Part shown: positions 1 through 64,000 of the stretch, piece by piece
Position numbering within the stretch: the first letter of the stretch is position 1
Layout of the letters: every line of letters starts with the position of its first letter
Source of the DNA: Paenibacillus mendelii
Lineage (GTDB): Bacteria; Bacillota; Bacilli; Paenibacillales; Paenibacillaceae
Direction: 5' to 3'
DNA: 64,000 nucleotides
Assembly (NCBI RefSeq): GCF_024498075.1
Contig: NZ_JANHOF010000001.1
Location: 248,001-312,000 of the forward strand
Position numbers and translations under genes: made by a program
Notes under the pieces: generated by a model
What the model was told of the DNA's origin: nothing
The model's database searches: none
The model's input: only the letters and a program-made list of their open reading frames with translations

Positions 1-2
1 TC

Positions 3-398
3 GGAGGCATCCTGACGTTCGTGCTGGCTGCAAAGATCGCCCCACACCGATTATTAATCATTGGGCTGCTTGTTGATGGAGCCGGAATCATCTTAACCGG
101 GCTATCCGCCCAGCTATGGATAACGATGGCTGCACAATTCCTTATTGCTCTCCAACAGCCGGCCATCTTTATAGGGAACAACGCACTCGTCCTGCAGCAC
201 ACCAGTCAAGAATATATCGGCCGTGTTACGGGGATTCGCACACCACTCATGACGGGGGCGATGCTCCTCACGATGAGCTTAGCGGGCGTGTTAAAAACCG
301 CTCTATCTCTAACCGTCGTATATGAGCTCGCCGGACTCTGCTTTCTTGCAGGATTACTTATGCTGCTTCCGCTTCGAAAAGGCTTGAAACCGATCTAA
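3..398 (+). CDS. MFS transporter, C-terminal part (gene starts before the window)
   Basis: The reading frame is open from the first bases of the window and ends at a TAA at 396-398, so only about the last 130 residues are present. The translation is strongly hydrophobic, with about four membrane-spanning stretches separated by short polar loops (APHR; RVTGIR). It ends in a basic tail (RKGLKPI), which is typical of the last helices of a major facilitator permease. The substrate cannot be told from this fragment. A hairpin at 396-430 overlaps the stop codon. Family call fairly sure, function open. Confidence 0.65.
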   Translation, partial: GGILTFVLAAKIAPHRLLIIGLLVDGAGIILTGLSAQLWITMAAQFLIALQQPAIFIGNNALVLQHTSQEYIGRVTGIRTPLMTGAMLLTMSLAGVLKTALSLTVVYELAGLCFLAGLLMLLPLRKGLKPI

Positions 399-430
399 CG
401 ATGCCGCGATCCAGATCGGGGCTATCGTTA
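396..430 (+). terminator. Possible hairpin at the end of the MFS gene
   Basis: TAACGAT (396-402) pairs with ATCGTTA (424-430), with a smaller GATC-rich pairing inside. It overlaps the stop codon of the MFS gene. No T-tract follows, so a terminator role is weak. Confidence 0.3.
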
Positions 431-688
431 ACGATTCTACGCTCCACTTATATAATAATCGTGTATTATCAAGCGCATATGTTGTACGATATCTATGAAA
501 ATAAAGAGCTGCCATCGCCTCGTCCGGTAAGCAAGTCTATGTGTAGGACTGGATGTGAGAAGCGGGGCTCTGTCAAGTGCTACGAGCCGGGACTGCTAGG
601 GTCCCTGCAAGGTGTCAGCATGGAACGGGATCAATAGAACAGAAGTCCCCGTTCCCTGCCAAATATACGAAATGGGAGAATGATCGGT
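431..688 (+). other. Intergenic leader before the P1 peptidase, with possible RNA structure
   Basis: No convincing gene lies here. The stretch from about 540 to 655 holds several short inverted repeats, for example GGGAC/GTCCC near 591-604 and GGAACGGG/CCCCGTTCC near 622-655. It could be a structured leader, but it matches no riboswitch or T-box consensus that I recognise. Confidence 0.25.
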
Positions 689-1768
689 ATGAACAAGAAA
701 CGCATGCGAGACTATGGATTGTCTGTCGGACAGCTTCCGACGGGGAAACTTAACAGCATCACGGATGTTCCGGGCGTATCCGTCGGTCACGTCACCTTGC
801 ATTCCGATTCTCCCGGCACCTCCGTGCGAACGGGCGTGACCGCCATACTCCCACATCAAGGGGATTGGTTTCGGAGAAAGGCGGTTGCCGCCTCCTATGT
901 AATCAACGGTTTCGGCAAAACAACCGGCCTCGTCCAAGTGGACGAGCTTGGCGTTCTGGAATCGCCGGTGATGCTCACCAATACATTCAGCGTTCCGGCC
1001 GTTACGGAAGGAACGTTGAAATATATGATGAGTCTGGATAACGAGATTGGTGATCAAGCGGGCTCGCTAAATGTCGTAACCGGAGAATGCAATGATCGAC
1101 ATCTGAACGATATGCGAGGGCTTCATGTTCGGCCAGAACATGCTGAGGAAGCCATTCGTCTTGCTCTGCAAGCTGCCGGTATGCCTGCTGCCGAGGGTGC
1201 CGTCGGTGCGGGAACCGGTATGGTATGCTATGGCTGGAAAGGCGGCATCGGTACCTCATCCCGCCTAGTTTACGCTGATGGCAATCCGTATCACATCGGC
1301 GTGCTCGTTCTGACTAATTTCGGTCATTCGGAAGATCTGGCCCTCATCGGACAACCCGTAGGCCAGCAGCTTGTACACAACACTAAGGAACGTAAGAAGG
1401 ACGACGGCTCCATCATCATCGTTATTGCAACAGACCTGCCGGTAGATGCCCGGCAATTAAAGAGAATCGCCAAGCGTGCGGGAATGGGTCTTTCCCGTAC
1501 CGGCTCCATCGCTCATCACGGAAGCGGCGATATCGTCATCGCCTTCAGCAATGGCAACCTGATTCCACATTCACCGGAGGCTGACTTTCATTCCATGAAA
1601 GTCATTCGTGAGGATGGAGAGCTCATCTCCCAATGCTTCCGGGCGGTCACGGAAGCAACAGAAGAAGCGATCGGCAACTCCCTCTTCATGGCCGAAACAA
1701 CCCATGGTCAGAGCGGGAGAACGGCACAAGCCCTTCCGGTTGACGAGGTCCTTTCCTTCCTTCGATAG
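689..1768 (+). CDS. P1 family peptidase (DmpA-type L-aminopeptidase/D-esterase, family S58)
   Basis: This is a cytoplasmic N-terminal-nucleophile hydrolase of about 359 residues, the usual length of the S58/DmpA family. The precursor of such enzymes cuts itself before a serine that becomes the nucleophile. Here the cleavage site is visible as DDG|SIIIVIATD (Ser241 from the chosen start), followed by the typical helix QLKRIAKRAG. The N-terminal DVPGVSVGH and the GWKGGIGTSSR segment are also typical. The start is taken at the ATG at 689 because GGGAGA (674-679) lies 9 bases before it, while the ATG at 680 directly abuts that site. The gene is convergent with the amidohydrolase gene and separated from it by a strong hairpin. 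Natural substrate unknown; small peptides or beta-peptides are known for relatives. Confidence 0.9.
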   Translation: MNKKRMRDYGLSVGQLPTGKLNSITDVPGVSVGHVTLHSDSPGTSVRTGVTAILPHQGDWFRRKAVAASYVINGFGKTTGLVQVDELGVLESPVMLTNTFSVPAVTEGTLKYMMSLDNEIGDQAGSLNVVTGECNDRHLNDMRGLHVRPEHAEEAIRLALQAAGMPAAEGAVGAGTGMVCYGWKGGIGTSSRLVYADGNPYHIGVLVLTNFGHSEDLALIGQPVGQQLVHNTKERKKDDGSIIIVIATDLPVDARQLKRIAKRAGMGLSRTGSIAHHGSGDIVIAFSNGNLIPHSPEADFHSMKVIREDGELISQCFRAVTEATEEAIGNSLFMAETTHGQSGRTAQALPVDEVLSFLR

Positions 1769-1779
1769 GCATAACAATA

Positions 1780-1825
1780 GGGCAATCTGGACATCTGCGA
1801 AATCGCAGTACCGTCCGGATTGCCC
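1780..1825. terminator. Bidirectional terminator-like hairpin between convergent genes
   Basis: GGGCAATCTGGAC (1780-1792) pairs with GTCCGGATTGCCC (1813-1825) with one mismatch, and CTGCGA/TCGCAG pairs inside. It sits between the ends of the P1 peptidase and the amidohydrolase genes, so it can serve both. Confidence 0.75.
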
Positions 1826-1841
1826 TTATCTTAGAAACCTT

Positions 1842-3062
1842 TTATATGTATCCGGAAACCACGTTCCCATGAAATAAGGTAGCCATTCGTGGCGATCTTC
1901 TTGCTACTGCCTCCGCTGAACAGCTCGCTTCCACGAATACGACATGAGCGGTATCGCCGATTCTCGGCCAGACCTGCTCCCCTTCACGGTTTAAAGGCGT
2001 TACTCCTCCTGTAATAAAGCCTAATGCTTGCGATAAGGACCGCTCGTCACTGTAGCCATATAGCTCTGCCAAGCGCCCGACTTTCTCGAGATTATCCCCG
2101 TTGCCGAAAGGTGACCAGTGATCGGTCAGACTATCCGTTCCAAGCTCAACCGTAACCCCTTGCTCATGAAGCAGAGGAATCGGCATACTGCGGCCGCCAA
2201 TAGGTACGGATGAAGCAATCGATATCCCGAGCTCGGCAAATCGCGCGGCAAGCTCAGATGCGGAGCCCGCAGCAATTCCAGCGAATCCAAAAGCATGACT
2301 AACCGTGACCCGGCCATGCCATCCCGCTTCTTCGGTCAAGTCTGCAAGCCGTTTCATCGTCGATATCCCCGCTTCACCTTGATCATGAATGTGGATGTCG
2401 ACTCCTGCATTGGCTTCGACTGCAATTTCCATGATCGTCTGCAGCGACTTTTCTATGTTCTCATCCACAGTAGCCGGATCTACACCGCCAACGAATGTCG
2501 CGCCTTGCTTCATTGCTTCTCTAACGAGAGGAGCGACATTGGACCGGAGAAGTCCATGCTGAGGAAACGCCACCACTTCATAGGAAAGCTTGTCTGAATA
2601 ATGCTCCAAGGCTCGCATCGTTGCTTCCAGGTTGGATAAACCAATGACCGGATCAATGTTACAGTGCGTCCGTACATGCGTGGATCCAAATGCAAGCAGC
2701 GTCGCTAATATTCCCTCCGCCCGGTGCTGCGCAGTTGGCAGAAGCTTGGGTAACAGCTCTCTTTCCTCAGCGATCCGGCCAAAGATACCTCCTGTTCGTC
2801 TTACCGCTTTCCAAGGACCGCCATAATATGTCTTATCAATATGAATGTGCATTTCCTTGAATGAAGGCAGCATCAGCCATTCCTTCGAATCAACCTTCAA
2901 TAGCTCATCGTCAAGCTGCACCTGATCGGAAGGAACGATTTCAGCTATCACTCCATCTTGAATACGTATGTGGTAGATATCCGTCTCGGTCCCTGTTATC
3001 TCGCCATCCTCATAGATATAACCCTTCTCAAGCCGAACATTAGTAAGCCAGCTATTGGACAT
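1842..3062 (-). CDS. Amidohydrolase, cytosine-deaminase-like
   Basis: A metal-dependent amidohydrolase of about 406 residues. Visible metal-site motifs are HIHIDK (His72 and His74 from the chosen start), a second HIHD segment in the middle, SHAFGF, and GTDSLTDHW near the C-terminus. This order is that of the CodA-like branch, which deaminates cytosine, isocytosine or triazine-like rings. The ATG at 3062 is chosen because GAGGAGG ends 6 bases upstream; a GTG two codons earlier is possible. The gene lies 11 bases after pyrF on the same strand, so the two are almost certainly co-transcribed, which points to a pyrimidine-type substrate. The CodA Cys-Asp-Glu catalytic triplet is not conserved exactly (HDQGE here), so plain cytosine deaminase should not be assumed. 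Confidence 0.75.
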   Translation of the reverse strand: MSNSWLTNVRLEKGYIYEDGEITGTETDIYHIRIQDGVIAEIVPSDQVQLDDELLKVDSKEWLMLPSFKEMHIHIDKTYYGGPWKAVRRTGGIFGRIAEERELLPKLLPTAQHRAEGILATLLAFGSTHVRTHCNIDPVIGLSNLEATMRALEHYSDKLSYEVVAFPQHGLLRSNVAPLVREAMKQGATFVGGVDPATVDENIEKSLQTIMEIAVEANAGVDIHIHDQGEAGISTMKRLADLTEEAGWHGRVTVSHAFGFAGIAAGSASELAARFAELGISIASSVPIGGRSMPIPLLHEQGVTVELGTDSLTDHWSPFGNGDNLEKVGRLAELYGYSDERSLSQALGFITGGVTPLNREGEQVWPRIGDTAHVVFVEASCSAEAVARRSPRMATLFHGNVVSGYI

Positions 3063-3073
3063 CTTCACCCTCC

Positions 3074-4000
3074 TCAGATTGGTACGTTGTTGAATCGAAC
3101 GACATTAATTTGATCCTTAGCTGTGGATGCCGCTTCGGTTATACAGCTGATCATCTCTGGCAATGTTATCTTCTTCCATTCCGTTGTGCGGTTCATATAC
3201 GAGTAAATTACCCCCCGTGAGGACGATATAACAGCCCCATGCCCATTGTCATCGAAGAATTCTCGTAAGTCTTCAGGTTGTCCGCCTTGAATCCCGAACC
3301 CGGGAACAAGAAAGATGGAATGTGGCAATTTGGTTCGTATTTGCTTGGCCTCAGCCGGATAAGTCGCTCCGACAACCGCACCGATAAAGGAATAATCATG
3401 GACACCAACCGTTTGACTGGCCAATTTCTCAATTTCCTCCGCCAGCTTGTAGTACAACAGATCTCCATTCTCCAATTTGAGATCTTGTATTTCATAGGAA
3501 GATGGGTTGGATGTCTTCAATAACAGAAACAGCCCCTTATGATTCTCTTGAGCCGCCTCAATGAAGGGCATGTAGCCATCGCTGCCTAAGAACGGATTAA
3601 CCGTGACCATATCGCCCGACATCGCCCCATTCCCCAAGAACGCTCGTGCGTACGCAGCAGAGGTTGAGCCGATGTCCCCTCTTTTGGCATCGTTGATGAC
3701 GATTAGACCCTTGGAGCGTGCATAACGAATCGTTTTTTCCAATGCTTGTATGCCATAGCTGCCGTATACCTCGTAGTAGGCGAGTTGAGGTTTAACAGCA
3801 ATAACATGATCCGCCACAGCATCGATGATGATTGTATTACACGCATAGATCGCTTCCGCAATGCTTTCGTCAGACGATGAATCAATGCCCTCCAGTATAA
3901 AATCCGGGAAATAACGGATATCCGGGTCCAGGCCGACAACGAGAACACTATTCTTCCTCGTCCCTTCCTCTATTAGTCTATCTGCAAAATTGCTGTTCAT
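3074..4000 (-). CDS. pyrF: Orotidine 5'-phosphate decarboxylase, type 2
   Basis: Decarboxylates OMP to UMP, the last step of de novo pyrimidine synthesis, in the cytoplasm. At 308 residues it fits the longer type 2 (mycobacterial/myxococcal) form rather than the roughly 240-residue Bacillus type 1. Diagnostic segments are VVGLDPD near the N-terminus, the catalytic NDAKRGDIGST, VTVNPFLGSDGY and VPGFGIQGG (phosphate loop). It is the first gene of a two-gene unit with the cytosine-deaminase-like gene and is detached from any pyr operon here. No PyrR attenuator is visible in the 130 bases upstream. A type 1 pyrF may exist elsewhere in the genome. Confidence 0.92.
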   Translation of the reverse strand: MNSNFADRLIEEGTRKNSVLVVGLDPDIRYFPDFILEGIDSSSDESIAEAIYACNTIIIDAVADHVIAVKPQLAYYEVYGSYGIQALEKTIRYARSKGLIVINDAKRGDIGSTSAAYARAFLGNGAMSGDMVTVNPFLGSDGYMPFIEAAQENHKGLFLLLKTSNPSSYEIQDLKLENGDLLYYKLAEEIEKLASQTVGVHDYSFIGAVVGATYPAEAKQIRTKLPHSIFLVPGFGIQGGQPEDLREFFDDNGHGAVISSSRGVIYSYMNRTTEWKKITLPEMISCITEAASTAKDQINVVRFNNVPI

Positions 4001-4133
4001 ACATAATCACCCCTTGAACCGTCATTCCCTTATATTAACATGATGGGGAGGAATCGCGCATTACTTCCGAACGTTCACTGATTGGTGTATTCCAATACGG
4101 TAAGAGATAACTGCCGCGGATTCAGTTTTATTG

Positions 4134-4283
4134 CTATTCCTTCTTTTCCTTATCCTTAATTAATTGAATCAGGACGTCCAGCCTTTCAATGATTTTTGCA
4201 TCGTGTTCCACATGCTTCTTTAACCTTATATCGATACTGATGATGCCTAGAATTACTAAAGCTACAAATATCATCGTTTCCAT
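4134..4283 (-). CDS. Small membrane protein with one N-terminal helix
   Basis: A 49-residue protein. Residues 3-20 form a hydrophobic helix (METMIFVALVILGIIS), followed by a charged, heptad-like tail rich in Lys, Glu and Leu that may form a short coiled coil. The start at 4283 is preceded by a strong AAAGGAGAGG site 6 bases upstream, so translation is likely. A longer frame to 4355 lacks such a site. Function not recognised. Confidence 0.6.
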   Translation of the reverse strand: METMIFVALVILGIISIDIRLKKHVEHDAKIIERLDVLIQLIKDKEKKE

Positions 4284-4342
4284 GATATCCCTCTCCTTTA
4301 GTTCATGTCCGATTGTGATGAATTCTCCTACTACAATAAGAA

Positions 4343-4374
4343 AGGACGCTATCACGAATGTGATAAAGCGTCCT
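4343..4374 (-). terminator. Terminator after the 674-residue protein gene
   Basis: AGGACGCT (4343-4350) pairs with AGCGTCCT (4367-4374), and ATCAC pairs with GTGAT inside. On the minus strand a T-rich stretch (TTCTTATTG) follows. The hairpin overlaps the upstream part of the small membrane protein region, so read-through may feed that gene. Confidence 0.5.
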
Positions 4375-4455
4375 ATTATCCTTCAAGCATGCATGCCTAC
4401 CCTAACTATACTAGATCAGTATGAAATGTAAAGTATTACCAAGTAATTATGCATT

Positions 4456-6480
4456 CTATTCTTCATTCAATTCAAGTTCTACTATCACCATCCCGCGTCC
4501 GGGAACGTACAAGCCGAATTCGGAACCATCCGGGAAGACGGGCACCCCGGGAAAATCGGTCAATACGTTTATGGAGGCTATCGGCCGGCCTACATCGATA
4601 CGGGCAAACTTATACTTATGAAAGACATTATGAATAAGAATCCGCCACGTGCCGGGTTTCATTTCTAACACGGTCATTCGAATGAATTCCTGATTCTTGA
4701 CTACAACTGGCGCTCCTGCAGCGCGTTCCATAGTCTCCACGCATCTGCTTAGGAAATCGTCACTCATCGATGTGAAATACAGCTGTTTCACCCAAGAGAT
4801 CGCGTCGTTGATCGAATCTATATGCTGCAGTTCGCCTTCGATGTCCGCTTGCTCCATCAGAAACACATCTTGGGTTACACCCATCGCATCACGCGTTACG
4901 CAGAAATATTGATCGGGTTCGCAGACAAGGTTCAATCCGGCAGCGGCTGTTAGCCGGGCAAGTCGTTCGGTCATCTGCCCAATTAGAATGGAAGGACCAT
5001 TCCGATACCCGGCTGCACGTTCAAACTCGTCATCCGGCAATTGATGAAGATTCGCCACTACAATAGCGCCGTTCGCTTGCTCCAGATCACTAATGTTCAC
5101 GAACGAATGGAGAGGCGCCCCCTTCTGCAGCCATTGATCCATGAGCCGATGAACCGGCCAATTACGCGTCAACATAAAGTCCTCTAACGAGTTCTGCAGC
5201 GCTTCATCCGACCATACGAGGCTTACGCCAACGATTCGCTCCGGATTTCCGTCGAAGCCTAATTCCCACCGATCCGACAGCCACTTCCAGCCATCACGGC
5301 TGATACCGTCTCCCAGACAGGCCATGAATCCTGCCGAGCTGCGCTTTAGCTTCCCTTCAACCTGTACATACAGGTTGGAGAACGTATAGATATCGCGTTC
5401 GAGCACCGTTGGCGCGTGATTGATCGTATCCCACTGCTCGTTCGTGTCCTGGATCGCATTCAAGCAAATTAACCGGGTTTCCGGCATATAAGCCTTCATA
5501 CTCGCTAACATAGCCATAAACTCGGTGATCGGCTCGTATTCCATACCATCCGCACCAGAAGACAAGGACGCCGCCACGGATTCCACGACAAACCCATCGA
5601 TTCCTGTTGCAGCAAGCTGTCTGTAGTCTACGCCATATCGGTACAGCGCTTCGAAGGGATCGCGGGTCCATGTCGAATTCGCGACCGCTTTCTTCCCCTC
5701 GTTTTTAATGGCAATCATAATTTTCTGCCATAAGCTTGCCCACCGCGCAGCATGGAAGCGTATCCATTCTATGCGTCTATGCTTCCATATCCACTCTCCG
5801 CGCTGTTTCATGGCCAGCTTATCTTGATCACAATTCATTGTGATTTCCTGTGATAAATCATCACCGATGAATCGGACGAATTGCTCCACCATATCGTCGG
5901 AATAATCGATCTCGGCAATGCTGAGCCGTGAACTGGAGTAACCATCAGCACCATGATATCCATCGAAACGGTAATCTCTCATGACAGTCATTAAGTCGTG
6001 AATGAACAAGTCCTCATAATAGCTGCCGTCCTTGAATCGTTTCAGTGGATTAATGACGCCGAACGCGTCGCCCGACATCCGCATCTCATAGAGCTCCGGA
6101 TGCGCACCGCACCATTCCGATGGCCTTGGCAATTCCGGATTATGGACGTGAAACAAATCGAAAAAGGCACAGTATACCTCGATCCCGTGCTTCTGCAGCT
6201 GCTCGACAAGTCCCTTCAGTTGAAAATTGGTCCATATCTGACGATTGCGGTGCTTACCGTAAGGGCGCGCATTATAGGAGCACACCTCTGGCGGCAGTAT
6301 ATGCTCCTCCGACATACCGTTATGAGCGTGTATGAAATCCGGGGTAAACAGCAGGAGTGATACGGCATCTGGGATATAGCCGACCGTCTCCAAATAAGCC
6401 CCGACACCGTAATCACGATCCTGATTCTCGAATCCGATTAATTCAATCCAAATCCACTTCTCATAACGTTTGACACTCAT
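4456..6480 (-). CDS. Large TIM-barrel-like protein of unknown function
   Basis: A 674-residue cytoplasmic protein without signal peptide or membrane segments. Features that suggest a glycosidase-like (beta/alpha)8 barrel are HGIEVYCAFFDLFH, RDYRFDGYHGADGYS (about residues 165-180), a tryptophan- and arginine-rich helical stretch, and GIDGFVVESVAASL (about 295-310). The C-terminal part looks beta-rich and ends in short strands. I do not recognise a named family or a certain catalytic pair. It starts at an ATG behind GGGGAAGG and is followed by its own terminator, so it is probably monocistronic. A hydrolase on a sugar substrate is an inference from fold hints only. Confidence 0.6.
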   Translation of the reverse strand: MSVKRYEKWIWIELIGFENQDRDYGVGAYLETVGYIPDAVSLLLFTPDFIHAHNGMSEEHILPPEVCSYNARPYGKHRNRQIWTNFQLKGLVEQLQKHGIEVYCAFFDLFHVHNPELPRPSEWCGAHPELYEMRMSGDAFGVINPLKRFKDGSYYEDLFIHDLMTVMRDYRFDGYHGADGYSSSRLSIAEIDYSDDMVEQFVRFIGDDLSQEITMNCDQDKLAMKQRGEWIWKHRRIEWIRFHAARWASLWQKIMIAIKNEGKKAVANSTWTRDPFEALYRYGVDYRQLAATGIDGFVVESVAASLSSGADGMEYEPITEFMAMLASMKAYMPETRLICLNAIQDTNEQWDTINHAPTVLERDIYTFSNLYVQVEGKLKRSSAGFMACLGDGISRDGWKWLSDRWELGFDGNPERIVGVSLVWSDEALQNSLEDFMLTRNWPVHRLMDQWLQKGAPLHSFVNISDLEQANGAIVVANLHQLPDDEFERAAGYRNGPSILIGQMTERLARLTAAAGLNLVCEPDQYFCVTRDAMGVTQDVFLMEQADIEGELQHIDSINDAISWVKQLYFTSMSDDFLSRCVETMERAAGAPVVVKNQEFIRMTVLEMKPGTWRILIHNVFHKYKFARIDVGRPIASINVLTDFPGVPVFPDGSEFGLYVPGRGMVIVELELNEE

Positions 6481-6647
6481 ATACCTTCCCCCGTCTCAAA
6501 CTGAATTGGCCTTTACGCTTGTCGAGCATGATGGCTTACATGAGATAAGAATGAATCTTCCTATCTTTTGTAAATCAGTATACGATAGGATCCGGTAATT
6601 TTCTATATAATATGCTACTGCCTTTTTTCATAGGCGATAGATACGTC

Positions 6648-6683
6648 GAAGACCGGATCAATGGAAGCGCTTGTCCGGTCTTC
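6648..6683 (-). terminator. Hairpin after the TetR gene
   Basis: GAAGACCGGA (6648-6657) pairs perfectly with TCCGGTCTTC (6674-6683). It lies just past the TetR stop codon. The T-tract on the minus strand is poor. Confidence 0.5.
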
Positions 6684-6705
6684 ATCTCGCTTTATATGCA
6701 AGTTC

Positions 6706-7290
6706 CTAGCTCTTAAATCCGTTCAGCATCGTTGTAATGATGCTCTTACTTTCCTCGAGTGCGTGCCCGTAATCCGGCATTTGGGCGATCCAGAGCGCCG
6801 ATTCATTCATTGCGCCGGACAGACAATGCGTCATGGCATCAATCGATACGCACTTCAGGCAACCATGCTGCTCCATGATTTGCAGCTGTCCTCGCAGCAA
6901 GCGCATGGAGTTATGCTCGTCCATCGTTCGCCACGTCTCCCACCCCAGCACGGCCGGGCCGTCAACGAGCATGATTCGCCTGTTGCGAGGTTCAACCGCG
7001 GCAGCGACGAAAGCAAGACATCCCAGCAGCAGCTGCTCCCAGAGATCCTCGCTTTTCGATGCTTCCGACTCAACCCGCTCTGCAATTTCCTTCTGCACCG
7101 ATTCCAGTACAACATGAAACAGACCCTTCTTGCTCTTAAAATGATGATAAAGGGCCCCGCGCGTCAGCTCGGCTTCTTGGGCAATATCCTCCAAAACAGA
7201 GTCCGCATATCCGTGCTTGGTAAAATAATCTCTGGCAACCTCGATGAGCTTATGAATGGTCTCATGAGTTTCTTCTTTATTTCTTTTCAT
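6706..7290 (-). CDS. TetR family transcriptional regulator
   Basis: A DNA-binding repressor of about 194 residues. The N-terminal helix-turn-helix is clear: VLEDIAQEAELTRGALYHHFKSKKGLFHVV (helices 2-4, residues about 30-60), followed by a helical ligand-binding domain. The ATG at 7290 is used; GTG and TTG codons 2-3 codons upstream lie closer to an AGGAGA site and are alternatives. It is the last gene of a three-gene leftward unit after a VOC protein and an AlkC/AlkD-like protein. The perfect palindrome inside that unit's promoter (8608-8626) is the likely operator, giving autorepression. The inducer is unknown. Confidence 0.9.
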   Translation of the reverse strand: MKRNKEETHETIHKLIEVARDYFTKHGYADSVLEDIAQEAELTRGALYHHFKSKKGLFHVVLESVQKEIAERVESEASKSEDLWEQLLLGCLAFVAAAVEPRNRRIMLVDGPAVLGWETWRTMDEHNSMRLLRGQLQIMEQHGCLKCVSIDAMTHCLSGAMNESALWIAQMPDYGHALEESKSIITTMLNGFKS

Positions 7291-7325
7291 AAGCAACACG
7301 TTCTCCTATCTCTAACTCGTACTTT

Positions 7326-8120
7326 CTAAGAATCTGACTGTCCTCGATGTTTCTCCAATAAGGCAATTGCCTCATGATCTTCGGATTTTATCAACGATCG
7401 CAATGAGTGACGGACCATCCATGAGCTATGCTTGCCTCCACGATCACAATGCTCATGAAGCCACTCTAATGTAATTCCCTTATAATCCTTCTTCAAATCA
7501 TTCAAATGGTTCGCCACTGATTTTCTCACATAGAAGGAAGGATCATTCCATAGGGGTTCGAGCAAAACAAGATTGTTAGCGGGATCTCCATGGATAGCAT
7601 GGATTCGTCTCGCCCAAGGCAGACGAGGCCGGGTTCCCTCGCTGACCAGACGGCGGACATGAAGGTTAGCATCACGGGACCAGTGACTTAATCGTTCGAA
7701 AGTATCTTCCAGATGAAGCTCGAGATAAGGACGAATTGCATATTCAGAGGTATGCCTCTTGGTGATCTCATACATGGCATGCATGGAGAGCTCGAAGTGA
7801 GATAATCCATACTTTTCAACGAAATAGGCTATGGGCATTAGAAAATATCCATTGTTGAACATCCCCTCCTCGGTCTCATTCTCCGGTCCAAGGATAGGTA
7901 ATAGAATGTTCAAAGCCACCGGATAATCAGCGGGCAAAGCTTTTCTTAATTCATCGGCAATGACTGCGACTCTTCCCTTTAGTTCAAGGGACCCTACCTG
8001 CTCGGTCACAGAATCAATGAACACTTCCGCTGGAAATTCTGGAAAGTGGGGGCGGATCAGTCTTGATAAACGATCAGCAAGCTCTCTCCCAAAATAAAGC
8101 TTTAAAGCTGCAGCACTCAT
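7326..8120 (-). CDS. DNA alkylation repair protein (AlkC/AlkD-like HEAT-repeat family)
   Basis: A 264-residue, almost all-helical protein. The signature segment [21 protein letters not shown] is typical of the alkylation-repair HEAT-repeat glycosylases that remove 3-methyladenine or N7-alkylpurines. Further repeats include [17 protein letters not shown] and [13 protein letters not shown]. The ATG overlaps the stop of the upstream VOC gene by 4 bases, so translation is coupled, and the TetR gene follows 36 bases downstream. With a VOC protein and a repressor it forms a plausible response unit to a DNA-alkylating compound. AlkC is favoured over AlkD by the [10 protein letters not shown] segment, but this is not certain. 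Confidence 0.82.
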
Positions 8121-8569
8121 CCTTGGTCGCCATCCTCATCATTCAACCATATCTTCTCGACATACTGGGCACTCTCTGCTTCTGATGGCGGGATGATCTG
8201 GATAATATCAAGCAGCACACCGTTTGGATCGCTGGTTATGAAATGCCGCTGTCCAAACGCTTCATCTCGGATATCCAGCTGCAGAGGAAGCCCTTTATCC
8301 AGAATAAGCCTCTTATATTCCAAATCCACATTCTCTACTTCGAAATTGAGAATCAAGCCTTGAACCGGTCTGCGATAAACAGCGGGCACCGTAGGATGCG
8401 AAGCGTCCAAGAGCGCTAATTCATAGGGAGTCTTACCGTTTGACGTTCGGAGACTGACGTACCAGTCCGCTTCATATACCGTTTCAAATCCGAAGTAGGC
8501 CGTGTAGAATTCAGCACTCCGAGCGACCTTCTCCGTCAGGATGACAGGGTAGAAACTTGTTATTTGCAT
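8117..8569 (-). CDS. VOC family protein (glyoxalase/bleomycin-resistance fold)
   Basis: A 150-residue protein with the paired beta-alpha-beta-beta-beta fold of the vicinal oxygen chelate family. [24 protein letters not shown] at the N-terminus and [15 protein letters not shown] near residue 120 are typical. Members detoxify methylglyoxal, fosfomycin or bleomycin, or serve as dioxygenases; the substrate here is unknown. It is the first gene of the operon, preceded by a GAGGGG site, and its ATG lies about 25 bases past the inferred transcription start. Its stop overlaps the next gene by 4 bases. Confidence 0.85.
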
Positions 8570-8600
8570 AGTAATGTTCCCCTCTAATTAAGATACACTA

Positions 8601-8630
8601 ATCTTATCATACATACAGTATGTATGTAAA
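8601..8630 (-). promoter_or_regulatory. Promoter with TetR operator between -35 and -10
   Basis: On the minus strand TTTACA (8625-8630) and TAAGAT (8601-8606) are 18 bases apart. The perfect 19-base palindrome CATACATACAGTATGTATG (8608-8626) fills the spacer. A repressor bound there would block RNA polymerase. The cognate regulator is most likely the TetR protein encoded at the end of this operon (inference). Confidence 0.8.
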
Positions 8631-8743
8631 TATGGAAGTGAATACTTACGAATGAGCCCATTCTACACATAGCTGTAACCAAACAACCTCCTAGGCAATA
8701 CTCTATATAGACAAATGACTACGAAATAAATGGAGGTTATCTT

Positions 8744-9151
8744 ATGGATCGCGGTTTTTTTCCTGGTGGTGGCTTTGGCGGCGGATTCGGGCGTCCCTTC
8801 TTCCGTCCCTTTCCCCATCCCTTCTTCCCTAGTCGGTTCTTGTTTCCGTTCTTTTTCTTCTCCCCGTTCTTCTTTCCTTTCTTCCGGGACGGCAATTCGA
8901 ACGACATGCTGTTCGCCCAGCACCAAGCGCAGCCAGGTGAAACGTTAGCATCGGTAGGTCACAGATACAACATGCCTCATTCCATTCTGGAAGAGGCGAA
9001 CCCGCACCTGGCCAACCCGAATCAATTGACTGCTGGAGAAACTGTATACGTGCCCCGCATTTCCAACATGATGTGCCAAAAAACCTATTCGGAGATGCCG
9101 GCTGCAATGCAGCAAGGTCAACAAATGATGAGCCAAGGGAAGCAGCAATAA
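8744..9151 (+). CDS. Phe-rich protein with LysM domain, possibly spore or cell-envelope
   Basis: A 135-residue protein in three parts. Residues 1-48 are extremely rich in phenylalanine (20 of 48) with Gly, Pro and Arg. Residues about 62-105 form a LysM domain (QPGETLASVGHRYNM ... LTAGETVYVPR), which binds peptidoglycan or related glycans. The tail is rich in Gln and Met. There is no ordinary signal peptide. The start follows a GGAGG site 9 bases upstream, and a strong terminator follows. LysM proteins of similar make-up occur in spore coats and morphogenetic layers, so a spore role is plausible but unproven. Confidence 0.75.
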   Translation: MDRGFFPGGGFGGGFGRPFFRPFPHPFFPSRFLFPFFFFSPFFFPFFRDGNSNDMLFAQHQAQPGETLASVGHRYNMPHSILEEANPHLANPNQLTAGETVYVPRISNMMCQKTYSEMPAAMQQGQQMMSQGKQQ

Positions 9152-9157
9152 TAACGA

Positions 9158-9209
9158 ACGCCCTGTAAGCAGCCACATCGGCATAATGCTTATAGGGCGT
9201 TGTTTTTTG
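9158..9209 (+). terminator. Rho-independent terminator of the LysM gene
   Basis: ACGCCCTGTAAGCA (9158-9171) pairs with TGCTTATAGGGCGT (9187-9200) with one mismatch, followed by TGTTTTTTG. Confidence 0.88.
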
Positions 9210-9260
9210 TTCTTCGGGAACTGACTTAAGCTTTCCGGGCAATGATGGCAGGACAAAGCC

Positions 9261-9309
9261 GAATAGGGCTGTCCCTAGTCAATCATGACTTTTCGGGACA
9301 GCCCTATTC
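9261..9309 (-). terminator. Hairpin at the end of the lacI-type gene
   Basis: GAATAGGGCTGTCCC (9261-9275) pairs perfectly with GGGACAGCCCTATTC (9295-9309), a 15-base stem just after the regulator's stop. The tail is only weakly T-rich. It probably ends the long glycan operon. Confidence 0.65.
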
Positions 9310-9324
9310 ATTCCGGTATGCGAT

Positions 9325-10290
9325 TTATCTCTGCTTCACCGATTCGCCTTCAACAAGCGATACATAGATACGCTCATGTTCTGCGCCAACACCTTCAATC
9401 AGCTTAATCAGCTGCTCGGCGGCGACCGCGCCCCATCTACTCTCGGAATAATCAATAGAGGCTAGACGCGGCTGCAAATAATCGGAGATTTCGATATGGT
9501 CGAAGCCGATCACGTGGATATGCTCGCCGATCCGGTACGGCGTATCCTTCAGCGCGTTGTACATGCCGATAGCCATCTCGTCGTTTAGGCAGAATACGGC
9601 GGCAGGACCGTCATACTCGTCCATGATACGCTGCGCTGCGGCTGCGCCGCTTGCCTTGTTGAAGTTACCGGGAATCTCGGCATACCAGAGCGGCCCGTTG
9701 CGCTCTACCGTCTGGCGCGCAGCCTGCAGCCGCTGCCCAGAGTCGAAAGAGCCTTTCGGTCCGGTCACGACATACAGCTTCTTATGGCCCATCCGCAGCA
9801 GATACTCTATTGCAAAAGTCGCCCCTGCCTTGTTGTCCAGCAGCACTTGAACGATATTGGAATGTCTGAGCTCACGGTCCAGCACGACCAGCTTATGGCC
9901 ACGGTTCGCGTAGAGAAGCAGCTCCTCATCCGTGAACATCCGGTCCAGCACGATTGCACCGTCCAGGAATCCTTCCGGCAGCATCCGGTGGGACTTCGTC
10001 CCGCTGCAGATGACCAGATCATATCCCCGTTTGCTCATCTCTTCTTTCATCCCTTGCAGGAGATCGCCGTAGAAAGCCCCTTCGAAGGAGGTCAGGAAGG
10101 CTCCAATGATCTTGGTCTCCCGTTTCTTTAACGTTCTGGCAGCCGCATTCGGCACGTAGTTGAGCTCTTTGGCAACTGCCAGTATCTTCTTCGTTGTTTC
10201 TTCCGTTACCTTCGGACTTCCGTTCAACGCGTAAGACACGGTTGAAATGGATACCCCCGCGTGCTTGGCAATGTCTTTGATGCTTACCAC
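9325..10290 (-). CDS. LacI family transcriptional regulator of the glycan operon
   Basis: A 321-residue sugar-responsive repressor. Residues 1-60 hold the LacI helix-turn-helix and hinge (VSIKDIAKHAGVSISTVSYA ... NYVPNAAARTLKKR), and the remainder is a periplasmic-binding-like sensor domain ending in RLASIDYSESRWG. It follows the GH94-like gene by about 93 bases on the same strand, so it is the last gene of the operon or has its own weak promoter. The three AAACGTTT-centred sites upstream of the sugar-binding protein gene have the central CG typical of LacI-family operators and are its probable targets (inference). The inducer should be a product or intermediate of the imported glycan. Confidence 0.92.
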   Translation of the reverse strand: MVSIKDIAKHAGVSISTVSYALNGSPKVTEETTKKILAVAKELNYVPNAAARTLKKRETKIIGAFLTSFEGAFYGDLLQGMKEEMSKRGYDLVICSGTKSHRMLPEGFLDGAIVLDRMFTDEELLLYANRGHKLVVLDRELRHSNIVQVLLDNKAGATFAIEYLLRMGHKKLYVVTGPKGSFDSGQRLQAARQTVERNGPLWYAEIPGNFNKASGAAAAQRIMDEYDGPAAVFCLNDEMAIGMYNALKDTPYRIGEHIHVIGFDHIEISDYLQPRLASIDYSESRWGAVAAEQLIKLIEGVGAEHERIYVSLVEGESVKQR

Positions 10291-10383
10291 AGCTATCGCT
10301 CCTATCGTTCACTGCCCACTTCAATTCTCTTTGTTGATTATATCAAAAGGTTGGCTTGAGGGAATACTCCCCCAGCACCTTCT

Positions 10384-13300
10384 TTACTCCATCCCGATGA
10401 CGATTTCGTTCAGGCCTTCCTTAAGAAGACCCACCAGCGCCTCGGTCCCGATACGTACACCGCCGTGGCGATACCGGTTCCTGTTAACGGCTGTCTGAAC
10501 GGATTCTCCATTCACAGTTACCTTGCGGACGGTATCCCCGCTAATCTCGTACCGGAACAGGATATCCCGTCCCATCCATTGGAAGCGGAAGCTCAGACCG
10601 TCCATCTCCGCAGTCAGCACGGGATCGAGGATGAGATCGCCGCTTTCCTGGCGGATCCCCAGACCGTTCGAGATCAGCTGATTCATATAGATGCCGGGAC
10701 CGCTGGAATAGATGCGCCAGCCGCCTTTAACCTGAACATCGCCCGTGCGCAGCTTGCCGAAACCGTCCTGCGCCTCGTACCGGTCCGCGAACTTCCCGTC
10801 CGAGCTGCTGAAATACGCATTGCTCTGGCGCCAGTCCGCGTTCGGGACGACGTCGCGCAAGCCGACGGGATTAATCATCGCGAGTCCTTTCCACACTTCA
10901 TCCCGCTTGCCCAGCTTTGCCATCGCTTCGATGAATCGAATATGAGCATGGACATATTGCAAACCGATCTCGCGGCCGAAGTTTGCGGCTTGCTCCGCGC
11001 GTTTGAACCGTGTGCTGACACCACCTGCATATTCAGCAGGCCGGTTCATCAGGCGCACGCCGTCTGGACAATAGAGTTCCTGCTTAATTAGACGGTAGTG
11101 GGACTCCGCTTGCTCCTCGTCGAGCAGTTCGCCGATCATGCTTCTGGTCATCGGAAGCAGGCGGTACGTAATGCCCGTCTTCTCGTCACTCGGATGAAGC
11201 ATCAGCTCCATGCTGCCCGGCTCCTCCATGTACGCAAAGCCGGAGATGATGCCGTCTTTGATCAAGTAGCTGTTGAAGTCGGTTTTGATGCCCTTGGCCA
11301 GCTCCTCTAGTTCTGCCGCCAGTTCTGCAAGATCCTCAAGATCTTCTTGTCCTTCTTGACCGGACAATGCGCCGGATAGCTGGGAGAACACTTGGTACGT
11401 GAGCGATACCGTCCAGCTGCTGATCATATACTGCTTCAGCTTGGCGTTCGCCGGCTGGAGCGTATCGTCCCAGTCGCCGTCCCCATAGGAGGACAGGTTC
11501 GTACCGTGAAGGAAATGATCCTTCATGTATTGCAATTCCTTGCGCGCATGATCGAGAACGGTATACGTCTCCTCCGTCAGTTCGCCCCCATGCGTGGTAT
11601 ATGGCACGCGTTCCTGCAGGATCGAGAAGTCGCCCGTTACCCGCAGATAATCGCTCAGCACTTTCAGCGGCCATACGATAATATCCCCGTGGCTCTCCTC
11701 CTGCTGAATGCGGTAGTACCGGTCGAACATGAACCATTGCGGCCAATTGCCGTCATGCTCATATTGATGGGTATAGACCGTCTTCAGAATGTCCTTCACT
11801 TGGCTGTAATTTCCCGTCGCCATAAAGTATTCCGTCGGCCCTTGGCAGACGTCGCGCGTACCCCAAGCCGCCCCGCTGTATTGCTCCAGCCCGTGCGGCA
11901 CAGAATAATGCACAAGCATGTTATGGGTATACCACCATGCGAGCGCATTGAACTTCTGCAGTTCCTGAGCCTTACTTCCAGCCTCATGTGACAGATGAAA
12001 CCCGTTCATGACGGACGACAAGAACGAACGGTAGCGCTCGATATCCGTCTCGGCGGAACGCATCGAAACCGGCTCTTTCGCATGAGACTCTTCTTCCAGA
12101 TTACCTTGTACCGTCAACCGCCACTTATCGGACGGCGCCAGCTCCAGCACCGTAAGCGAAGCCGATCCCACCGGTGCTGCAGCGACTAGCGCCTTCTCAT
12201 CCAGCACCGACATAGCCGCGCCTGCAATGCGAAGGCGGAAATGCAGCCCTGGATATGCACTGACACTCAAAGCATCCCCATGGGCGCGGAACACAAGATC
12301 TTCACCGTCCCGTTCCAACAGGTACGGCAGTTCATATTCTTTGTCGTTCATCGTGATCTGGTTGGTCACGAGGAAGCCGTAACGTTTACCTGCCTTCGAT
12401 GTAGCTTCTAGTGCAAGCTCCGGCGAATCTGCCGATGTCCATGCCGTAACGGTGAGCGTATCGTCTGCCAGCTTGTAATGCCAGCGGGCATAGTTAAACC
12501 CGATCTCGTACAGGGATGGCATCGTAAGTAAGCGGTATTTGCCTTCCATCTCGACATAGATCCGCTGTCCGGATGTTTTCAGCACATTCAGCGCACTGCG
12601 CGCATTCGTCATTAATTTATTGAAGGAAGTATTGCCTAATGTAATCTGCGAATGGAAGATGCCGTACATATAGTTCGTTGAAGACATTACGTTATCGTTC
12701 AACCGCGCGTTGTCGCCACTCATCAGGATGTGGCCATGCGGCCGTTCCATGCGCAGCTCCTTCGCCTTCAGCACAACATGTTCATACGTCCCGGTGAAGA
12801 AAGAGAGCAGCTCTTGACCATCCCATTCCTCTTGATGACGAACAGGGAACAATACTTCGATGTCGGCAAGCGTCATTGTTTCGGCGCGAAGAGGCTCGCC
12901 CATTCGTTCGTTCAGCGCAACTCTCTCTCTTGCTGAGAGGCCCTCGCCAATCTCCATCGCTTTCGCCTGCTCCCAAGCCTCAAGCAATTCCTCCTTGTAC
13001 TCGAGCTCGGAGATCGCTGCAGGATGATCCGGCTTGAGCAAGCCATAGAACACAAACGAGGCCGTCCCGCTCAGCTGAACCGTCTCCGATTGAAGTGCCG
13101 TATAAGCAAATTCATATTGATACACGGCGTTGTCCGGCTCTTTCCGCCCAAGCGCTTCCGGCACATTCGTCTCCTTATAAGAGAGACCGAAGAATTGGAA
13201 TCCATCCGTTGAATAACCTGCCGCCTTTGTCAACGAACCCTGCTGAAGGTACGGAAAGCCTGTTGACGCGGGTTGATTTTGCCTCGAGCATACAGTATAT

Positions 13301-13770
13301 CCGGTTTCTTCGTCGTTGAACGCCGTATGACCCACATATTGCGACACATAAGCTTCGTTCGTGCGCACTGCGCCTTTGTCGGCAAGCCCCAGGTCTTGGC
13401 CGTATATTACATCGGCTTGAATACCTTCGCCGGTGAGCTGTACTTCCCAGAACCAGATCAGCCCGGGCATAAGGGTAAAGATCACTTGATACGCTGCACC
13501 TAGAGCTTCCCCGCTCCACACGATGCGCCGCTGAGACACGCTCATCTTGCTATTTGACCGTACCCCCAGCAGAGGGACGGCCATAATCCGCTCTCCTTGC
13601 TGCACGCGCAGATAAAGATTGTTCATCGATCCATCCAATGGGTTGGACATGACCTGGTTGATCATTAAATCCTTATATTGTATCTCCTTCAAATCTCCGC
13701 TCTTCATGAACGTAAAGACAAGCTCGTCCGCCTGAACGTTGATTTCTTCCATCTCCAGTACTGTACTCAT
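10384..13770 (-). CDS. GH94-like glycoside phosphorylase/hydrolase (large form)
   Basis: A 1128-residue cytoplasmic enzyme. The N-terminal half is a beta-sandwich region. The C-terminal half is an (alpha/alpha)6 barrel with AAWGTRDVCQGPTEYF, NWPQWFMFDRY and SYGDGDWDDTLQPA (Trp767), the counterpart of the GDWNDGMN acid segment of GH94 phosphorylases. It ends with a small beta domain (TVRKVTVNGESV). The length is well above the roughly 800 residues of cellobiose phosphorylase and resembles the large beta-1,3-glucan phosphorylase families GH149/GH161, or uncharacterised GH94 relatives. It would release sugar 1-phosphate from an imported oligosaccharide. AAAGGAG precedes the start, and it lies downstream of the GH3 gene by about 30 bases. 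Exact family and linkage are not certain. Confidence 0.8.
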   Translation of the reverse strand: MSTVLEMEEINVQADELVFTFMKSGDLKEIQYKDLMINQVMSNPLDGSMNNLYLRVQQGERIMAVPLLGVRSNSKMSVSQRRIVWSGEALGAAYQVIFTLMPGLIWFWEVQLTGEGIQADVIYGQDLGLADKGAVRTNEAYVSQYVGHTAFNDEETGYTVCSRQNQPASTGFPYLQQGSLTKAAGYSTDGFQFFGLSYKETNVPEALGRKEPDNAVYQYEFAYTALQSETVQLSGTASFVFYGLLKPDHPAAISELEYKEELLEAWEQAKAMEIGEGLSARERVALNERMGEPLRAETMTLADIEVLFPVRHQEEWDGQELLSFFTGTYEHVVLKAKELRMERPHGHILMSGDNARLNDNVMSSTNYMYGIFHSQITLGNTSFNKLMTNARSALNVLKTSGQRIYVEMEGKYRLLTMPSLYEIGFNYARWHYKLADDTLTVTAWTSADSPELALEATSKAGKRYGFLVTNQITMNDKEYELPYLLERDGEDLVFRAHGDALSVSAYPGLHFRLRIAGAAMSVLDEKALVAAAPVGSASLTVLELAPSDKWRLTVQGNLEEESHAKEPVSMRSAETDIERYRSFLSSVMNGFHLSHEAGSKAQELQKFNALAWWYTHNMLVHYSVPHGLEQYSGAAWGTRDVCQGPTEYFMATGNYSQVKDILKTVYTHQYEHDGNWPQWFMFDRYYRIQQEESHGDIIVWPLKVLSDYLRVTGDFSILQERVPYTTHGGELTEETYTVLDHARKELQYMKDHFLHGTNLSSYGDGDWDDTLQPANAKLKQYMISSWTVSLTYQVFSQLSGALSGQEGQEDLEDLAELAAELEELAKGIKTDFNSYLIKDGIISGFAYMEEPGSMELMLHPSDEKTGITYRLLPMTRSMIGELLDEEQAESHYRLIKQELYCPDGVRLMNRPAEYAGGVSTRFKRAEQAANFGREIGLQYVHAHIRFIEAMAKLGKRDEVWKGLAMINPVGLRDVVPNADWRQSNAYFSSSDGKFADRYEAQDGFGKLRTGDVQVKGGWRIYSSGPGIYMNQLISNGLGIRQESGDLILDPVLTAEMDGLSFRFQWMGRDILFRYEISGDTVRKVTVNGESVQTAVNRNRYRHGGVRIGTEALVGLLKEGLNEIVIGME

Positions 13771-13799
13771 CTCCGGGCTCCTTTCCCACTTGCCTCTCT

Positions 13800-15959
13800 C
13801 TATGCTTTCAAGATAAACCTAAGCTCCTGCACATCGCGGCTGTTTGCCCCGACCATGACCGCGAACTGGCCTGGATCGCTCTTATATTGCAAATCCGAAT
13901 GATGATACCGAAGCATCTCCTCCGTAATTTCAAACACGATATCTTTGCTTTCTCCCGGCATGAGCGCCGTTTTCTCGAAAGCCTTCAGCTCACGCAGCGG
14001 CCGGACTGTCTCACCCGCTATATCGCGTATATAGAGCTGAACGGTTTCTTCGCCTTCTAGTCTGCCGGCGTTCGTTACGCGAACGGATACCAGGAGCTTG
14101 CCGCCGACGCTGAGTTCGTTAGCCGACAAGGCGGCTTCCCCGTATTGGAAGTCGGTATAGCTCAGACCGAAGCCGAACGGCAGCAGCGGCTCGTTCGGGA
14201 TGTCCAAATATTGCGATACGTAGCGCAGCTGAGCATCCGGCGCCCCTTGCGGGCGGCCTGTGTTGAATCCGTTATAATAGACCGGCACCTGTCCCACGGA
14301 ATGCGGGAAGCTCATCGTCAGACGGCCGGAAGGATTCGCGACGCCGTAGAGCAGCTCGGCCACCGCAGAACCGCCGTTGCTGCCGGGATACCACGCTTCC
14401 AGCACGGCGTCTGCCTCGTCCAGCACGCCATGAAGATCAAGCGGCCTGCCGTTGAACAGCACAGCGGCCACCGGCTTGCCCAATGCTTTCGCTTGCTTCA
14501 CCAGCTCCAGCTGCATGCCAGGCAAGCGGATATCGGCACGGCATCCCGCCTCGCCGCTCATCTCCGAGCTTTCTCCCAGCGCCAGCACGATAACATCGGC
14601 TTCCCGGGCTGCAGCCAGCATAGCTTCCAGCTCCAGATCTGTCATGTATTCCACGCTGCAGCCTGTCGCCGTCACTTGCGGCTGGCCTGCAATAGCAATC
14701 ATGCCTTGGCTTAGTGTAACGGTTTCTTCCCTATCACCCATGCACGACCATGGCCCAAGCAAGTCATTGCTGAGCGCGAACGGGCCGATCAGCGCAATCT
14801 TCGCCAGCTTCGAGAGCGGCAGTATACCGTCGTTCTTGAGCAGAACGCTTGACTTTATTGCGGCTTCCTGTGCCGACGCACGGTGTTCGTCGCTGAGGAG
14901 AATGTCGCGCTCTACCGCTGGATCCGCATAACGATGCGGATTTTCGAACAGTCCCAGCTTGCGCTTCAGCTTCAGGATGCGCATGACTGCTTCGTCGATA
15001 AGCGCTTCGTCCACTTCCCCGCTCTCCACCAGCTCCTGCAGATGATGAACGTAACAAGGGGACATCATCTCGATATCGACACCGGCTTCGATCGCTTTGC
15101 GTGCGCATTCCCGTTCGTCCTCTGCCACGCCATGGGGAATCATCTCCTTCACAGCGCCCCAATCCGAGATGAGAACGCCGTCGAAGCCCCATTCATCGCG
15201 AAGCAGGTCTCTCATCAGCCTGCGGTTGCCCGACGCCGGAATGCCGTCCACCGTATTGAAGGCAGTCATCACCATCTCGCAGCCCTCATCCAGCGCGGCG
15301 CGGTATGAAGGCATATAGTATTCGCGGCTCATCCACGCAGACATATCGACCGTATTATCCCGGCCACCTTCAGCTGCGCCGTAAGCGGCGAAGTGCTTGA
15401 TGCAAGCCGCCAGCTTGTATGGCTCCTTCGACAAGTCCTTGCCCTGGTAACCGCGTACGAATGCGCGTGCGTATTGACTGTTTAACCAAGGGTCTTCACC
15501 TGTCGACTCCATCACCCTTCCCCAACGGGGATCGCGCGTCAAGTCCGCCATCGGCGAGAAGGTGACGTGTATACCCGCAACGGAAGCTTCCTTCGCCGCG
15601 ATCGCAGCGGATCGCTTCGCCAGCTCCATGTCCCATGAGCAGCCCAGTGCGAGCGGCACCGGGAAGATGGTCCGGTAACCGTGTATGACATCGGCCATTG
15701 CAATCAATGGAATGGACAGCCGGTGATTGCGGATGTGGGCGTCCTGAATTGCTATAGCCTCTTCCGCTCCTCCGAGTCCAAGCACAGAGCCGGCATGATG
15801 GATCATTTCCTCCGTCATGCCCATCCCTTCCAGCGGACCTGTAATCTGGCCGGCGCTGTTAGATCCTTCATAGAACGCAGGTGCGAGCTGCTGAAGCTGA
15901 GCAATCTTCTCGCTTAACGTCATTTCCTTCAGTAAGGATTGCAATTGTATATCCTTCAA
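13800..15959 (-). CDS. GH3 family beta-glycosidase
   Basis: A 719-residue intracellular beta-glycosidase. The GH3 barrel carries FSPMADLTRDPRWGRVMES, KHFAAYG and the nucleophile in GVLISDWGAV (Asp266). The C-terminal alpha/beta sandwich shows GEAGCRADIRLPG, and a fibronectin-III-like domain ends the protein. It removes single beta-linked residues, usually glucose or xylose. Translation begins at a TTG: GGAGG lies 8 bases before it and no ATG is better placed. It sits between the sulfatase (15-base gap) and the GH94-like gene, so it should act on desulfated oligosaccharides from the same import route. Confidence 0.92.
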   Translation of the reverse strand: MKDIQLQSLLKEMTLSEKIAQLQQLAPAFYEGSNSAGQITGPLEGMGMTEEMIHHAGSVLGLGGAEEAIAIQDAHIRNHRLSIPLIAMADVIHGYRTIFPVPLALGCSWDMELAKRSAAIAAKEASVAGIHVTFSPMADLTRDPRWGRVMESTGEDPWLNSQYARAFVRGYQGKDLSKEPYKLAACIKHFAAYGAAEGGRDNTVDMSAWMSREYYMPSYRAALDEGCEMVMTAFNTVDGIPASGNRRLMRDLLRDEWGFDGVLISDWGAVKEMIPHGVAEDERECARKAIEAGVDIEMMSPCYVHHLQELVESGEVDEALIDEAVMRILKLKRKLGLFENPHRYADPAVERDILLSDEHRASAQEAAIKSSVLLKNDGILPLSKLAKIALIGPFALSNDLLGPWSCMGDREETVTLSQGMIAIAGQPQVTATGCSVEYMTDLELEAMLAAAREADVIVLALGESSEMSGEAGCRADIRLPGMQLELVKQAKALGKPVAAVLFNGRPLDLHGVLDEADAVLEAWYPGSNGGSAVAELLYGVANPSGRLTMSFPHSVGQVPVYYNGFNTGRPQGAPDAQLRYVSQYLDIPNEPLLPFGFGLSYTDFQYGEAALSANELSVGGKLLVSVRVTNAGRLEGEETVQLYIRDIAGETVRPLRELKAFEKTALMPGESKDIVFEITEEMLRYHHSDLQYKSDPGQFAVMVGANSRDVQELRFILKA

Positions 15960-15974
15960 TGCTTTAACCTCCGC

Positions 15975-17381
15975 CTAATGGATGTATTCGTCCTGGACCT
16001 CGTCCATCAGATTTTCCAGCTGCTTCTTCAAGTCTTGTATACGATCCGCGTATTCCAGTTGACCGTACACGTTGTTCAGCTCATAAGGATCCTGCTCCAG
16101 GTCGAAGCATTCCCATTCCGGCGGGCGTGATTCGTCGCGCGAATCCGTCGTGCCGAGCGCCTGGGCGTAATAATAGATCAGTTTGTACCGGTGCGTGCGA
16201 ATTCCGTAATGTGAATAGACCTCATGGCAGCCATCAAGATGCATCCAATACCGGTAAAACATCGACGTCCGCCATCCGTCCGGCGTCGTGCCTTTCAACA
16301 GCGGTCTAATACTGAAGCCTTGCATCCGTTCATGGACTGGCAAGCCAGCGTACTCAAGGAACGTAGGGGCAAAGTCTGTGTTCAGGATCATCGTATCGCT
16401 CACGCTGCCGGGCTTAATTTCCCTTGGGTAACGGATCAGGAACGGCATTCGCAGCGATTCCTCGTACATGAACCGTTTGTCGAACCAGCCGTGATCGCCG
16501 AGGAAGAAGCCTTGGTCGGACGTATAGATCACGATCGTGTCCTCCGCCAACCCGGATTCGTCGAGGTATTCCAGCATGCGGCCCACATTATCGTCAATAG
16601 AAGCGATGCAGCGAAGATAATCCTTGATATACCGTTGATATTTCCACTTGCGGACCTCATCGGGGGACAACCCTTCCGGCGGCGGTCCTTTCGTATCCAG
16701 CTCGTTCAGATCGTCAATTCGCATCTTTGCCTGCACGGCCGCTTGCGAACGTGTGGCGTAATCGTCGTTGAACGTGACCGGTTCTGGAATGTCAATATCT
16801 TCGTAGAGGTGCATATGCTTCTCGTCTGGTTCCCAGTGGCGGTGCGGTGCCTTATGATGGCACATCAGCATAAACGGTCGTTCCTTATCCCGATTGCGGA
16901 TCCAATCCAGCGATTTATCCGTAATAATGTCCGTGACATAGCCGTTAAATTTCTTCACCTTACCCATTTCGATGAAATCAGGATCTCGGTAATCACCCTG
17001 ATCGGGCAATACACTCCAGTAATCGAAGCCCGTCGGGTCATAGTTGCCGCCGTGTCCGAGATGCCACTTGCCAATCATCGCTGTTTGGTAGCCATCCGCC
17101 TGAAGCAGCTTCGGGAACGTCACTTGCCGGCCATCCAGATCATCGCCCAACGTCTTGACGCCGTTGATATGGTTATAGGTCCCTGTCAGAATCGAGGCTC
17201 GGCTTGGCGCGCAGATCGAATTCGTGCAGAAGCAGTTGTCGAAGCGCATCCCCTCCTGCGCCAACCGATCCAGATGGGGCGTAACATTAATACGGCTCCC
17301 GTATGCGCCAATCGCATGCGAAGCGTGGTCGTCCGACATGATAAACAGAATGTTAGGACGCTTGTTATCGGAAGAAGACAT
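15975..17381 (-). CDS. Type I sulfatase (cysteine-type)
   Basis: A 468-residue sulfuric ester hydrolase without a signal peptide. The N-terminus reads PNILFIMSDDHASHAIGAYG, with the metal-binding Asp pair. The sulfatase signature is C57-A-P-S-R, in which Cys57 must be turned into formylglycine. NHINGVKTL, GKWHLGH and HHKAPHRHW follow. The C-terminus matches family members that act on sugar sulfates. Its place between the ABC permease and GH3 genes says that it desulfates an imported oligosaccharide in the cytoplasm. An anaerobic sulfatase-maturating enzyme would be needed; none is in this window. The start follows AAGAAGG. Confidence 0.93.
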   Translation of the reverse strand: MSSSDNKRPNILFIMSDDHASHAIGAYGSRINVTPHLDRLAQEGMRFDNCFCTNSICAPSRASILTGTYNHINGVKTLGDDLDGRQVTFPKLLQADGYQTAMIGKWHLGHGGNYDPTGFDYWSVLPDQGDYRDPDFIEMGKVKKFNGYVTDIITDKSLDWIRNRDKERPFMLMCHHKAPHRHWEPDEKHMHLYEDIDIPEPVTFNDDYATRSQAAVQAKMRIDDLNELDTKGPPPEGLSPDEVRKWKYQRYIKDYLRCIASIDDNVGRMLEYLDESGLAEDTIVIYTSDQGFFLGDHGWFDKRFMYEESLRMPFLIRYPREIKPGSVSDTMILNTDFAPTFLEYAGLPVHERMQGFSIRPLLKGTTPDGWRTSMFYRYWMHLDGCHEVYSHYGIRTHRYKLIYYYAQALGTTDSRDESRPPEWECFDLEQDPYELNNVYGQLEYADRIQDLKKQLENLMDEVQDEYIH

Positions 17382-17405
17382 GAAGGCGTACCTTCTTTCT
17401 TAGCT

Positions 17406-18263
17406 TTATTTCATACCGGAAATGCTGAAGTTCTCAATAATATGCTTCTGGAAATAGGTAAACAACACGATGACGGGAGCGACCATGAACGCTGCACCTG
17501 CCATCTGTAAGCCGAAGTTGGCGGCATATTGCCCTTTCAGGAGCGACAAACCGACGGATAAGGTGTACAAGCTTTCATCGTTGGCGATAATAAGCGGCCA
17601 CAGAAAGCTGTTCCATCCGGCGATAAACGTCAGAATGGCTTGTACCGCAATGATGGGCTTGGAGATCGGCAGAACGATTTGCAAGAAAATGCGATATTCG
17701 CTCGCCCCGTCCAGCCGAGTCGCTTCCAGCAGCTCGGTCGGAATGGTCGACATGAACTGGCGGAAGAGGAAAATGGCGAACGCTCCCACGAGACCCGGAA
17801 GCACGATACCGGTCATCGTATTCGTCAGCCCTAACGAATTCAGAATGAGATACACCGGAATCATTGTGACTTGGCTTGGAATCATCATCGTCGCCAGCAC
17901 AAGCACGAAGAGCGCGTTCCTGCCTTTGAACTCATATTTCGCGAAGCCAAAGCCCGCGACTGCGTTCAGAAACAGGCCAACGAACGAGAACAGAACGATA
18001 ATCAGCGTGTTTTTCAGGTACACGTCAAAGTTCATGTTCTGGAACAAATATTTGAAATTATGAAGTGTGAAGGTGTCGGGCCAGAAGGTAGGCGGGATCT
18101 GTACGATCTCATTTTCCGGCTTGAAGGAAGACATGATCATCCAGAAGAAAGGCAGCAGGAAGAAGATGCCGCCAATGCCCAGGACAATGCCGGAAATCCA
18201 TTGAAATAAGCTGCCTTGACGCTCCTTCACCTTCCCTTTCTTCGTTGCAATTGTTGAACTCAT
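17406..18263 (-). CDS. Carbohydrate ABC transporter permease (MalG type)
   Basis: A 285-residue inner-membrane permease of the CUT1 family with six predicted helices. The cytoplasmic coupling loop is LEATRLDGASEYRIFLQIVLPISKP (EAA motif, about residues 180-205). It forms a heterodimer with the product of the next upstream gene, 16 bases away. The ATPase is not encoded here, so a shared MsmX-like ATPase from elsewhere is probable, as is usual in Firmicutes. Imports the operon's oligosaccharide. Confidence 0.93.
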   Translation of the reverse strand: MSSTIATKKGKVKERQGSLFQWISGIVLGIGGIFFLLPFFWMIMSSFKPENEIVQIPPTFWPDTFTLHNFKYLFQNMNFDVYLKNTLIIVLFSFVGLFLNAVAGFGFAKYEFKGRNALFVLVLATMMIPSQVTMIPVYLILNSLGLTNTMTGIVLPGLVGAFAIFLFRQFMSTIPTELLEATRLDGASEYRIFLQIVLPISKPIIAVQAILTFIAGWNSFLWPLIIANDESLYTLSVGLSLLKGQYAANFGLQMAGAAFMVAPVIVLFTYFQKHIIENFSISGMK

Positions 18264-18279
18264 TCGTATCCCCCGCTTC

Positions 18280-19170
18280 TCAAGTCATGTCCGACTCATT
18301 TTTTTGCATCCTCAACTGAACAAGCGTAATGGCAATGATGCACACGAACAACACGAAGGAGCCCGCTGCCGCATACCCGAAGTTGTTGAATTTGAAGCCG
18401 TTCTGGTAAATAAACAAAGCGACGGACAGCGTACCGTCAAGCGGGCCGCCTTCGGTCATAACGAACGGCTCCTCGAAAAATTGAAGCCAGCCGATCATCG
18501 TCGTAATGGACACGAAGAAAATCGCAAACCGCAGCATCGGAATCGTAACTTTCGTCACTTGCTGCCACAGGTTCGCTCCGTCAAGCTGCGCGGCTTCGTA
18601 ATAAGACTTCGGAATGCCTTGCAGCGCCGCGATGAAGATAATCATGTTAAGGCCGATCGACTTCCATAACGCCAGCAGAATCAGCGAAAGCTTAGCGATC
18701 GTCGGTTCCGTCAACCATGGCACATCGGGCAATCCCACCAGATTCAGCAGGTAATTGAACAGGCCAAGCGACGGATTATAGAGGTAACTCCAAACAACCG
18801 CCACAGCCACGATATTCGTCACGGAAGGGAGATAATAGACAACGCGAAAGGCTTTGAAAATCCGGGACGTACCCAAATTAATCAACAAAGCGATGCTGAG
18901 CGATAACAAGATGACAAGCGGCACACCGATGATGACGTAGAAGAGCGTATTGAAGATCGCCTTCAGGAACACGGGGTCCGCAAGCACTTCAGTATAGTTG
19001 GTGAAACCGATAAAACTGATGGAATCGAAATTCGCCAATCCGCTAAGGTCCATATCGGTGAAGCTGATCACGAGCGCAACCAAGATCGGAACGATTGAGA
19101 ACAGCGTCAACAGGATCAAGGTCGGTGCGATAAAAATATACGGTGCTTGCTTATTCAGAAAACCTCTCAT
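18280..19170 (-). CDS. Carbohydrate ABC transporter permease (MalF type)
   Basis: A 296-residue permease with six helices. The EAA loop is SYYEAAQLDGANLWQQVTKVTIPML (about residues 195-220), and the N-terminus APYIFIAPTLILLTLFSIVPI is typical for MalF/UgpA homologues without the long periplasmic loop. It pairs with the MalG-type permease and receives substrate from the lipoprotein encoded just upstream. Confidence 0.93.
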   Translation of the reverse strand: MRGFLNKQAPYIFIAPTLILLTLFSIVPILVALVISFTDMDLSGLANFDSISFIGFTNYTEVLADPVFLKAIFNTLFYVIIGVPLVILLSLSIALLINLGTSRIFKAFRVVYYLPSVTNIVAVAVVWSYLYNPSLGLFNYLLNLVGLPDVPWLTEPTIAKLSLILLALWKSIGLNMIIFIAALQGIPKSYYEAAQLDGANLWQQVTKVTIPMLRFAIFFVSITTMIGWLQFFEEPFVMTEGGPLDGTLSVALFIYQNGFKFNNFGYAAAGSFVLFVCIIAITLVQLRMQKNESDMT

Positions 19171-19214
19171 CAGGAAATCTCACTTCCTTCTTTCATGCCC
19201 GCGGCATATATAAG

Positions 19215-19243
19215 AGCAGGCCGGCCTATGCAGCCGGCCTGCT
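19215..19243 (-). terminator. Intercistronic hairpin between binding-protein and permease genes
   Basis: AGCAGGCCGGC (19215-19225) pairs perfectly with GCCGGCCTGCT (19233-19243), with a 7-base loop and no T-tract. Hairpins at this position commonly stabilise or partly end the upstream message, so that the binding protein is made in excess (inference). Confidence 0.7.
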
Positions 19244-19286
19244 TCAGTTCGGATCTTATATCCTGTTTCTGAAACACTCGTCAAGA

Positions 19287-20546
19287 TTACTTCATCATTT
19301 TGGTCGCGTCGTTATTGAAGCTTTCCATTTCTTTCTTCACGTCAACGTTGTTGCGGTAGATGACTTCGAAGTGCTTCAGGTAGTTTTCGCTAATTGGTGA
19401 CCATTCCGTAATAACGGGCATAGGTTGAGCGGCATTCAATTGATCGCCAATTACTTTGTAATTCGGGTCGTTCTTGAGCATATCGTTTTCCCATGCAGCA
19501 GTTGCCGCAGGAAGGGAGCTCGTTTCTTCCATCCATTTGATTTGCGTTTCCGGCTTGCTCATGTAAGCGATGAACTTCGCAGCTGCATCCTTATTTTTCG
19601 AGTATTCGAATATGGACAGGTTGGAGCCGCCAAGCAATGAGATATTGTTTTCTTTCTTCGGCAGTACAGCCATCGCCCATTTGCCGTCGATTTCAGGCGC
19701 TTGATCCTGAATCAGCTTAATCATCCACGGACCGCTAATGAACATCGGCAGAATGCCTTCTTTGAATGCCGGAATGATGTCAAGACCGAGATCCTTCGGA
19801 GCGGAACCGTTCTGGAAGAAGCTGTTAAGATACTCGACGGCTTCTACGAATTTCGGATCGCTAAAGTTAGGCTTGCCATCTTCTGTGAACCATTGCGCGC
19901 CATTCTGGCGGGAGAACATGAAGCCTAGGGACTGTTCTTTCGGGTCAATGCTGATACCGTATTTGCCGTCGCCGCGAGCAGCAAGCTTCTTAGCTGCATC
20001 GGACAGCTCGTCCCATGTTGCAGGGGCTGCGTTAAAGCCGGCTTCCTTGAGCAGATCCGTGCGGTAATACAGAACGCGGGTCTCAACGTACCACGGTGAA
20101 CCTACATATTTGTCGCCATATTTCGCACTTTCAACCGCACCCGGATAGAAGTTCTCCGGCTTCAGCTCCGGATATTGCTCCAGGTAAGGCGTCAGATCTG
20201 TAAGCACGCCCGCTTCAGCGAATTCCGGAATCCAGGAGGTCCCCATCTGAATGACGTCAGGGCCTTTCTTGGATGCGACAGCCGTCAGCATCTTCTCGTG
20301 GCCTTGGTTCCAAGGCAGTGCCTGTACCTTAACCGTAATATTCGGATTTTCTTTCGTGAATTCATCAGCGAGCTTCGGCAAGGTTTTGGCTTCTTCCCCC
20401 ATGCCCCATACATTCAGCGTTACCTTCTCGTTCGACGTGCCGTTGCCGGTATCCGTGCCGCCGGATGTATTGTTATTTGTTCCGCAGCCCGCAAGCAATC
20501 CTACACTTAGTAAGATGGCCGTCATCACTTTAATATTCTTTTTCAC
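19287..20546 (-). CDS. Extracellular sugar-binding lipoprotein of the ABC importer
   Basis: A 420-residue solute-binding protein. The signal peptide ends in the lipobox LLAGC, so it is lipid-anchored outside the membrane. A Gly/Ser/Thr/Asn linker and an MalE-like two-lobe domain follow (NVWGMGEEAKTLPKLADEF, GPWMIKLIQDQ). The start is placed at the GTG at 20546 because AGAGGGG lies 8 bases upstream; an ATG at 20564 would put the ribosome site inside the gene. It is the first gene of the operon. The ligand is unknown but should be a sulfated or sulfate-substituted oligosaccharide, given the downstream sulfatase. Confidence 0.92.
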   Translation of the reverse strand: MKKNIKVMTAILLSVGLLAGCGTNNNTSGGTDTGNGTSNEKVTLNVWGMGEEAKTLPKLADEFTKENPNITVKVQALPWNQGHEKMLTAVASKKGPDVIQMGTSWIPEFAEAGVLTDLTPYLEQYPELKPENFYPGAVESAKYGDKYVGSPWYVETRVLYYRTDLLKEAGFNAAPATWDELSDAAKKLAARGDGKYGISIDPKEQSLGFMFSRQNGAQWFTEDGKPNFSDPKFVEAVEYLNSFFQNGSAPKDLGLDIIPAFKEGILPMFISGPWMIKLIQDQAPEIDGKWAMAVLPKKENNISLLGGSNLSIFEYSKNKDAAAKFIAYMSKPETQIKWMEETSSLPAATAAWENDMLKNDPNYKVIGDQLNAAQPMPVITEWSPISENYLKHFEVIYRNNVDVKKEMESFNNDATKMMK

Positions 20547-20716
20547 ACCGATTACCCCTCTCATTTATGTCGCTGTTAAGGCTCATAGTCATTTCTTAAT
20601 CTTTACTTATCCTTAGATTCTCTTTTTCAAACAACCCTCAGCCGGTCAACCCTCCCTAGTTAGAATGTCCTTCATTTCCAATGTGATTCAAGTACATGCG
20701 ACTGGAAACCAGTAGT

Positions 20717-20726
20717 GAAACGTTTC
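20717..20726. promoter_or_regulatory. LacI-type operator, site 1 (in the leader)
   Basis: GAAACGTTTC is a perfect palindrome centred at 20721.5 and followed by GATT, as in site 2. It lies in the untranslated leader of the glycan operon, exactly 65 bases from site 2. Confidence 0.72.
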
Positions 20727-20777
20727 GATTATGGTTAATAAGTGCCTTATGAGCGGTTATCCTTGCTCGATATACAT

Positions 20778-20795
20778 AATATAAACGTTTCGATT
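20778..20795. promoter_or_regulatory. LacI-type operator, site 2 (over the transcription start)
   Basis: AATATAAACGTTTCGATT is centred at 20786.5. It is the exact reverse complement of site 3 over 18 bases. It lies just downstream of the inferred -10 element, so a bound repressor would cover the transcription start. Confidence 0.8.
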
Positions 20796-20797
20796 TG

Positions 20798-20826
20798 ATT
20801 ATAGTCTAAAATGTAACCGATTAAAA
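20798..20826 (-). promoter_or_regulatory. Likely promoter of the glycan operon
   Basis: On the minus strand a perfect TATAAT (20798-20803) has a weak -35 candidate, TTTTAA (20821-20826), 17 bases upstream. It lies between operator sites 2 and 3. The leader to the GTG would be about 245 bases. Confidence 0.6.
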
Positions 20827-20842
20827 GAGGATAAATAAAGAT

Positions 20843-20860
20843 AATCGAAACGTTTATATT
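20843..20860. promoter_or_regulatory. LacI-type operator, site 3 (upstream of promoter)
   Basis: AATCGAAACGTTTATATT is centred at 20851.5, the exact inverted copy of site 2 and exactly 65 bases from it. Its position upstream of -35 suits DNA looping with sites 1 and 2. Confidence 0.8.
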
Positions 20861-21013
20861 TTTGTGTAAAAATAAGTACATTTTCTAATGTCCAACCCTA
20901 ACAAAGGGAGGTATCGGATGGATCCTTGGATATGAATATGATCAGCTAATAATGGCTTATAGTTTGGGAAAGAATGAGTATAACACGCTTTCCGTCCTCA
21001 AACGCAAAATAAA

Positions 21014-21044
21014 AAGGCGCCGATTTACCTGCACCGGTCGCCTT
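21014..21044 (-). terminator. Terminator after the 164-residue lipoprotein gene
   Basis: AAGGCGCCG pairs imperfectly with CGGTCGCCTT, and the minus strand continues with TTTTTATTTT. It lies 14 bases past the stop codon. Confidence 0.75.
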
Positions 21045-21057
21045 CCTTTGAATCGAA

Positions 21058-21552
21058 TTATTGGGGCTGCAATTCAATAACCTGATTGGCTATGTTATAG
21101 GCTTTAATGTCTGCTGCATGGATGTTCTCGTCGATAAAGGATATCCATAAACGAATGTCATCCCGTTGAATCAGCTTAGCCTCCTCTCCTCTGATTCGAA
21201 TATGTTCAACCTCTGGGTCGTGTGTTGTAATTGCTGTCATTCTAAAGGGCATCTTCGTATTCGCGGTAATAAGGTATGAATATTCTCTAGGGTCTAACAC
21301 ACCTACACCATCTAAGACTCTCCATTTGTCCTTGATCTGTTCAAGATAACTTATGGTAATAAATCCGTCCCTCATTAGATTAAAGGACAGAATCCCTTCT
21401 TCCTTCAGTTCATAATGCAGTGTCCGCTCATAATCGGGCAGCTTCTTCAATTGATCCTCCAGCTGGGACATGTTGAACTCCTTGTTACCATTGCAGGCCG
21501 TGCAAAATACAATCATAATGACGACTATTACGTACCGGCTCCAATATGCCAT
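21058..21552 (-). CDS. Putative lipoprotein, function unknown
   Basis: A 164-residue protein. A short basic and hydrophobic N-terminus ends in FCTAC, a lipobox-like site, so it is probably anchored to the outer face of the membrane. The remainder is charged with alternating beta-like segments and no recognised domain. The upstream lipoprotein gene is on the same strand about 80 bases away. Function not recognised. Confidence 0.65.
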   Translation of the reverse strand: MAYWSRYVIVVIMIVFCTACNGNKEFNMSQLEDQLKKLPDYERTLHYELKEEGILSFNLMRDGFITISYLEQIKDKWRVLDGVGVLDPREYSYLITANTKMPFRMTAITTHDPEVEHIRIRGEEAKLIQRDDIRLWISFIDENIHAADIKAYNIANQVIELQPQ

Positions 21553-21633
21553 GTAGTCTCCTTTCTAGGAAGACAATGTATTACGAAACGACATTTTCGT
21601 ACTGCGAATGTACGCCGCGGCAGCAGTTGACAC

Positions 21634-22215
21634 CTACGTAACCACTTTAAAATCAATTTGAGCTTTTATGTTAAACTCTTCTTCCTTCTCCTCGCCATCC
21701 ACATTCGACACAACATAGAAATCGGCAAATCCATCTACGACAAAATAGCCAACCGGAAATCCATCCTTCCAAAAGCTTTTCATGAAGTTGATGTATTCCT
21801 TATCGTCCGTTTCCCCATAGCTCCCACTGTTCTGATAAACTTCACGAAGGGGCTCGCCTTTCTTGAGCGTCGTGCTTAATAAGGGTTGGTTCATATTATA
21901 ATCGATGCTGTAATTCCGTGTTTTCTCCTCAATCGGAAATGAGAAGGGGGACTGGGCGTGAAAAATCGTAATGGTTTCACTGTCGCCTACATATTCCAGC
22001 TCCGCATAGATCGTGACTGATTCCCCTTTGCGATATTCACCCTTCTTGGTGACAAGCCGGTAAATAAATTCATCTTCCGTCACCTCGGCATTCGTCTTAT
22101 TAAGTACTTCATAATTAATCGTACTGGGGTTCTCATTATCCATTTGTTCAGGCGAAGCGCAAGCTGTTAACAAGAGCGTTAGTATTGCAAATCCCAATAA
22201 AATGGTTTCTCTCAT
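21634..22215 (-). CDS. Putative lipoprotein with Ig-like beta fold, function unknown
   Basis: A 193-residue protein with a lipobox (LLTAC, cleavage near residue 19). The body holds GEYRKGESVTIYAELEYVGDSETITIFH, a pattern of beta strands like the intracellular-proteinase-inhibitor or Ig-like domains of Bacillus lipoproteins. A GGGAGGG site precedes the ATG. It is followed by a second lipoprotein gene. Role unknown. Confidence 0.65.
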   Translation of the reverse strand: MRETILLGFAILTLLLTACASPEQMDNENPSTINYEVLNKTNAEVTEDEFIYRLVTKKGEYRKGESVTIYAELEYVGDSETITIFHAQSPFSFPIEEKTRNYSIDYNMNQPLLSTTLKKGEPLREVYQNSGSYGETDDKEYINFMKSFWKDGFPVGYFVVDGFADFYVVSNVDGEEKEEEFNIKAQIDFKVVT

Positions 22216-22482
22216 TCAAAGTCCCTCCCCTAATAGCTCCCATTCAATAATCCCGAATCGCATCAATGATTTCACAGCCTCATGCACGTATGATAGTAGA
22301 TTATAGCAATCATTAGGATTGATTTCCATTTCGTCACCTATAAAAACTGGCGGCTCCAATGGGTGCAATATTCTCAGGATATTTATGGGATACTTTGATA
22401 CTATGATTAGTGACAAACAACGAAACGAGTTCTTATGAAGGGATCGGAGGAATGGGAGCATAAGGGATCGGGATAAAATCAA
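22216..22482 (-). CDS. Possible small hypothetical protein
   Basis: An open frame of up to 88 codons ends one base before the lipoprotein start. The second half (PLEPPVFIGDEMEINPNDCY ...) has a protein-like composition, but the first half is doubtful and no good ribosome site is visible. It may be a decayed gene. Confidence 0.25.
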   Translation of the reverse strand: MILSRSLMLPFLRSLHKNSFRCLSLIIVSKYPINILRILHPLEPPVFIGDEMEINPNDCYNLLSYVHEAVKSLMRFGIIEWELLGEGL

Positions 22483-22511
22483 ACCAACCGCACAAACGCT
22501 AATGGAGCTCC

Positions 22512-22817
22512 ATGTCGAGGCTCTTTACGTATGACCAGAACATGCGGCTTCGCACCATAAATGAGCCTTGGCCAGGAGAGGACCCTGCCCCACGGTTGTT
22601 CCTGGGACGGACAATGGAGGGAGATGCACTCTGCCGGTTTCGGTATGATGTCCCGGAGGGGATTATCGAGCAATTGGAGGAATTATGCGCTGACGAACTG
22701 ACCATAAAGGATCTCCAGAGCAGAGCCGTCTCGATCGCGTTCGCATTACACCTCTGGCACATGAAACAGGGCTTGAAACCTTGGACATATTTCGTGGACG
22801 GGGATATGCCGCTGTAG
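22512..22817 (+). pseudogene. N-terminal remnant of a GNAT-associated protein
   Basis: The 101-residue frame resembles the N-terminal part of a group of Paenibacillus-type acetyltransferases. Hallmarks are PRLFLGRTMEGDALCRFRYD, then DVPEGIIEQLEELC and a Leu/His-rich helix. The acetyl-CoA binding core (Q/R-x-x-G-x-G/A) is missing, and the frame ends at a stop followed by an unrelated region. A truncated gene is the likely reading; a small free-standing protein cannot be excluded. Confidence 0.45.
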
Positions 22818-22898
22818 TTGTTGCCGGGTGGGCGGTCACCTGACCTCGTATTCGTCATGTCCCGCTGACATTTGAAAGATAGAGGGGAAGATCATTAA

Positions 22899-22928
22899 GG
22901 GTGGTGCAGCAACCTGCACCACCCTTTT
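22899..22928 (+). terminator. Strong hairpin terminator
   Basis: GGGTGGTGCAG (22899-22909), loop CAAC, CTGCACCACCC (22914-22924), then TTTT. It lies between the GNAT remnant and the end of the ceramidase-like gene and may serve both directions. Confidence 0.8.
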
Positions 22929-22950
22929 GAGGTTGTGGATCATGCTGTTT

Positions 22951-24333
22951 CTATTTTATTTTTTCTAACAGCTGTATGATCATCTCCGCTAGCAGATCAG
23001 CCGCTTCAGGGGCAAACGCAGTTTGAATGACTTCATATCCGCCTTGGGAGAATGCTTCGGCAGTCGCTAGATAGCCGTTTGCTCCGTTCGAGTAACCGCT
23101 GAATAACGTATATGGGAATGGAGAGTCTTCTCTGATGCGTTTCCCTGTTGCAGAGAAGGGCTCCAGCGGAATCCCGATCAGCACGACGTCGGCTATGCGA
23201 ATGATATGGGCTTCAATATCGGCGTATGGTTTGCCATAAAAGTTTCTCGAATAACGCAGAGCCATATTGTTGCGCTTCAATTGAAAGTTAGCCTCGCTAA
23301 TTTGCTCAGCAGGAGCATTGGCCTCCCTTAGACGGGTCAAGTCAGCGACGAGATCTTGATTGATTTGCTCCAATTCCTCCGTTGGCCGCAACGCTCCGAT
23401 AGGTAGTGACAGCATTTCGGAGAACACTTGAAAGGGAACCGGAGCTTGAGGCTTACGTGTCCGGGACCATATTCCCAAGCTTGCTCCAGATTCAACTACT
23501 TCCGAGAAGCCGTATTCGAATTGCTTGCCTCTCGCCTCAATTAAGGCTTGCGAGGCAGCACAGCCAAGCATGGTGCCCATGTCTTGTACAACATCCATTC
23601 GATCCAGGAAGCCGCCTGGCCCTGGACCAATATCGCCGGTCGCCCCTTGTAGAAAGAGGCAGATCCCGCCTACGGTTTGTTCTACAAACCGTTTGGTTAC
23701 ACCGGGATAGTCCGGACTTGCGGCATGGTTCGTATAGCCAAGGGTTGTCGGGTGAGCCGCATAATGAACGATACTGGCTACGATATTGCCATCCTTGTCA
23801 TCAAATCGAATCGTTGACACGGTGGGGTCTGTCTCGCCCGATTCGTTGAAGCCGGTGATGACTCTTCCATTATCGAGCTTCTGTCTCCGGTTTTTACCGA
23901 TCGAACACATTCCATATTCCGCATGAACAGAGACATTGACCTGCCGGCTTGCCGCTTCCAGAGCTGAACTGACACTCTGCTCGATTAGATAGCGAACGTA
24001 CAAGTCCAATAACTCGCGATTAGGTGAATGTGAGGCATCCCCTACTACAGGACCCGCGTGAGTATGGGTTGTAGAAACACGGACCTGATGCTTGTCTATA
24101 TGCAGAGCTGCTGCAACCGCGGAACGGATTTGATCCGACTGCAGGTTGGATAGAAGACAGAGATCAAAGTCCAGTAAGGCTGTACTGGATTGACCGTCCC
24201 CTAGAACAAGTGCGGTACACCAGAAATCAGATTCGATGTGACTGGGGGTAATATGGGTTTGCGCCCCCCACCCTCCTTGAGCCATCGTTAAGGGTGGATT
24301 GATTACTGCGCGAGCGGCTCCTGCTTTCAGCAT
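22951..24333 (-). CDS. Neutral/alkaline ceramidase-like protein (N-terminal domain family)
   Basis: About 460 residues. The N-terminus LKAGAARAVINPPL and the metal-binding segment STTHTHAGPVVGD are those of the neutral/alkaline non-lysosomal ceramidase family. HYAAHPTTLGY and FLQGATGDIGPG are further conserved pieces. There is no signal peptide, unlike secreted ceramidases, so the substrate may be another amide in the cytoplasm. GGAG precedes the ATG at 24333; an ATG at 24351 is also possible. A second member of the family lies at 61,042-62,547. Such genes occur in Paenibacillus near glycan catabolic genes, where the role is unknown. Confidence 0.8.
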   Translation of the reverse strand: MLKAGAARAVINPPLTMAQGGWGAQTHITPSHIESDFWCTALVLGDGQSSTALLDFDLCLLSNLQSDQIRSAVAAALHIDKHQVRVSTTHTHAGPVVGDASHSPNRELLDLYVRYLIEQSVSSALEAASRQVNVSVHAEYGMCSIGKNRRQKLDNGRVITGFNESGETDPTVSTIRFDDKDGNIVASIVHYAAHPTTLGYTNHAASPDYPGVTKRFVEQTVGGICLFLQGATGDIGPGPGGFLDRMDVVQDMGTMLGCAASQALIEARGKQFEYGFSEVVESGASLGIWSRTRKPQAPVPFQVFSEMLSLPIGALRPTEELEQINQDLVADLTRLREANAPAEQISEANFQLKRNNMALRYSRNFYGKPYADIEAHIIRIADVVLIGIPLEPFSATGKRIREDSPFPYTLFSGYSNGANGYLATAEAFSQGGYEVIQTAFAPEAADLLAEMIIQLLEKIK

Positions 24334-24585
24334 GCCATCAGCTCCATTCATTATTCTTAATTCCTTGCTAGAACGCCAATCGGCAGCTCCTACTAAGTAT
24401 GTTCATTACCATAAGTCAAATAATACCAAGAAATTATCATACAGTATACCTTAATTGATAGAAATACGAATGATAGATTGTGACGTATACTTTATTGATC
24501 ATTGAAAAAGCCGCGGAGCGTTTAGCCCCTACGGCCTTTGGTTGTAAGTCTTATCAGTTCCTGTCTGCTAGTAAAATGCGCCGGA

Positions 24586-26616
24586 TCATTCGTTACCGTT
24601 GCCCTTCTTCAGCAGATGCTCTAGTCCTACGAGTAGAGATTTTGCTGCATGAGCAGTGATATGTTTATCACTTTGCTTGTCTACTGTACGTGCAAAGTCC
24701 TTCAGCTCGCCTTTGTTCAACTCCCGCAGCAAGTCCTTAGCCACCGACGCGCGTTTGATGGACTGGTCCTGTGTGTATTGGTTCACCAGCAAGATTAAGG
24801 AATCCAGAATCGAATGCGCATCGCGGAGCAAGTATTGTACAGCTTCCTTCGTAACGCCCTTCCCGTTCCGACTCTTCTCTACCTCATGGATGAATGCACC
24901 CAGATCACCCTTCTCCAATTGCTTCTGGAGACTCTTGGCTGTCTTAGCCGTGATCCACCCATTATTCGTGAAACGCGTTACAAGCGCTTCCAATGTTGTA
25001 AGATTGGTGTAGGTGCGGAAAGTTACCGCTGCGCTGCTCACATTGCCCGCCCCATCACTCGATGTGACTGTTAACGTGTGCTGGCCAAGGGTCATTGTAT
25101 AGAGTGGAGTTGCGTCTCCATATTTGACCGCTTGTCCATCCAATTTCGCGCTAGTCCTCGACAAGTCTACACCGGACAAATGATCTGTTAGTGTATATCG
25201 CACCTTAATATCACTTGCAACATTATAGTCCGTTTCCTGTGGTGATATAATTTGAATCACAGGAGCTGTACGATCAATCGGAATTGAGATGGATTTAACC
25301 GATTCCACATTGTCGGCTGTATCCGTTGAACGGTATTTCATGTGATGTGTGCCCTCTGTGTCGAGCGATAAGGTTCCAGCATAGGGCAGCCACGTCGAGC
25401 CATCGTCCATGCTGTATTCTGTTGACGCAACACCGGATAAGCCGTCCGATGCCGTAAGTTGGATACCTACAGATTGTTTGTACCAGCCGCTGCCTCCATC
25501 GGGTGTCACCGGAGTTAATGCTGCCACCGTAGTCGGTGACGTCTTATCAAGTGAGATGGATACTTCACCGTACCCGGTCAAGCCGGTAGAATCCGTGGCT
25601 GTACCGCTTATGATTTGATTGGCTCCCTCTGTCTGAACCAACTTATGCGGATCCACGACTAATGGTTGAGAGTCATCAGCGTCTTCTGCCTTAAACTCGA
25701 CCAGGACATCATGATTGTACCATCCGTTCGCATCTGGTTCGCGTTCCGGTATGGCTTCTACAGTAGGGTAAGAACTGACCGGAAGTACGATTTTCATGGG
25801 TACACTGCCTATCGTTCCTTCGAAGGGCAGATATCCATAAGCAGAAACCTTAATATGATCGTCTGTCAAAGGAGGGAAGAATGCGAATCCTCCACTTGCG
25901 TTCGTCACGAATTGTTTCCCGCCCAATTCAACAACAGCCCCGAATAAAGTATCATTGGAGTCAGTATATACATAACCATAGAACGCGCCAGAGGTAGCGA
26001 CTGGAACCGTCGTTTTCCCGTCTGTTAAGTTGCCGCCTTCGGGAAGATTGGCGTTAAACGTCGTAAATTGACCATATTCCGTAGCAATATAGGGAATCGA
26101 GTAATGTCCATTCTCATCTGTAATTCCACTAGCCAAGGTGATATATTTCGATGTTTTTAAGCGAGAAATAACTTGCACGGTTACGCCGGGTGCAGGGGCT
26201 TCAATGTCTTCTAACGTAATTGTTCCTTCTGCTCGTTCAAGCACGGCAGGGATTTGAAAGTCGAAGCTCGTTTCAGAATAATGGATGTACCTTACCACTT
26301 TAATGCCTTTAACGGTAAACATAATGGCATTATTATAGTAGGATCGATCCATAACCATGCTGTAATGTCCGTTCTCGTCCGTCACTGCTGTTCCATGTAT
26401 GCCATCCCACTGCCCTTCTGTTGCGTTAAACGAATTAACCTCCAGCTCGACACCCTGGATCGCTTGTCCATTCTCATCGGTAATCGTCCCCTGCAGTGGC
26501 GGATTCTCCTCTTCTGCGAATACCAAATTAGCCGTCGAGAGCGATAGCATTGCAGCGAGCATCAACAAGATCACAGCCCATTTCGAAAAGCTCTTCGAGA
26601 TCCCAAGATTCAACAT
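24586..26616 (-). CDS. Secreted multidomain protein with carboxypeptidase-regulatory-like, OmpL47-like and FIMAH domains
   Basis: A 676-residue exported protein. A signal peptide (residues 1-34, ending near VFAEE) leads into repeated beta-sandwich modules of the carboxypeptidase regulatory type (QGTITDENGQAIQGVELEV; GITDENGHYSIPY). A region with two or three OmpL47/Ig-like modules follows (GWYKQSVGIQLTASDGLSGV). The C-terminus (about 535-670) is an all-alpha FIMAH domain (LVTRFTNNGWITAKTAKSL), found on surface and polysaccharide-handling proteins. No catalytic domain is visible, so it may be a binding or scaffold protein at the cell surface. It has no co-transcribed partner. Confidence 0.82.
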   Translation of the reverse strand: MLNLGISKSFSKWAVILLMLAAMLSLSTANLVFAEEENPPLQGTITDENGQAIQGVELEVNSFNATEGQWDGIHGTAVTDENGHYSMVMDRSYYNNAIMFTVKGIKVVRYIHYSETSFDFQIPAVLERAEGTITLEDIEAPAPGVTVQVISRLKTSKYITLASGITDENGHYSIPYIATEYGQFTTFNANLPEGGNLTDGKTTVPVATSGAFYGYVYTDSNDTLFGAVVELGGKQFVTNASGGFAFFPPLTDDHIKVSAYGYLPFEGTIGSVPMKIVLPVSSYPTVEAIPEREPDANGWYNHDVLVEFKAEDADDSQPLVVDPHKLVQTEGANQIISGTATDSTGLTGYGEVSISLDKTSPTTVAALTPVTPDGGSGWYKQSVGIQLTASDGLSGVASTEYSMDDGSTWLPYAGTLSLDTEGTHHMKYRSTDTADNVESVKSISIPIDRTAPVIQIISPQETDYNVASDIKVRYTLTDHLSGVDLSRTSAKLDGQAVKYGDATPLYTMTLGQHTLTVTSSDGAGNVSSAAVTFRTYTNLTTLEALVTRFTNNGWITAKTAKSLQKQLEKGDLGAFIHEVEKSRNGKGVTKEAVQYLLRDAHSILDSLILLVNQYTQDQSIKRASVAKDLLRELNKGELKDFARTVDKQSDKHITAHAAKSLLVGLEHLLKKGNGNE

Positions 26617-27024
26617 GATACGCCTCCCATTCGTTCTTAATAAAGATCAACATGTTCTTCATTAAGAATATCATGGAACTTATCATATTCCCATATAAAG
26701 TAAATTACTTGACGTTCTTTTTTGATGCAGCAGCAGCAGGGTTCTGCCTTTGGGTAGAGTTCAGCAAAAATACTCTTCCTTATAGTCTTCGATGTTCTTG
26801 ATCGTGAGATTTCCTAGTCGGTGTTGCTCTAGCTATAACTAAATAATGATAATTGATGACTTGTAAACCCTTTTCAGTGGCATTCTTCTGAAAGATCTCT
26901 TCTACTCGTTCAAGACATTCCTTCCATACAAATGCCTTTAACTACTTATTTTGACCGAAGCATTTTTTCTTCAAAACATCCTCCGGAGTCGATAAATAAT
27001 CAAAGGGGTAGCATCCCACGTAAC
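26617..27024. other. Intergenic region, no gene supported
   Basis: About 400 bases between the FIMAH protein and the sialidase-like gene. A minus-strand stretch near 26,790-26,930 has a short protein-like frame interrupted by stops, which could be the trace of an old gene. No terminator, repeat or operator stands out. Confidence 0.3.
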
Positions 27025-28110
27025 TCAAGCATTCAATTCCGAGAGTGCGATCTTACGGACCTTTAAACGGGCTAAACAAATCCCGTCCTCCGCTTCGCCT
27101 GCGCAATACGCGAGCAGAACAGCATGGGTTGTAAAATGGATCGCCACGTAACAGCAGCCATTGCCATCCTCTTCTCTTTCGATTGAAAAATGGCCGCTCC
27201 ACGTCCTGCCTTCATCCTTACTGATCGCCCCAATGAGCGGCGTCCGTCCCCAGCTGTGATTCTCGACACGCCGGGTGTTGTAGACCGGGATCGGGTTCCA
27301 TACCGCGAGCAGATGGCCGTTGCTCGGATTCCGTTTCATCGATAACGGAGAACAAGGCGATGTGAATGTCGAAGGCATGGGGCTGCTCCAAGATTCGCCG
27401 CCATCATAGGAGAACGTCTCATATTGGCAGCCAAGGTCGGTACGCGCCCATCCCCAAAGTGTGCCATGGTTAAGCTCAATGACACCTGGCTCCTGCATAT
27501 CACTTGTTGAATTAGGCGCTCCGATGGAGAGGAAATTTCGCGCTTCACGCCATGTTCTGCCATCATCATCAGACAGGAAGAAGAACGTGATGGCCCTCCC
27601 ATCGAAGCTGCCCCACTCCGACTCGCTCGTCTTCATCCGGTGCATAGCTGCTGGAACTATAAGTCTCCCTGTCGATAACCGGACGACCCTATCATTATTC
27701 GTCACATAATAACCTTCAGCCGGCACGCAGCATACCGGATCACTCCAAGTCATCCCCTCGTCGGATGACCGCCGCACGTGCAGCCGCATATCATGCCAAC
27801 CGTACCGAAGTAAATAGAATAGGCCAATATCATTGTTATTCATGCGCAGCAGCGATACGCTCATAATATTGCGTGCGTTATGATCTTCTGGCTGAGCGAT
27901 GAATGTATCTGGGGTCCAAGTGTCGCCTTCATCGGATGAATAGCGTACCGCGATGCCTGCCTTCGCAAAGTCATCCGCAGAATCCCCGATAAAGCGGCTG
28001 TACACGAATATTAATCGCCCGTCTAACAATTCTAGGAAAGCGCCTTCACTATTTCGCGGATTATCCGGTGACGGACGCAAATCCAATACGATCGTACCTA
28101 GCTGTTCCAT
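27025..28110 (-). CDS. Sialidase-like protein (BNR/Asp-box repeats)
   Basis: A 361-residue six-bladed beta-propeller of the sialidase superfamily. Five Asp boxes (S-x-D-x-G-x-T/S-W) are visible near residues 57, 113, 178, 232 and 295. There is no signal peptide, so it acts in the cytoplasm or is not a classical secreted GH33 enzyme. The family includes exo-sialidases and related glycosidases on other sugars; no clear Arg triad can be assigned by eye. The ATG at 28110 is chosen because AGAGGAG lies about 10 bases upstream. It stands alone on the minus strand. Confidence 0.8.
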   Translation of the reverse strand: MEQLGTIVLDLRPSPDNPRNSEGAFLELLDGRLIFVYSRFIGDSADDFAKAGIAVRYSSDEGDTWTPDTFIAQPEDHNARNIMSVSLLRMNNNDIGLFYLLRYGWHDMRLHVRRSSDEGMTWSDPVCCVPAEGYYVTNNDRVVRLSTGRLIVPAAMHRMKTSESEWGSFDGRAITFFFLSDDDGRTWREARNFLSIGAPNSTSDMQEPGVIELNHGTLWGWARTDLGCQYETFSYDGGESWSSPMPSTFTSPCSPLSMKRNPSNGHLLAVWNPIPVYNTRRVENHSWGRTPLIGAISKDEGRTWSGHFSIEREEDGNGCCYVAIHFTTHAVLLAYCAGEAEDGICLARLKVRKIALSELNA

Positions 28111-28206
28111 ATTAATCACCACTCCTCTGGAGATGTTTAGAATAGCTCTTATCTCCTTGATAATTCAGAGATAATACCAAATAATCTGCTGTACACATTA
28201 ATAAAA

Positions 28207-28599
28207 TCACTTCATTCTTACCGCTGTACCATTTGGTACATCGATTTCATATTCTTCTCCTGGCAAGGGGAAATCGGTTGTCGTAATCATCAAGTAATTG
28301 TCTGATACGGGATTCAACTCTATACTGACCCAATAATTCACTTTTCCAACACTCAAACCCTTGATCTCGTTTACCGCCAAATCTACGGGAATACGAGTTT
28401 CTTCCGCTGTATTAACGTTTTTTAGATAGAGTCTAGCGTAGCTATTCCTCTGAAACAAATTAATCAATTCGACTTGATATTCATATTGACCATCTGCTGT
28501 CTTTTGCAACGAATCTGTTGTGATATTCTCCGTTAACCACCCGCTAGTATTTACATATTTATACAACGTCGGCGTTAACGAAAGCATGCAAACCATCAT
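28207..28599 (-). CDS. Membrane-anchored hypothetical protein
   Basis: A 130-residue protein with a hydrophobic N-terminal segment (MMVCMLSLTPTLY) and a polar beta-rich body (YEYQVELINLFQRNSYARLYLKN ... PVSDNYLMITTTDFPLPGEEYEID). Its ATG overlaps the stop of the upstream gene as ATGA, so it is translated by coupling. No named domain was recognised. The membrane segment may begin upstream of the ATG, where the frame is open but lacks a standard start. Confidence 0.5.
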   Translation of the reverse strand: MMVCMLSLTPTLYKYVNTSGWLTENITTDSLQKTADGQYEYQVELINLFQRNSYARLYLKNVNTAEETRIPVDLAVNEIKGLSVGKVNYWVSIELNPVSDNYLMITTTDFPLPGEEYEIDVPNGTAVRMK

Positions 28600-28844
28600 A
28601 AGTAAAATACCGATAATCCCCGATTTTGAAGGGTTCCACCCTCAAAAAGTAAAATAGCAGACATAACTATTAATAGAATAGAGGGTATTCCCGCATAAAT
28701 CAAAATGACCGTAGAAATAAGATCAATACCCCGTTGGAAATTTGCAGTAGATCCAAGAATGAACCACAAAACCCCCGATAAATTAATCAAGATGGCCAAC
28801 ATCCACAATACTCTTATCGAGATCAGCAGCAAATTCAAATTCAT
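28596..28844 (-). CDS. Small two-helix membrane protein
   Basis: About 82 residues with two long hydrophobic segments (LLLISIRVLWMLAILINLSGVLWF and TVILIYAGIPSILLIVMSAILLF). AAGGAGA touches the ATG at 28844, so a TTG two codons later is the better-spaced start. It overlaps the next gene by 4 bases and probably works with that product in the membrane. Function unknown. Confidence 0.5.
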   Translation of the reverse strand: MNLNLLLISIRVLWMLAILINLSGVLWFILGSTANFQRGIDLISTVILIYAGIPSILLIVMSAILLFEGGTLQNRGLSVFYL

Positions 28845-29011
28845 TCTCCTTAAAAATATGATCGTTGATCTACCCCAGCGATACCTGGAAACAACCACCT
28901 AATCAGACATCCTAATAATATCCTATTATATGGTTGTTGCACACCCATTCACATGATATACTGACCCCAGAAATCGAGTCATTATCATGCAATTATGGAG
29001 GGATTTTGAAT

Positions 29012-30730
29012 ATGACTGAACAATCTTATCCTATTCCCAAATTGACGATTACCGGCATTGAAATCAGCAAATACATCATCATTCATGGAGAATTCTGCAG
29101 CCCCTCCGAGAAGACAGCCGCGCAGGAATTGCAATTCTATATCGAGCGAAGCTGTGGGGTACAGCTGCCGGTCACCGCCGACTCCAATGTCGAATCCCCT
29201 CATGAGATTCTCGTGGGAACGACAAACCGCAGGTATGACCTTGATGTCAGCTATGCATGTCTTGGTGATGACGGCTTCTATCTGCAAGTTAAGGAATCCA
29301 AGCTTTACATTGTTGGGAGCCCAACCCGCGGGACACTCTACGGCGTCTATACCTTACTGGAAGACTACCTGGGCTGGCGTTGGTTCGCACCGGTCGTGGA
29401 GCAGACCATCCTCTCGGGAGACGCAGCACTTCCCGGTAATCTCGATGTAAAGTTTGTTCCAATAGTTGAATACAGAGACACGTATTGGTATTCCTCTCTC
29501 AACGAGAACTGGGCCGTCAAATTAAAAGTAAACAGCATCATCAAAAACCAAGCCTGCAGCCGTTCGATTAGAGAAGAATGGGGCGGCGGACTCGGTTATG
29601 GCGGACCTTCTTTTGTTCACACCTTTAATGTGTTTATGCCGATCAGCGAGTATTTTGCTGAGCATCCGGAATATTATTCGCTTCGCGAAGGCAAGCGTAA
29701 TGGCGAGCATTTGTACACGCAGCTCTGCCTCACCAATCCAGATGTGCTGCGCATAATGACCGACAAGGTGCTCAACTGTCTACAAGAAGAGCCGCAGGCG
29801 GGAATCGTCTCTGTCTCGCAGGATGACAGCTTCTTGAGCGATAGTTATTGTCAATGCGATGACTGTGAGCGTATCCATCAAGAGGAAGGCTCTCCCATGG
29901 GCTCTCTGCTCCGCTTCGTCAATGCGATCGCAGATGCTGTGAAAGTTAAACATCCCAAAGTCATCATCGACACGCTGGCGTATCAGCACACGTTTACTCC
30001 TCCTAAGATCACAAGGCCGCGCGACAACGTAGCCATTCGGATTTGCACCTTTAGCCCGGTCATATCCCGAAAGCACGAGGAACAGCCCCACATCAAAGAA
30101 TCGCTGGAGATCTGGAGTAAAATCTGCAACAGGATCTATATCTGGGACTACACCACCAACTTCAGCGACTATATCGTTACGTTTCCTAACTTCCACACCT
30201 TACTGCCGAACATGCGATTATTCGTCAACAATCATGCGAAAGGCATCTTCGAGCAGGGCAATTATCAGTCGATCAGCGGTGAATTTGGTGAGCTTCGCAC
30301 GTATTTGTTAGCCCAATTGCTCTGGAAGCCTGACCAGACAGAAACGGATTTCGAGCGGCATATGAATGAATTCCTGCAAGGCTATTATGGTGCCGGATGG
30401 CAATTCATCAGACAATATATTGATGATGTCCAGGAAATCGTACTGAAATCGGAACCTGGCGCACGCGGAACACCAACAGAGATCCTTCCCCCTGCTCTAT
30501 TTGATGCGGAGCAAGCTAAAGCGTGGTGGGACCAAGCGGAAGCTCTTGCGGGCGATGAACATACTCTGCAGCGAATTCGCCGTTCCAGGCTCCAACTGAT
30601 TCACTGGGAGCTCTTTAACAACGGTCACACGGATGATATGAACGCGAATGCGTATTACAAGATGGCCAAAGACTTCGGTATCACCCACCTTAATGAAGGT
30701 GTCGCAGTTCCTGAGCCAAGATCCTGCTGA
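29012..30730 (+). CDS. DUF4838 protein, glycoside-hydrolase-like
   Basis: A 572-residue protein with the layout of DUF4838 proteins. An N-terminal alpha/beta domain (residues 1-130: KTAAQELQFYIERSCGVQLPV ... VGSPTRGTLYGVYTLLEDYLGWRWF) like that of alpha-glucuronidases and hexosaminidases is followed by a barrel-like part with HPEYYSLREGKR, VSVSQDD and a CQCDDC segment. Members often accompany polysaccharide use, with catalytic activity unproven. The start is set at 29012 by GGAGGG 9 bases upstream; an in-frame ATG at 28934 lacks a ribosome site. No signal peptide. Its own terminator follows. Confidence 0.8.
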   Translation: MTEQSYPIPKLTITGIEISKYIIIHGEFCSPSEKTAAQELQFYIERSCGVQLPVTADSNVESPHEILVGTTNRRYDLDVSYACLGDDGFYLQVKESKLYIVGSPTRGTLYGVYTLLEDYLGWRWFAPVVEQTILSGDAALPGNLDVKFVPIVEYRDTYWYSSLNENWAVKLKVNSIIKNQACSRSIREEWGGGLGYGGPSFVHTFNVFMPISEYFAEHPEYYSLREGKRNGEHLYTQLCLTNPDVLRIMTDKVLNCLQEEPQAGIVSVSQDDSFLSDSYCQCDDCERIHQEEGSPMGSLLRFVNAIADAVKVKHPKVIIDTLAYQHTFTPPKITRPRDNVAIRICTFSPVISRKHEEQPHIKESLEIWSKICNRIYIWDYTTNFSDYIVTFPNFHTLLPNMRLFVNNHAKGIFEQGNYQSISGEFGELRTYLLAQLLWKPDQTETDFERHMNEFLQGYYGAGWQFIRQYIDDVQEIVLKSEPGARGTPTEILPPALFDAEQAKAWWDQAEALAGDEHTLQRIRRSRLQLIHWELFNNGHTDDMNANAYYKMAKDFGITHLNEGVAVPEPRSC

Positions 30731-30754
30731 TCCTTACCATGGTTCTCCTCCAAT

Positions 30755-30809
30755 AAGCGCCTTTTAGAATAGACATTTTCAAGTGTCGATTCTATCGGGC
30801 GCTTTTTTT
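30755..30809 (+). terminator. Terminator of the DUF4838 gene
   Basis: AAGCGCC (30755-30761) pairs with GGCGCTT (30798-30804), with AGAATAGACA/TGTCGATTCT pairing inside and a run of seven T after it. Confidence 0.88.
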
Positions 30810-30915
30810 ATACCCCTATTATATCCCTCCTCTTTTCGGTACTCGTTATCCATGTTCTCTAGCCAGACACTTACTTTCACCGCACGTAATCTCTATCTAT
30901 CCATTTGGAACTCTC

Positions 30916-30945
30916 TTTACAAGAGGTATCGCGGTCTGCTAGAAT
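30916..30945 (+). promoter_or_regulatory. Promoter of the biotin operon
   Basis: TTTACA (30916-30921) and TAGAAT (30940-30945) are 18 bases apart, with an extended TGC before the -10. The inferred start near 30952 is immediately upstream of the BirA operator. Confidence 0.65.
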
Positions 30946-30956
30946 AACCACATTCT

Positions 30957-30991
30957 ATTGTTAACCTTTATAGTTATTTTTGGTTAACAAT
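30957..30991. promoter_or_regulatory. BirA (biotin repressor) operator
   Basis: ATTGTTAACC (30957-30966) and GGTTAACAAT (30982-30991) form a perfect inverted repeat with a 15-base spacer. This matches the BirA box of Bacillus and relatives. Biotinyl-AMP-bound BirA would repress bioADBFHC here. Confidence 0.93.
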
Positions 30992-31018
30992 TAAAATGCC
31001 AATGGATGGTGATGGATT

Positions 31019-34140
<3,122 letters not shown>

Positions 34141-34166
<26 letters not shown>

Positions 34167-35322
34167 TGGATTAGCAGATGCCTCAATAAAGCGTTCCTTG
34201 CGTACATACAGCGCGGTCTCTGACTCTGCTGGCCGCATGATGCGCGGTGACAACATGCTGCTCAACCTGTCTTCCAACGACTACCTGGGACTCGCCCGAC
34301 ATCCAGCTATTATTGAAGCCATGCGGGAAGCACTGCTTACCGAAGGAGCCGGATCTGGCGCATCGCGCCTAGTAACAGGCAACCGGCTGCCTTACAGCCG
34401 TCTTGAAGAAGAGCTGGCCGATTGGCAGAGCTGCGAAGCCGGGCTGGTTTTTGCCAATGGCTATATGGCTAATTCAGGTGTTATTAGTGGTTTAGTCAAC
34501 CGGGGAGATGTAGTGTTCAGTGATCAGCTGAACCATGCAAGCATTGTGGACGGCGTTATACTCAGCCGTGCGGAGCATGCCCGCTACCGTCATAACGACA
34601 TGGAACATTTGCGTGCGTTGTTGACGAAGTTTCGTCATAAACGGCGGAAGTTGATCGTTACCGACGCGATCTTCTCCATGGATGGCGACGCTGCTCCCCT
34701 ACGTGAACTCGCTGCGATCAAACGCGAGTACGGAGCGATGCTGATGGTGGACGAGGCACATAGCGGGGGGATTTACGGGAGACGTGGCGAGGGATTATGT
34801 CATGAGCTGGGGATCCAGGATGATGTGGATATTCATATGGGAACGTTTAGCAAATCATTCGGTATCTACGGCGCATATATTTGCGGCAGCCGCACCTTAA
34901 TTCAATGGCTGGTGAACAAAGCAAGACCGCTCATTTATTCAACTGCGCTGCCGCCTTCTATTGTAGCAGGTATTTCTAAGGCGATGGATTTGGTACAAAC
35001 CGATCACTGGCGCCGGGAAAGGCTTTACGAGGCAAGCAGGCTATTCCGATCTTTGCTTCGTGCCGCCGGCTTTACAATCGATGACGGGGACTCTCCGATT
35101 ATCCCTGTTATCGTTGGAGATAACGATATCGCTCTACGTTTCAGCAGCGCTCTTGAGGAGAAAGGGATCGCGGCAGCTGCAATTCGTCCGCCTACTGTGC
35201 CTGATGGTACAGCGCGAATCCGGTTCTCCTTGTCAGCCGTTCATACGGTTCAAGAACTGACTGATGCTGCCTCGCACATCCGCATCATTGGACAACAACT
35301 GGGGGTGCTGGTGCGGCCATGA
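34141..35322 (+). CDS. bioF: 8-amino-7-oxononanoate synthase
   Basis: PLP enzyme that condenses pimeloyl-ACP with L-alanine to KAPA. About 393 residues, with NLSSNDYLGLARHP, GSGASRLVTGN, VDEAHSGGIYG and the PLP lysine in GTFSKSFGIYG (Lys238). The ATG at 34141 is preferred because AAGGCGG lies about 8 bases before it; a GTG at 34132 is possible. Its start lies inside the end of bioB, and its stop overlaps the next gene. Confidence 0.97.
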
Positions 35323-36116
35323 TGGTGAATAATCAACAAGTGAGCAGCGGCACCATCATATGGCTGACCGGTTGGAGCATGCCGGTTACGGTATTCGATC
35401 CGCTTCGTGAATTGCTGCCGGATTTTCATCATGTTTCTGTCGATTATAGTCAAGCCGATTCACCAGAGACAATGCTCCGCTTGACTGAAACGGAGGCAAA
35501 AAATGTTCTGTCTTCGGATGGTTCAACTTTCACGACAAGCGGTTTACGCGGCCCATTGTTGATTGGCGGCTGGTCGCTCGGCGGTTTATTGGCACTTAGA
35601 CTGGCTGCCATAGGTCTCGCTGATGGTCTCGTGTTATTTGCGGCCACGGCCCGATTCACTCGTCCCAAAGCAGAAGCTGACCGCGGCTGGGCGGATGCCC
35701 ATTTGAGACAAATGATGACAGGGCTGATGAAGGACCGAACGGCCGTTGAAACCAGATTTCGACAGATGCTATTAACGGAAATCGAACGGGCAGCCGGTCT
35801 CGGCAGTTCCCTCCCCTCTAGCGGGAGCTGGACAACCCCGGCGTTAATCGCAGGCCTTCAGGTGCTGCGAAGTGAGGAGATCTTGTCTCAACTGAAGAAA
35901 ATCAATTATCCGGTCTTTCTTATCCACGGCACTGAGGATCGCATATGTCCCTATGCTGCAGGGTCAGAGCTTGCGTCACGATTGCCTCAAGCGGAGCTCC
36001 TTACAATCCTAAGTTGCGGACATGCCCCGTTTGTAGGAAGAGAATGTGAAATTGCTGAAGAAGTGAGGAGATGGCGGCATGAGCAGCAAGACAGCTTCAA
36101 TTCGGCGTCAATTTAA
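35319..36116 (+). CDS. bioH: Pimeloyl-ACP methyl ester esterase-like alpha/beta hydrolase
   Basis: Frees pimeloyl-ACP from its methyl ester, ending the disguised fatty-acid route begun by BioC. The 265-residue alpha/beta hydrolase has the nucleophile elbow GGWSLGG (the Ser is about residue 90), the acid in HGTEDRICP, and the catalytic His in CGHAPF, all as in BioH. Its position between bioF and bioC, with overlaps on both sides, strongly supports the role. It diverges from E. coli BioH, so a functionally equivalent non-orthologous esterase is possible. Confidence 0.85.
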   Translation: MMVNNQQVSSGTIIWLTGWSMPVTVFDPLRELLPDFHHVSVDYSQADSPETMLRLTETEAKNVLSSDGSTFTTSGLRGPLLIGGWSLGGLLALRLAAIGLADGLVLFAATARFTRPKAEADRGWADAHLRQMMTGLMKDRTAVETRFRQMLLTEIERAAGLGSSLPSSGSWTTPALIAGLQVLRSEEILSQLKKINYPVFLIHGTEDRICPYAAGSELASRLPQAELLTILSCGHAPFVGRECEIAEEVRRWRHEQQDSFNSASI

Positions 36117-36948
36117 CCGAAGTGCAGCAGGTTCGTATGATAATCACGCCCAAGTACAGCGTACAATGGCAGACCGGCTTGCAAAATCACTCATCGAGTG
36201 GAAAAGCGAATGTACAACAGTAGAACCCCACATTCTTGAAGTCGGCTGCGGGACGGGGACGCTGACCGAAATTCTGGTCAACCAGTGGCCTCGTGCACCC
36301 GTTACTGCACTTGACCTTGCACCTGCGATGATCACAATTGCAGAACAACGTATCCGATCCGGTACAGGAAACCATGCGGAATACAGCAAAAGCCGATCGG
36401 ATCGTATTCGCTTTCTCCTTGCCGATGTCGAAACATGGGCAGCCGGTGCACAGTCGTCCTCGCTGGACCTGATTGTCTCCAACGCCTGCTTTCAATGGCT
36501 GACCGATCCGCTGCAAACACTCGTGCACCTTCGACGGATGCTGCGTACAGGGGGTATGCTTGTGTTCTCGACTTTCGGACCAGACACGTTCTATGAGCTT
36601 CACCAGTCATTTCATGAAGCATATCGAGCAAACGATTTGGAGCCGCAGCGGCATGGACTGTCGTTTCAATCAACAGCCGAGTGGATACAGATGCTCCAGA
36701 AAGCGGGATTTTCCAGTATCCAAGATGAGCGATCTCTTCAAACGGAAACATATGCTTCCGCAAGAGATTTTCTTCACTCGGTCAAAGCAATGGGAGCCAG
36801 CTCTTCAGAAGCCGCCGCAAGGCCAGGACTCAGCTCGCGACGCCTATTCGCCAACATGTATAAGGCATATGAGAATAAATTCAGCTTACCCGGTGGCGTT
36901 GCTGCCAGTTACGATATTTTAATGATTCAAGCTTTGGCAGAGAAGTAG
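36079..36948 (+). CDS. bioC: Malonyl-ACP O-methyltransferase
   Basis: Methylates malonyl-ACP so that fatty-acid synthesis can extend it to pimeloyl-ACP methyl ester. The 289-residue SAM methyltransferase has IRRQFNRSAAGSYDNHAQVQ at the N-terminus, the SAM loop LEVGCGTGTLTE, and NACFQWLTDP, all typical of BioC. The start lies 38 bases inside the bioH-like gene. It is the last gene of the operon. No bioW or bioI is present, so the BioC/BioH pathway is used. Confidence 0.94.
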   Translation: MSSKTASIRRQFNRSAAGSYDNHAQVQRTMADRLAKSLIEWKSECTTVEPHILEVGCGTGTLTEILVNQWPRAPVTALDLAPAMITIAEQRIRSGTGNHAEYSKSRSDRIRFLLADVETWAAGAQSSSLDLIVSNACFQWLTDPLQTLVHLRRMLRTGGMLVFSTFGPDTFYELHQSFHEAYRANDLEPQRHGLSFQSTAEWIQMLQKAGFSSIQDERSLQTETYASARDFLHSVKAMGASSSEAAARPGLSSRRLFANMYKAYENKFSLPGGVAASYDILMIQALAEK

Positions 36949-36975
36949 ATAACTGGCTTATATAGAACAAAAAAA

Positions 36976-36997
36976 GCTGTCGAGGTTTCTCGACAGC
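36976..36997 (-). terminator. Terminator between bioC and the L25 gene
   Basis: GCTGTCGAG, loop GTTT, CTCGACAGC forms a perfect 9-base stem. On the minus strand it is followed by TTTTTTTGTT, so it mainly ends the L25/Ctc message. It may also block read-through from bioC. Confidence 0.88.
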
Positions 36998-37041
36998 CTA
37001 ACCGTAAATATCACGTTTAATAAGATAATCCGGTATCACTC

Positions 37042-37614
37042 TTATGCAGTAGGTGCTGCTTCTGCTGCTTGTGGATTAAGCACTTTAACCAGCATGACTG
37101 AAGCATCCGTTAAGATCTCAACTCCGTCATGGAATGATAGATCGGAAACTAGTAATTGATCGCCAATTCCGAGTTTGCTAATGTCGACTTCGAATGCCGC
37201 AAACAATTTGTCAGGCATACAACGGATTTCCACTTCGTGAACCTCGATTTGAAGGATACCGCCTTGTACCAATCCAGCAGGATCTCCTGAAAAATGGATC
37301 GTAGCTTTCGTATCAATGCGCTCGTTCATATTGATTTGTTGAAAATCAACATGCGTCCATTTGCCAGTTAACATATCCTTCTGAACCTCTTGAACAAGAA
37401 CAGGATGTTGGCCTCGGTCTGCGATCGTCGCTTGCAGGATCGCTCTCGGGTTTTTCTTCAAGGCAGCGAACAGCTGGTTGCCGTTCACTTCAACTGGAAG
37501 ACTCGCAACTCCAACGCCATAAACGACGGCAGGAATGGAGCCTTGCTTTCTCAGTTGTTTCACATGCGACGAGGGAAGATTGGATCGGTCCGTTAATTGA
37601 ATAGTCGTACTCAT
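37042..37614 (-). CDS. rplY: 50S ribosomal protein L25 / general stress protein Ctc
   Basis: A 190-residue L25 of the long CTC form. The N-terminal RNA-binding domain (LPSSHVKQLRKQGSIPAVVYG ... HVDFQQINMNERI) binds 5S rRNA, and the C-terminal TL5 domain ends in an Ala-rich tail. The ATG at 37614 is favoured, with GAGGGGG 10 bases upstream; a longer frame to 37632 is unlikely. In Bacillus this gene (ctc) is sigmaB-controlled; no certain sigmaB promoter was assigned here. Confidence 0.94.
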   Translation of the reverse strand: MSTTIQLTDRSNLPSSHVKQLRKQGSIPAVVYGVGVASLPVEVNGNQLFAALKKNPRAILQATIADRGQHPVLVQEVQKDMLTGKWTHVDFQQINMNERIDTKATIHFSGDPAGLVQGGILQIEVHEVEIRCMPDKLFAAFEVDISKLGIGDQLLVSDLSFHDGVEILTDASVMLVKVLNPQAAEAAPTA

Positions 37615-37764
37615 TGCTTTTAGCCCCCTCATGAATTCCCTCTACCTTAACACTGTTCTCACCAAATGTACAATAATCGCCGGAATTTTCAGAAAATAAA
37701 TTAAATTCCATTGTTTTCTATCCATATTTCACTTTATCCATTGTTTGGATGACCGAAATCGCAA

Positions 37765-37795
37765 ACATCCCAATCCGAAGGAAGGACTGGGATGT
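37765..37795 (-). terminator. Hairpin after the sigma-factor gene
   Basis: ACATCCCAATCC (37765-37776) pairs with GGACTGGGATGT (37784-37795) with one mismatch. TTTGCGATTT follows on the minus strand. Confidence 0.7.
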
Positions 37796-37806
37796 GTAAA
37801 TTTGTA

Positions 37807-39564
37807 CTACATCACATAAGCTCGCGGTGGATGTTCAATAAGGTCAGGAACATGTCCACGCGGTTCGAGCTCCTCTAGCAGCTGGACAATTTGTTCCAGA
37901 AAGGTCACCCCTGCTTCCTCCGATTGTTTAATTTGTTCGAGGAGGGCAATCGCGCTTAGGGCGATCGCCGGATCATTCGGCTCCCCACCAGAAGGTGGAG
38001 GAAACATCGTTGCCAGCTCCGCGAACCCATCAGACACATGGGCGTAATGTACATAAGCCTGATGCAGAAGGCTTCGAACTTGCCTATGGCGTTCATCATC
38101 TGACCTCTCCCATTCCGCTGCAAGCTCTTGTAAACATCGCGCGGCATTGTATCGCATCTGACGAATGATACCGATCGTATAAGCTTGACCGAGCGGGTCG
38201 ATTGCCTGCTGCCGGAAGACGTCAATCCATGCATCATACGCGGCAAGGCCGTTAACATAACCGGTGAAGGTTAGATCGCCTCCCCTTGCATGACGGCTTA
38301 TCATACGGCAGAGCCTCCAGAGCCCATCGGAAGGGGAAATCACATTCTCACCAACAAAACCAAGCACGAAGAGCGAGCGCGTTTGAAGACGCCCCAACCG
38401 GTCATAGGACACTGTTCCTTCCGATTGTGTATCCATGGCCTCAAACTGCTTCTTCTCGTCATCGTACCCATAGATGAAACCAAATTCGGAATTCAGCAGC
38501 TCCCACACCATGGCAGGCATACCCAGATCTACCGTGGCTTGAGCAAGAGCTATAGCTTCTGTCATCAGATGAGGATCCGGAGGTTCGAAGTCAAAGGCTT
38601 CCACGTAACGCACACGAATACCCAAGTTCAGCATACCGTTCGTAATCAAGTAGTTTCGGTCAATCATATTCGTACTGGACATATCCACTCGGGATTGTTC
38701 AATATTCAATATAAAGGCTCCTAGCAGAAAACCATCCACATACGGTAATGAAAGATGAGGGTAACGAGCTCGAACAAACCGATATAAGTTCTCTGTGCCG
38801 CTCAGTAATGACCCGCCAGTCAGTCTCAATTGTGTTGGATCCAATACATTTTGTTTCATGAAGCCGTCTTCCTTTCTTCGCTGAATATGGGTACGGATCA
38901 GGAATGAAAGGCGCTCTTCTTGTACTTTCTGACGGGATCTTGAGATGATCTTATACACATTGCCGACGCTGACCTGAAACAATTCCGCGATTTCTTGCGG
39001 GGAGCACTCTTGAAAGAAATACGTTTCAAAAATGCTCTTCTCTCTCGGCGTTAAGCATCGCAGCAGCGCCTGTATAATCCGATACCAATCTTGACGCTCC
39101 AATTGCAGTTGAGGATCCTTATACATACTGACGGCAGCCGAATCCTTGGAACGGGCTATCAAATAATCCATAATGCTGTTGATGTCGTTTGGATTGACCG
39201 TCTGCTCATTTACTGCAGGAATGGTATAAGAGGATACCGGCAATTCCCGGCTGTACGGACCTCCTCTTCGTAATTTCATGAAAGCTTGATTAGTGACAAT
39301 ACGTTTGAACCACCCGACAAACCGATCGTTATGCGCGAGGGTATGCAGCTTAATAAAAGCACGAATCAACGCCTCCTGCACGATATCCTCCGACATATGC
39401 GGGTCCTTCGATATCCGCGCCGCCCAGGTGAATGCCTGGACACGATGACGTCTTACAAGTTCCTCGAATGCCGCTTTGTCACCGCCGCGAGCCCTGCCAG
39501 TAAGCACTTCATCATGAACCGATTCCACCGGTTCTTCCTGTCGATTATCCGCAATCCCAGCCAT
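37807..39564 (-). CDS. ECF-type sigma factor with long C-terminal extension
   Basis: A 585-residue protein. The N-terminal third is an ECF sigma factor: region 2 (AFEELVRRHRVQAFTWAARI ... DIVQEALIRAF, about residues 30-95) and region 4 (LTPREKSIFETYFFQECSPQEIAELFQVSVGNVYKIISRSRQKV, about 160-210). The remaining roughly 360 residues are fused in the same frame. They contain FGFIYGYDDEKKQFEAMD and GGDLTFTGYVNGLAAYDAWID, which resemble the BtrH-like/C39-like domain of Paenibacillus proteins (inference). ECF factors are normally about 180-200 residues, so this is a rare domain fusion that may let a ligand or enzyme-like domain control promoter choice. The ATG at 39564 follows GGGGTG. No anti-sigma gene is next to it. 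Confidence 0.82.
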   Translation of the reverse strand: MAGIADNRQEEPVESVHDEVLTGRARGGDKAAFEELVRRHRVQAFTWAARISKDPHMSEDIVQEALIRAFIKLHTLAHNDRFVGWFKRIVTNQAFMKLRRGGPYSRELPVSSYTIPAVNEQTVNPNDINSIMDYLIARSKDSAAVSMYKDPQLQLERQDWYRIIQALLRCLTPREKSIFETYFFQECSPQEIAELFQVSVGNVYKIISRSRQKVQEERLSFLIRTHIQRRKEDGFMKQNVLDPTQLRLTGGSLLSGTENLYRFVRARYPHLSLPYVDGFLLGAFILNIEQSRVDMSSTNMIDRNYLITNGMLNLGIRVRYVEAFDFEPPDPHLMTEAIALAQATVDLGMPAMVWELLNSEFGFIYGYDDEKKQFEAMDTQSEGTVSYDRLGRLQTRSLFVLGFVGENVISPSDGLWRLCRMISRHARGGDLTFTGYVNGLAAYDAWIDVFRQQAIDPLGQAYTIGIIRQMRYNAARCLQELAAEWERSDDERHRQVRSLLHQAYVHYAHVSDGFAELATMFPPPSGGEPNDPAIALSAIALLEQIKQSEEAGVTFLEQIVQLLEELEPRGHVPDLIEHPPRAYVM

Positions 39565-39677
39565 AAGCGTGCACCCCGCAATCATTCAAATCCGTCCCTA
39601 ATGATTAGGATGCCTATGCCCTGCAGTTTCTGACAGCGTATATACAATTTGGTGTCAACCTGATCAATGAGGCTGGT

Positions 39678-40685
39678 CTACCATTTTCCATACCGGTCAT
39701 CCAGCTCATTCCAGTGATCGGTCAGCCACATTAATTCCTCGGCAAAGCGTATCGGGGGGCCGCTGAAGTCATCCATTTCACTTTTCAACCACCAATGTGC
39801 TTCCTTGCACCATAATAGTTTTAAGGCCAACAGAAAATGACCTGTCGGGAATGCGCGCTCCGTTCGATAGCCTGCAAGAAAAGCGCGAACAGCCTCTTTC
39901 CGCAGTTCCCCTTCGTGTAGCGAACAGGAGAGCAGCGCACGGGCAACATCGATTTCCGGATAGCTGAACTGTACCGTGTCAAAATCTACGAATCCTACTT
40001 CGCCATTCTCTCCTACGAGTATATTATCGGCCCATAGATCCCAATGAGCCCAACCAGATCCAAGTCTCTCAAACATGGACAGGTCCAATCCTGATAATAT
40101 CTGTCCTTGGCGCTCTATGGCCTGAATTGCTCTTTCATTGGGACTGCTTTGACTGAGCGCCGATTCCAGATTAACAGCCCATTGTTCTTTCATGGCTGTT
40201 AACGAGGGGATCCACTGCTCACCGTCCACCGAGAAACGGGACAAGACCCGGTGCATGCGGCCCACTGCTTTTCCTAATTGATAGTGCGTATCAATATCCA
40301 AGTGCCCCACAGCGGGAGGACGGCCGGCAAAATGGTCCATCATGATGTAAGTATGACCCGACTCTGATTGCAAAATGAATTCACCACCGTTGCTCCAGAC
40401 GTTCGGACAGACCTTCACCTCTTCATGGAGCACCTGTTGAAAGAATAGCGAGCGTCCAATTCTTGTTCGACGGAGCGGGTCAGACAGGTTATACCGTTTG
40501 GGATGGTAGCATTTGACGAATAGCTCATGCCTATCTGTCGATATAGACCACTTCAAATTGTACAATCCCAAGAAATTCGGTGAATGACGGTGAACATGTA
40601 TACCGAAGGTATTATGTATGTGAGTAAATATGTCTTCACGAACCATCGCATCGTCTGTATAGCGCACTTCTTTATGAACGGTCAA
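39678..40685 (-). CDS. Aminoglycoside-phosphotransferase-family kinase
   Basis: A 335-residue protein kinase-like enzyme of the APH/choline kinase family. The catalytic loop is HWDLWADNIL (about residues 211-220) and the metal-binding segment is FVDFDTVQF (about 230). It phosphorylates a small molecule; homoserine, spore-coat (CotS-like) and antibiotic kinases share this fold. Translation probably starts at a TTG (40685), with AGGTGA about 7 bases upstream. It lies between the sigma gene and the ABC genes on the same strand with gaps of about 110 and 250 bases. Substrate unknown. Confidence 0.78.
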   Translation of the reverse strand: MTVHKEVRYTDDAMVREDIFTHIHNTFGIHVHRHSPNFLGLYNLKWSISTDRHELFVKCYHPKRYNLSDPLRRTRIGRSLFFQQVLHEEVKVCPNVWSNGGEFILQSESGHTYIMMDHFAGRPPAVGHLDIDTHYQLGKAVGRMHRVLSRFSVDGEQWIPSLTAMKEQWAVNLESALSQSSPNERAIQAIERQGQILSGLDLSMFERLGSGWAHWDLWADNILVGENGEVGFVDFDTVQFSYPEIDVARALLSCSLHEGELRKEAVRAFLAGYRTERAFPTGHFLLALKLLWCKEAHWWLKSEMDDFSGPPIRFAEELMWLTDHWNELDDRYGKW

Positions 40686-40843
40686 ATAAATTCACCTGTT
40701 TCTCTATGTGAAGTTTGGAATAGATTATTCATTCTTCTTATGTATAGAAGGCCGAAGATTGGATAGGCAGCGAATCGATCTTTAACTTTTCCATATAGGA
40801 TGGCATCAGCTCCCTCATCATTCAGGACGATCCCGCCGTTCAT

Positions 40844-40916
40844 AAAGTTGCAATTTTATTCCATTTATTGAATAAAATAATCAGACAACTTTAGGGGCCG
40901 CCCACTAGCAGCCCCT
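40844..40916 (-). terminator. Two consecutive hairpins after the ABC genes
   Basis: AAAGTTG/CAACTTT (40844-40850 and 40886-40892) encloses ATTTTATTC/GAATAAAAT. A second small stem, AGGGGC/GCCCCT, follows (40893-40898 and 40911-40916). They lie just past the ABC stop codon and could end the ABC transcript. Confidence 0.4.
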
Positions 40917-40935
40917 TATCCTTATTAATCCAATA

Positions 40936-42777
40936 TCAGCTTATTTCCGTTGTCGTAACGGGGCCGCTGTACCACTCCGCTTGTGTGCGAAACATGTCGG
41001 CATACTCACCGCCGGCTGCTAGCAGCGATTCGTGAGACCCTTCCTCTACGATCCGTCCTTTCCGCATCACGATGATCCGATCCGCATATCTCGCCCAACC
41101 AAGACGATGGGATACGAATAATGTCGTACGGCTTTGCGCTAGCTCACGGAAAGACCGGTACAGCTCAATCTCATGCTGCGGATCAAGAGCGGCCGTCGGC
41201 TCATCAAGCACGAGCAGTCTTGGACTGCGCACCGCTGCCCGGGCGATAGCAAGACGCTGCCATTGGCCTCCGCTGAGCTCCCTTCCACCTTCGGTCAGCA
41301 GCCCAACAGGTGCATCCAGTCCGCCGCACTGCGCTTCCAGATCAGCAGCTCCTCCAGCCCTCATGGCGCTGCGTATGAAGCTGTCATTGCCGATCTCCTC
41401 CTGCTGTCCGAAGCCGATATTATCCCGCAGCGACGTCTCATAGCGCACAAAATCTTGAAATACAGCAGACATGCTGCTGCGCAGCTGTTCTTGGTTTATT
41501 TCTCTCAGGTCGGTTCCATCCCATGTAATACGCCCGGCCGTCGGCTGGTACAGCCCCAGCAGCAGACGGACCAGCGTCGATTTCCCCGCTCCGTTCTCCC
41601 CGACAAGCGCCACCGTCTCACCAGGGTTCAGTGTCAATTGGATGCTATGCAGCACGGGCCCATGCTCGTCGGAATACTGATAAGTTACATCGTCAAACTC
41701 GATCCTGCATGTTGTACCCGGAGGCGGTAGCTCTGGGGCAGTCTGTTCGTTGTCAGTCGTTTCACGCTCTGGCGTTTCTCTCAAAAAATCGGCCAAATCC
41801 ATGATTTTGGTGCTCTGAATATAGATTTTGCTAATAGGGTGAGCCATTCTTCCAGATATGCTGTAGGCTTGCCTCATAGCCAGAAATACGATAACCAGCG
41901 TACCGGCTGTAATTCCGCTTGAATTCAAGTTGAACACCATCCACGCGATCGCGCCGAACAACCCTGTAATTTGCAAGGCTGACACGACGATTCCGCGCCT
42001 GATTTCCCTTCTTCTTGCATTCATCCGCAGCGAAAGGGAATGCCGCATGGTTTCATGCCATTTGTGAATCAAGTAATCCATCGATCCGAATATGCGCATT
42101 TCCTTCACCGTCTCCGGTCGTGTCACCACATCGCGCAAATAATCGGATTCCCGTCCTGATCTCGTCAGGTCTCGATTCAAACGGCGTACAACAATATCGG
42201 ATTCCACACGGATGATGAACGATATGGCAAAGACAATGATCAACAATATACAAACAATGGGATGAGCTAATGAGACCACGGTTAGAAGACCGAACAACTC
42301 GAACAGAAGGATCAGAAATCCGATTACATTCTGCAGAATGCCGCAAACATCCGTGCTTGCAGCAGCCTCTGCTCTCTGCAGCCGGTCATAGTATTCGGAT
42401 TGATCCATCCGTTCTAACGGTACCTTAATTGCCCGCTGATGCACCTCGGACTGAAGCAGCATCGATGACCGGTCCCGCAATCTGGGATCAGCTAGATTCT
42501 GACAAGCAGTGAGCAGAACCCGAAGGAGCGCAATGACAGAAAAAATAACAAGCGGCGGCCATGCAGCCCTGAGCATGGCTTCCCAATCACGCTCCTCCGT
42601 TCCCCCCACGAATAAATCCAGCAGATCCTTCTGAGCCGTATAGCTCGGTATGATTAGTACACCAAGCAACAATGGAATACCGAGCCAGACCAACGTCAGC
42701 ATAGGCATCGCTCTTGATATTCGGTAAATCAGCATTCCAATGCTGCGAACTGTCGAAGTACGTGCATTATTGTTCAT
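40936..42777 (-). CDS. ABC exporter half-transporter (membrane plus ATPase), canonical
   Basis: A 613-residue fused permease/ATPase. About five or six membrane helices fill residues 1-330. The ATPase has Walker A GENGAGKST (about 391-400), signature LSGGQWQRLAI (about 500), Walker B LLVLDEPTAALD (about 520) and the H-loop FVSHRL. It probably pairs with the upstream half-transporter 73 bases away to form a heterodimeric exporter. Drugs, peptides or lipids are possible cargoes. No peptide precursor gene is seen nearby. Confidence 0.9.
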   Translation of the reverse strand: MNNNARTSTVRSIGMLIYRISRAMPMLTLVWLGIPLLLGVLIIPSYTAQKDLLDLFVGGTEERDWEAMLRAAWPPLVIFSVIALLRVLLTACQNLADPRLRDRSSMLLQSEVHQRAIKVPLERMDQSEYYDRLQRAEAAASTDVCGILQNVIGFLILLFELFGLLTVVSLAHPIVCILLIIVFAISFIIRVESDIVVRRLNRDLTRSGRESDYLRDVVTRPETVKEMRIFGSMDYLIHKWHETMRHSLSLRMNARRREIRRGIVVSALQITGLFGAIAWMVFNLNSSGITAGTLVIVFLAMRQAYSISGRMAHPISKIYIQSTKIMDLADFLRETPERETTDNEQTAPELPPPGTTCRIEFDDVTYQYSDEHGPVLHSIQLTLNPGETVALVGENGAGKSTLVRLLLGLYQPTAGRITWDGTDLREINQEQLRSSMSAVFQDFVRYETSLRDNIGFGQQEEIGNDSFIRSAMRAGGAADLEAQCGGLDAPVGLLTEGGRELSGGQWQRLAIARAAVRSPRLLVLDEPTAALDPQHEIELYRSFRELAQSRTTLFVSHRLGWARYADRIIVMRKGRIVEEGSHESLLAAGGEYADMFRTQAEWYSGPVTTTEIS

Positions 42778-42850
42778 CCGTTCACCCCAGCGCTTCGTAT
42801 TCGATTGCGGAAGCTCCTCAAACCTCCACCCTTTCCGTGGGCAAGGTCAT

Positions 42851-44632
42851 TCACCCATACCAAGATGCCTGCAGCTGGAACATTCGGCTGTATTCACCCT
42901 GTTGCGCTATTAACTCGTTGTGGGTCCCTTGCTCCACAAGCCGGCCATCCTTCAGAACGAAAATCACATCCGCCAGCTTCGCGGCCCCAAGCCGGTGTGT
43001 AACGAGCAGTGCCGAACGTCCTTCCGTCACACGCAAGAACAGATCGAATGCTTTCTTCTCGGCTAGAGGATCCAAGGCTGCCGTCGGTTCATCGAAAAAC
43101 ACGAAGCTTGCATTACGCAGCAGCGCTCGAGCAGTCGCGATTTGCTGCCACTGCCCGCCGGAAGGCTCAATCCCGTCAAAAGGCGAACCGATCTGCATCT
43201 CCAAGTCGGAAAGCCTGCTTCCCGCAGCGCGAAGCGAGTTTTGCAGCTCCGAATCCTGATCCATCGCCGCCAGGTTGCCAAGTGCCACGTTCTCCCGAAG
43301 GGTTACATATAAACGGGTAAAATCTTGAAACACCGCGGATAGATGCCCTTCCGCGGAATCCGCTGCGGGGATCCTCTCCCCCTCACGGCTCCAGATGATT
43401 TCGCCGCAACCCGGCATATACATCCCGGTTAACAGCTTGACCAGTGTCGATTTTCCGGAGCCGTTCTCGCCGACTACCGCAGCTCGGCAGCCGCTCGGGA
43501 TCGACAGGCTGATATCCTTCAGCGTATCGCATACGGCACCAGGATAACGGTAATGAAGCTTGCGAACTTCCAGCTTCATGCCACCCGGCGCCGCAATGGA
43601 TCGACTGCCGTCAGCGTTACCTTCACTGATTCTATCCATCACCACCGAAGTATCATCCTTCACAACCTTGGATGTTTCCTGTCGTCCTGCACGTGGATCA
43701 TCTTCTAGATTCATATAGGTGCGAAAATCTGCCCATCTCATGTATTGCGTACGCATAGAGACTGCACGGTGGATTAGACCCTGAAGCTGCGATAATAACA
43801 TCGTCAAGACCATAAATAATAGCGTGAATTCTCCAGCTGTCAGTTTGTTTGCTCCTGGCTGAAGCACCAGGAGCGAGACCAGTAATCCGCCGATCAGAAC
43901 CATCAGCAGCTCTGGACCTATTTTTCGCAGCTCAGACGAACGGGCGATATCCCACTTTTCTTTGGATTGGCTTCTATACAATGCCGACCAGCGCGCGGCC
44001 AGCAGTTGACCGAAGCAGAACAAGCGGATTTCCTTGGCTGCTTCCCGCTTCGTCATCAGTCCGGCATAATGCCGGAGCAGTCTGCTGCTTGGTGTCTGCT
44101 TACGGTTAAGCCGTTCGAGACTTGCTGCCGATTTACTCATGACGTAAGTTTGGAGGAGTGCTGCCGCGCAGATCGCGACAACGGGAAGCCACTGGCCATA
44201 TGCCAGCATTACGATAATCAATACGGCCGACTGCAGAGAGCCCTGCATGAAATGACTGCCTGTATCGTAGATGGCATATAGGGAGACTTGAAGGGCTCGT
44301 TCCCGGAGTTCCTTGATTCGAGGCGCTTCGACCAACGTGAGAGGAAGCCTTGATGTTTTGTGCATCACCAGCCGTTGTTCCTCTAGCGTGCCAATCTCGT
44401 TCAAGCGTGTCATGGCTAACGGAACCGGAACAAAGCCAATATTGTTCATAATCAATAGAGCGGCTAACCATGCTGCAGCTGCAAGTATGGAATCGATTGG
44501 ATCCGGAGTAATCCATGCCTGGATGCGGTCGACAAGTGTTTTGACCAGCCAGAGCTCTGCAGGCATGATGAATACAGCTAGAAACAGCATGACGGACAAG
44601 ACCGTAATTGGCCATCGTTCCACCCGAAACAT
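42851..44632 (-). CDS. ABC exporter half-transporter with altered signature motif
   Basis: A 593-residue fused permease/ATPase. Walker A is GENGSGKST (about residue 390) and Walker B is FVFFDEPTAALD (about 510). The signature reads PSGGQWQQIATARA, so the usual Leu of LSGGQ is Pro. In heterodimeric exporters one partner often has a degenerate site, which fits pairing with the canonical downstream half-transporter. It is the first gene of the two-gene unit, with a 12-base palindrome (44703-44714) 70 bases upstream. Cargo unknown. Confidence 0.88.
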   Translation of the reverse strand: MFRVERWPITVLSVMLFLAVFIMPAELWLVKTLVDRIQAWITPDPIDSILAAAAWLAALLIMNNIGFVPVPLAMTRLNEIGTLEEQRLVMHKTSRLPLTLVEAPRIKELRERALQVSLYAIYDTGSHFMQGSLQSAVLIIVMLAYGQWLPVVAICAAALLQTYVMSKSAASLERLNRKQTPSSRLLRHYAGLMTKREAAKEIRLFCFGQLLAARWSALYRSQSKEKWDIARSSELRKIGPELLMVLIGGLLVSLLVLQPGANKLTAGEFTLLFMVLTMLLSQLQGLIHRAVSMRTQYMRWADFRTYMNLEDDPRAGRQETSKVVKDDTSVVMDRISEGNADGSRSIAAPGGMKLEVRKLHYRYPGAVCDTLKDISLSIPSGCRAAVVGENGSGKSTLVKLLTGMYMPGCGEIIWSREGERIPAADSAEGHLSAVFQDFTRLYVTLRENVALGNLAAMDQDSELQNSLRAAGSRLSDLEMQIGSPFDGIEPSGGQWQQIATARALLRNASFVFFDEPTAALDPLAEKKAFDLFLRVTEGRSALLVTHRLGAAKLADVIFVLKDGRLVEQGTHNELIAQQGEYSRMFQLQASWYG

Positions 44633-44884
44633 GATGGATGACGCGTCCCAGAAGCAACGAGCATATTTGTTAATATTCCATCCCCCTCCAACCCATCGAT
44701 AGGATTACGTAATCGCAATAGATGTTGTGCTTCAGCTTATCTCAGAACAGTTATTTGACCGGTATGACTTAGAATATAGAATTTTTTTCCACAAGTATAG
44801 ACTTATAATCATCCGCCGTTTATAATACGATTATAGGGAGCGAGGATACGTGCCCTTAATTTAAAATCACCCAAAAACAGCTCC

Positions 44885-44905
44885 ACACCGATGAGGTGTT
44901 TTTTT
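44885..44905 (+). terminator. Short terminator of unknown origin
   Basis: ACACC, loop GATGA, GGTGT, then seven T. It ends no recognised gene, so a small RNA or a decayed gene upstream on the plus strand is possible. Confidence 0.5.
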
Positions 44906-44920
44906 ATTTCCTTCAAACGG

Positions 44921-44961
44921 ATAAGAAGAGCTCCAGAAGTGAATTCTGGAGCTCTTCTTAT
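44921..44961. repeat. Perfect 18-base inverted repeat
   Basis: ATAAGAAGAGCTCCAGAA (44921-44938) is followed by a 5-base loop and its exact reverse complement (44944-44961). It is a very stable stem without a T-tract. It might be a terminator core, a small-RNA element or a repeated genomic palindrome. Confidence 0.8.
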
Positions 44962-45356
44962 TAGATGGAATAAACCTCATAGGACATATATTGCGTTCTG
45001 TCTGTATACCTTGACCTCGCTTAAACAGCCCTGCCTTTGATTCCAATGCTGCTTCGATGCATACTTTGATAAATCTATGACAGCAGGATGAGCCATCACT
45101 TCAGCTGGGGATAGGTGTCATTCATGATCAGTACGCCGCCAACAGATAAAGATGCTGAATTCGCCACCCCACATCATCCCTCTTCAATACTACAAATGGT
45201 TTATACTTCTAGTTTAATCATGATGATGTTTGATCTATACCTATAACGATTTGGAGTCCATCGCAGCCTTCGCTTATAGGGCATGCTGTTTTTTATGTTG
45301 CTAATCTAATATATGAACTATACTTAGGGGTATATCAAAAGATAGGAGTGAGAGGC

Positions 45357-46124
45357 ATGAGCGACTCCGTTCTAACCTTCTATGATGAACTTGCAGAAGA
45401 CTATCATCTCATATACGCGGATTGGAATCATGCGATTTCAAGGCAAGGCGAGGTACTCCATAAAGTCATCCAATCCAAACTGAACTCTGCACCGAGCAAC
45501 ATCTCACTGCTGGATTGTTCGTGCGGTATTGGAACGCAAGCCATCGGATTGGCGAAATATGGGTATAACGTCCGTGCGACAGATCTAAGTCCTGAATCCG
45601 TTCGAAGAGCTGGCCATGAAGCCTCATCCATCGGTGTTCAGATCGATTTTGGAGTAGCTGATTTCCGCTCGCTGGATACCGATGTACCAGGATCATTCGA
45701 TATCGTGCTATCGGCGGATAATGCGATCCCACATCTCCTTACAGATGAGGATTTAGATAAAGCTCTTCTAAATATACATGCAAAACTAAATCAGGATGGC
45801 CTGCTGATGTTTACGATAAGAGACTACGATACGCTGGTACATGAGAAGCCCTCCTCCACACAACCGCGTGTGTTCGATGAGGGCAAGCGGATTGTTTTTC
45901 AGGTATGGGATTGGCCGGAAGATGGCACAACCTATACGGTAAACCAATTTATCGTGCAAGAAATCAATGGCGCCTGGGATACAAAGCATTATAAAACCGT
46001 GTACAGAGCACTTCTTCGGGAGGAACTTAGCGCAGCATTACATGCGAATGGTTTCTCCGAGATAAAGTGGCATCTGCCCGTGGATACCGGCTATTACCAG
46101 CCTATTGTAACGGCGCAGAAATAA
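45357..46124 (+). CDS. SAM-dependent class I methyltransferase
   Basis: A 255-residue methyltransferase. The SAM-binding loop is LLDCSCGIGTQAIGLAKYG (about residue 50) with ATDLSPESVRRA behind it, and ADNAIPHLLTD is the post-IV segment. Glycine N-methyltransferase-like or small-molecule enzymes share these motifs; the substrate is unknown. The ATG at 45357 follows AGGAG by 8 bases. The gene is convergent with the LysR gene, only 8 bases away. Confidence 0.88.
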   Translation: MSDSVLTFYDELAEDYHLIYADWNHAISRQGEVLHKVIQSKLNSAPSNISLLDCSCGIGTQAIGLAKYGYNVRATDLSPESVRRAGHEASSIGVQIDFGVADFRSLDTDVPGSFDIVLSADNAIPHLLTDEDLDKALLNIHAKLNQDGLLMFTIRDYDTLVHEKPSSTQPRVFDEGKRIVFQVWDWPEDGTTYTVNQFIVQEINGAWDTKHYKTVYRALLREELSAALHANGFSEIKWHLPVDTGYYQPIVTAQK

Positions 46125-46132
46125 GATCAGCA

Positions 46133-47023
46133 TCAATTGCGATTCGTAAACACGCCCTTAGCGAACTCAATCCAGCCTTGCGCCGCATGGGAAACATAGC
46201 CGCCCTTCTTCCAGATGATGGCCAAATCCCAGTGGATGCTTGGCTCGATGAGTCGTACGACACGAACCTTCTCCGGATCAAGCCTCGCGCAGATCGTCTC
46301 CGGAAGCAGGGATATCCCTTGGTTGGCGCAAATCAATTCATAGATGAAATCCCACTGTGTGCTTTCATACGCTACCCGCGGCTCAAACCCTTCACGAATA
46401 CAAGCTTCCTTCACACGATCATGCAAATTAAATTCCTGGCGGAACAAAATGAATGGCTCGTCCCTCAGATCCGTGAGCCGAACCTTGCTGCTATGCTGCA
46501 TCGGGTGTGTGAGCGGCAATACGAGATTCAGATGCCGCTTCACAATCGGTACGGCCTCGAATAGTTGTTCATCTACTGGAAGAACGATAACGCCGAGATT
46601 GATTTTTCCCTCGATCAGCAGCTGTTCAATCCGTTTGCCCCCCTCCTCCACGATTTGAATCTCGATGTCCGGATGCAGCTGATGAAAATCTGCGATAACC
46701 CTCGGGAAGAAGCTTGCTCCGATTACGGGAGGCAGCCCGAGCGTAAATTGCCCCTTCCTCATCTCTTTCAAATCCACTACTGCCGCCAGCAGCTGCTGCT
46801 GGGCATTAATAACGGCTTGGGCATGCGTTTGAACCAGCTTGCCCGCTTCCGTCAACACTACTTTGCGCGTGGAGCGATCCAGCAGTACAACGCCCAGTTC
46901 ATCCTCCAGGCTTTTGACCATTTTACTCAAGGTAGGCTGTGAGAGATGAATGGACTGGCTGGCCTTGGAGAAGCTGGCGTGCTGAGCGACCTCTAGAAAG
47001 TAGCTTAATTGCCGCAAATCCAT
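46133..47023 (-). CDS. LysR family transcriptional regulator
   Basis: A 296-residue regulator. The winged helix-turn-helix is residues 1-60 (LRQLSYFLEVAQHASFSKASQSIHLSQPTLSKMVKSLE), followed by a co-inducer domain of the CysB/CynR fold. It is divergently placed from the 3-hydroxybutyrate operon with 119 bases between the start codons. By the usual LysR rule it activates that operon in response to a pathway intermediate (inference). Confidence 0.93.
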   Translation of the reverse strand: MDLRQLSYFLEVAQHASFSKASQSIHLSQPTLSKMVKSLEDELGVVLLDRSTRKVVLTEAGKLVQTHAQAVINAQQQLLAAVVDLKEMRKGQFTLGLPPVIGASFFPRVIADFHQLHPDIEIQIVEEGGKRIEQLLIEGKINLGVIVLPVDEQLFEAVPIVKRHLNLVLPLTHPMQHSSKVRLTDLRDEPFILFRQEFNLHDRVKEACIREGFEPRVAYESTQWDFIYELICANQGISLLPETICARLDPEKVRVVRLIEPSIHWDLAIIWKKGGYVSHAAQGWIEFAKGVFTNRN

Positions 47024-47056
47024 CGTCTTGTCATCACCCTTATATATAGATAATTA

Positions 47057-47071
47057 GAATATATAGTATTC
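47057..47071. promoter_or_regulatory. Candidate LysR binding site
   Basis: GAATATATAGTATTC is a 15-base inverted repeat (GAATA/TATTC) in the divergent promoter region between the LysR gene and the dehydrogenase gene. It fits the AT-rich dyads used by LysR regulators. Confidence 0.5.
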
Positions 47072-47142
47072 GATATATGTATTTTACTCATAGATATCCC
47101 GTATGTACAATGAAATTAATGATTCGTCTAAGGGGGCTTCAT

Positions 47143-48027
47143 ATGATTACAGCCATTACCGTTCTAGGAGCTGGAACAATGGGGCTGGGAATCGCCCAGC
47201 TGTTTGCTGAACATGGCTGTCAGGTGACTTTGTATGATCCGAAACTCCAATCACTCAACGAGCGATCGCTTGACGCAGCCGCATCACCATCCATCGTGTT
47301 CATGAGTGATTTCGAGAAAGCGGTTACAACGGCGGATCTAATCGTCGAAGCCGTTCCGGAACAGTTGGATGTCAAACGGGACGTGTATGCCAGGCTTGAA
47401 CCTCTCATTAAACCGCAGGCCATTATCGCCTCCAACACCTCTACCTTCGCTCTGCGGGAGCTGGCTGCAAATTTATCGTTCGAGGATCGTATGATTGTCA
47501 CTCATTTCTTCAATCCGGCGAAGCATGTTCCATTAGTCGAGATTGTTGGTTTGCCGTCAACTTCCCCAGCCATCTTGAATGAGGTGATATCTTTACTGCA
47601 GCATTGCGGCAAATCGCCCGTTGTATTAAACAAAGACATTCCTGGATTTATCGCCAACCGGCTGCAAGCCGCGTTAATGAGAGAAGCCTGTTACCTGTTG
47701 GAGAACGGAGTGGCCGATGCCAGGCAGATCGATACTGTCGTAAGTGATGGACTCGGCTTGCGCTGGGCGCTTAAGGGTCCGTTCGAGATCGCGGATCTTG
47801 GCGGATTGGACATCTGGGCGAAGGTAACCGGCCACCTCTTCCCGGAGCTCTCCAGAAGCTCCGAAGCACCGCAATCCATTCTGGAAAGAGCGGGCAGCGG
47901 CGAGCTTGGCGTTAAGAGCGGACGGGGCTTCTATGAGTATGAGGACGGCCCACATGCCTCCGAGCAGCTGAGCGACCGCATGAAGCAATTGGTATCATTC
48001 AGAACGAAACTCGATCAGGAGGATTGA
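47143..48027 (+). CDS. 3-hydroxyacyl-CoA dehydrogenase
   Basis: A 294-residue NAD-dependent enzyme that oxidises (S)-3-hydroxyacyl-CoA, such as 3-hydroxybutyryl-CoA, to the 3-ketoacyl-CoA. The Rossmann motif [19 protein letters not shown] is at the N-terminus; [26 protein letters not shown] and [13 protein letters not shown] are family segments. The ATG at 47143 has AAGGGGGC upstream; the longer frame from 47077 is not used. It is the first gene of the operon. Its stop overlaps the next ATG as TGATG. Confidence 0.92.
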
Positions 48028-49238
48028 TGGCCTTGATGAACAGCAGCGCTGCTGCGACGAACAATGTAGTGATTGCCAGTGCAGTTCGTACACCCATTGG
48101 GAGCTTTAACGGAATGTTTAAAGAGGTCACCGCCATTCGGCTAGGCTCCATCGCCATCGCCGAGGCGATCAGTCGTGCGGGCATCGATGCCAAGCAAGTT
48201 GACGAGGTCATTATGGGCAACGTCCTTCAGGCCGGCCTCGGTCAGAATCCTGCTCGGCAAGCCGCCCTTGCCGCAGGTCTATCGGTCGACATCCCTGCAT
48301 TGACTATTAATCATGTATGCGGTTCCGGTATGAAGGCGGTTAGTATGGCATACAACGCCATCCGATCCGGGGATTGCGAAATTATCGTAGCGGGCGGTAT
48401 GGAAAATATGTCACTTGCCCCCTATCTACTGCAGGGTGCCCGCTCCGGTTACCGCATGGGACATCAGACCATGGTGGACACGATGATCCAAGACGGACTA
48501 TGGTGCGCAGCGAATAATTACCACATGGGCATGACTGCCGAGAACATTGGGGATCATTATGGCTTTACGCGCCAGCAGCTTGATCAATTTGCTTGGCAGA
48601 GCCAACAGAAAGCAAAAGCCGCCGTCGATGCCGGAAGATTCGACGATGAATTGATTTCCGTGAGCATCCCCCAGAAGAAAGGCGAAGCGCTCCTTGTAAC
48701 GAAGGATGAGTATCCGCGTCCCGATACAACACTAGAAGCTCTAGCCAGATTGCGCCCTGCATTCAAGCATGACGGCATTGTGACGGCCGGCAACGCCTCT
48801 GGCATTAATGACGGAGCAGCCGCGCTGGTCATCCTGTCTGAACGGCGGGCAGTCTCACTTGGCCTTAAACCGCTAGCCATCCTTCGTTCCCATGCATCGG
48901 CAGGTGTGGAGCCGTCGATGATGGGGATCGGCCCAATCCCCGCTACGGAGCGAGCCTTGGCGAAGGCCGGTCTGGCCATGAATGAAATCGATCTGCTTGA
49001 AGTGAATGAAGCCTTCGCGGCACAAGCACTCGCATACGGCAAGCATTTTGACTATGATCCCGGGATATTCAACGTCAATGGCGGAGCCATAGCGCTCGGC
49101 CACCCGATCGGCGCCAGTGGAGCGCGGGTGCTCGTCACCCTGCTGCATGAGATGCGGCGCCAAAGCTCTCGTCTAGGACTGGCTTCCTTATGTATCGGCG
49201 GCGGGCAAGGTATTGCAACGATCGTAGAAGGCGCGTGA
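48027..49238 (+). CDS. Acetyl-CoA C-acetyltransferase (thiolase)
   Basis: Splits acetoacetyl-CoA into two acetyl-CoA, or the reverse. A 403-residue thiolase: active-site Cys98 in [29 protein letters not shown] with the catalytic His, and LCIGGGQG with the second Cys. The start overlaps the dehydrogenase stop by one base, with AGGAGG just upstream. With the CoA transferase it completes the route from acetoacetate to acetyl-CoA. Confidence 0.96.
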
Positions 49239-49276
49239 CGAAGCTAGCAAACCAATAAGGAAAGGAGACTACTCCT

Positions 49277-49966
49277 ATGAAGGAAATATTGAATTCGTTT
49301 GCCGATGCGGTCAAGATCATTCCCGATGGCGCAACGCTCATGGTAGGCGGGTTCGGTCTCGTTGGCATCCCTGAGCAGCTGATCGCCGCATTGGCTGACA
49401 GTGGAGTCCGCAACCTCACCGTCATCTCCAACAACTGCGGTGTTGACGATTGGGGTCTAGGCCTGCTGCTCAGAAACAAGCAAATCTCCAAAATCATCGC
49501 CTCCTACGTCGGTGAGAACAAAGAGTTCGAGCGTCAGGTACTCAGTGGGGAGATCGAGGCGCAGCTAGTGCCGCAAGGTACGCTTGCCGAACGTATCAGG
49601 TCTGGCGGTGCAGGCATCCCTGCTTTCTATACGCCGGCCGGAGTTGGAACCCCGCTAGCCGAAGGACGGGAGACGCGTCTTTTTGACGGGAAGGCCTATA
49701 TTCTTGAGCATGCTTTAACTGCCGACTTCAGCTTAATCCGCGCAGCTCGCGGGGATCGGATGGGAAATTTGGTGTATAACAAGACCGCCCGCAATTTCAA
49801 CCCGATGATGGCAAGCGCAGGCAAAGTGACGATTGCAGAAATCGAGGAGCTCGTAGAGATCGGCGACATCGATCCAGAAGCTGTCGACACCCCGGGGATT
49901 TTTGTGCAGAAGCTCATTGTGGGTGCGCAAGAGAAACGAATTGAGCGGCTTACGACACAAGCCTAA
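49277..49966 (+). CDS. scoA: 3-oxoacid CoA-transferase subunit A
   Basis: A 229-residue alpha subunit of a heteromeric CoA transferase that moves CoA from succinyl-CoA (or acetyl-CoA) to acetoacetate. The N-terminal [14 protein letters not shown] and the segment [20 protein letters not shown] are those of ScoA/AtoD-type subunits. GGAAAGGAG precedes the ATG. The beta subunit follows 24 bases later. The donor cannot be told from sequence, so the sco name is by analogy. Confidence 0.92.
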
Positions 49967-49990
49967 TACGCTGGAGAGGAGATCGATATA

Positions 49991-50656
49991 ATGAGTGAAC
50001 AATTGGGGATTCGGGAACGTATAGCCATGCGTGCAGAGAAAGAAGTGCAGGACGGTTACTATGTCAATCTTGGTATCGGGATTCCCACGCTGGTAGCCAA
50101 TTACATCTCCCCTGCCAAGCAGGTCGTGCTGCAGTCGGAGAATGGTCTGCTCGGGATAGGTCCCTATCCCACACCCGACCGGGTCGACCCCGATCTGATT
50201 AACGCCGGTAAGGAAACGGTGACTGCCATCCCGGGCGCTTCCTATTTCAACAGTGCGGATTCCTTCGCTATGATACGAGGCGGACATATCGATCTGGCGA
50301 TCTTGGGCGGCATGGAAGTATCTGAAGCCGGAGATTTGGCCAATTGGATGATACCCGGCAAGATGGTCAAAGGGATGGGCGGCGCAATGGATCTGGTGCA
50401 TGGGGCAAAGAGGATCGTCGTCATCATGGACCATGTCAATAAAGCCGGACAACCGAAAATATTGAATACCTGCAGCCTGCCCTTGACGGGCAAGAACGTG
50501 GTTAACCGTATTATTACGGATCGAGCAGTGATCGATATTACAGGTGAAGGCCTGCTTCTGGTCGAAGTTGCCGAAGGGTATACAGTTGACGAAATCCGCC
50601 ATGCAACCGAACCTCCCCTACTAGTATCTGATCGCGTGCAGATGGGAGCTTATTAA
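49991..50656 (+). CDS. scoB: 3-oxoacid CoA-transferase subunit B
   Basis: A 221-residue beta subunit. The catalytic glutamate is Glu50 in [14 protein letters not shown], which forms the acyl-CoA thioester intermediate. [10 protein letters not shown] and [19 protein letters not shown] are further family segments. It pairs with the alpha subunit. Its TAA overlaps the ATG of the next gene by one base, so the 3-hydroxybutyrate dehydrogenase is co-translated. Confidence 0.94.
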
Positions 50657-51444
50657 TGGACAGCACTTCGTTCGCGGGTCGCGTTGTCATCGTGACAGGT
50701 TCTGCACAGGGCATTGGTTTTCATATCGCCGAATCCTTCGCCCAGCATGGCGCAAACGTCGTCTTATCGGATAACAATGGCACGAAATTGGAAGAAGCTC
50801 TGCAGCGGCTCGTTCGTTCCGGCGGCAAGGCTGCTGCCATACAAGCAGACGTAACATTGGAATCGGACATCGCCCGGCTTATCACCCAGACCGCCCAGCG
50901 TTTCGGTCGTTTGGACGTTCTGATCAACAATGCAGGCATCCAGCATGTTGCTCCTATTGAGGATTTTCCGACCGAGAAATTCGAGCTGATGCTCAAGATC
51001 ATGCTCACCGCCCCCTTCATCGCTATGAAGCATGCACTGCCTCATATGAAGCAGCAGGGCTATGGCCGAATTCTTAATCTCTCTTCCATTAACGGATTGG
51101 TCGGCTTTGCAGGGAAAGCCGCTTATAATAGCGCAAAGCATGGCGTGATCGGCTTAACGAAGGTCGCCGCATTGGAAGCCGCCCCCTTCGGCATTACCGT
51201 TAATGCGCTATGTCCGGGATATGTGGATACGCCTTTAGTTAGAGGGCAGCTGCAAGAACTGGCTCGGACACGTCAAGTCCCGCTGGAGAAGGTATTGGAA
51301 GAAGTCATCTTCCCCCTTGTCCCTCAACGCCGCTTGCTGGAGACGAATGAAGTCGCCGACTATGCCCTGTTTCTCGCAAGCGATCGGGCCAAAGGCGTGA
51401 CAGGGCAAGCCGTCGTACTTGACGGAGGCTATACCGCACAATAA
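50656..51444 (+). CDS. 3-hydroxybutyrate dehydrogenase (SDR family)
   Basis: Oxidises D-3-hydroxybutyrate to acetoacetate with NAD. A 262-residue short-chain dehydrogenase with TGSAQGIG, NNAGIQHVAPIEDFP (typical of this enzyme), the catalytic Ser near residue 142, Tyr157 and Lys161 (YNSAK), and LDGGYTAQ at the end. It supplies acetoacetate to the CoA transferase of the preceding genes. Last gene of the operon; a terminator follows. Confidence 0.93.
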   Translation: MDSTSFAGRVVIVTGSAQGIGFHIAESFAQHGANVVLSDNNGTKLEEALQRLVRSGGKAAAIQADVTLESDIARLITQTAQRFGRLDVLINNAGIQHVAPIEDFPTEKFELMLKIMLTAPFIAMKHALPHMKQQGYGRILNLSSINGLVGFAGKAAYNSAKHGVIGLTKVAALEAAPFGITVNALCPGYVDTPLVRGQLQELARTRQVPLEKVLEEVIFPLVPQRRLLETNEVADYALFLASDRAKGVTGQAVVLDGGYTAQ

Positions 51445-51468
51445 GGAAGATTCACGCTTAATCTCAGG

Positions 51469-51492
51469 CCCTTGACACAAGGGTCTTTTTTA
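51469..51492 (+). terminator. Terminator of the 3-hydroxybutyrate operon
   Basis: CCCTTG, loop ACA, CAAGGG, followed by TCTTTTTTT. It lies 25 bases past the dehydrogenase stop. Confidence 0.88.
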
Positions 51493-51599
51493 TATGGAGT
51501 ACATCATTCATCCTCCGTTCCTTAGAACATTCAGGTCTTAGTCGAAGAGCTCTTCATTCGTTCGCTGCTAGAATTACTGTGACAGGTTGTACATGTATA

Positions 51600-51634
51600 G
51601 CTTTCTTACGCGTATATATAAGTAGTAAGAAAGC
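51600..51634. promoter_or_regulatory. Inverted repeat next to the spoVB start
   Basis: GCTTTCTTAC (51600-51609) pairs perfectly with GTAAGAAAGC (51625-51634), ending 3 bases before the ATG. In RNA this stem would hide the ribosome site, so it may affect spoVB translation; it could also be an operator. Confidence 0.5.
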
Positions 51635-51637
51635 GAG

Positions 51638-53206
51638 ATGATCGTCGCCATGCAGAAACAATCTTTTATACGAGGAACATTCATACTCACGAGCGCGGCA
51701 TTCATTAGCCGGATTCTTGGCTTTATGAATGGAATCATTTTGGCTCGTATTCTGGGGACAGAGGGCGTCGGCTTGCTAATGATGGCACAGCCGCTGGTTC
51801 CGCTTGTCATTACACTTACCAGTCTCGGTTTACCGGTTGCCATTTCGAAATTAGTCGCAGAGGCCGAAGCCCAGGGTCAGCATCATAAGGTGAAAAAGAT
51901 TCTAATCGTGTCCCTCACCGTGACGGCAGCGTTAAGCCTATTCCTGACACTTCTCACCTTTATTGGTGCGAAGCTCATATCCCATCATCTCTTAACCGAT
52001 CAAAGAGCCTACTACGCCATGCTCGCGATTACACCGATTGCACCGATCGTGGCGATCTCTTCCGTTCTGAAAGGCTACTTTAGAGGCAGACTGAATATGA
52101 AGCCGCTCGCTTTCTCGCAAGTCATTGAACAACTCGTGCGGATCGGCTTCATCATCGCATTAGTCCATACCCTGCTGCCTTATGGGATTGAATTTGCAGC
52201 AGCAGGCGCTATGGCGAGCAGTGTGATCGGCGAGGGCGTTTCGTTGCTGTACTTGATTTCTATGTTTAAGCTGTATCGAAGGAAGAAACCATCCGGCGAG
52301 AAGTGGAAGCACAATCTACAGCATGGGAGAAAGACCCTTCATGAGCTGCTGCGAATCGGACTGCCAACCACCGGTAATGGGATCATCGATTCTATCTATA
52401 GAGCTTTCCAACCTATCTTGATCACACAAAGCTTAATCGTGTCCGGGACAAGCACCGTCATGGCGACCAAAATGTATGGACTGCTGGCAGGCTATACGTT
52501 TCCGCTGTTGTTTCTGCCCAGCTTTATTACCCAATCGATTTCAACGGCTTTACTTCCAGCGATTAGTGAAGCCAAGGCCCAGAATAATCAAGTATTGATT
52601 CACCATCGAATCGAACAAGCCCTTCGAATATCCCTTATTGTTGGAGCACCTAGCACGGTCATCCTTTTCATATGGGCCGATCCCCTGACTACCGTTCTCT
52701 ATCATGCTCCTGAAGCAGGGAAGCTTCTGCGGATGATCGCTCCTATATTTATTCTCCATTACTTCGAGGGTCCGCTCCATGCCGTGCTGCTCGGATTAGG
52801 AAAAGCAAAAACAACGATGGTGAACTTCATTGTTTCAACACTGATCAAAATAGGATGCATTATCCTCTTCGGAACCAAGCTGGGTATTGCCGGCGTCATT
52901 CTTGGCATCAATATTGGTATTTGTTTGCTGACCCTCTTTAATTTCTACTCGGTATCCCGTTCGATTGGTTTGTATGTCAATACTCGAATCTTGGTTAAAG
53001 TAGGATTCTGTACGCTATTCATGGCGATCAGCGGGCACTATTCATTGCTGTATATGCAGCAATCAGCCTACCCCCTCCTACTAACGTTAACCGTTACAAT
53101 AAGTCTCTCTTTACTCGTGTATCTAGCAGGGTTATTCGCGACTAGCCTTATCAAGAAAACCGATCTCCACAGAGTTCCCCTCCTGCGTCGCATCACGCCG
53201 AAGTAA
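51638..53206 (+). CDS. spoVB: Stage V sporulation protein B-like (MurJ/MOP flippase family)
   Basis: A 522-residue integral membrane protein with about 14 helices. It is a polysaccharide/lipid-II flippase-like protein of the MOP superfamily; SpoVB is needed for spore cortex synthesis in Bacillus. Typical pieces are IRGTFILTSAAFISRILGF at the N-terminus, LGTEGVGLLMMAQPL and LGLPVAISKLVAEAEA. The length matches SpoVB. An in-frame ATG four codons later is an alternative start. A decayed second copy of the gene lies at 59,590-60,950. This copy lost its terminator: its similarity to copy 2 stops at 53,262, within the trailer. Confidence 0.9.
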   Translation: MIVAMQKQSFIRGTFILTSAAFISRILGFMNGIILARILGTEGVGLLMMAQPLVPLVITLTSLGLPVAISKLVAEAEAQGQHHKVKKILIVSLTVTAALSLFLTLLTFIGAKLISHHLLTDQRAYYAMLAITPIAPIVAISSVLKGYFRGRLNMKPLAFSQVIEQLVRIGFIIALVHTLLPYGIEFAAAGAMASSVIGEGVSLLYLISMFKLYRRKKPSGEKWKHNLQHGRKTLHELLRIGLPTTGNGIIDSIYRAFQPILITQSLIVSGTSTVMATKMYGLLAGYTFPLLFLPSFITQSISTALLPAISEAKAQNNQVLIHHRIEQALRISLIVGAPSTVILFIWADPLTTVLYHAPEAGKLLRMIAPIFILHYFEGPLHAVLLGLGKAKTTMVNFIVSTLIKIGCIILFGTKLGIAGVILGINIGICLLTLFNFYSVSRSIGLYVNTRILVKVGFCTLFMAISGHYSLLYMQQSAYPLLLTLTVTISLSLLVYLAGLFATSLIKKTDLHRVPLLRRITPK

Positions 53207-53262
53207 CCATGAGAAACTGCCGCAGCTCCCTATCGTTCATACGCAAATAGTGGTTGGTCAGG
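51638..53262 (+). repeat. spoVB duplication, copy 1 (intact)
   Basis: Direct-repeat partner of 59,590-61,006. Similarity spans the gene and its trailer up to TGGTTGGTCAGG, then stops sharply where the SIS-domain remnant begins. Confidence 0.85.
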
Positions 53263-53728
53263 ATTGCCGCTCCGATGACGGCTCGCTACCGTTTCCGAAT
53301 GACGTCAGCGCGACGACTTTCACGCCGCGCTCGCGGGCCCACAGCGCCATCTCCACCGGGACGTCGTTGCGGCCGGAAACCGAAGCGATGACGAGCACGT
53401 CGGATTCGCGGATCGGCGCTTCGGACAGCACCGCTTCAGCGATGCCCGGTATCCGCTCAAACTTCGACGTGCGGGTCGCCGGCGGCGTCTCCAGCGTCAT
53501 GCCGGGCAAAAAAATCGGATTCATCAGCAGAAAGCCGCCGGCCCGGTAAAATACCTCTTGGGCGAATATGTTCGAATGGCTGCAGCCGGTTAGCAGATCG
53601 TTCTCATCCACGATAAGCCGGTCGAGATAATACTCTCCGATGTCAAGCGCGGAAAACGCATGTTGCTCCGAATTTTTCACCAGCTTGTCAGCCGATATCC
53701 GGTAGAGGGCAAAGCTGACGTACAGCAT
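53258..53728 (-). pseudogene. SIS-domain sugar isomerase-like remnant
   Basis: The frame encodes the middle of a SIS-domain protein of the UPF0309 type: EVFYRAGGFLLMNPIFLPG, then TPPATRTSKFERIPGIAEAVL, then DVLVIASVSGRNDVPVEMALWARERG and VVALTS. Intact proteins have about 240 residues. The 5' part (before GCSHSNIFAQEV) is scrambled, and the 3' part is cut at the junction with the spoVB trailer. It belongs to the minus strand, upstream of and unrelated to spoVB. A pseudogene. Confidence 0.78.
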
Positions 53729-53856
53729 TGGGATGACCGTAGGATCGTAGTCAGAATAAAAAATTTACTGCGGATCTTTTTTAAACTAAACAGCTCAAAA
53801 AGGATGTGCATCGCTGCATGCCTCCCAACAGCCTCATCACCCTAATAGAAAGAACT

Positions 53857-53894
53857 AACTCCACCGCTTCAAAGGGAAAGGGTGGAGTTTTCTT
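53857..53894 (-). terminator. Terminator of the GH127 gene
   Basis: AACTCCACC (53857-53865) pairs with GGTGGAGTT (53881-53889). T-rich bases follow on both strands, so it may work both ways. Confidence 0.8.
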
Positions 53895-53901
53895 GGTACG
53901 C

Positions 53902-55734
53902 TTACCTATATAAATCGCTGCTTCTTTCACGCTCCGTCAGCCATACAGCCATGCCGCCAGGTTGGCGGTTATCCCAAGCATAATAGGGAATCGCCGTAAT
54001 TCCGCCTTGCCCGTTAACGTCCTGTCCGTGAAGGATGACGGCTCCTTCCAGTACATGTTGATGACGCTCAGCCAGGAACATCGTGTGCGCGTCGATCGAT
54101 ATCGATTCGAGCGGAGCAAGCTGATCGGTTTCTTCTAGGCAGTACACGACGGGCCCTCGCTGCAGCGCTACTTTGCCCACGTTCTCCCCGACTTTCGGAT
54201 GAGCCTTCACCCGCTCTACCGGCATATCCAGCTGCAGCGAGACGATATCGCCGGCCTTCCAGACCCGATTCAGGCGTATGTAGCCTTTTTCGATTTCAAA
54301 ATTCTCCTGCGGTTCGCCATTGACAGAAAGAACGGCACCTTTGCACCAGCCCGGGTAGCGCAGAAGAATCTCAAATTCCCCGCTTCTCTCCGGATTCACC
54401 GTTATCGCAACGTTTCCGTTCCACGGATATTCCGTTTGCTGCGTCAGTCCAACCGCGCCTGATGCTATTGGAATCGTGCCTGATCCCTGCATGTACATGT
54501 TGACTACAACTCCTCGTTCTGAAGCCGCATATACATAGTTCCCGATAGACGGCAAGAACCGCGCGATTTGCGATGGACAGCAAGAACAATCAAACCATTC
54601 TACACGGTGATGATGTCCTTGGGAAGCTAGCGGATTCACATAAAAGAACTTGTCACCGCTCAATGATACGCCGGCTATGGCCCCGTTGTACATCACTCTC
54701 TCTACGATATCCGCATATTTGCTGTCTCCATGCAGCAAATTCATTCTGTGGTTCCACAGCACCATGCCCACCGCTGCGCAAGTTTCACAGTAAGCCTCTT
54801 CGTTCGGCAGATCGTAATCCACTGTAAAACCTTCATTATGCTTGGAAGGACCGATGCCCCCGGTAATATACATATTGCGCTGCACGACGCTTTCCCACAA
54901 TCGGTCCAGAGCAGCTTTGTATCCGAGATCCCCGGTCACCGTAACGACATCCGCCATCGCCGTGTACAGATACATCGCGCGAACGGCATGACCGCTCACA
55001 TCGGTCATATCCCGAACCGGTTTATCATCCTGGCAGTACTTCGGCCCAAATTCTTCTTTATCCCAAATCGTGCCGACGCCGTGATCGTGCCCCCGCTCCT
55101 CAAGCAGCCAATGGGCAAGCTTCCAGTAGCGTTCCTCCCCGGTTTCATGATACAGCTTGATCAAGGCAAGCTCGATTTCCTCATGACCATCCACCCAGTG
55201 GCGCTTACCAGGACCGAAAATCGCGTCATAATGATCGGCTAGCTTGCAGGCCACATTCAGCAGCTTATCTTTACCCGTCGCCTGCTTGTAAGCCACCGCC
55301 GCCTCGATCAAATGTCCGCCGCAGTACATTTCGTGCTTTTCCATATCGGACCACTTTTTATCAGGGGCCGCCAAGGTGAAATAAGTCATCAAGTAACCGT
55401 CTTCCTCTTGAGCCGCAGCGATCAGATCGATAATCGCGTCCACGCGCTCTTCCAATTCTGTATCGGGGTGCGTCATTAATGAATAAGCGGCTCCTTCCAA
55501 TACTTTATATACATCCGAATCGTTAAAAAATATGCCTTCAAATTCACCTTCCGTCAAACTTGCGGCCTTGGCAAAATTCGAAATTCTGCCCGTCTGTTCA
55601 CACTTATCCAGGCAAACTGGAAGTGTGACGGACTTATGCGCCCGCAGCCGCGGCACCCAGAAAGCATCATTCATTGCCACCTGCGTAAATGGAACGGGAG
55701 TAAATCTTTGAAACGCTTTTGCAACGGATCCCAC
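53902..55734 (-). CDS. GH127 family beta-L-arabinofuranosidase-like protein
   Basis: A 610-residue cytoplasmic glycosidase. The barrel carries FFNDSDVYKVLEGAAY and GGHLIEAAVAY. The zinc-cysteine site of GH127 is complete: Glu317 and Cys319 (YCETC), and Cys385 and Cys386 (DCSCCPSQ), which match Glu338, Cys340, Cys417 and Cys418 of Bifidobacterium HypBA1. It would release beta-L-arabinofuranose from arabinosides. An AraC-type regulator lies divergently 182 bases away and probably controls it. It starts at an ATG preceded by a weak AAGGAG-like site. Confidence 0.9.
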   Translation of the reverse strand: MGSVAKAFQRFTPVPFTQVAMNDAFWVPRLRAHKSVTLPVCLDKCEQTGRISNFAKAASLTEGEFEGIFFNDSDVYKVLEGAAYSLMTHPDTELEERVDAIIDLIAAAQEEDGYLMTYFTLAAPDKKWSDMEKHEMYCGGHLIEAAVAYKQATGKDKLLNVACKLADHYDAIFGPGKRHWVDGHEEIELALIKLYHETGEERYWKLAHWLLEERGHDHGVGTIWDKEEFGPKYCQDDKPVRDMTDVSGHAVRAMYLYTAMADVVTVTGDLGYKAALDRLWESVVQRNMYITGGIGPSKHNEGFTVDYDLPNEEAYCETCAAVGMVLWNHRMNLLHGDSKYADIVERVMYNGAIAGVSLSGDKFFYVNPLASQGHHHRVEWFDCSCCPSQIARFLPSIGNYVYAASERGVVVNMYMQGSGTIPIASGAVGLTQQTEYPWNGNVAITVNPERSGEFEILLRYPGWCKGAVLSVNGEPQENFEIEKGYIRLNRVWKAGDIVSLQLDMPVERVKAHPKVGENVGKVALQRGPVVYCLEETDQLAPLESISIDAHTMFLAERHQHVLEGAVILHGQDVNGQGGITAIPYYAWDNRQPGGMAVWLTERERSSDLYR

Positions 55735-55916
55735 CGCTTAACAACTCCTTCTCAATCATTCATTTACCATACAATTCCATACAACTTTTGCATAAGATAG
55801 ATTGTGAGAATTAACCTTTCTAAGCCAAATATACATGCTACAATAAAAGAAAAACAGGCAGCTTTCGCACCTGTTTATCATACGATTTGAACTTTTTGAT
55901 AAGGAGAACTCATGTG
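55735..55916. promoter_or_regulatory. Divergent promoter region of GH127 and AraC genes
   Basis: 182 bases between two divergent start codons. No clear palindrome was found. The region should contain both promoters and AraC-type half-sites, which I could not assign. Confidence 0.3.
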
Positions 55917-56813
55917 ATGGCCAACTTCCGTTTTATAGCCCCGCCGCTGCCTCATTATATTGTGGGAGGTGAAGATACCTACGAAATCGGACAAGTCCAC
56001 CCGAATCGCAGCAGCATTTCCGTCTTCGACATGGTTATCGTCACCAAGGGGGCTCTCTTTTTCCAAGAAGAAGACCGGCAATGGAGCGTGAAGCCGGGAG
56101 AAGCGTTGATTTTGCATCCGGATCGCCGCCATTTCGCCTATCATCCTTGCACCGCAACTACTCATTTTTATTGGATTCACTTCCAAAGCACAGGGGAATG
56201 GACAGAGGTTTCCGAAATCGTCCCGGATATGAATAAGCGCACCAAGCAATTGTATCAGAGAATAGAAGAATTCCCCATCCATCTCCCGCGGTTTTGCAGC
56301 TTTACGAGTCCCGCGAGCGCTTACGAGAAATTGAAAACACTGCTGCAGTTGGAAGGAAATCCGAGCACGGATTCCAAATGGCGGCAGCAAGCCGTGTTTC
56401 AGAGTTTGCTGTTTGATATGAACGAAAAGCAAAAGCAGCAGGCTTCGCCTATCGAGCGGCTTGCGGAAGCGGTGGAAACGTACCTTCGCCAAAATTACCG
56501 CAATCGCGTCTGCTATGACGATTTTCGAAATCGGCTGCATTTCCATCCTACCTATATCACCCGTTGCATGAAACAGATATATGGCTGCACGCCCCTGGAA
56601 TATTTAACCCGCTACCGCGTCGAACAATCCAAGCTGCTGCTCGTAAATACGGATATGTCGATTTACACCATCGCCCAAGAAGTCGGCTTTAGCACCTCCA
56701 CGTACTACATACGCTGCTTCGTCAAAATCGAAACCGTTACGCCGAAGCATTACAGGCAGCGTTTCCGCAACATCAAAGCAGCAGCGTCGAAAGAAGTCGT
56801 GCATCCGGAGTGA
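55917..56813 (+). CDS. AraC family transcriptional regulator
   Basis: A 298-residue regulator. The N-terminal cupin sensor (residues about 15-100: VKPGEALILHPDRRHFAYHP) binds a sugar, and the C-terminal pair of helix-turn-helix motifs (FHPTYITRCMKQIYGCTPLEYLTRYRVEQSKLLLVNTDMSIYTIAQEVGFSTSTYYIRCF) binds DNA. The ATG at 55917 has AAGGAG 10 bases upstream; an earlier frame from 55887 is not used. Divergent from the GH127 gene, so it is the likely activator of arabinoside use. Confidence 0.92.
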   Translation: MANFRFIAPPLPHYIVGGEDTYEIGQVHPNRSSISVFDMVIVTKGALFFQEEDRQWSVKPGEALILHPDRRHFAYHPCTATTHFYWIHFQSTGEWTEVSEIVPDMNKRTKQLYQRIEEFPIHLPRFCSFTSPASAYEKLKTLLQLEGNPSTDSKWRQQAVFQSLLFDMNEKQKQQASPIERLAEAVETYLRQNYRNRVCYDDFRNRLHFHPTYITRCMKQIYGCTPLEYLTRYRVEQSKLLLVNTDMSIYTIAQEVGFSTSTYYIRCFVKIETVTPKHYRQRFRNIKAAASKEVVHPE

Positions 56814-56884
56814 AACAAAAAAGTTGACATTGTGATTGAATGTACAGGCTGGCGCTTCAGTTCAGCCACGGTAACCAAGCTCCG

Positions 56885-57190
56885 ATATTATGATTAAGAG
56901 CGCAAAACTTGTGCTCATTGGAGTAACGGAGGAGCTTGGACCGATCAATACGAGAGATGTTTTAAAAAAGAGCCTTGCTCTCATCGGCAGCAGCCGCAGC
57001 TCGATTCCGGATTATCCTCCATAGTGGGAGCTATGAGAAACCCTGATTTTCAAGGAGCTATCCAAAGGCTGCTTCCGTCTCAAGCAATGAGCATTCATTC
57101 CATTGCCCATTGCCGACCTGCGGATGGTTTTCGATGAAGCGGCCGAACATCGCGGCTGGAAAAAGACGCTTCTCAACTTTCATTGGCAAA
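56885..57190 (+). pseudogene. Remnant of a TarJ-like ribitol-5-phosphate dehydrogenase
   Basis: The 45-codon frame at 56,890-57,024 reads LVLIGVTEELGPINTRDVL then LALIGSSRSSIPDY, closely like the substrate-binding part of TarJ/alcohol dehydrogenases. After a frameshift near 57,018 the text continues as AMRNPDFQGAIQRLL. After a second near 57,110 it continues as ADLRMVFDEAAEHRGWKKTL and NFHW, which matches the C-terminus of these enzymes. The N-terminal two thirds are gone. A clear pseudogene. Confidence 0.72.
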
Positions 57191-57214
57191 GTCCAATTCC
57201 AGGAGTTGGTGCGA

Positions 57215-57269
57215 AAAAAAGATTATCCCGAATGCTTCTCTTGCGAGCTTGAGCGGGATAATCTTTTTT
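57215..57269. terminator. Strong bidirectional terminator-like hairpin
   Basis: AAAAAAGATTATCCCG (57215-57230) pairs perfectly with CGGGATAATCTTTTTT (57254-57269). It was probably the terminator of the TarJ-like gene before it decayed. Confidence 0.85.
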
Positions 57270-58178
57270 GATTACACAATATTAAAATGAGATCGGACTT
57301 CTGAAGCAGCCGCAGCACATTGCAGCTACCTCAGCTCTTGATATAGGACCATCACTTGCTCCCGATGAGTTTATCATTCGGGCGTACGGTACCATCTTCA
57401 AAACCACCGATCAGGCGGTACGAATATGCCGTTCTGATCCGTAAGTATGGCTTACGGACAGAGAATCGTTATTTGGAGAAATTCCAGCACAATTGATTTT
57501 CTGCCGGCGCTCTCTTACGGTTCGATTACCATCTTCGGTGCCATCTGGACTGCGCGATCACGTATAGCTGGGATACTTAACGGGCGAAACTTTCCATCCC
57601 CCTTGGGTATCTTTTTGCATCTGGCTAGCAACGGATGTTACGTACCCGTAATCAATTGTTCACGAATTTCTTCGACGAATCGTTCTTCTCCATATTCATT
57701 TACAATATGATCGATGGTGACTCCATCGATCCCTCCACTACCTCAGTTTACTCTCACCTGTCTCCATGCTTCCAGATTTGTGAAATTCAAATAGCACCTC
57801 CGTCATTATGGGTGCGAACTCGGTGTTAAAAGTTACAGGAAATAATGATGATGATTTTAAACTTAACGAAAACGGGAAATTGCTGAATAGTAACTCTAAT
57901 ACAATAGTTTTTGTATGGCTTTGAATGGGACCATTTTTTTGTCACTGAACAGAAAAGATACCCCCGACGTCGGATGGAACGAACTCACCGAATGAATCGG
58001 ATAAGCCTTTCTACAATTGCTAAACAAGCAACTTAATCCTATTTTGAAGGCTACCGAATAAGTAACAAAGAAAACAGCTGATCTCCATACCCGAAGATCG
58101 TCTGTTTTCAGTATTTCATACTTCCAGGCTTGTGCAATCAAGGGAGCAATCACACTCAACATATATGTTATGGTACGG
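57270..58178. other. Non-coding or decayed stretch
   Basis: About 900 bases without a supported gene. A hairpin GAAAACAG...CTGTTTTC lies at 58,070-58,109. Short open frames are inconsistent and no repeat is recognised. Probably relics of rearrangement. Confidence 0.4.
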
Positions 58179-58390
58179 GTGTGGTTTAGAGGGTTTTGAA
58201 TCGAACTCAGGCCGAGGTTCTACTTGAAATAATCCCGTAACGATAGCAAGACCGGCCTCCACCCCTTGGACAGGCGTAACGAAGGAATGAGAGGGCAATG
58301 ACCCGTTGAGACATGGGAGTGAGAACCTCCAGGGGCGGCGTGGAGAATGCGTGCAGCAGTTGGAAGGATATGGGGCTTGCAACCTCCCCC
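58179..58390 (+). mobile_element. Possible 5' fragment of a group II intron
   Basis: The stretch begins with GTGTG, which fits the GUGYG 5' end of group II introns. It goes on with CCCTTGACAGGCGTAACGAA-like text, TGAGAACCTCCAGGGGCGG, and GCAGCAGTTGGAAGGATATG-like pieces that remind me of domain I of such introns. No reverse transcriptase gene and no domain V follow. If right, this is a truncated, inactive insertion. The identification rests on memory of similar sequences. Confidence 0.35.
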
Positions 58391-58512
58391 TCTATTTCCT
58401 CGGGTCTTCATATTGTCCTGGTCTTCAATTAGGGTTCTTTAGCTATCTTTCCGCATTCTGGCAAGGGTGAAATCCTGCGAATAAGCGAGCATTCGTGAGA
58501 AAACTGAATTTT

Positions 58513-59445
58513 TTACCTTTCATCACTGGTTAATAGCATTTTCCTTTTAGTACCTTTAACGGTTTTCTTTCTTTGAATAGATGTAAATAAAATACCGAGG
58601 CAGATACAAACAGCACCAATTAGAATATTACTGGTGATCTTCTCATCTAATTGAAGCCAGCCAAAAATCAATCCGAGTATTGGAACCGTCATTAAAGAGA
58701 TTGATGCAATAGATGCTTGAATTTTACCCAATACCCAATTCCATCCTACAAATGCTACTGCTGTTCCCAAAACACCATTATATAACAAAGCAAGTATAGA
58801 TGAAGTAGATAATGTCATCTGAGAAATAGCTTCATGTTCACTTCCTAAAGAAATAATAAGGATTAAACTACCACCCATTAATAATTGCCACAAGGTCATT
58901 TTCAATTTGTCATGAGATTGTCCAATTTTTTTTGTATAGATACTTGCACAAGCCCAGAAGAAGGCAGAAGCTAAAATAATAATCTCACCTAACAACGAGT
59001 CATTCCAAGATAGATGCTTTATCGTTGGACCTAAGATGAATAAAAGACCAATTGCTCCAACAGTGAGACCAATAACTTTATTTAGAGTTAAATATTCATT
59101 TAAGAAGAAATGTGCTAACACACTAATAATAATAGGCATCGTATAAACAAGTACAGACGATAGGCCTGAATCTACAAATTGCAATCCATAAGTGGATAGA
59201 GCATAATAACCAACACACATAAATAAGCTTAGATAAAAAAATGGAAGCCATTCTTTTTTATTTGGTAAGATTTTTTGTCTTTTTGCTAATAAAAGTAAAA
59301 ATAAGGTTGTTGCTCCTATTAAAAGCCTTGATGCTGAAAATAGAAAAGGAGGGATATCCTCTAGCCCCATTTTAGCTGTAACCCATAAATAACCCCATAT
59401 TAAACTAATAAGTGTAATCACACTAACAACTTTTAATTGATTCAT
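58513..59445 (-). CDS. EamA/DMT family transporter
   Basis: A 310-residue membrane protein with ten helices in two EamA repeats. MNQLKVVSVITLISLIWGYL and the second-half LLYNGVLGTAVAFVGWNWVLG are typical. Likely an exporter or importer of amino acids or metabolites; substrate unknown. The gene is clearly AT-richer than its neighbours, with many AAA, ATT and TTA codons, unlike the GC-balanced genes around it. That suggests recent acquisition. It lies alone on the minus strand between decayed sequences. Confidence 0.9.
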   Translation of the reverse strand: MNQLKVVSVITLISLIWGYLWVTAKMGLEDIPPFLFSASRLLIGATTLFLLLLAKRQKILPNKKEWLPFFYLSLFMCVGYYALSTYGLQFVDSGLSSVLVYTMPIIISVLAHFFLNEYLTLNKVIGLTVGAIGLLFILGPTIKHLSWNDSLLGEIIILASAFFWACASIYTKKIGQSHDKLKMTLWQLLMGGSLILIISLGSEHEAISQMTLSTSSILALLYNGVLGTAVAFVGWNWVLGKIQASIASISLMTVPILGLIFGWLQLDEKITSNILIGAVCICLGILFTSIQRKKTVKGTKRKMLLTSDER

Positions 59446-59589
59446 TCTTAATTCGATCCTTTATAATTTATTATTAGATTCTTTTGATAAACCAATTTTT
59501 TCGAAATTGTATATAAGGATTAAAGCCGTTCTCTGGTCATATGTACAAAAGACAGATTTATAAGGTAGCGCGACAAAGCATTTATTGCG

Positions 59590-60950
59590 GTTGTACATGA
59601 CTTACTTACCGGCGCCGCATTCATCAGCCGTGTTCTCGGCTTCATGAATGGATTATTCTGGATCGAATGCTTGAGGACGTCGGCTTGTTAATGATGGCCC
59701 AGCCGCTAATACCGCTTGTCATTACACTCACCTGTCTTGGCCTGCCGGTCGCTATATCGAAATTAGTCGCAGAAGCCGAAGCTCAAGGGCAGCATCATAA
59801 GGTGAAAAAGATTCTTATCGTATCCCTTACCGTGACGGCAACGCTCAGCCTATTCCTGACCTTACTAACCTTTATTGGTGCAAAGCTGATTTCCCAGTAT
59901 CTATTAACCGATCAAAGAGCGTATTATGCCATGCTCGCAATCACGCCGATAGCACCGATTGTTGTAGCGATTTCTTCCGTTCTGAAAGGCTACTTTAGAG
60001 GCAGACAGAATATGAATCCGCTCTCCTTCTCGCAAATCATTGAACAGCTTGTGCGGATAGGCTTCATCAACGTTTTAGTCCACATCCTGCTGCCTTATGG
60101 GATCGAGTTTGCCGCTGCAGGCGCTATGGCAAGCATATTCAGCATGGGAGAAAGACTCTCATGATTTGCTGCGAATCGGATTGCCGACCACCGGGAATGG
60201 TATCATCGATTCCATCTACAGAGCGTTTCAACCCATCTTGATCACACAGAGCTTAATCGTGTCCGGGACAAGCACGGTCATGATATCACGGCTTTGCTCC
60301 CCGCGATTAGTGAAGCCAAGGCCCAGAATAATCAGGTGTTGATTCATCATCGAATCGAACAAGCCCTTCGAATCTCGCTTATTGTTGGAGCACCGAGCAC
60401 GGTCATCCTCTTCATATGGGCCGATCTTCTGACTACTGTACTCTATCATGCTCCTGAGGCAGGGAAGCTTCTTCAGATGATCGCTCCAATCTTTATTCTC
60501 CATTACTTCGAGGGGCCGCTGCATGCCGTGCTGCTCGGAATCGGAAAAGCAAAAACTACGATGGTTAATTTCATTGTTTCAACGCTGATTAAGATAGGGT
60601 GCATCATCCTCTTCGGAACCAAGCTGGGTATTGCCGGCGTCATTCTTGGCATCAATATTGGGATATGTTTGCTGACCCTCTTTAATTTCTACTCGGTTTC
60701 CCGTTCGCTTGGATTGTACGTCAATACTCGAATTTTGGTTAAGGTAGGATGCTGTACGCTATTCATGGCGGTCTGCGGGTACTTTTCATTGCTGTATATG
60801 CAGCAATGCGCGTATCCCATTCTGCTAACGATAGCCGTTACAATAAGTCTCTCATTACTTGAGTATCTTACTGGATTATTCACGATGAATCTCATAAAAA
60901 AAAAACGATCTCCACAGAGTTCCCCTCCTGCGCCGCATCACGCCGAAGTA
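59590..60950 (+). pseudogene. Decayed second copy of spoVB
   Basis: The sequence matches spoVB (51,638-53,206) closely at the DNA level and keeps its order. It is broken by at least three lesions. The first 60-70 bases are scrambled. About 94 bases are missing after the GCAAGC near 60,134 (compare 52,219-52,319). About 76 bases are missing after GTCATG near 60,282 (compare 52,462-52,543). Both deletions shift the frame. The last third, from about 60,294 on, is still open to near 60,950. It cannot make a full transporter. Confidence 0.93.
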
Positions 60951-61006
60951 AAGATGCAAAATTCCAGCAGCTCCTGGCATCCATACACAAATAATGGTTG
61001 GTCAGG
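59590..61006 (+). repeat. spoVB duplication, copy 2 (decayed)
   Basis: Direct-repeat partner of 51,638-53,262. This copy still carries the original terminator, which copy 1 has lost. Confidence 0.85.
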
Positions 61007-61030
61007 TTTACCCTCCTGCCCAACCACTAT
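60992..61030. terminator. Original spoVB-copy terminator
   Basis: AATGGTTGG-type text (from 60992) pairs with CCAACCACT (to 61030), with CAGG/CCTG inside and ATTTC after it. It lies between spoVB copy 2 and the ceramidase-like gene and can serve both. Confidence 0.7.
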
Positions 61031-61041
61031 TTCATTCCTCG

Positions 61042-62547
61042 TTATTCATTCCCCATAAGACCATGGATCGTTTCGGATATATGATCAGCTAACACCTGAC
61101 CGCTCTCGGGTCCGAGGTTATTGCTGGCCGGCACGGAACCATAGCCGCCGCCGGCTACCGATCTGGGGCTCGGAAGATAGGTTCCGGCTCCCGCAAGCTG
61201 AACGATAAAGGTTTGCTTAGCGGAGCTGCGCACCTTAATTTGACTGCCAAAGTCAAGGTACAGTTCATAGGGGACGGTGGCGTATGCTACTTCTCCCAAT
61301 CGCAGAACATGGATCTCCGCAGGAAGAGTGCTGCATGTTCTCTGCTGCTCATACCGGGTTCCCACATTCAAATACCAATGCCGTCTGCGGTACAGGTAAC
61401 TCGCATGCACATACCAGCGGGCTTGCTTGCGCAGCTCCGGGTTCTCGTCGAGACGGCGCTGTTCCTGTTCAAATTCGGCCAGCAGCTTCTCCGCCTCTTG
61501 ATTGGCATCGCGGACATCTTCCTCGGTCAGCTTATTCGCCGGCAAATCCAATTGGACGGAATGCAGCTGAATGACCGGATTAGAATCGCGCGTAGAGGCG
61601 ATATAGGGGAGTATGTCCCCGACCGCATCGGCGATCTGGCATGCAATCTCCTCCCGCATCGTCCGGCCTTTGAGCATCAGCATTCGCTCATAGGCTTCGC
61701 GGTCGAGCATCTGATGTGGTGATAGATCCCCGGCAGCACTGCACTGCGGAAGAATATAGAGATGCTCACCGAAGCGGCTGCGAAGCTGCTGGCGGGTTTC
61801 GCACCACCAGTCCGCACTCACTTCATACAACATCTCGCTTGCTTGGGAAGGACAGGGGAGATTAATAATTAGCCCGGTTAGCTCCCCTTCCGAATCGTAC
61901 GTCGCCATCAGGTTTAAGCTGTGATCCTCATATCCTTCTATATGCCGGAATGGACTGCTGATGGATGTATCCAAATTGTACATGATCGAATGGCCTGCGG
62001 CATCGACCCACCGACGGTTGCGGCCGATTACCGCATTCCCCCAGCCATACGCAACGGCGCCAGCCGCTCTAGAAGCCCATGCCTGCGAGACCGCATCCGC
62101 AATCCGCTCTATGGCGAATGCATTATATGCCTCGACCGGCATCGAGTCCAGCTCAACGCCCGACCCCCGGCTTGCCATATGTTCAATCGTCTGTGTTGAA
62201 GTACGAATCTCAGGCGCTGTATGGGTATGAGTTGCATTAATAATGACTTTATGCGGATTTAATCCGATTACTTGCTGCCGAACCCGTTCACGAACCGCAT
62301 CGCGAAATTCATCGGGAATGGAGACAAGATCGCAGCAGACGAAGACTGCCTGCTCCTCTCCCGATTCAATCGCCCAGACGGTTACCGACAATGGATCCAG
62401 CACACCCTCTGACAGCCTCGTATGGAATTGTCCTGCAAGCGAAACCGGCTGCTCAGGCGTTATATCCGCTTGAGCCCAGCCTTGTAGGAATTTCGTCGTA
62501 TCCTTGTCCAATAAAGACGCCCCCAATTCATAGTCATAGTCATGCAC
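61042..62547 (-). CDS. Neutral/alkaline ceramidase-like protein, second member
   Basis: A 501-residue protein of the ceramidase N-terminal family. GWAQADITPEQPVSLAGQF, VFVCCDLVSIPDE and the metal segment NATHTHTAPEIR are diagnostic. QCSAAGDLSPHQML corresponds to the conserved Gly-Asp segment. No signal peptide. It is longer than, and quite divergent from, the member at 22,951-24,333 (different middle region). It is followed on the minus strand by the spoVB-copy terminator. Its upstream neighbours on the same strand, a GNAT protein and a PhyH-like oxygenase, may share the transcript. Substrate unknown. Confidence 0.8.
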   Translation of the reverse strand: MHDYDYELGASLLDKDTTKFLQGWAQADITPEQPVSLAGQFHTRLSEGVLDPLSVTVWAIESGEEQAVFVCCDLVSIPDEFRDAVRERVRQQVIGLNPHKVIINATHTHTAPEIRTSTQTIEHMASRGSGVELDSMPVEAYNAFAIERIADAVSQAWASRAAGAVAYGWGNAVIGRNRRWVDAAGHSIMYNLDTSISSPFRHIEGYEDHSLNLMATYDSEGELTGLIINLPCPSQASEMLYEVSADWWCETRQQLRSRFGEHLYILPQCSAAGDLSPHQMLDREAYERMLMLKGRTMREEIACQIADAVGDILPYIASTRDSNPVIQLHSVQLDLPANKLTEEDVRDANQEAEKLLAEFEQEQRRLDENPELRKQARWYVHASYLYRRRHWYLNVGTRYEQQRTCSTLPAEIHVLRLGEVAYATVPYELYLDFGSQIKVRSSAKQTFIVQLAGAGTYLPSPRSVAGGGYGSVPASNNLGPESGQVLADHISETIHGLMGNE

Positions 62548-62576
62548 ACACCGTTATAACGACACGGGAGATGCGG

Positions 62577-63482
62577 CTAGAAGTCCAGAACCATCATGTG
62601 TTCAGCGAACACGGTTTGGAACCCCGCTTCGCGCAATGCTTCCATCGCAAGAACATTGCTCTCCCTTAAATAATGAACTCGACGGGTGTACGGTCCGGAG
62701 AGCGGCGTGAAGACTTCACCCAGCATAAACCGCACGATATCACCCGCATCACTGCGCATCGGATCAGCTTCGCAATGAGTAAGCATGACACTCTCCACTG
62801 TCCCGTCCGCTCTGCAGCTCTTACTGTACAACACATACCCGACGGTCGTGCTATTGCGGTCTAACACAATAGCAGCTTCATGGCCTTGAGCATTGAACCA
62901 CTCGGTTGTCCAGGATTTTGGCGTGTCGGCATAGAATGCCAGTCTGCCGACAATGTCCGGGGTAACCGGGAACATACGATAATCCGTGCTGTAGCTTCTC
63001 AGGAAGGGTAAGCTCGTGAATGCGCCCTCTCTGCGCATCACCTGAAGGGTTTCTCTAATCGTGAATCCGACACTAAGATAAGAGCGAATCGCACGATCGT
63101 TATCCGTCCGCGTTTCCAGGGACAGCGATTCCGCCCCGGCGGCTTGTGTTCGCCGAATAGCCTCCTGCAGCAGCAGCTTGCTAAGCGAACGTCCGCGGAA
63201 TTCCGGGTTGACTCCCGTCCCCCCGTTCCATGCCTGTTTACGTCCGCCGACATGCGCTATGCCGATCATCACGAAGCCCGCGGGAATCCCATCGATATAC
63301 CCCGCAACCGATAATTCCGGGTGAATGTTCAATCTCCCTAACCGAATATTCATATTCTCGATTGATAGATTCATATCGTTAAAATAAGCTAGAAAACCGG
63401 TGTTCCATTGTTCTGTAATTTCACGAATTGTACAATCGCCTAGCGAACGTATTTCGAGCTGCCGCTCCAATTTCACTTCCAT
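62577..63482 (-). CDS. GNAT family N-acetyltransferase
   Basis: A 302-residue protein. The GNAT core lies at residues about 60-150: GGTGVNPEFRGRSLSKLLLQEAIRRTQ holds the acetyl-CoA motif, and SLETRTDNDRAIRSYLSVGFTIRE completes the fold. A second GNAT-like half without a clear CoA site follows. The ATG at 63482 is chosen because GAGGTG lies 7 bases upstream; a longer frame to 63563 has no such site. It precedes the ceramidase-like gene by 29 bases on the same strand. Substrate unknown. Confidence 0.88.
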   Translation of the reverse strand: MEVKLERQLEIRSLGDCTIREITEQWNTGFLAYFNDMNLSIENMNIRLGRLNIHPELSVAGYIDGIPAGFVMIGIAHVGGRKQAWNGGTGVNPEFRGRSLSKLLLQEAIRRTQAAGAESLSLETRTDNDRAIRSYLSVGFTIRETLQVMRREGAFTSLPFLRSYSTDYRMFPVTPDIVGRLAFYADTPKSWTTEWFNAQGHEAAIVLDRNSTTVGYVLYSKSCRADGTVESVMLTHCEADPMRSDAGDIVRFMLGEVFTPLSGPYTRRVHYLRESNVLAMEALREAGFQTVFAEHMMVLDF

Positions 63483-63603
63483 TTGGTTCACCTCATCACG
63501 TTGCGCACACAATGGAAGCGCATACTTCTGCCATTCTGCGGAACGAATTACAATCATACCCATTATACTTGGAACACAACGCGGCTTCCATAATAATCGG
63601 CAA

Positions 63604-64000
63604 TTATGAATCGGAGCTGCTTATCCACTGCCGGTTTATGCCCAAATATTTCTCGACCAACGGTTTCACTTCATCCGAACAGGAATCTATGAACCGCTGC
63701 GCCGACTCCGGCAGCGGCCAGGTCTGCTCGGCTTCATAGCTCCTCGGACAGAAACTCATACCGCAGCTCAATCTCGTCATGGATCCGCGGTGGGCGTATA
63801 CGCCGTGATACGTTCTTTCTGCGAAGATAATCAGATCACCGGGATCTGCAATAACCGGTATAGCTCCTGGTACATCCTCCATTTGGCCATGGGCGATCGG
63901 ATCGCTGCCCTTTCTATGAAACGAACCTCTTCTAGCGGTAAATTCGAAGCCGTCCGGAGCAGCCCAGTTTTCCGTATGGGAGTCGGGAATAATGGCCAGC
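63604..64000 (-). CDS. Phytanoyl-CoA dioxygenase family protein (N-terminus outside the window)
   Basis: The C-terminal 131 residues of an Fe(II)/2-oxoglutarate dioxygenase-like protein. LAIIPDSHTENW is the PhyH segment after the first metal ligands. DPGDLIIFAERTYHGVYAHRG carries the second iron-binding His, and RLSCGMSFCP follows. The gene starts beyond base 64,000. Its 3' end lies 121 bases from the GNAT start on the same strand. Confidence 0.82.
   Translation of the reverse strand, partial: LAIIPDSHTENWAAPDGFEFTARRGSFHRKGSDPIAHGQMEDVPGAIPVIADPGDLIIFAERTYHGVYAHRGSMTRLSCGMSFCPRSYEAEQTWPLPESAQRFIDSCSDEVKPLVEKYLGINRQWISSSDS

Follow-up and report, generated by a model that had tools for sequence, protein, structure and literature searches.

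Putative LacI-family operators in helical phase around a cre-like site at a beta-1,2-glucooligosaccharide operon of Paenibacillus mendelii

The operon and its control region

The window, that is the whole 64,000-nucleotide stretch of P. mendelii DNA analysed, contains a beta-1,2-oligoglucan operon on the minus strand. Its first gene encodes a sugar ABC transporter substrate-binding protein (19287-20564, PF01547). It is followed by two ABC transporter permeases (18280-19170 and 17406-18263, both PF00528), a sulfatase-superfamily enzyme (15975-17381, PF00884 and PF16347), a GH3 beta-glucosidase scoring above the BglX cut-off (13800-15959) and a SOGP phosphorylase with SOGP_N, SOGP_2nd, SOGP_4th and Glyco_hydro_94 matches (10384-13770). 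The last gene (9325-10290) encodes a LacI-family regulator of 321 residues, with PF00356 at residues 3-48 and PF13377 at residues 161-318. 'SogR' is our working label for this protein and its orthologues. SOGP together with a transporter, a GH3 enzyme and a LacI-family gene identifies a beta-1,2-glucan (SOGP) utilisation cluster. Listeria innocua lin1838-lin1843 also combines SOGP, GH3, an ABC transporter and a LacI-family gene, lin1838, which was suggested as the regulator; in the accessible part of that paper, regulation is suggested only and operator sites are not described (PMC3960220). No operator map or phasing analysis of the L. innocua SOGP cluster was found in the open-licence literature. 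Earlier work may exist, and the map given here is the first that we found there for a beta-1,2-glucan phosphorylase cluster.

The sulfatase has counterparts in L060 and L061 that are 88-89% identical to it while the adjoining SOGP is only 61% identical. It is therefore either strongly constrained or has moved separately. Its role may be to strip natural beta-1,2-glucans of a substituent.

Upstream of the first gene, the motif AAACGTTT occurs at 20718-20725, 20783-20790 and 20848-20855. These are its only copies in the 64 kb, where shuffling predicts 0.76 per window. A first-pass annotation, made from the sequence alone, had described the three sites as LacI-family operators placed 65 bp apart around one promoter. 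A sequence scan confirms the centres (20721.5, 20786.5 and 20851.5), and the features below support their assignment as putative operators. We name them O_up (site 3, AATCGAAACGTTTATATT, 20843-20860), O_main (site 2, AATATAAACGTTTCGATT, 20778-20795) and O_down (site 1, TAGTGAAACGTTTCGATT, 20713-20730), with no strand assigned. The 18-mers of O_up and O_main are exact reverse complements and O_down shares the right half of O_main, both as the annotation had it.

The TATAAT that it placed between sites 2 and 3 is present on the minus strand (20803-20798). It is the likely -10 element and is conserved in orthologous promoters. Comparison with orthologous upstream regions places the -35 element at 20821-20826 on the same strand (TTTTAA, with TTGAAT in most relatives), leaving a 17-bp spacer. 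Transcription from this promoter runs into the minus-strand operon for the transporter and the phosphorylase, a point absent from the annotation. Transcription would start at about 20791, so that the operator centres would lie at about -60 (O_up), +5 (O_main, over the predicted start) and +70 (O_down). O_up holds the same place in 11 orthologous promoters, where O_main and O_down also recur. TTTACA/GATTAT at 20870-20841, the choice of an automatic promoter scan, was set aside because it is the TATAAT promoter that is conserved in relatives.

The consensus of 165 operators, AATCGAAACGTTTCGATT, is an even, CG-centred palindrome of the 16-22 bp class, as for LacI/GalR-family operators; the sites were chosen by their AAACGTTT core, so independent support comes from the flanks only. 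SogR itself has the N-terminal LacI helix-turn-helix and the periplasmic-binding-protein-like core of the LacI/GalR family. Its gene ends the operon that the three sites would control, and it is the best candidate for their regulator, as first proposed. The LacI-family (CcpA) model has 42 matches in this genome. The core is not exclusive to SogR, for AAACGTTT sites also occur at SOGP loci that lack it. No further AAACGTTT-core site with up to two mismatches to ATCGAAACGTTTCGAT was found elsewhere in the 8.13-Mb genome, and the regulon therefore looks local. An Rfam search of 20500-21100 gave one sub-threshold match only, outside the operator array. The probability of a AAACGTTT triplet inside 150 bp, estimated from the shuffle density, is about 1e-6 with equal spacing not yet demanded. 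A chance origin is ruled out by this density, by the genome-wide rarity of the sites and by the phase statistics across loci.

Operator spacing across related loci

Eleven loci share the promoter type of the window, with SogR 77-100% identical to that of the window. O_up and O_main are 65 or 66 bp apart in all of them. Ten have O_down 64-66 bp from O_main; in the remaining one the distance is 86 bp, two turns longer. The 65-bp spacing is thus conserved with a single exception, and neither single sites nor random spacing, the outcomes that the annotation had named against its proposal, occurs in these promoters. The O_main-O_down spacer can hardly be aligned (identity averages 0.36, vs 0.27 shuffled; 0.23 between the window and L048). 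It is close to random between species, so its length and not its sequence is kept.

The wider sample comprises 157 distinct SOGP loci, 87 of which have SogR downstream. Operators occur in close groups in 67 of the 87 and no close pair is seen in the other 20. In these 67 loci, the spacings form a ladder of 53-56, 64-66, 75-77, 85-88, 97, 139-140, 150-152 and 160-161 bp. The 148 adjacent spacings are fitted best by a period of 10.68 bp (nR2 = 86.8, vs a jitter null maximum of 13.4). Keeping one locus per 85%-identity SogR cluster (35 clusters by single linkage, a rough stand-in for a tree-based test) leaves 75 spacings with R = 0.72 and a period of 10.74 bp (nR2 = 39.4 vs a null maximum of 11.5, p <= 0.0005). 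The signal holds when the 63-67 bp mode is removed (n = 51, p = 0.0002) and when each distinct spacing value is counted once (n = 34, p = 0.0002). With harder thinning, at 75% identity, 14 clusters and 27 spacings remain (p = 0.001); the best period, 10.12 bp, is poorly fixed in that set. For thinned spacings above 120 bp, a set too small at n = 13, the phase signal is not significant (p = 0.25). Up to 120 bp, 122 of 126 spacings deviate by no more than a quarter turn from the phase, itself fitted to these data. Off-phase spacings also exist (100, 122, 104, 46 and 31 bp).

The regular helical phase claimed for the three sites is therefore real and conserved in relatives. The turn count needs a small correction: with the fitted repeat of 10.7 bp, 65 bp makes 6.1 turns, and the 6.2 turns first given presume 10.5 bp. 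Two or more operators in helical phase, as seen here, are the sequence mark expected of looping or co-operative multi-operator repression of the gal or AraR type.

The spacing could in principle be inherited and functionless. The loci share descent, and much of the promoter-spacer sequence is common to the closest orthologues. Against this stand a spacer that diverged in sequence while its length held, and a phase that survives thinning. Moreover, length shifts are mostly whole turns. Comparison of homologous intervals in nearest relatives gives differences of 0-2 bp in 65 cases, 10-13 bp in 12 and 20-22 bp in 9, with 3-9 bp in two and 15 bp in one; the remainder, of at least 25 bp, likely reflect site gain or loss. 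The most distant loci, two from one other family of Bacilli and presumably Listeria relatives, have SogR at 45-47% identity and spacings of 63-64 and 66 bp. We consider shared ancestry alone extremely improbable. Degenerate operators also lie in phase within several long intervals (66+86 bp in L049, 65+75 bp in L054).

SOGP loci without SogR, mostly with a LacI gene of 35% identity, provide a contrast set. Their phase is weaker (R = 0.36, 61 spacings), which indicates that pairing of AAACGTTT sites does not by itself bring phasing. Loci with the 35%-identity gene (e.g. L092-L097 and L166-L172) have the same core at spacings of 125-127, 160-163, 170-179 and 183-185 bp, and are much less well phased. 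A family-wide search found GAAACGTTTC pairs 50-80 bp apart in 25 of 216 genomes, mostly at SOGP clusters. In one family genome, three GAAACGTTTC sites are spaced by 64 and 77 bp (G379:C1:30468-30618). At L066:19383-19799, a second SogR-like gene (75% identity) has its own operator triplet, at 85 and 108 bp, which are whole turns.

A cre-like site midway between operators

A cre-like site missed in the first-pass annotation lies between O_up and O_main. This candidate CcpA site, TTTAATCGGTTACA (20812-20825, minus strand), has its centre at 20818.5, at distances of 33 and 32 bp from the centres of O_up and O_main, respectively. It matches 10 positions of the cre consensus TGWAANCGNTNWCA, as would be expected in a CcpA regulon. 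A true CcpA is encoded at G000:C4:563549-564535 (496.5 bits vs a cut-off of 442.35). Most promoter-bearing 65-bp intervals have a CcpA-type cre at their midpoint (33+33 bp). Of 40 thinned 63-67 bp intervals, 19 have a cre-like site no more than 2.5 bp from the midpoint, vs a null mean of 0.01 in shuffles, as counted on the same loci that suggested the feature.

Promoters occur in two registers about 11 bp apart inside one operator frame, a comparison that was again made on the loci that suggested it. In the first (TTGAAT/TATAAT), the -10 is at index 52 and the central cre overlaps the -35. In the second (TTGACT/TATAAT), found in GH3-side promoters, the -10 is at index 40-42 and overlaps the cre. 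The cre is central in both, so it keeps its place relative to the operators rather than to the promoter.

These registers bear on a reading in which no loop is formed, SogR dimers and CcpA binding independently and only their face relative to RNA polymerase mattering, with a block at O_main and a roadblock at O_down. O_main, just past the -10, would suffice to block initiation, and a common phase would follow for all sites positioned with respect to a single promoter. However, the -10 of GH3-side promoters has moved while the spacing of operators and cre is unchanged. Furthermore, phase is also kept by sites beyond the reach of a polymerase at the promoter, namely O_down at +70 and the outer operators of divergent promoters, which argues for contact between the bound proteins. 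Independent binding is thus unlikely in our view.

Contact might also be made without a loop, if SogR, CcpA and SogR dimers 32-33 bp apart touched side by side in a chain of mixed co-operativity. The cre-to-operator distance is 31-35 bp in the majority. Adjacent LacI-family sites in RegPrecise generally favour whole turns, with family-wide peaks at 22 and 32 bp read as co-operative binding (Ravcheev et al. 2014, PMC4052901), which makes side-by-side contact a real alternative. These peaks are short ones; a 54 to 97 bp ladder with a central cre is not reported in the accessible part of that study. Many of the phased intervals of 54, 76, 86 and 97 bp have no cre midway, and such a chain appears decidedly unlikely.

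Possible co-operation of SogR dimers

The annotation had proposed that a LacI-type tetramer bridges pairs of operators. A bidentate repressor does need several operators in helical phase, and E. coli LacI is a tetramer. SogR aligns to LacI residues 4-325 of 360 and only seven residues remain after the match. The C-terminal tetramerisation helix is absent, and the sampled orthologues have like ends. The tetramer is thus rejected on protein length and is very unlikely as a basis for the array.

Our preferred reading, to which we give a probability of roughly 60%, is that the array controls the beta-1,2-glucooligosaccharide operon through SogR dimers that sit on a single DNA face and co-operate by way of short loops, with the cre and CcpA at the apex. 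SogR dimers would occupy O_up, O_main and O_down co-operatively, all on the same face. In the simplest form, six-turn DNA loops would be shut by weak dimer-dimer contacts, as with E. coli GalR or B. subtilis AraR; such contacts are favoured because SogR has no tetramerisation helix. With O_main over the transcription start, binding at O_up would close a loop that traps the promoter. When glucose is plentiful, CcpA would bind the midpoint cre and its bend at the apex would aid loop closure, coupling catabolite repression with operon-specific repression. Induction would free SogR, the inducer probably being a beta-1,2-glucooligosaccharide. The geometry counts against looping: a loop of 65 bp is very tight where each bound dimer bends the DNA away from itself. 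Contact between SogR dimers might also be hindered by CcpA bound to the same face.

A more specific proposal is a conserved operator-cre-operator module with operators six turns apart. CcpA would be its architectural apex, and loop closure would read glucose and substrate together. A repressor without a tetramerisation domain would have preserved a whole-turns-only spacing rule in several families of Bacilli. We advance this tentatively, as a possibility short of even odds.

To our knowledge, evidence that repressor operators are helically phased derives mostly from engineered constructs in a handful of model operons. The SOGP loci offer a natural experiment across dozens of species, in which spacer sequence drifts and spacer length moves mostly by whole turns. 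They yield an estimate of the in-vivo helical repeat from sequence alone, about 10.7 bp, and the ladder predicts how a Gram-positive LacI-family repressor without the tetramerisation helix co-operates.

E. coli GalR is a LacI-family repressor without the tetramerisation domain of LacI. The absence of the helix from SogR makes gal and AraR closer models than lac. Much as proposed for the present array, two gal operators, about 11 turns apart, enclose promoters, the outer one at -60.5, with a bending protein at the apex (PMC4693257). In gal, this protein is HU, not a regulator of sugar status, and the operators are 113 bp apart instead of 65 bp. The present regions have three or four operators and a midpoint cre, on which CcpA may be the counterpart of HU. 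B. subtilis AraR, a sugar repressor from a Gram-positive host, has a C-terminal domain of LacI type and binds co-operatively to two in-phase operators at araABDLMNPQ-abfA, araE and abf2, forming a small DNA loop (PMC4218819). It differs in its GntR-type DNA-binding domain and in having two operators; a central cre is not described in the accessible part of that source. The lac operon resembles the present array in having three LacI-family operators (O1, O2 and O3) around one promoter and a spacing effect governed by helical phase. In-vivo looping repeats in lac were fitted at 11.1-11.6 bp (PMC1762422), vs 10.7 bp here.

On the other side of the control region, two small proteins without a Pfam match (21058-21552 and 21634-22215) adjoin a gene at 22951-24351 whose product matches the neutral/alkaline ceramidase N-terminal domain (PF04734).
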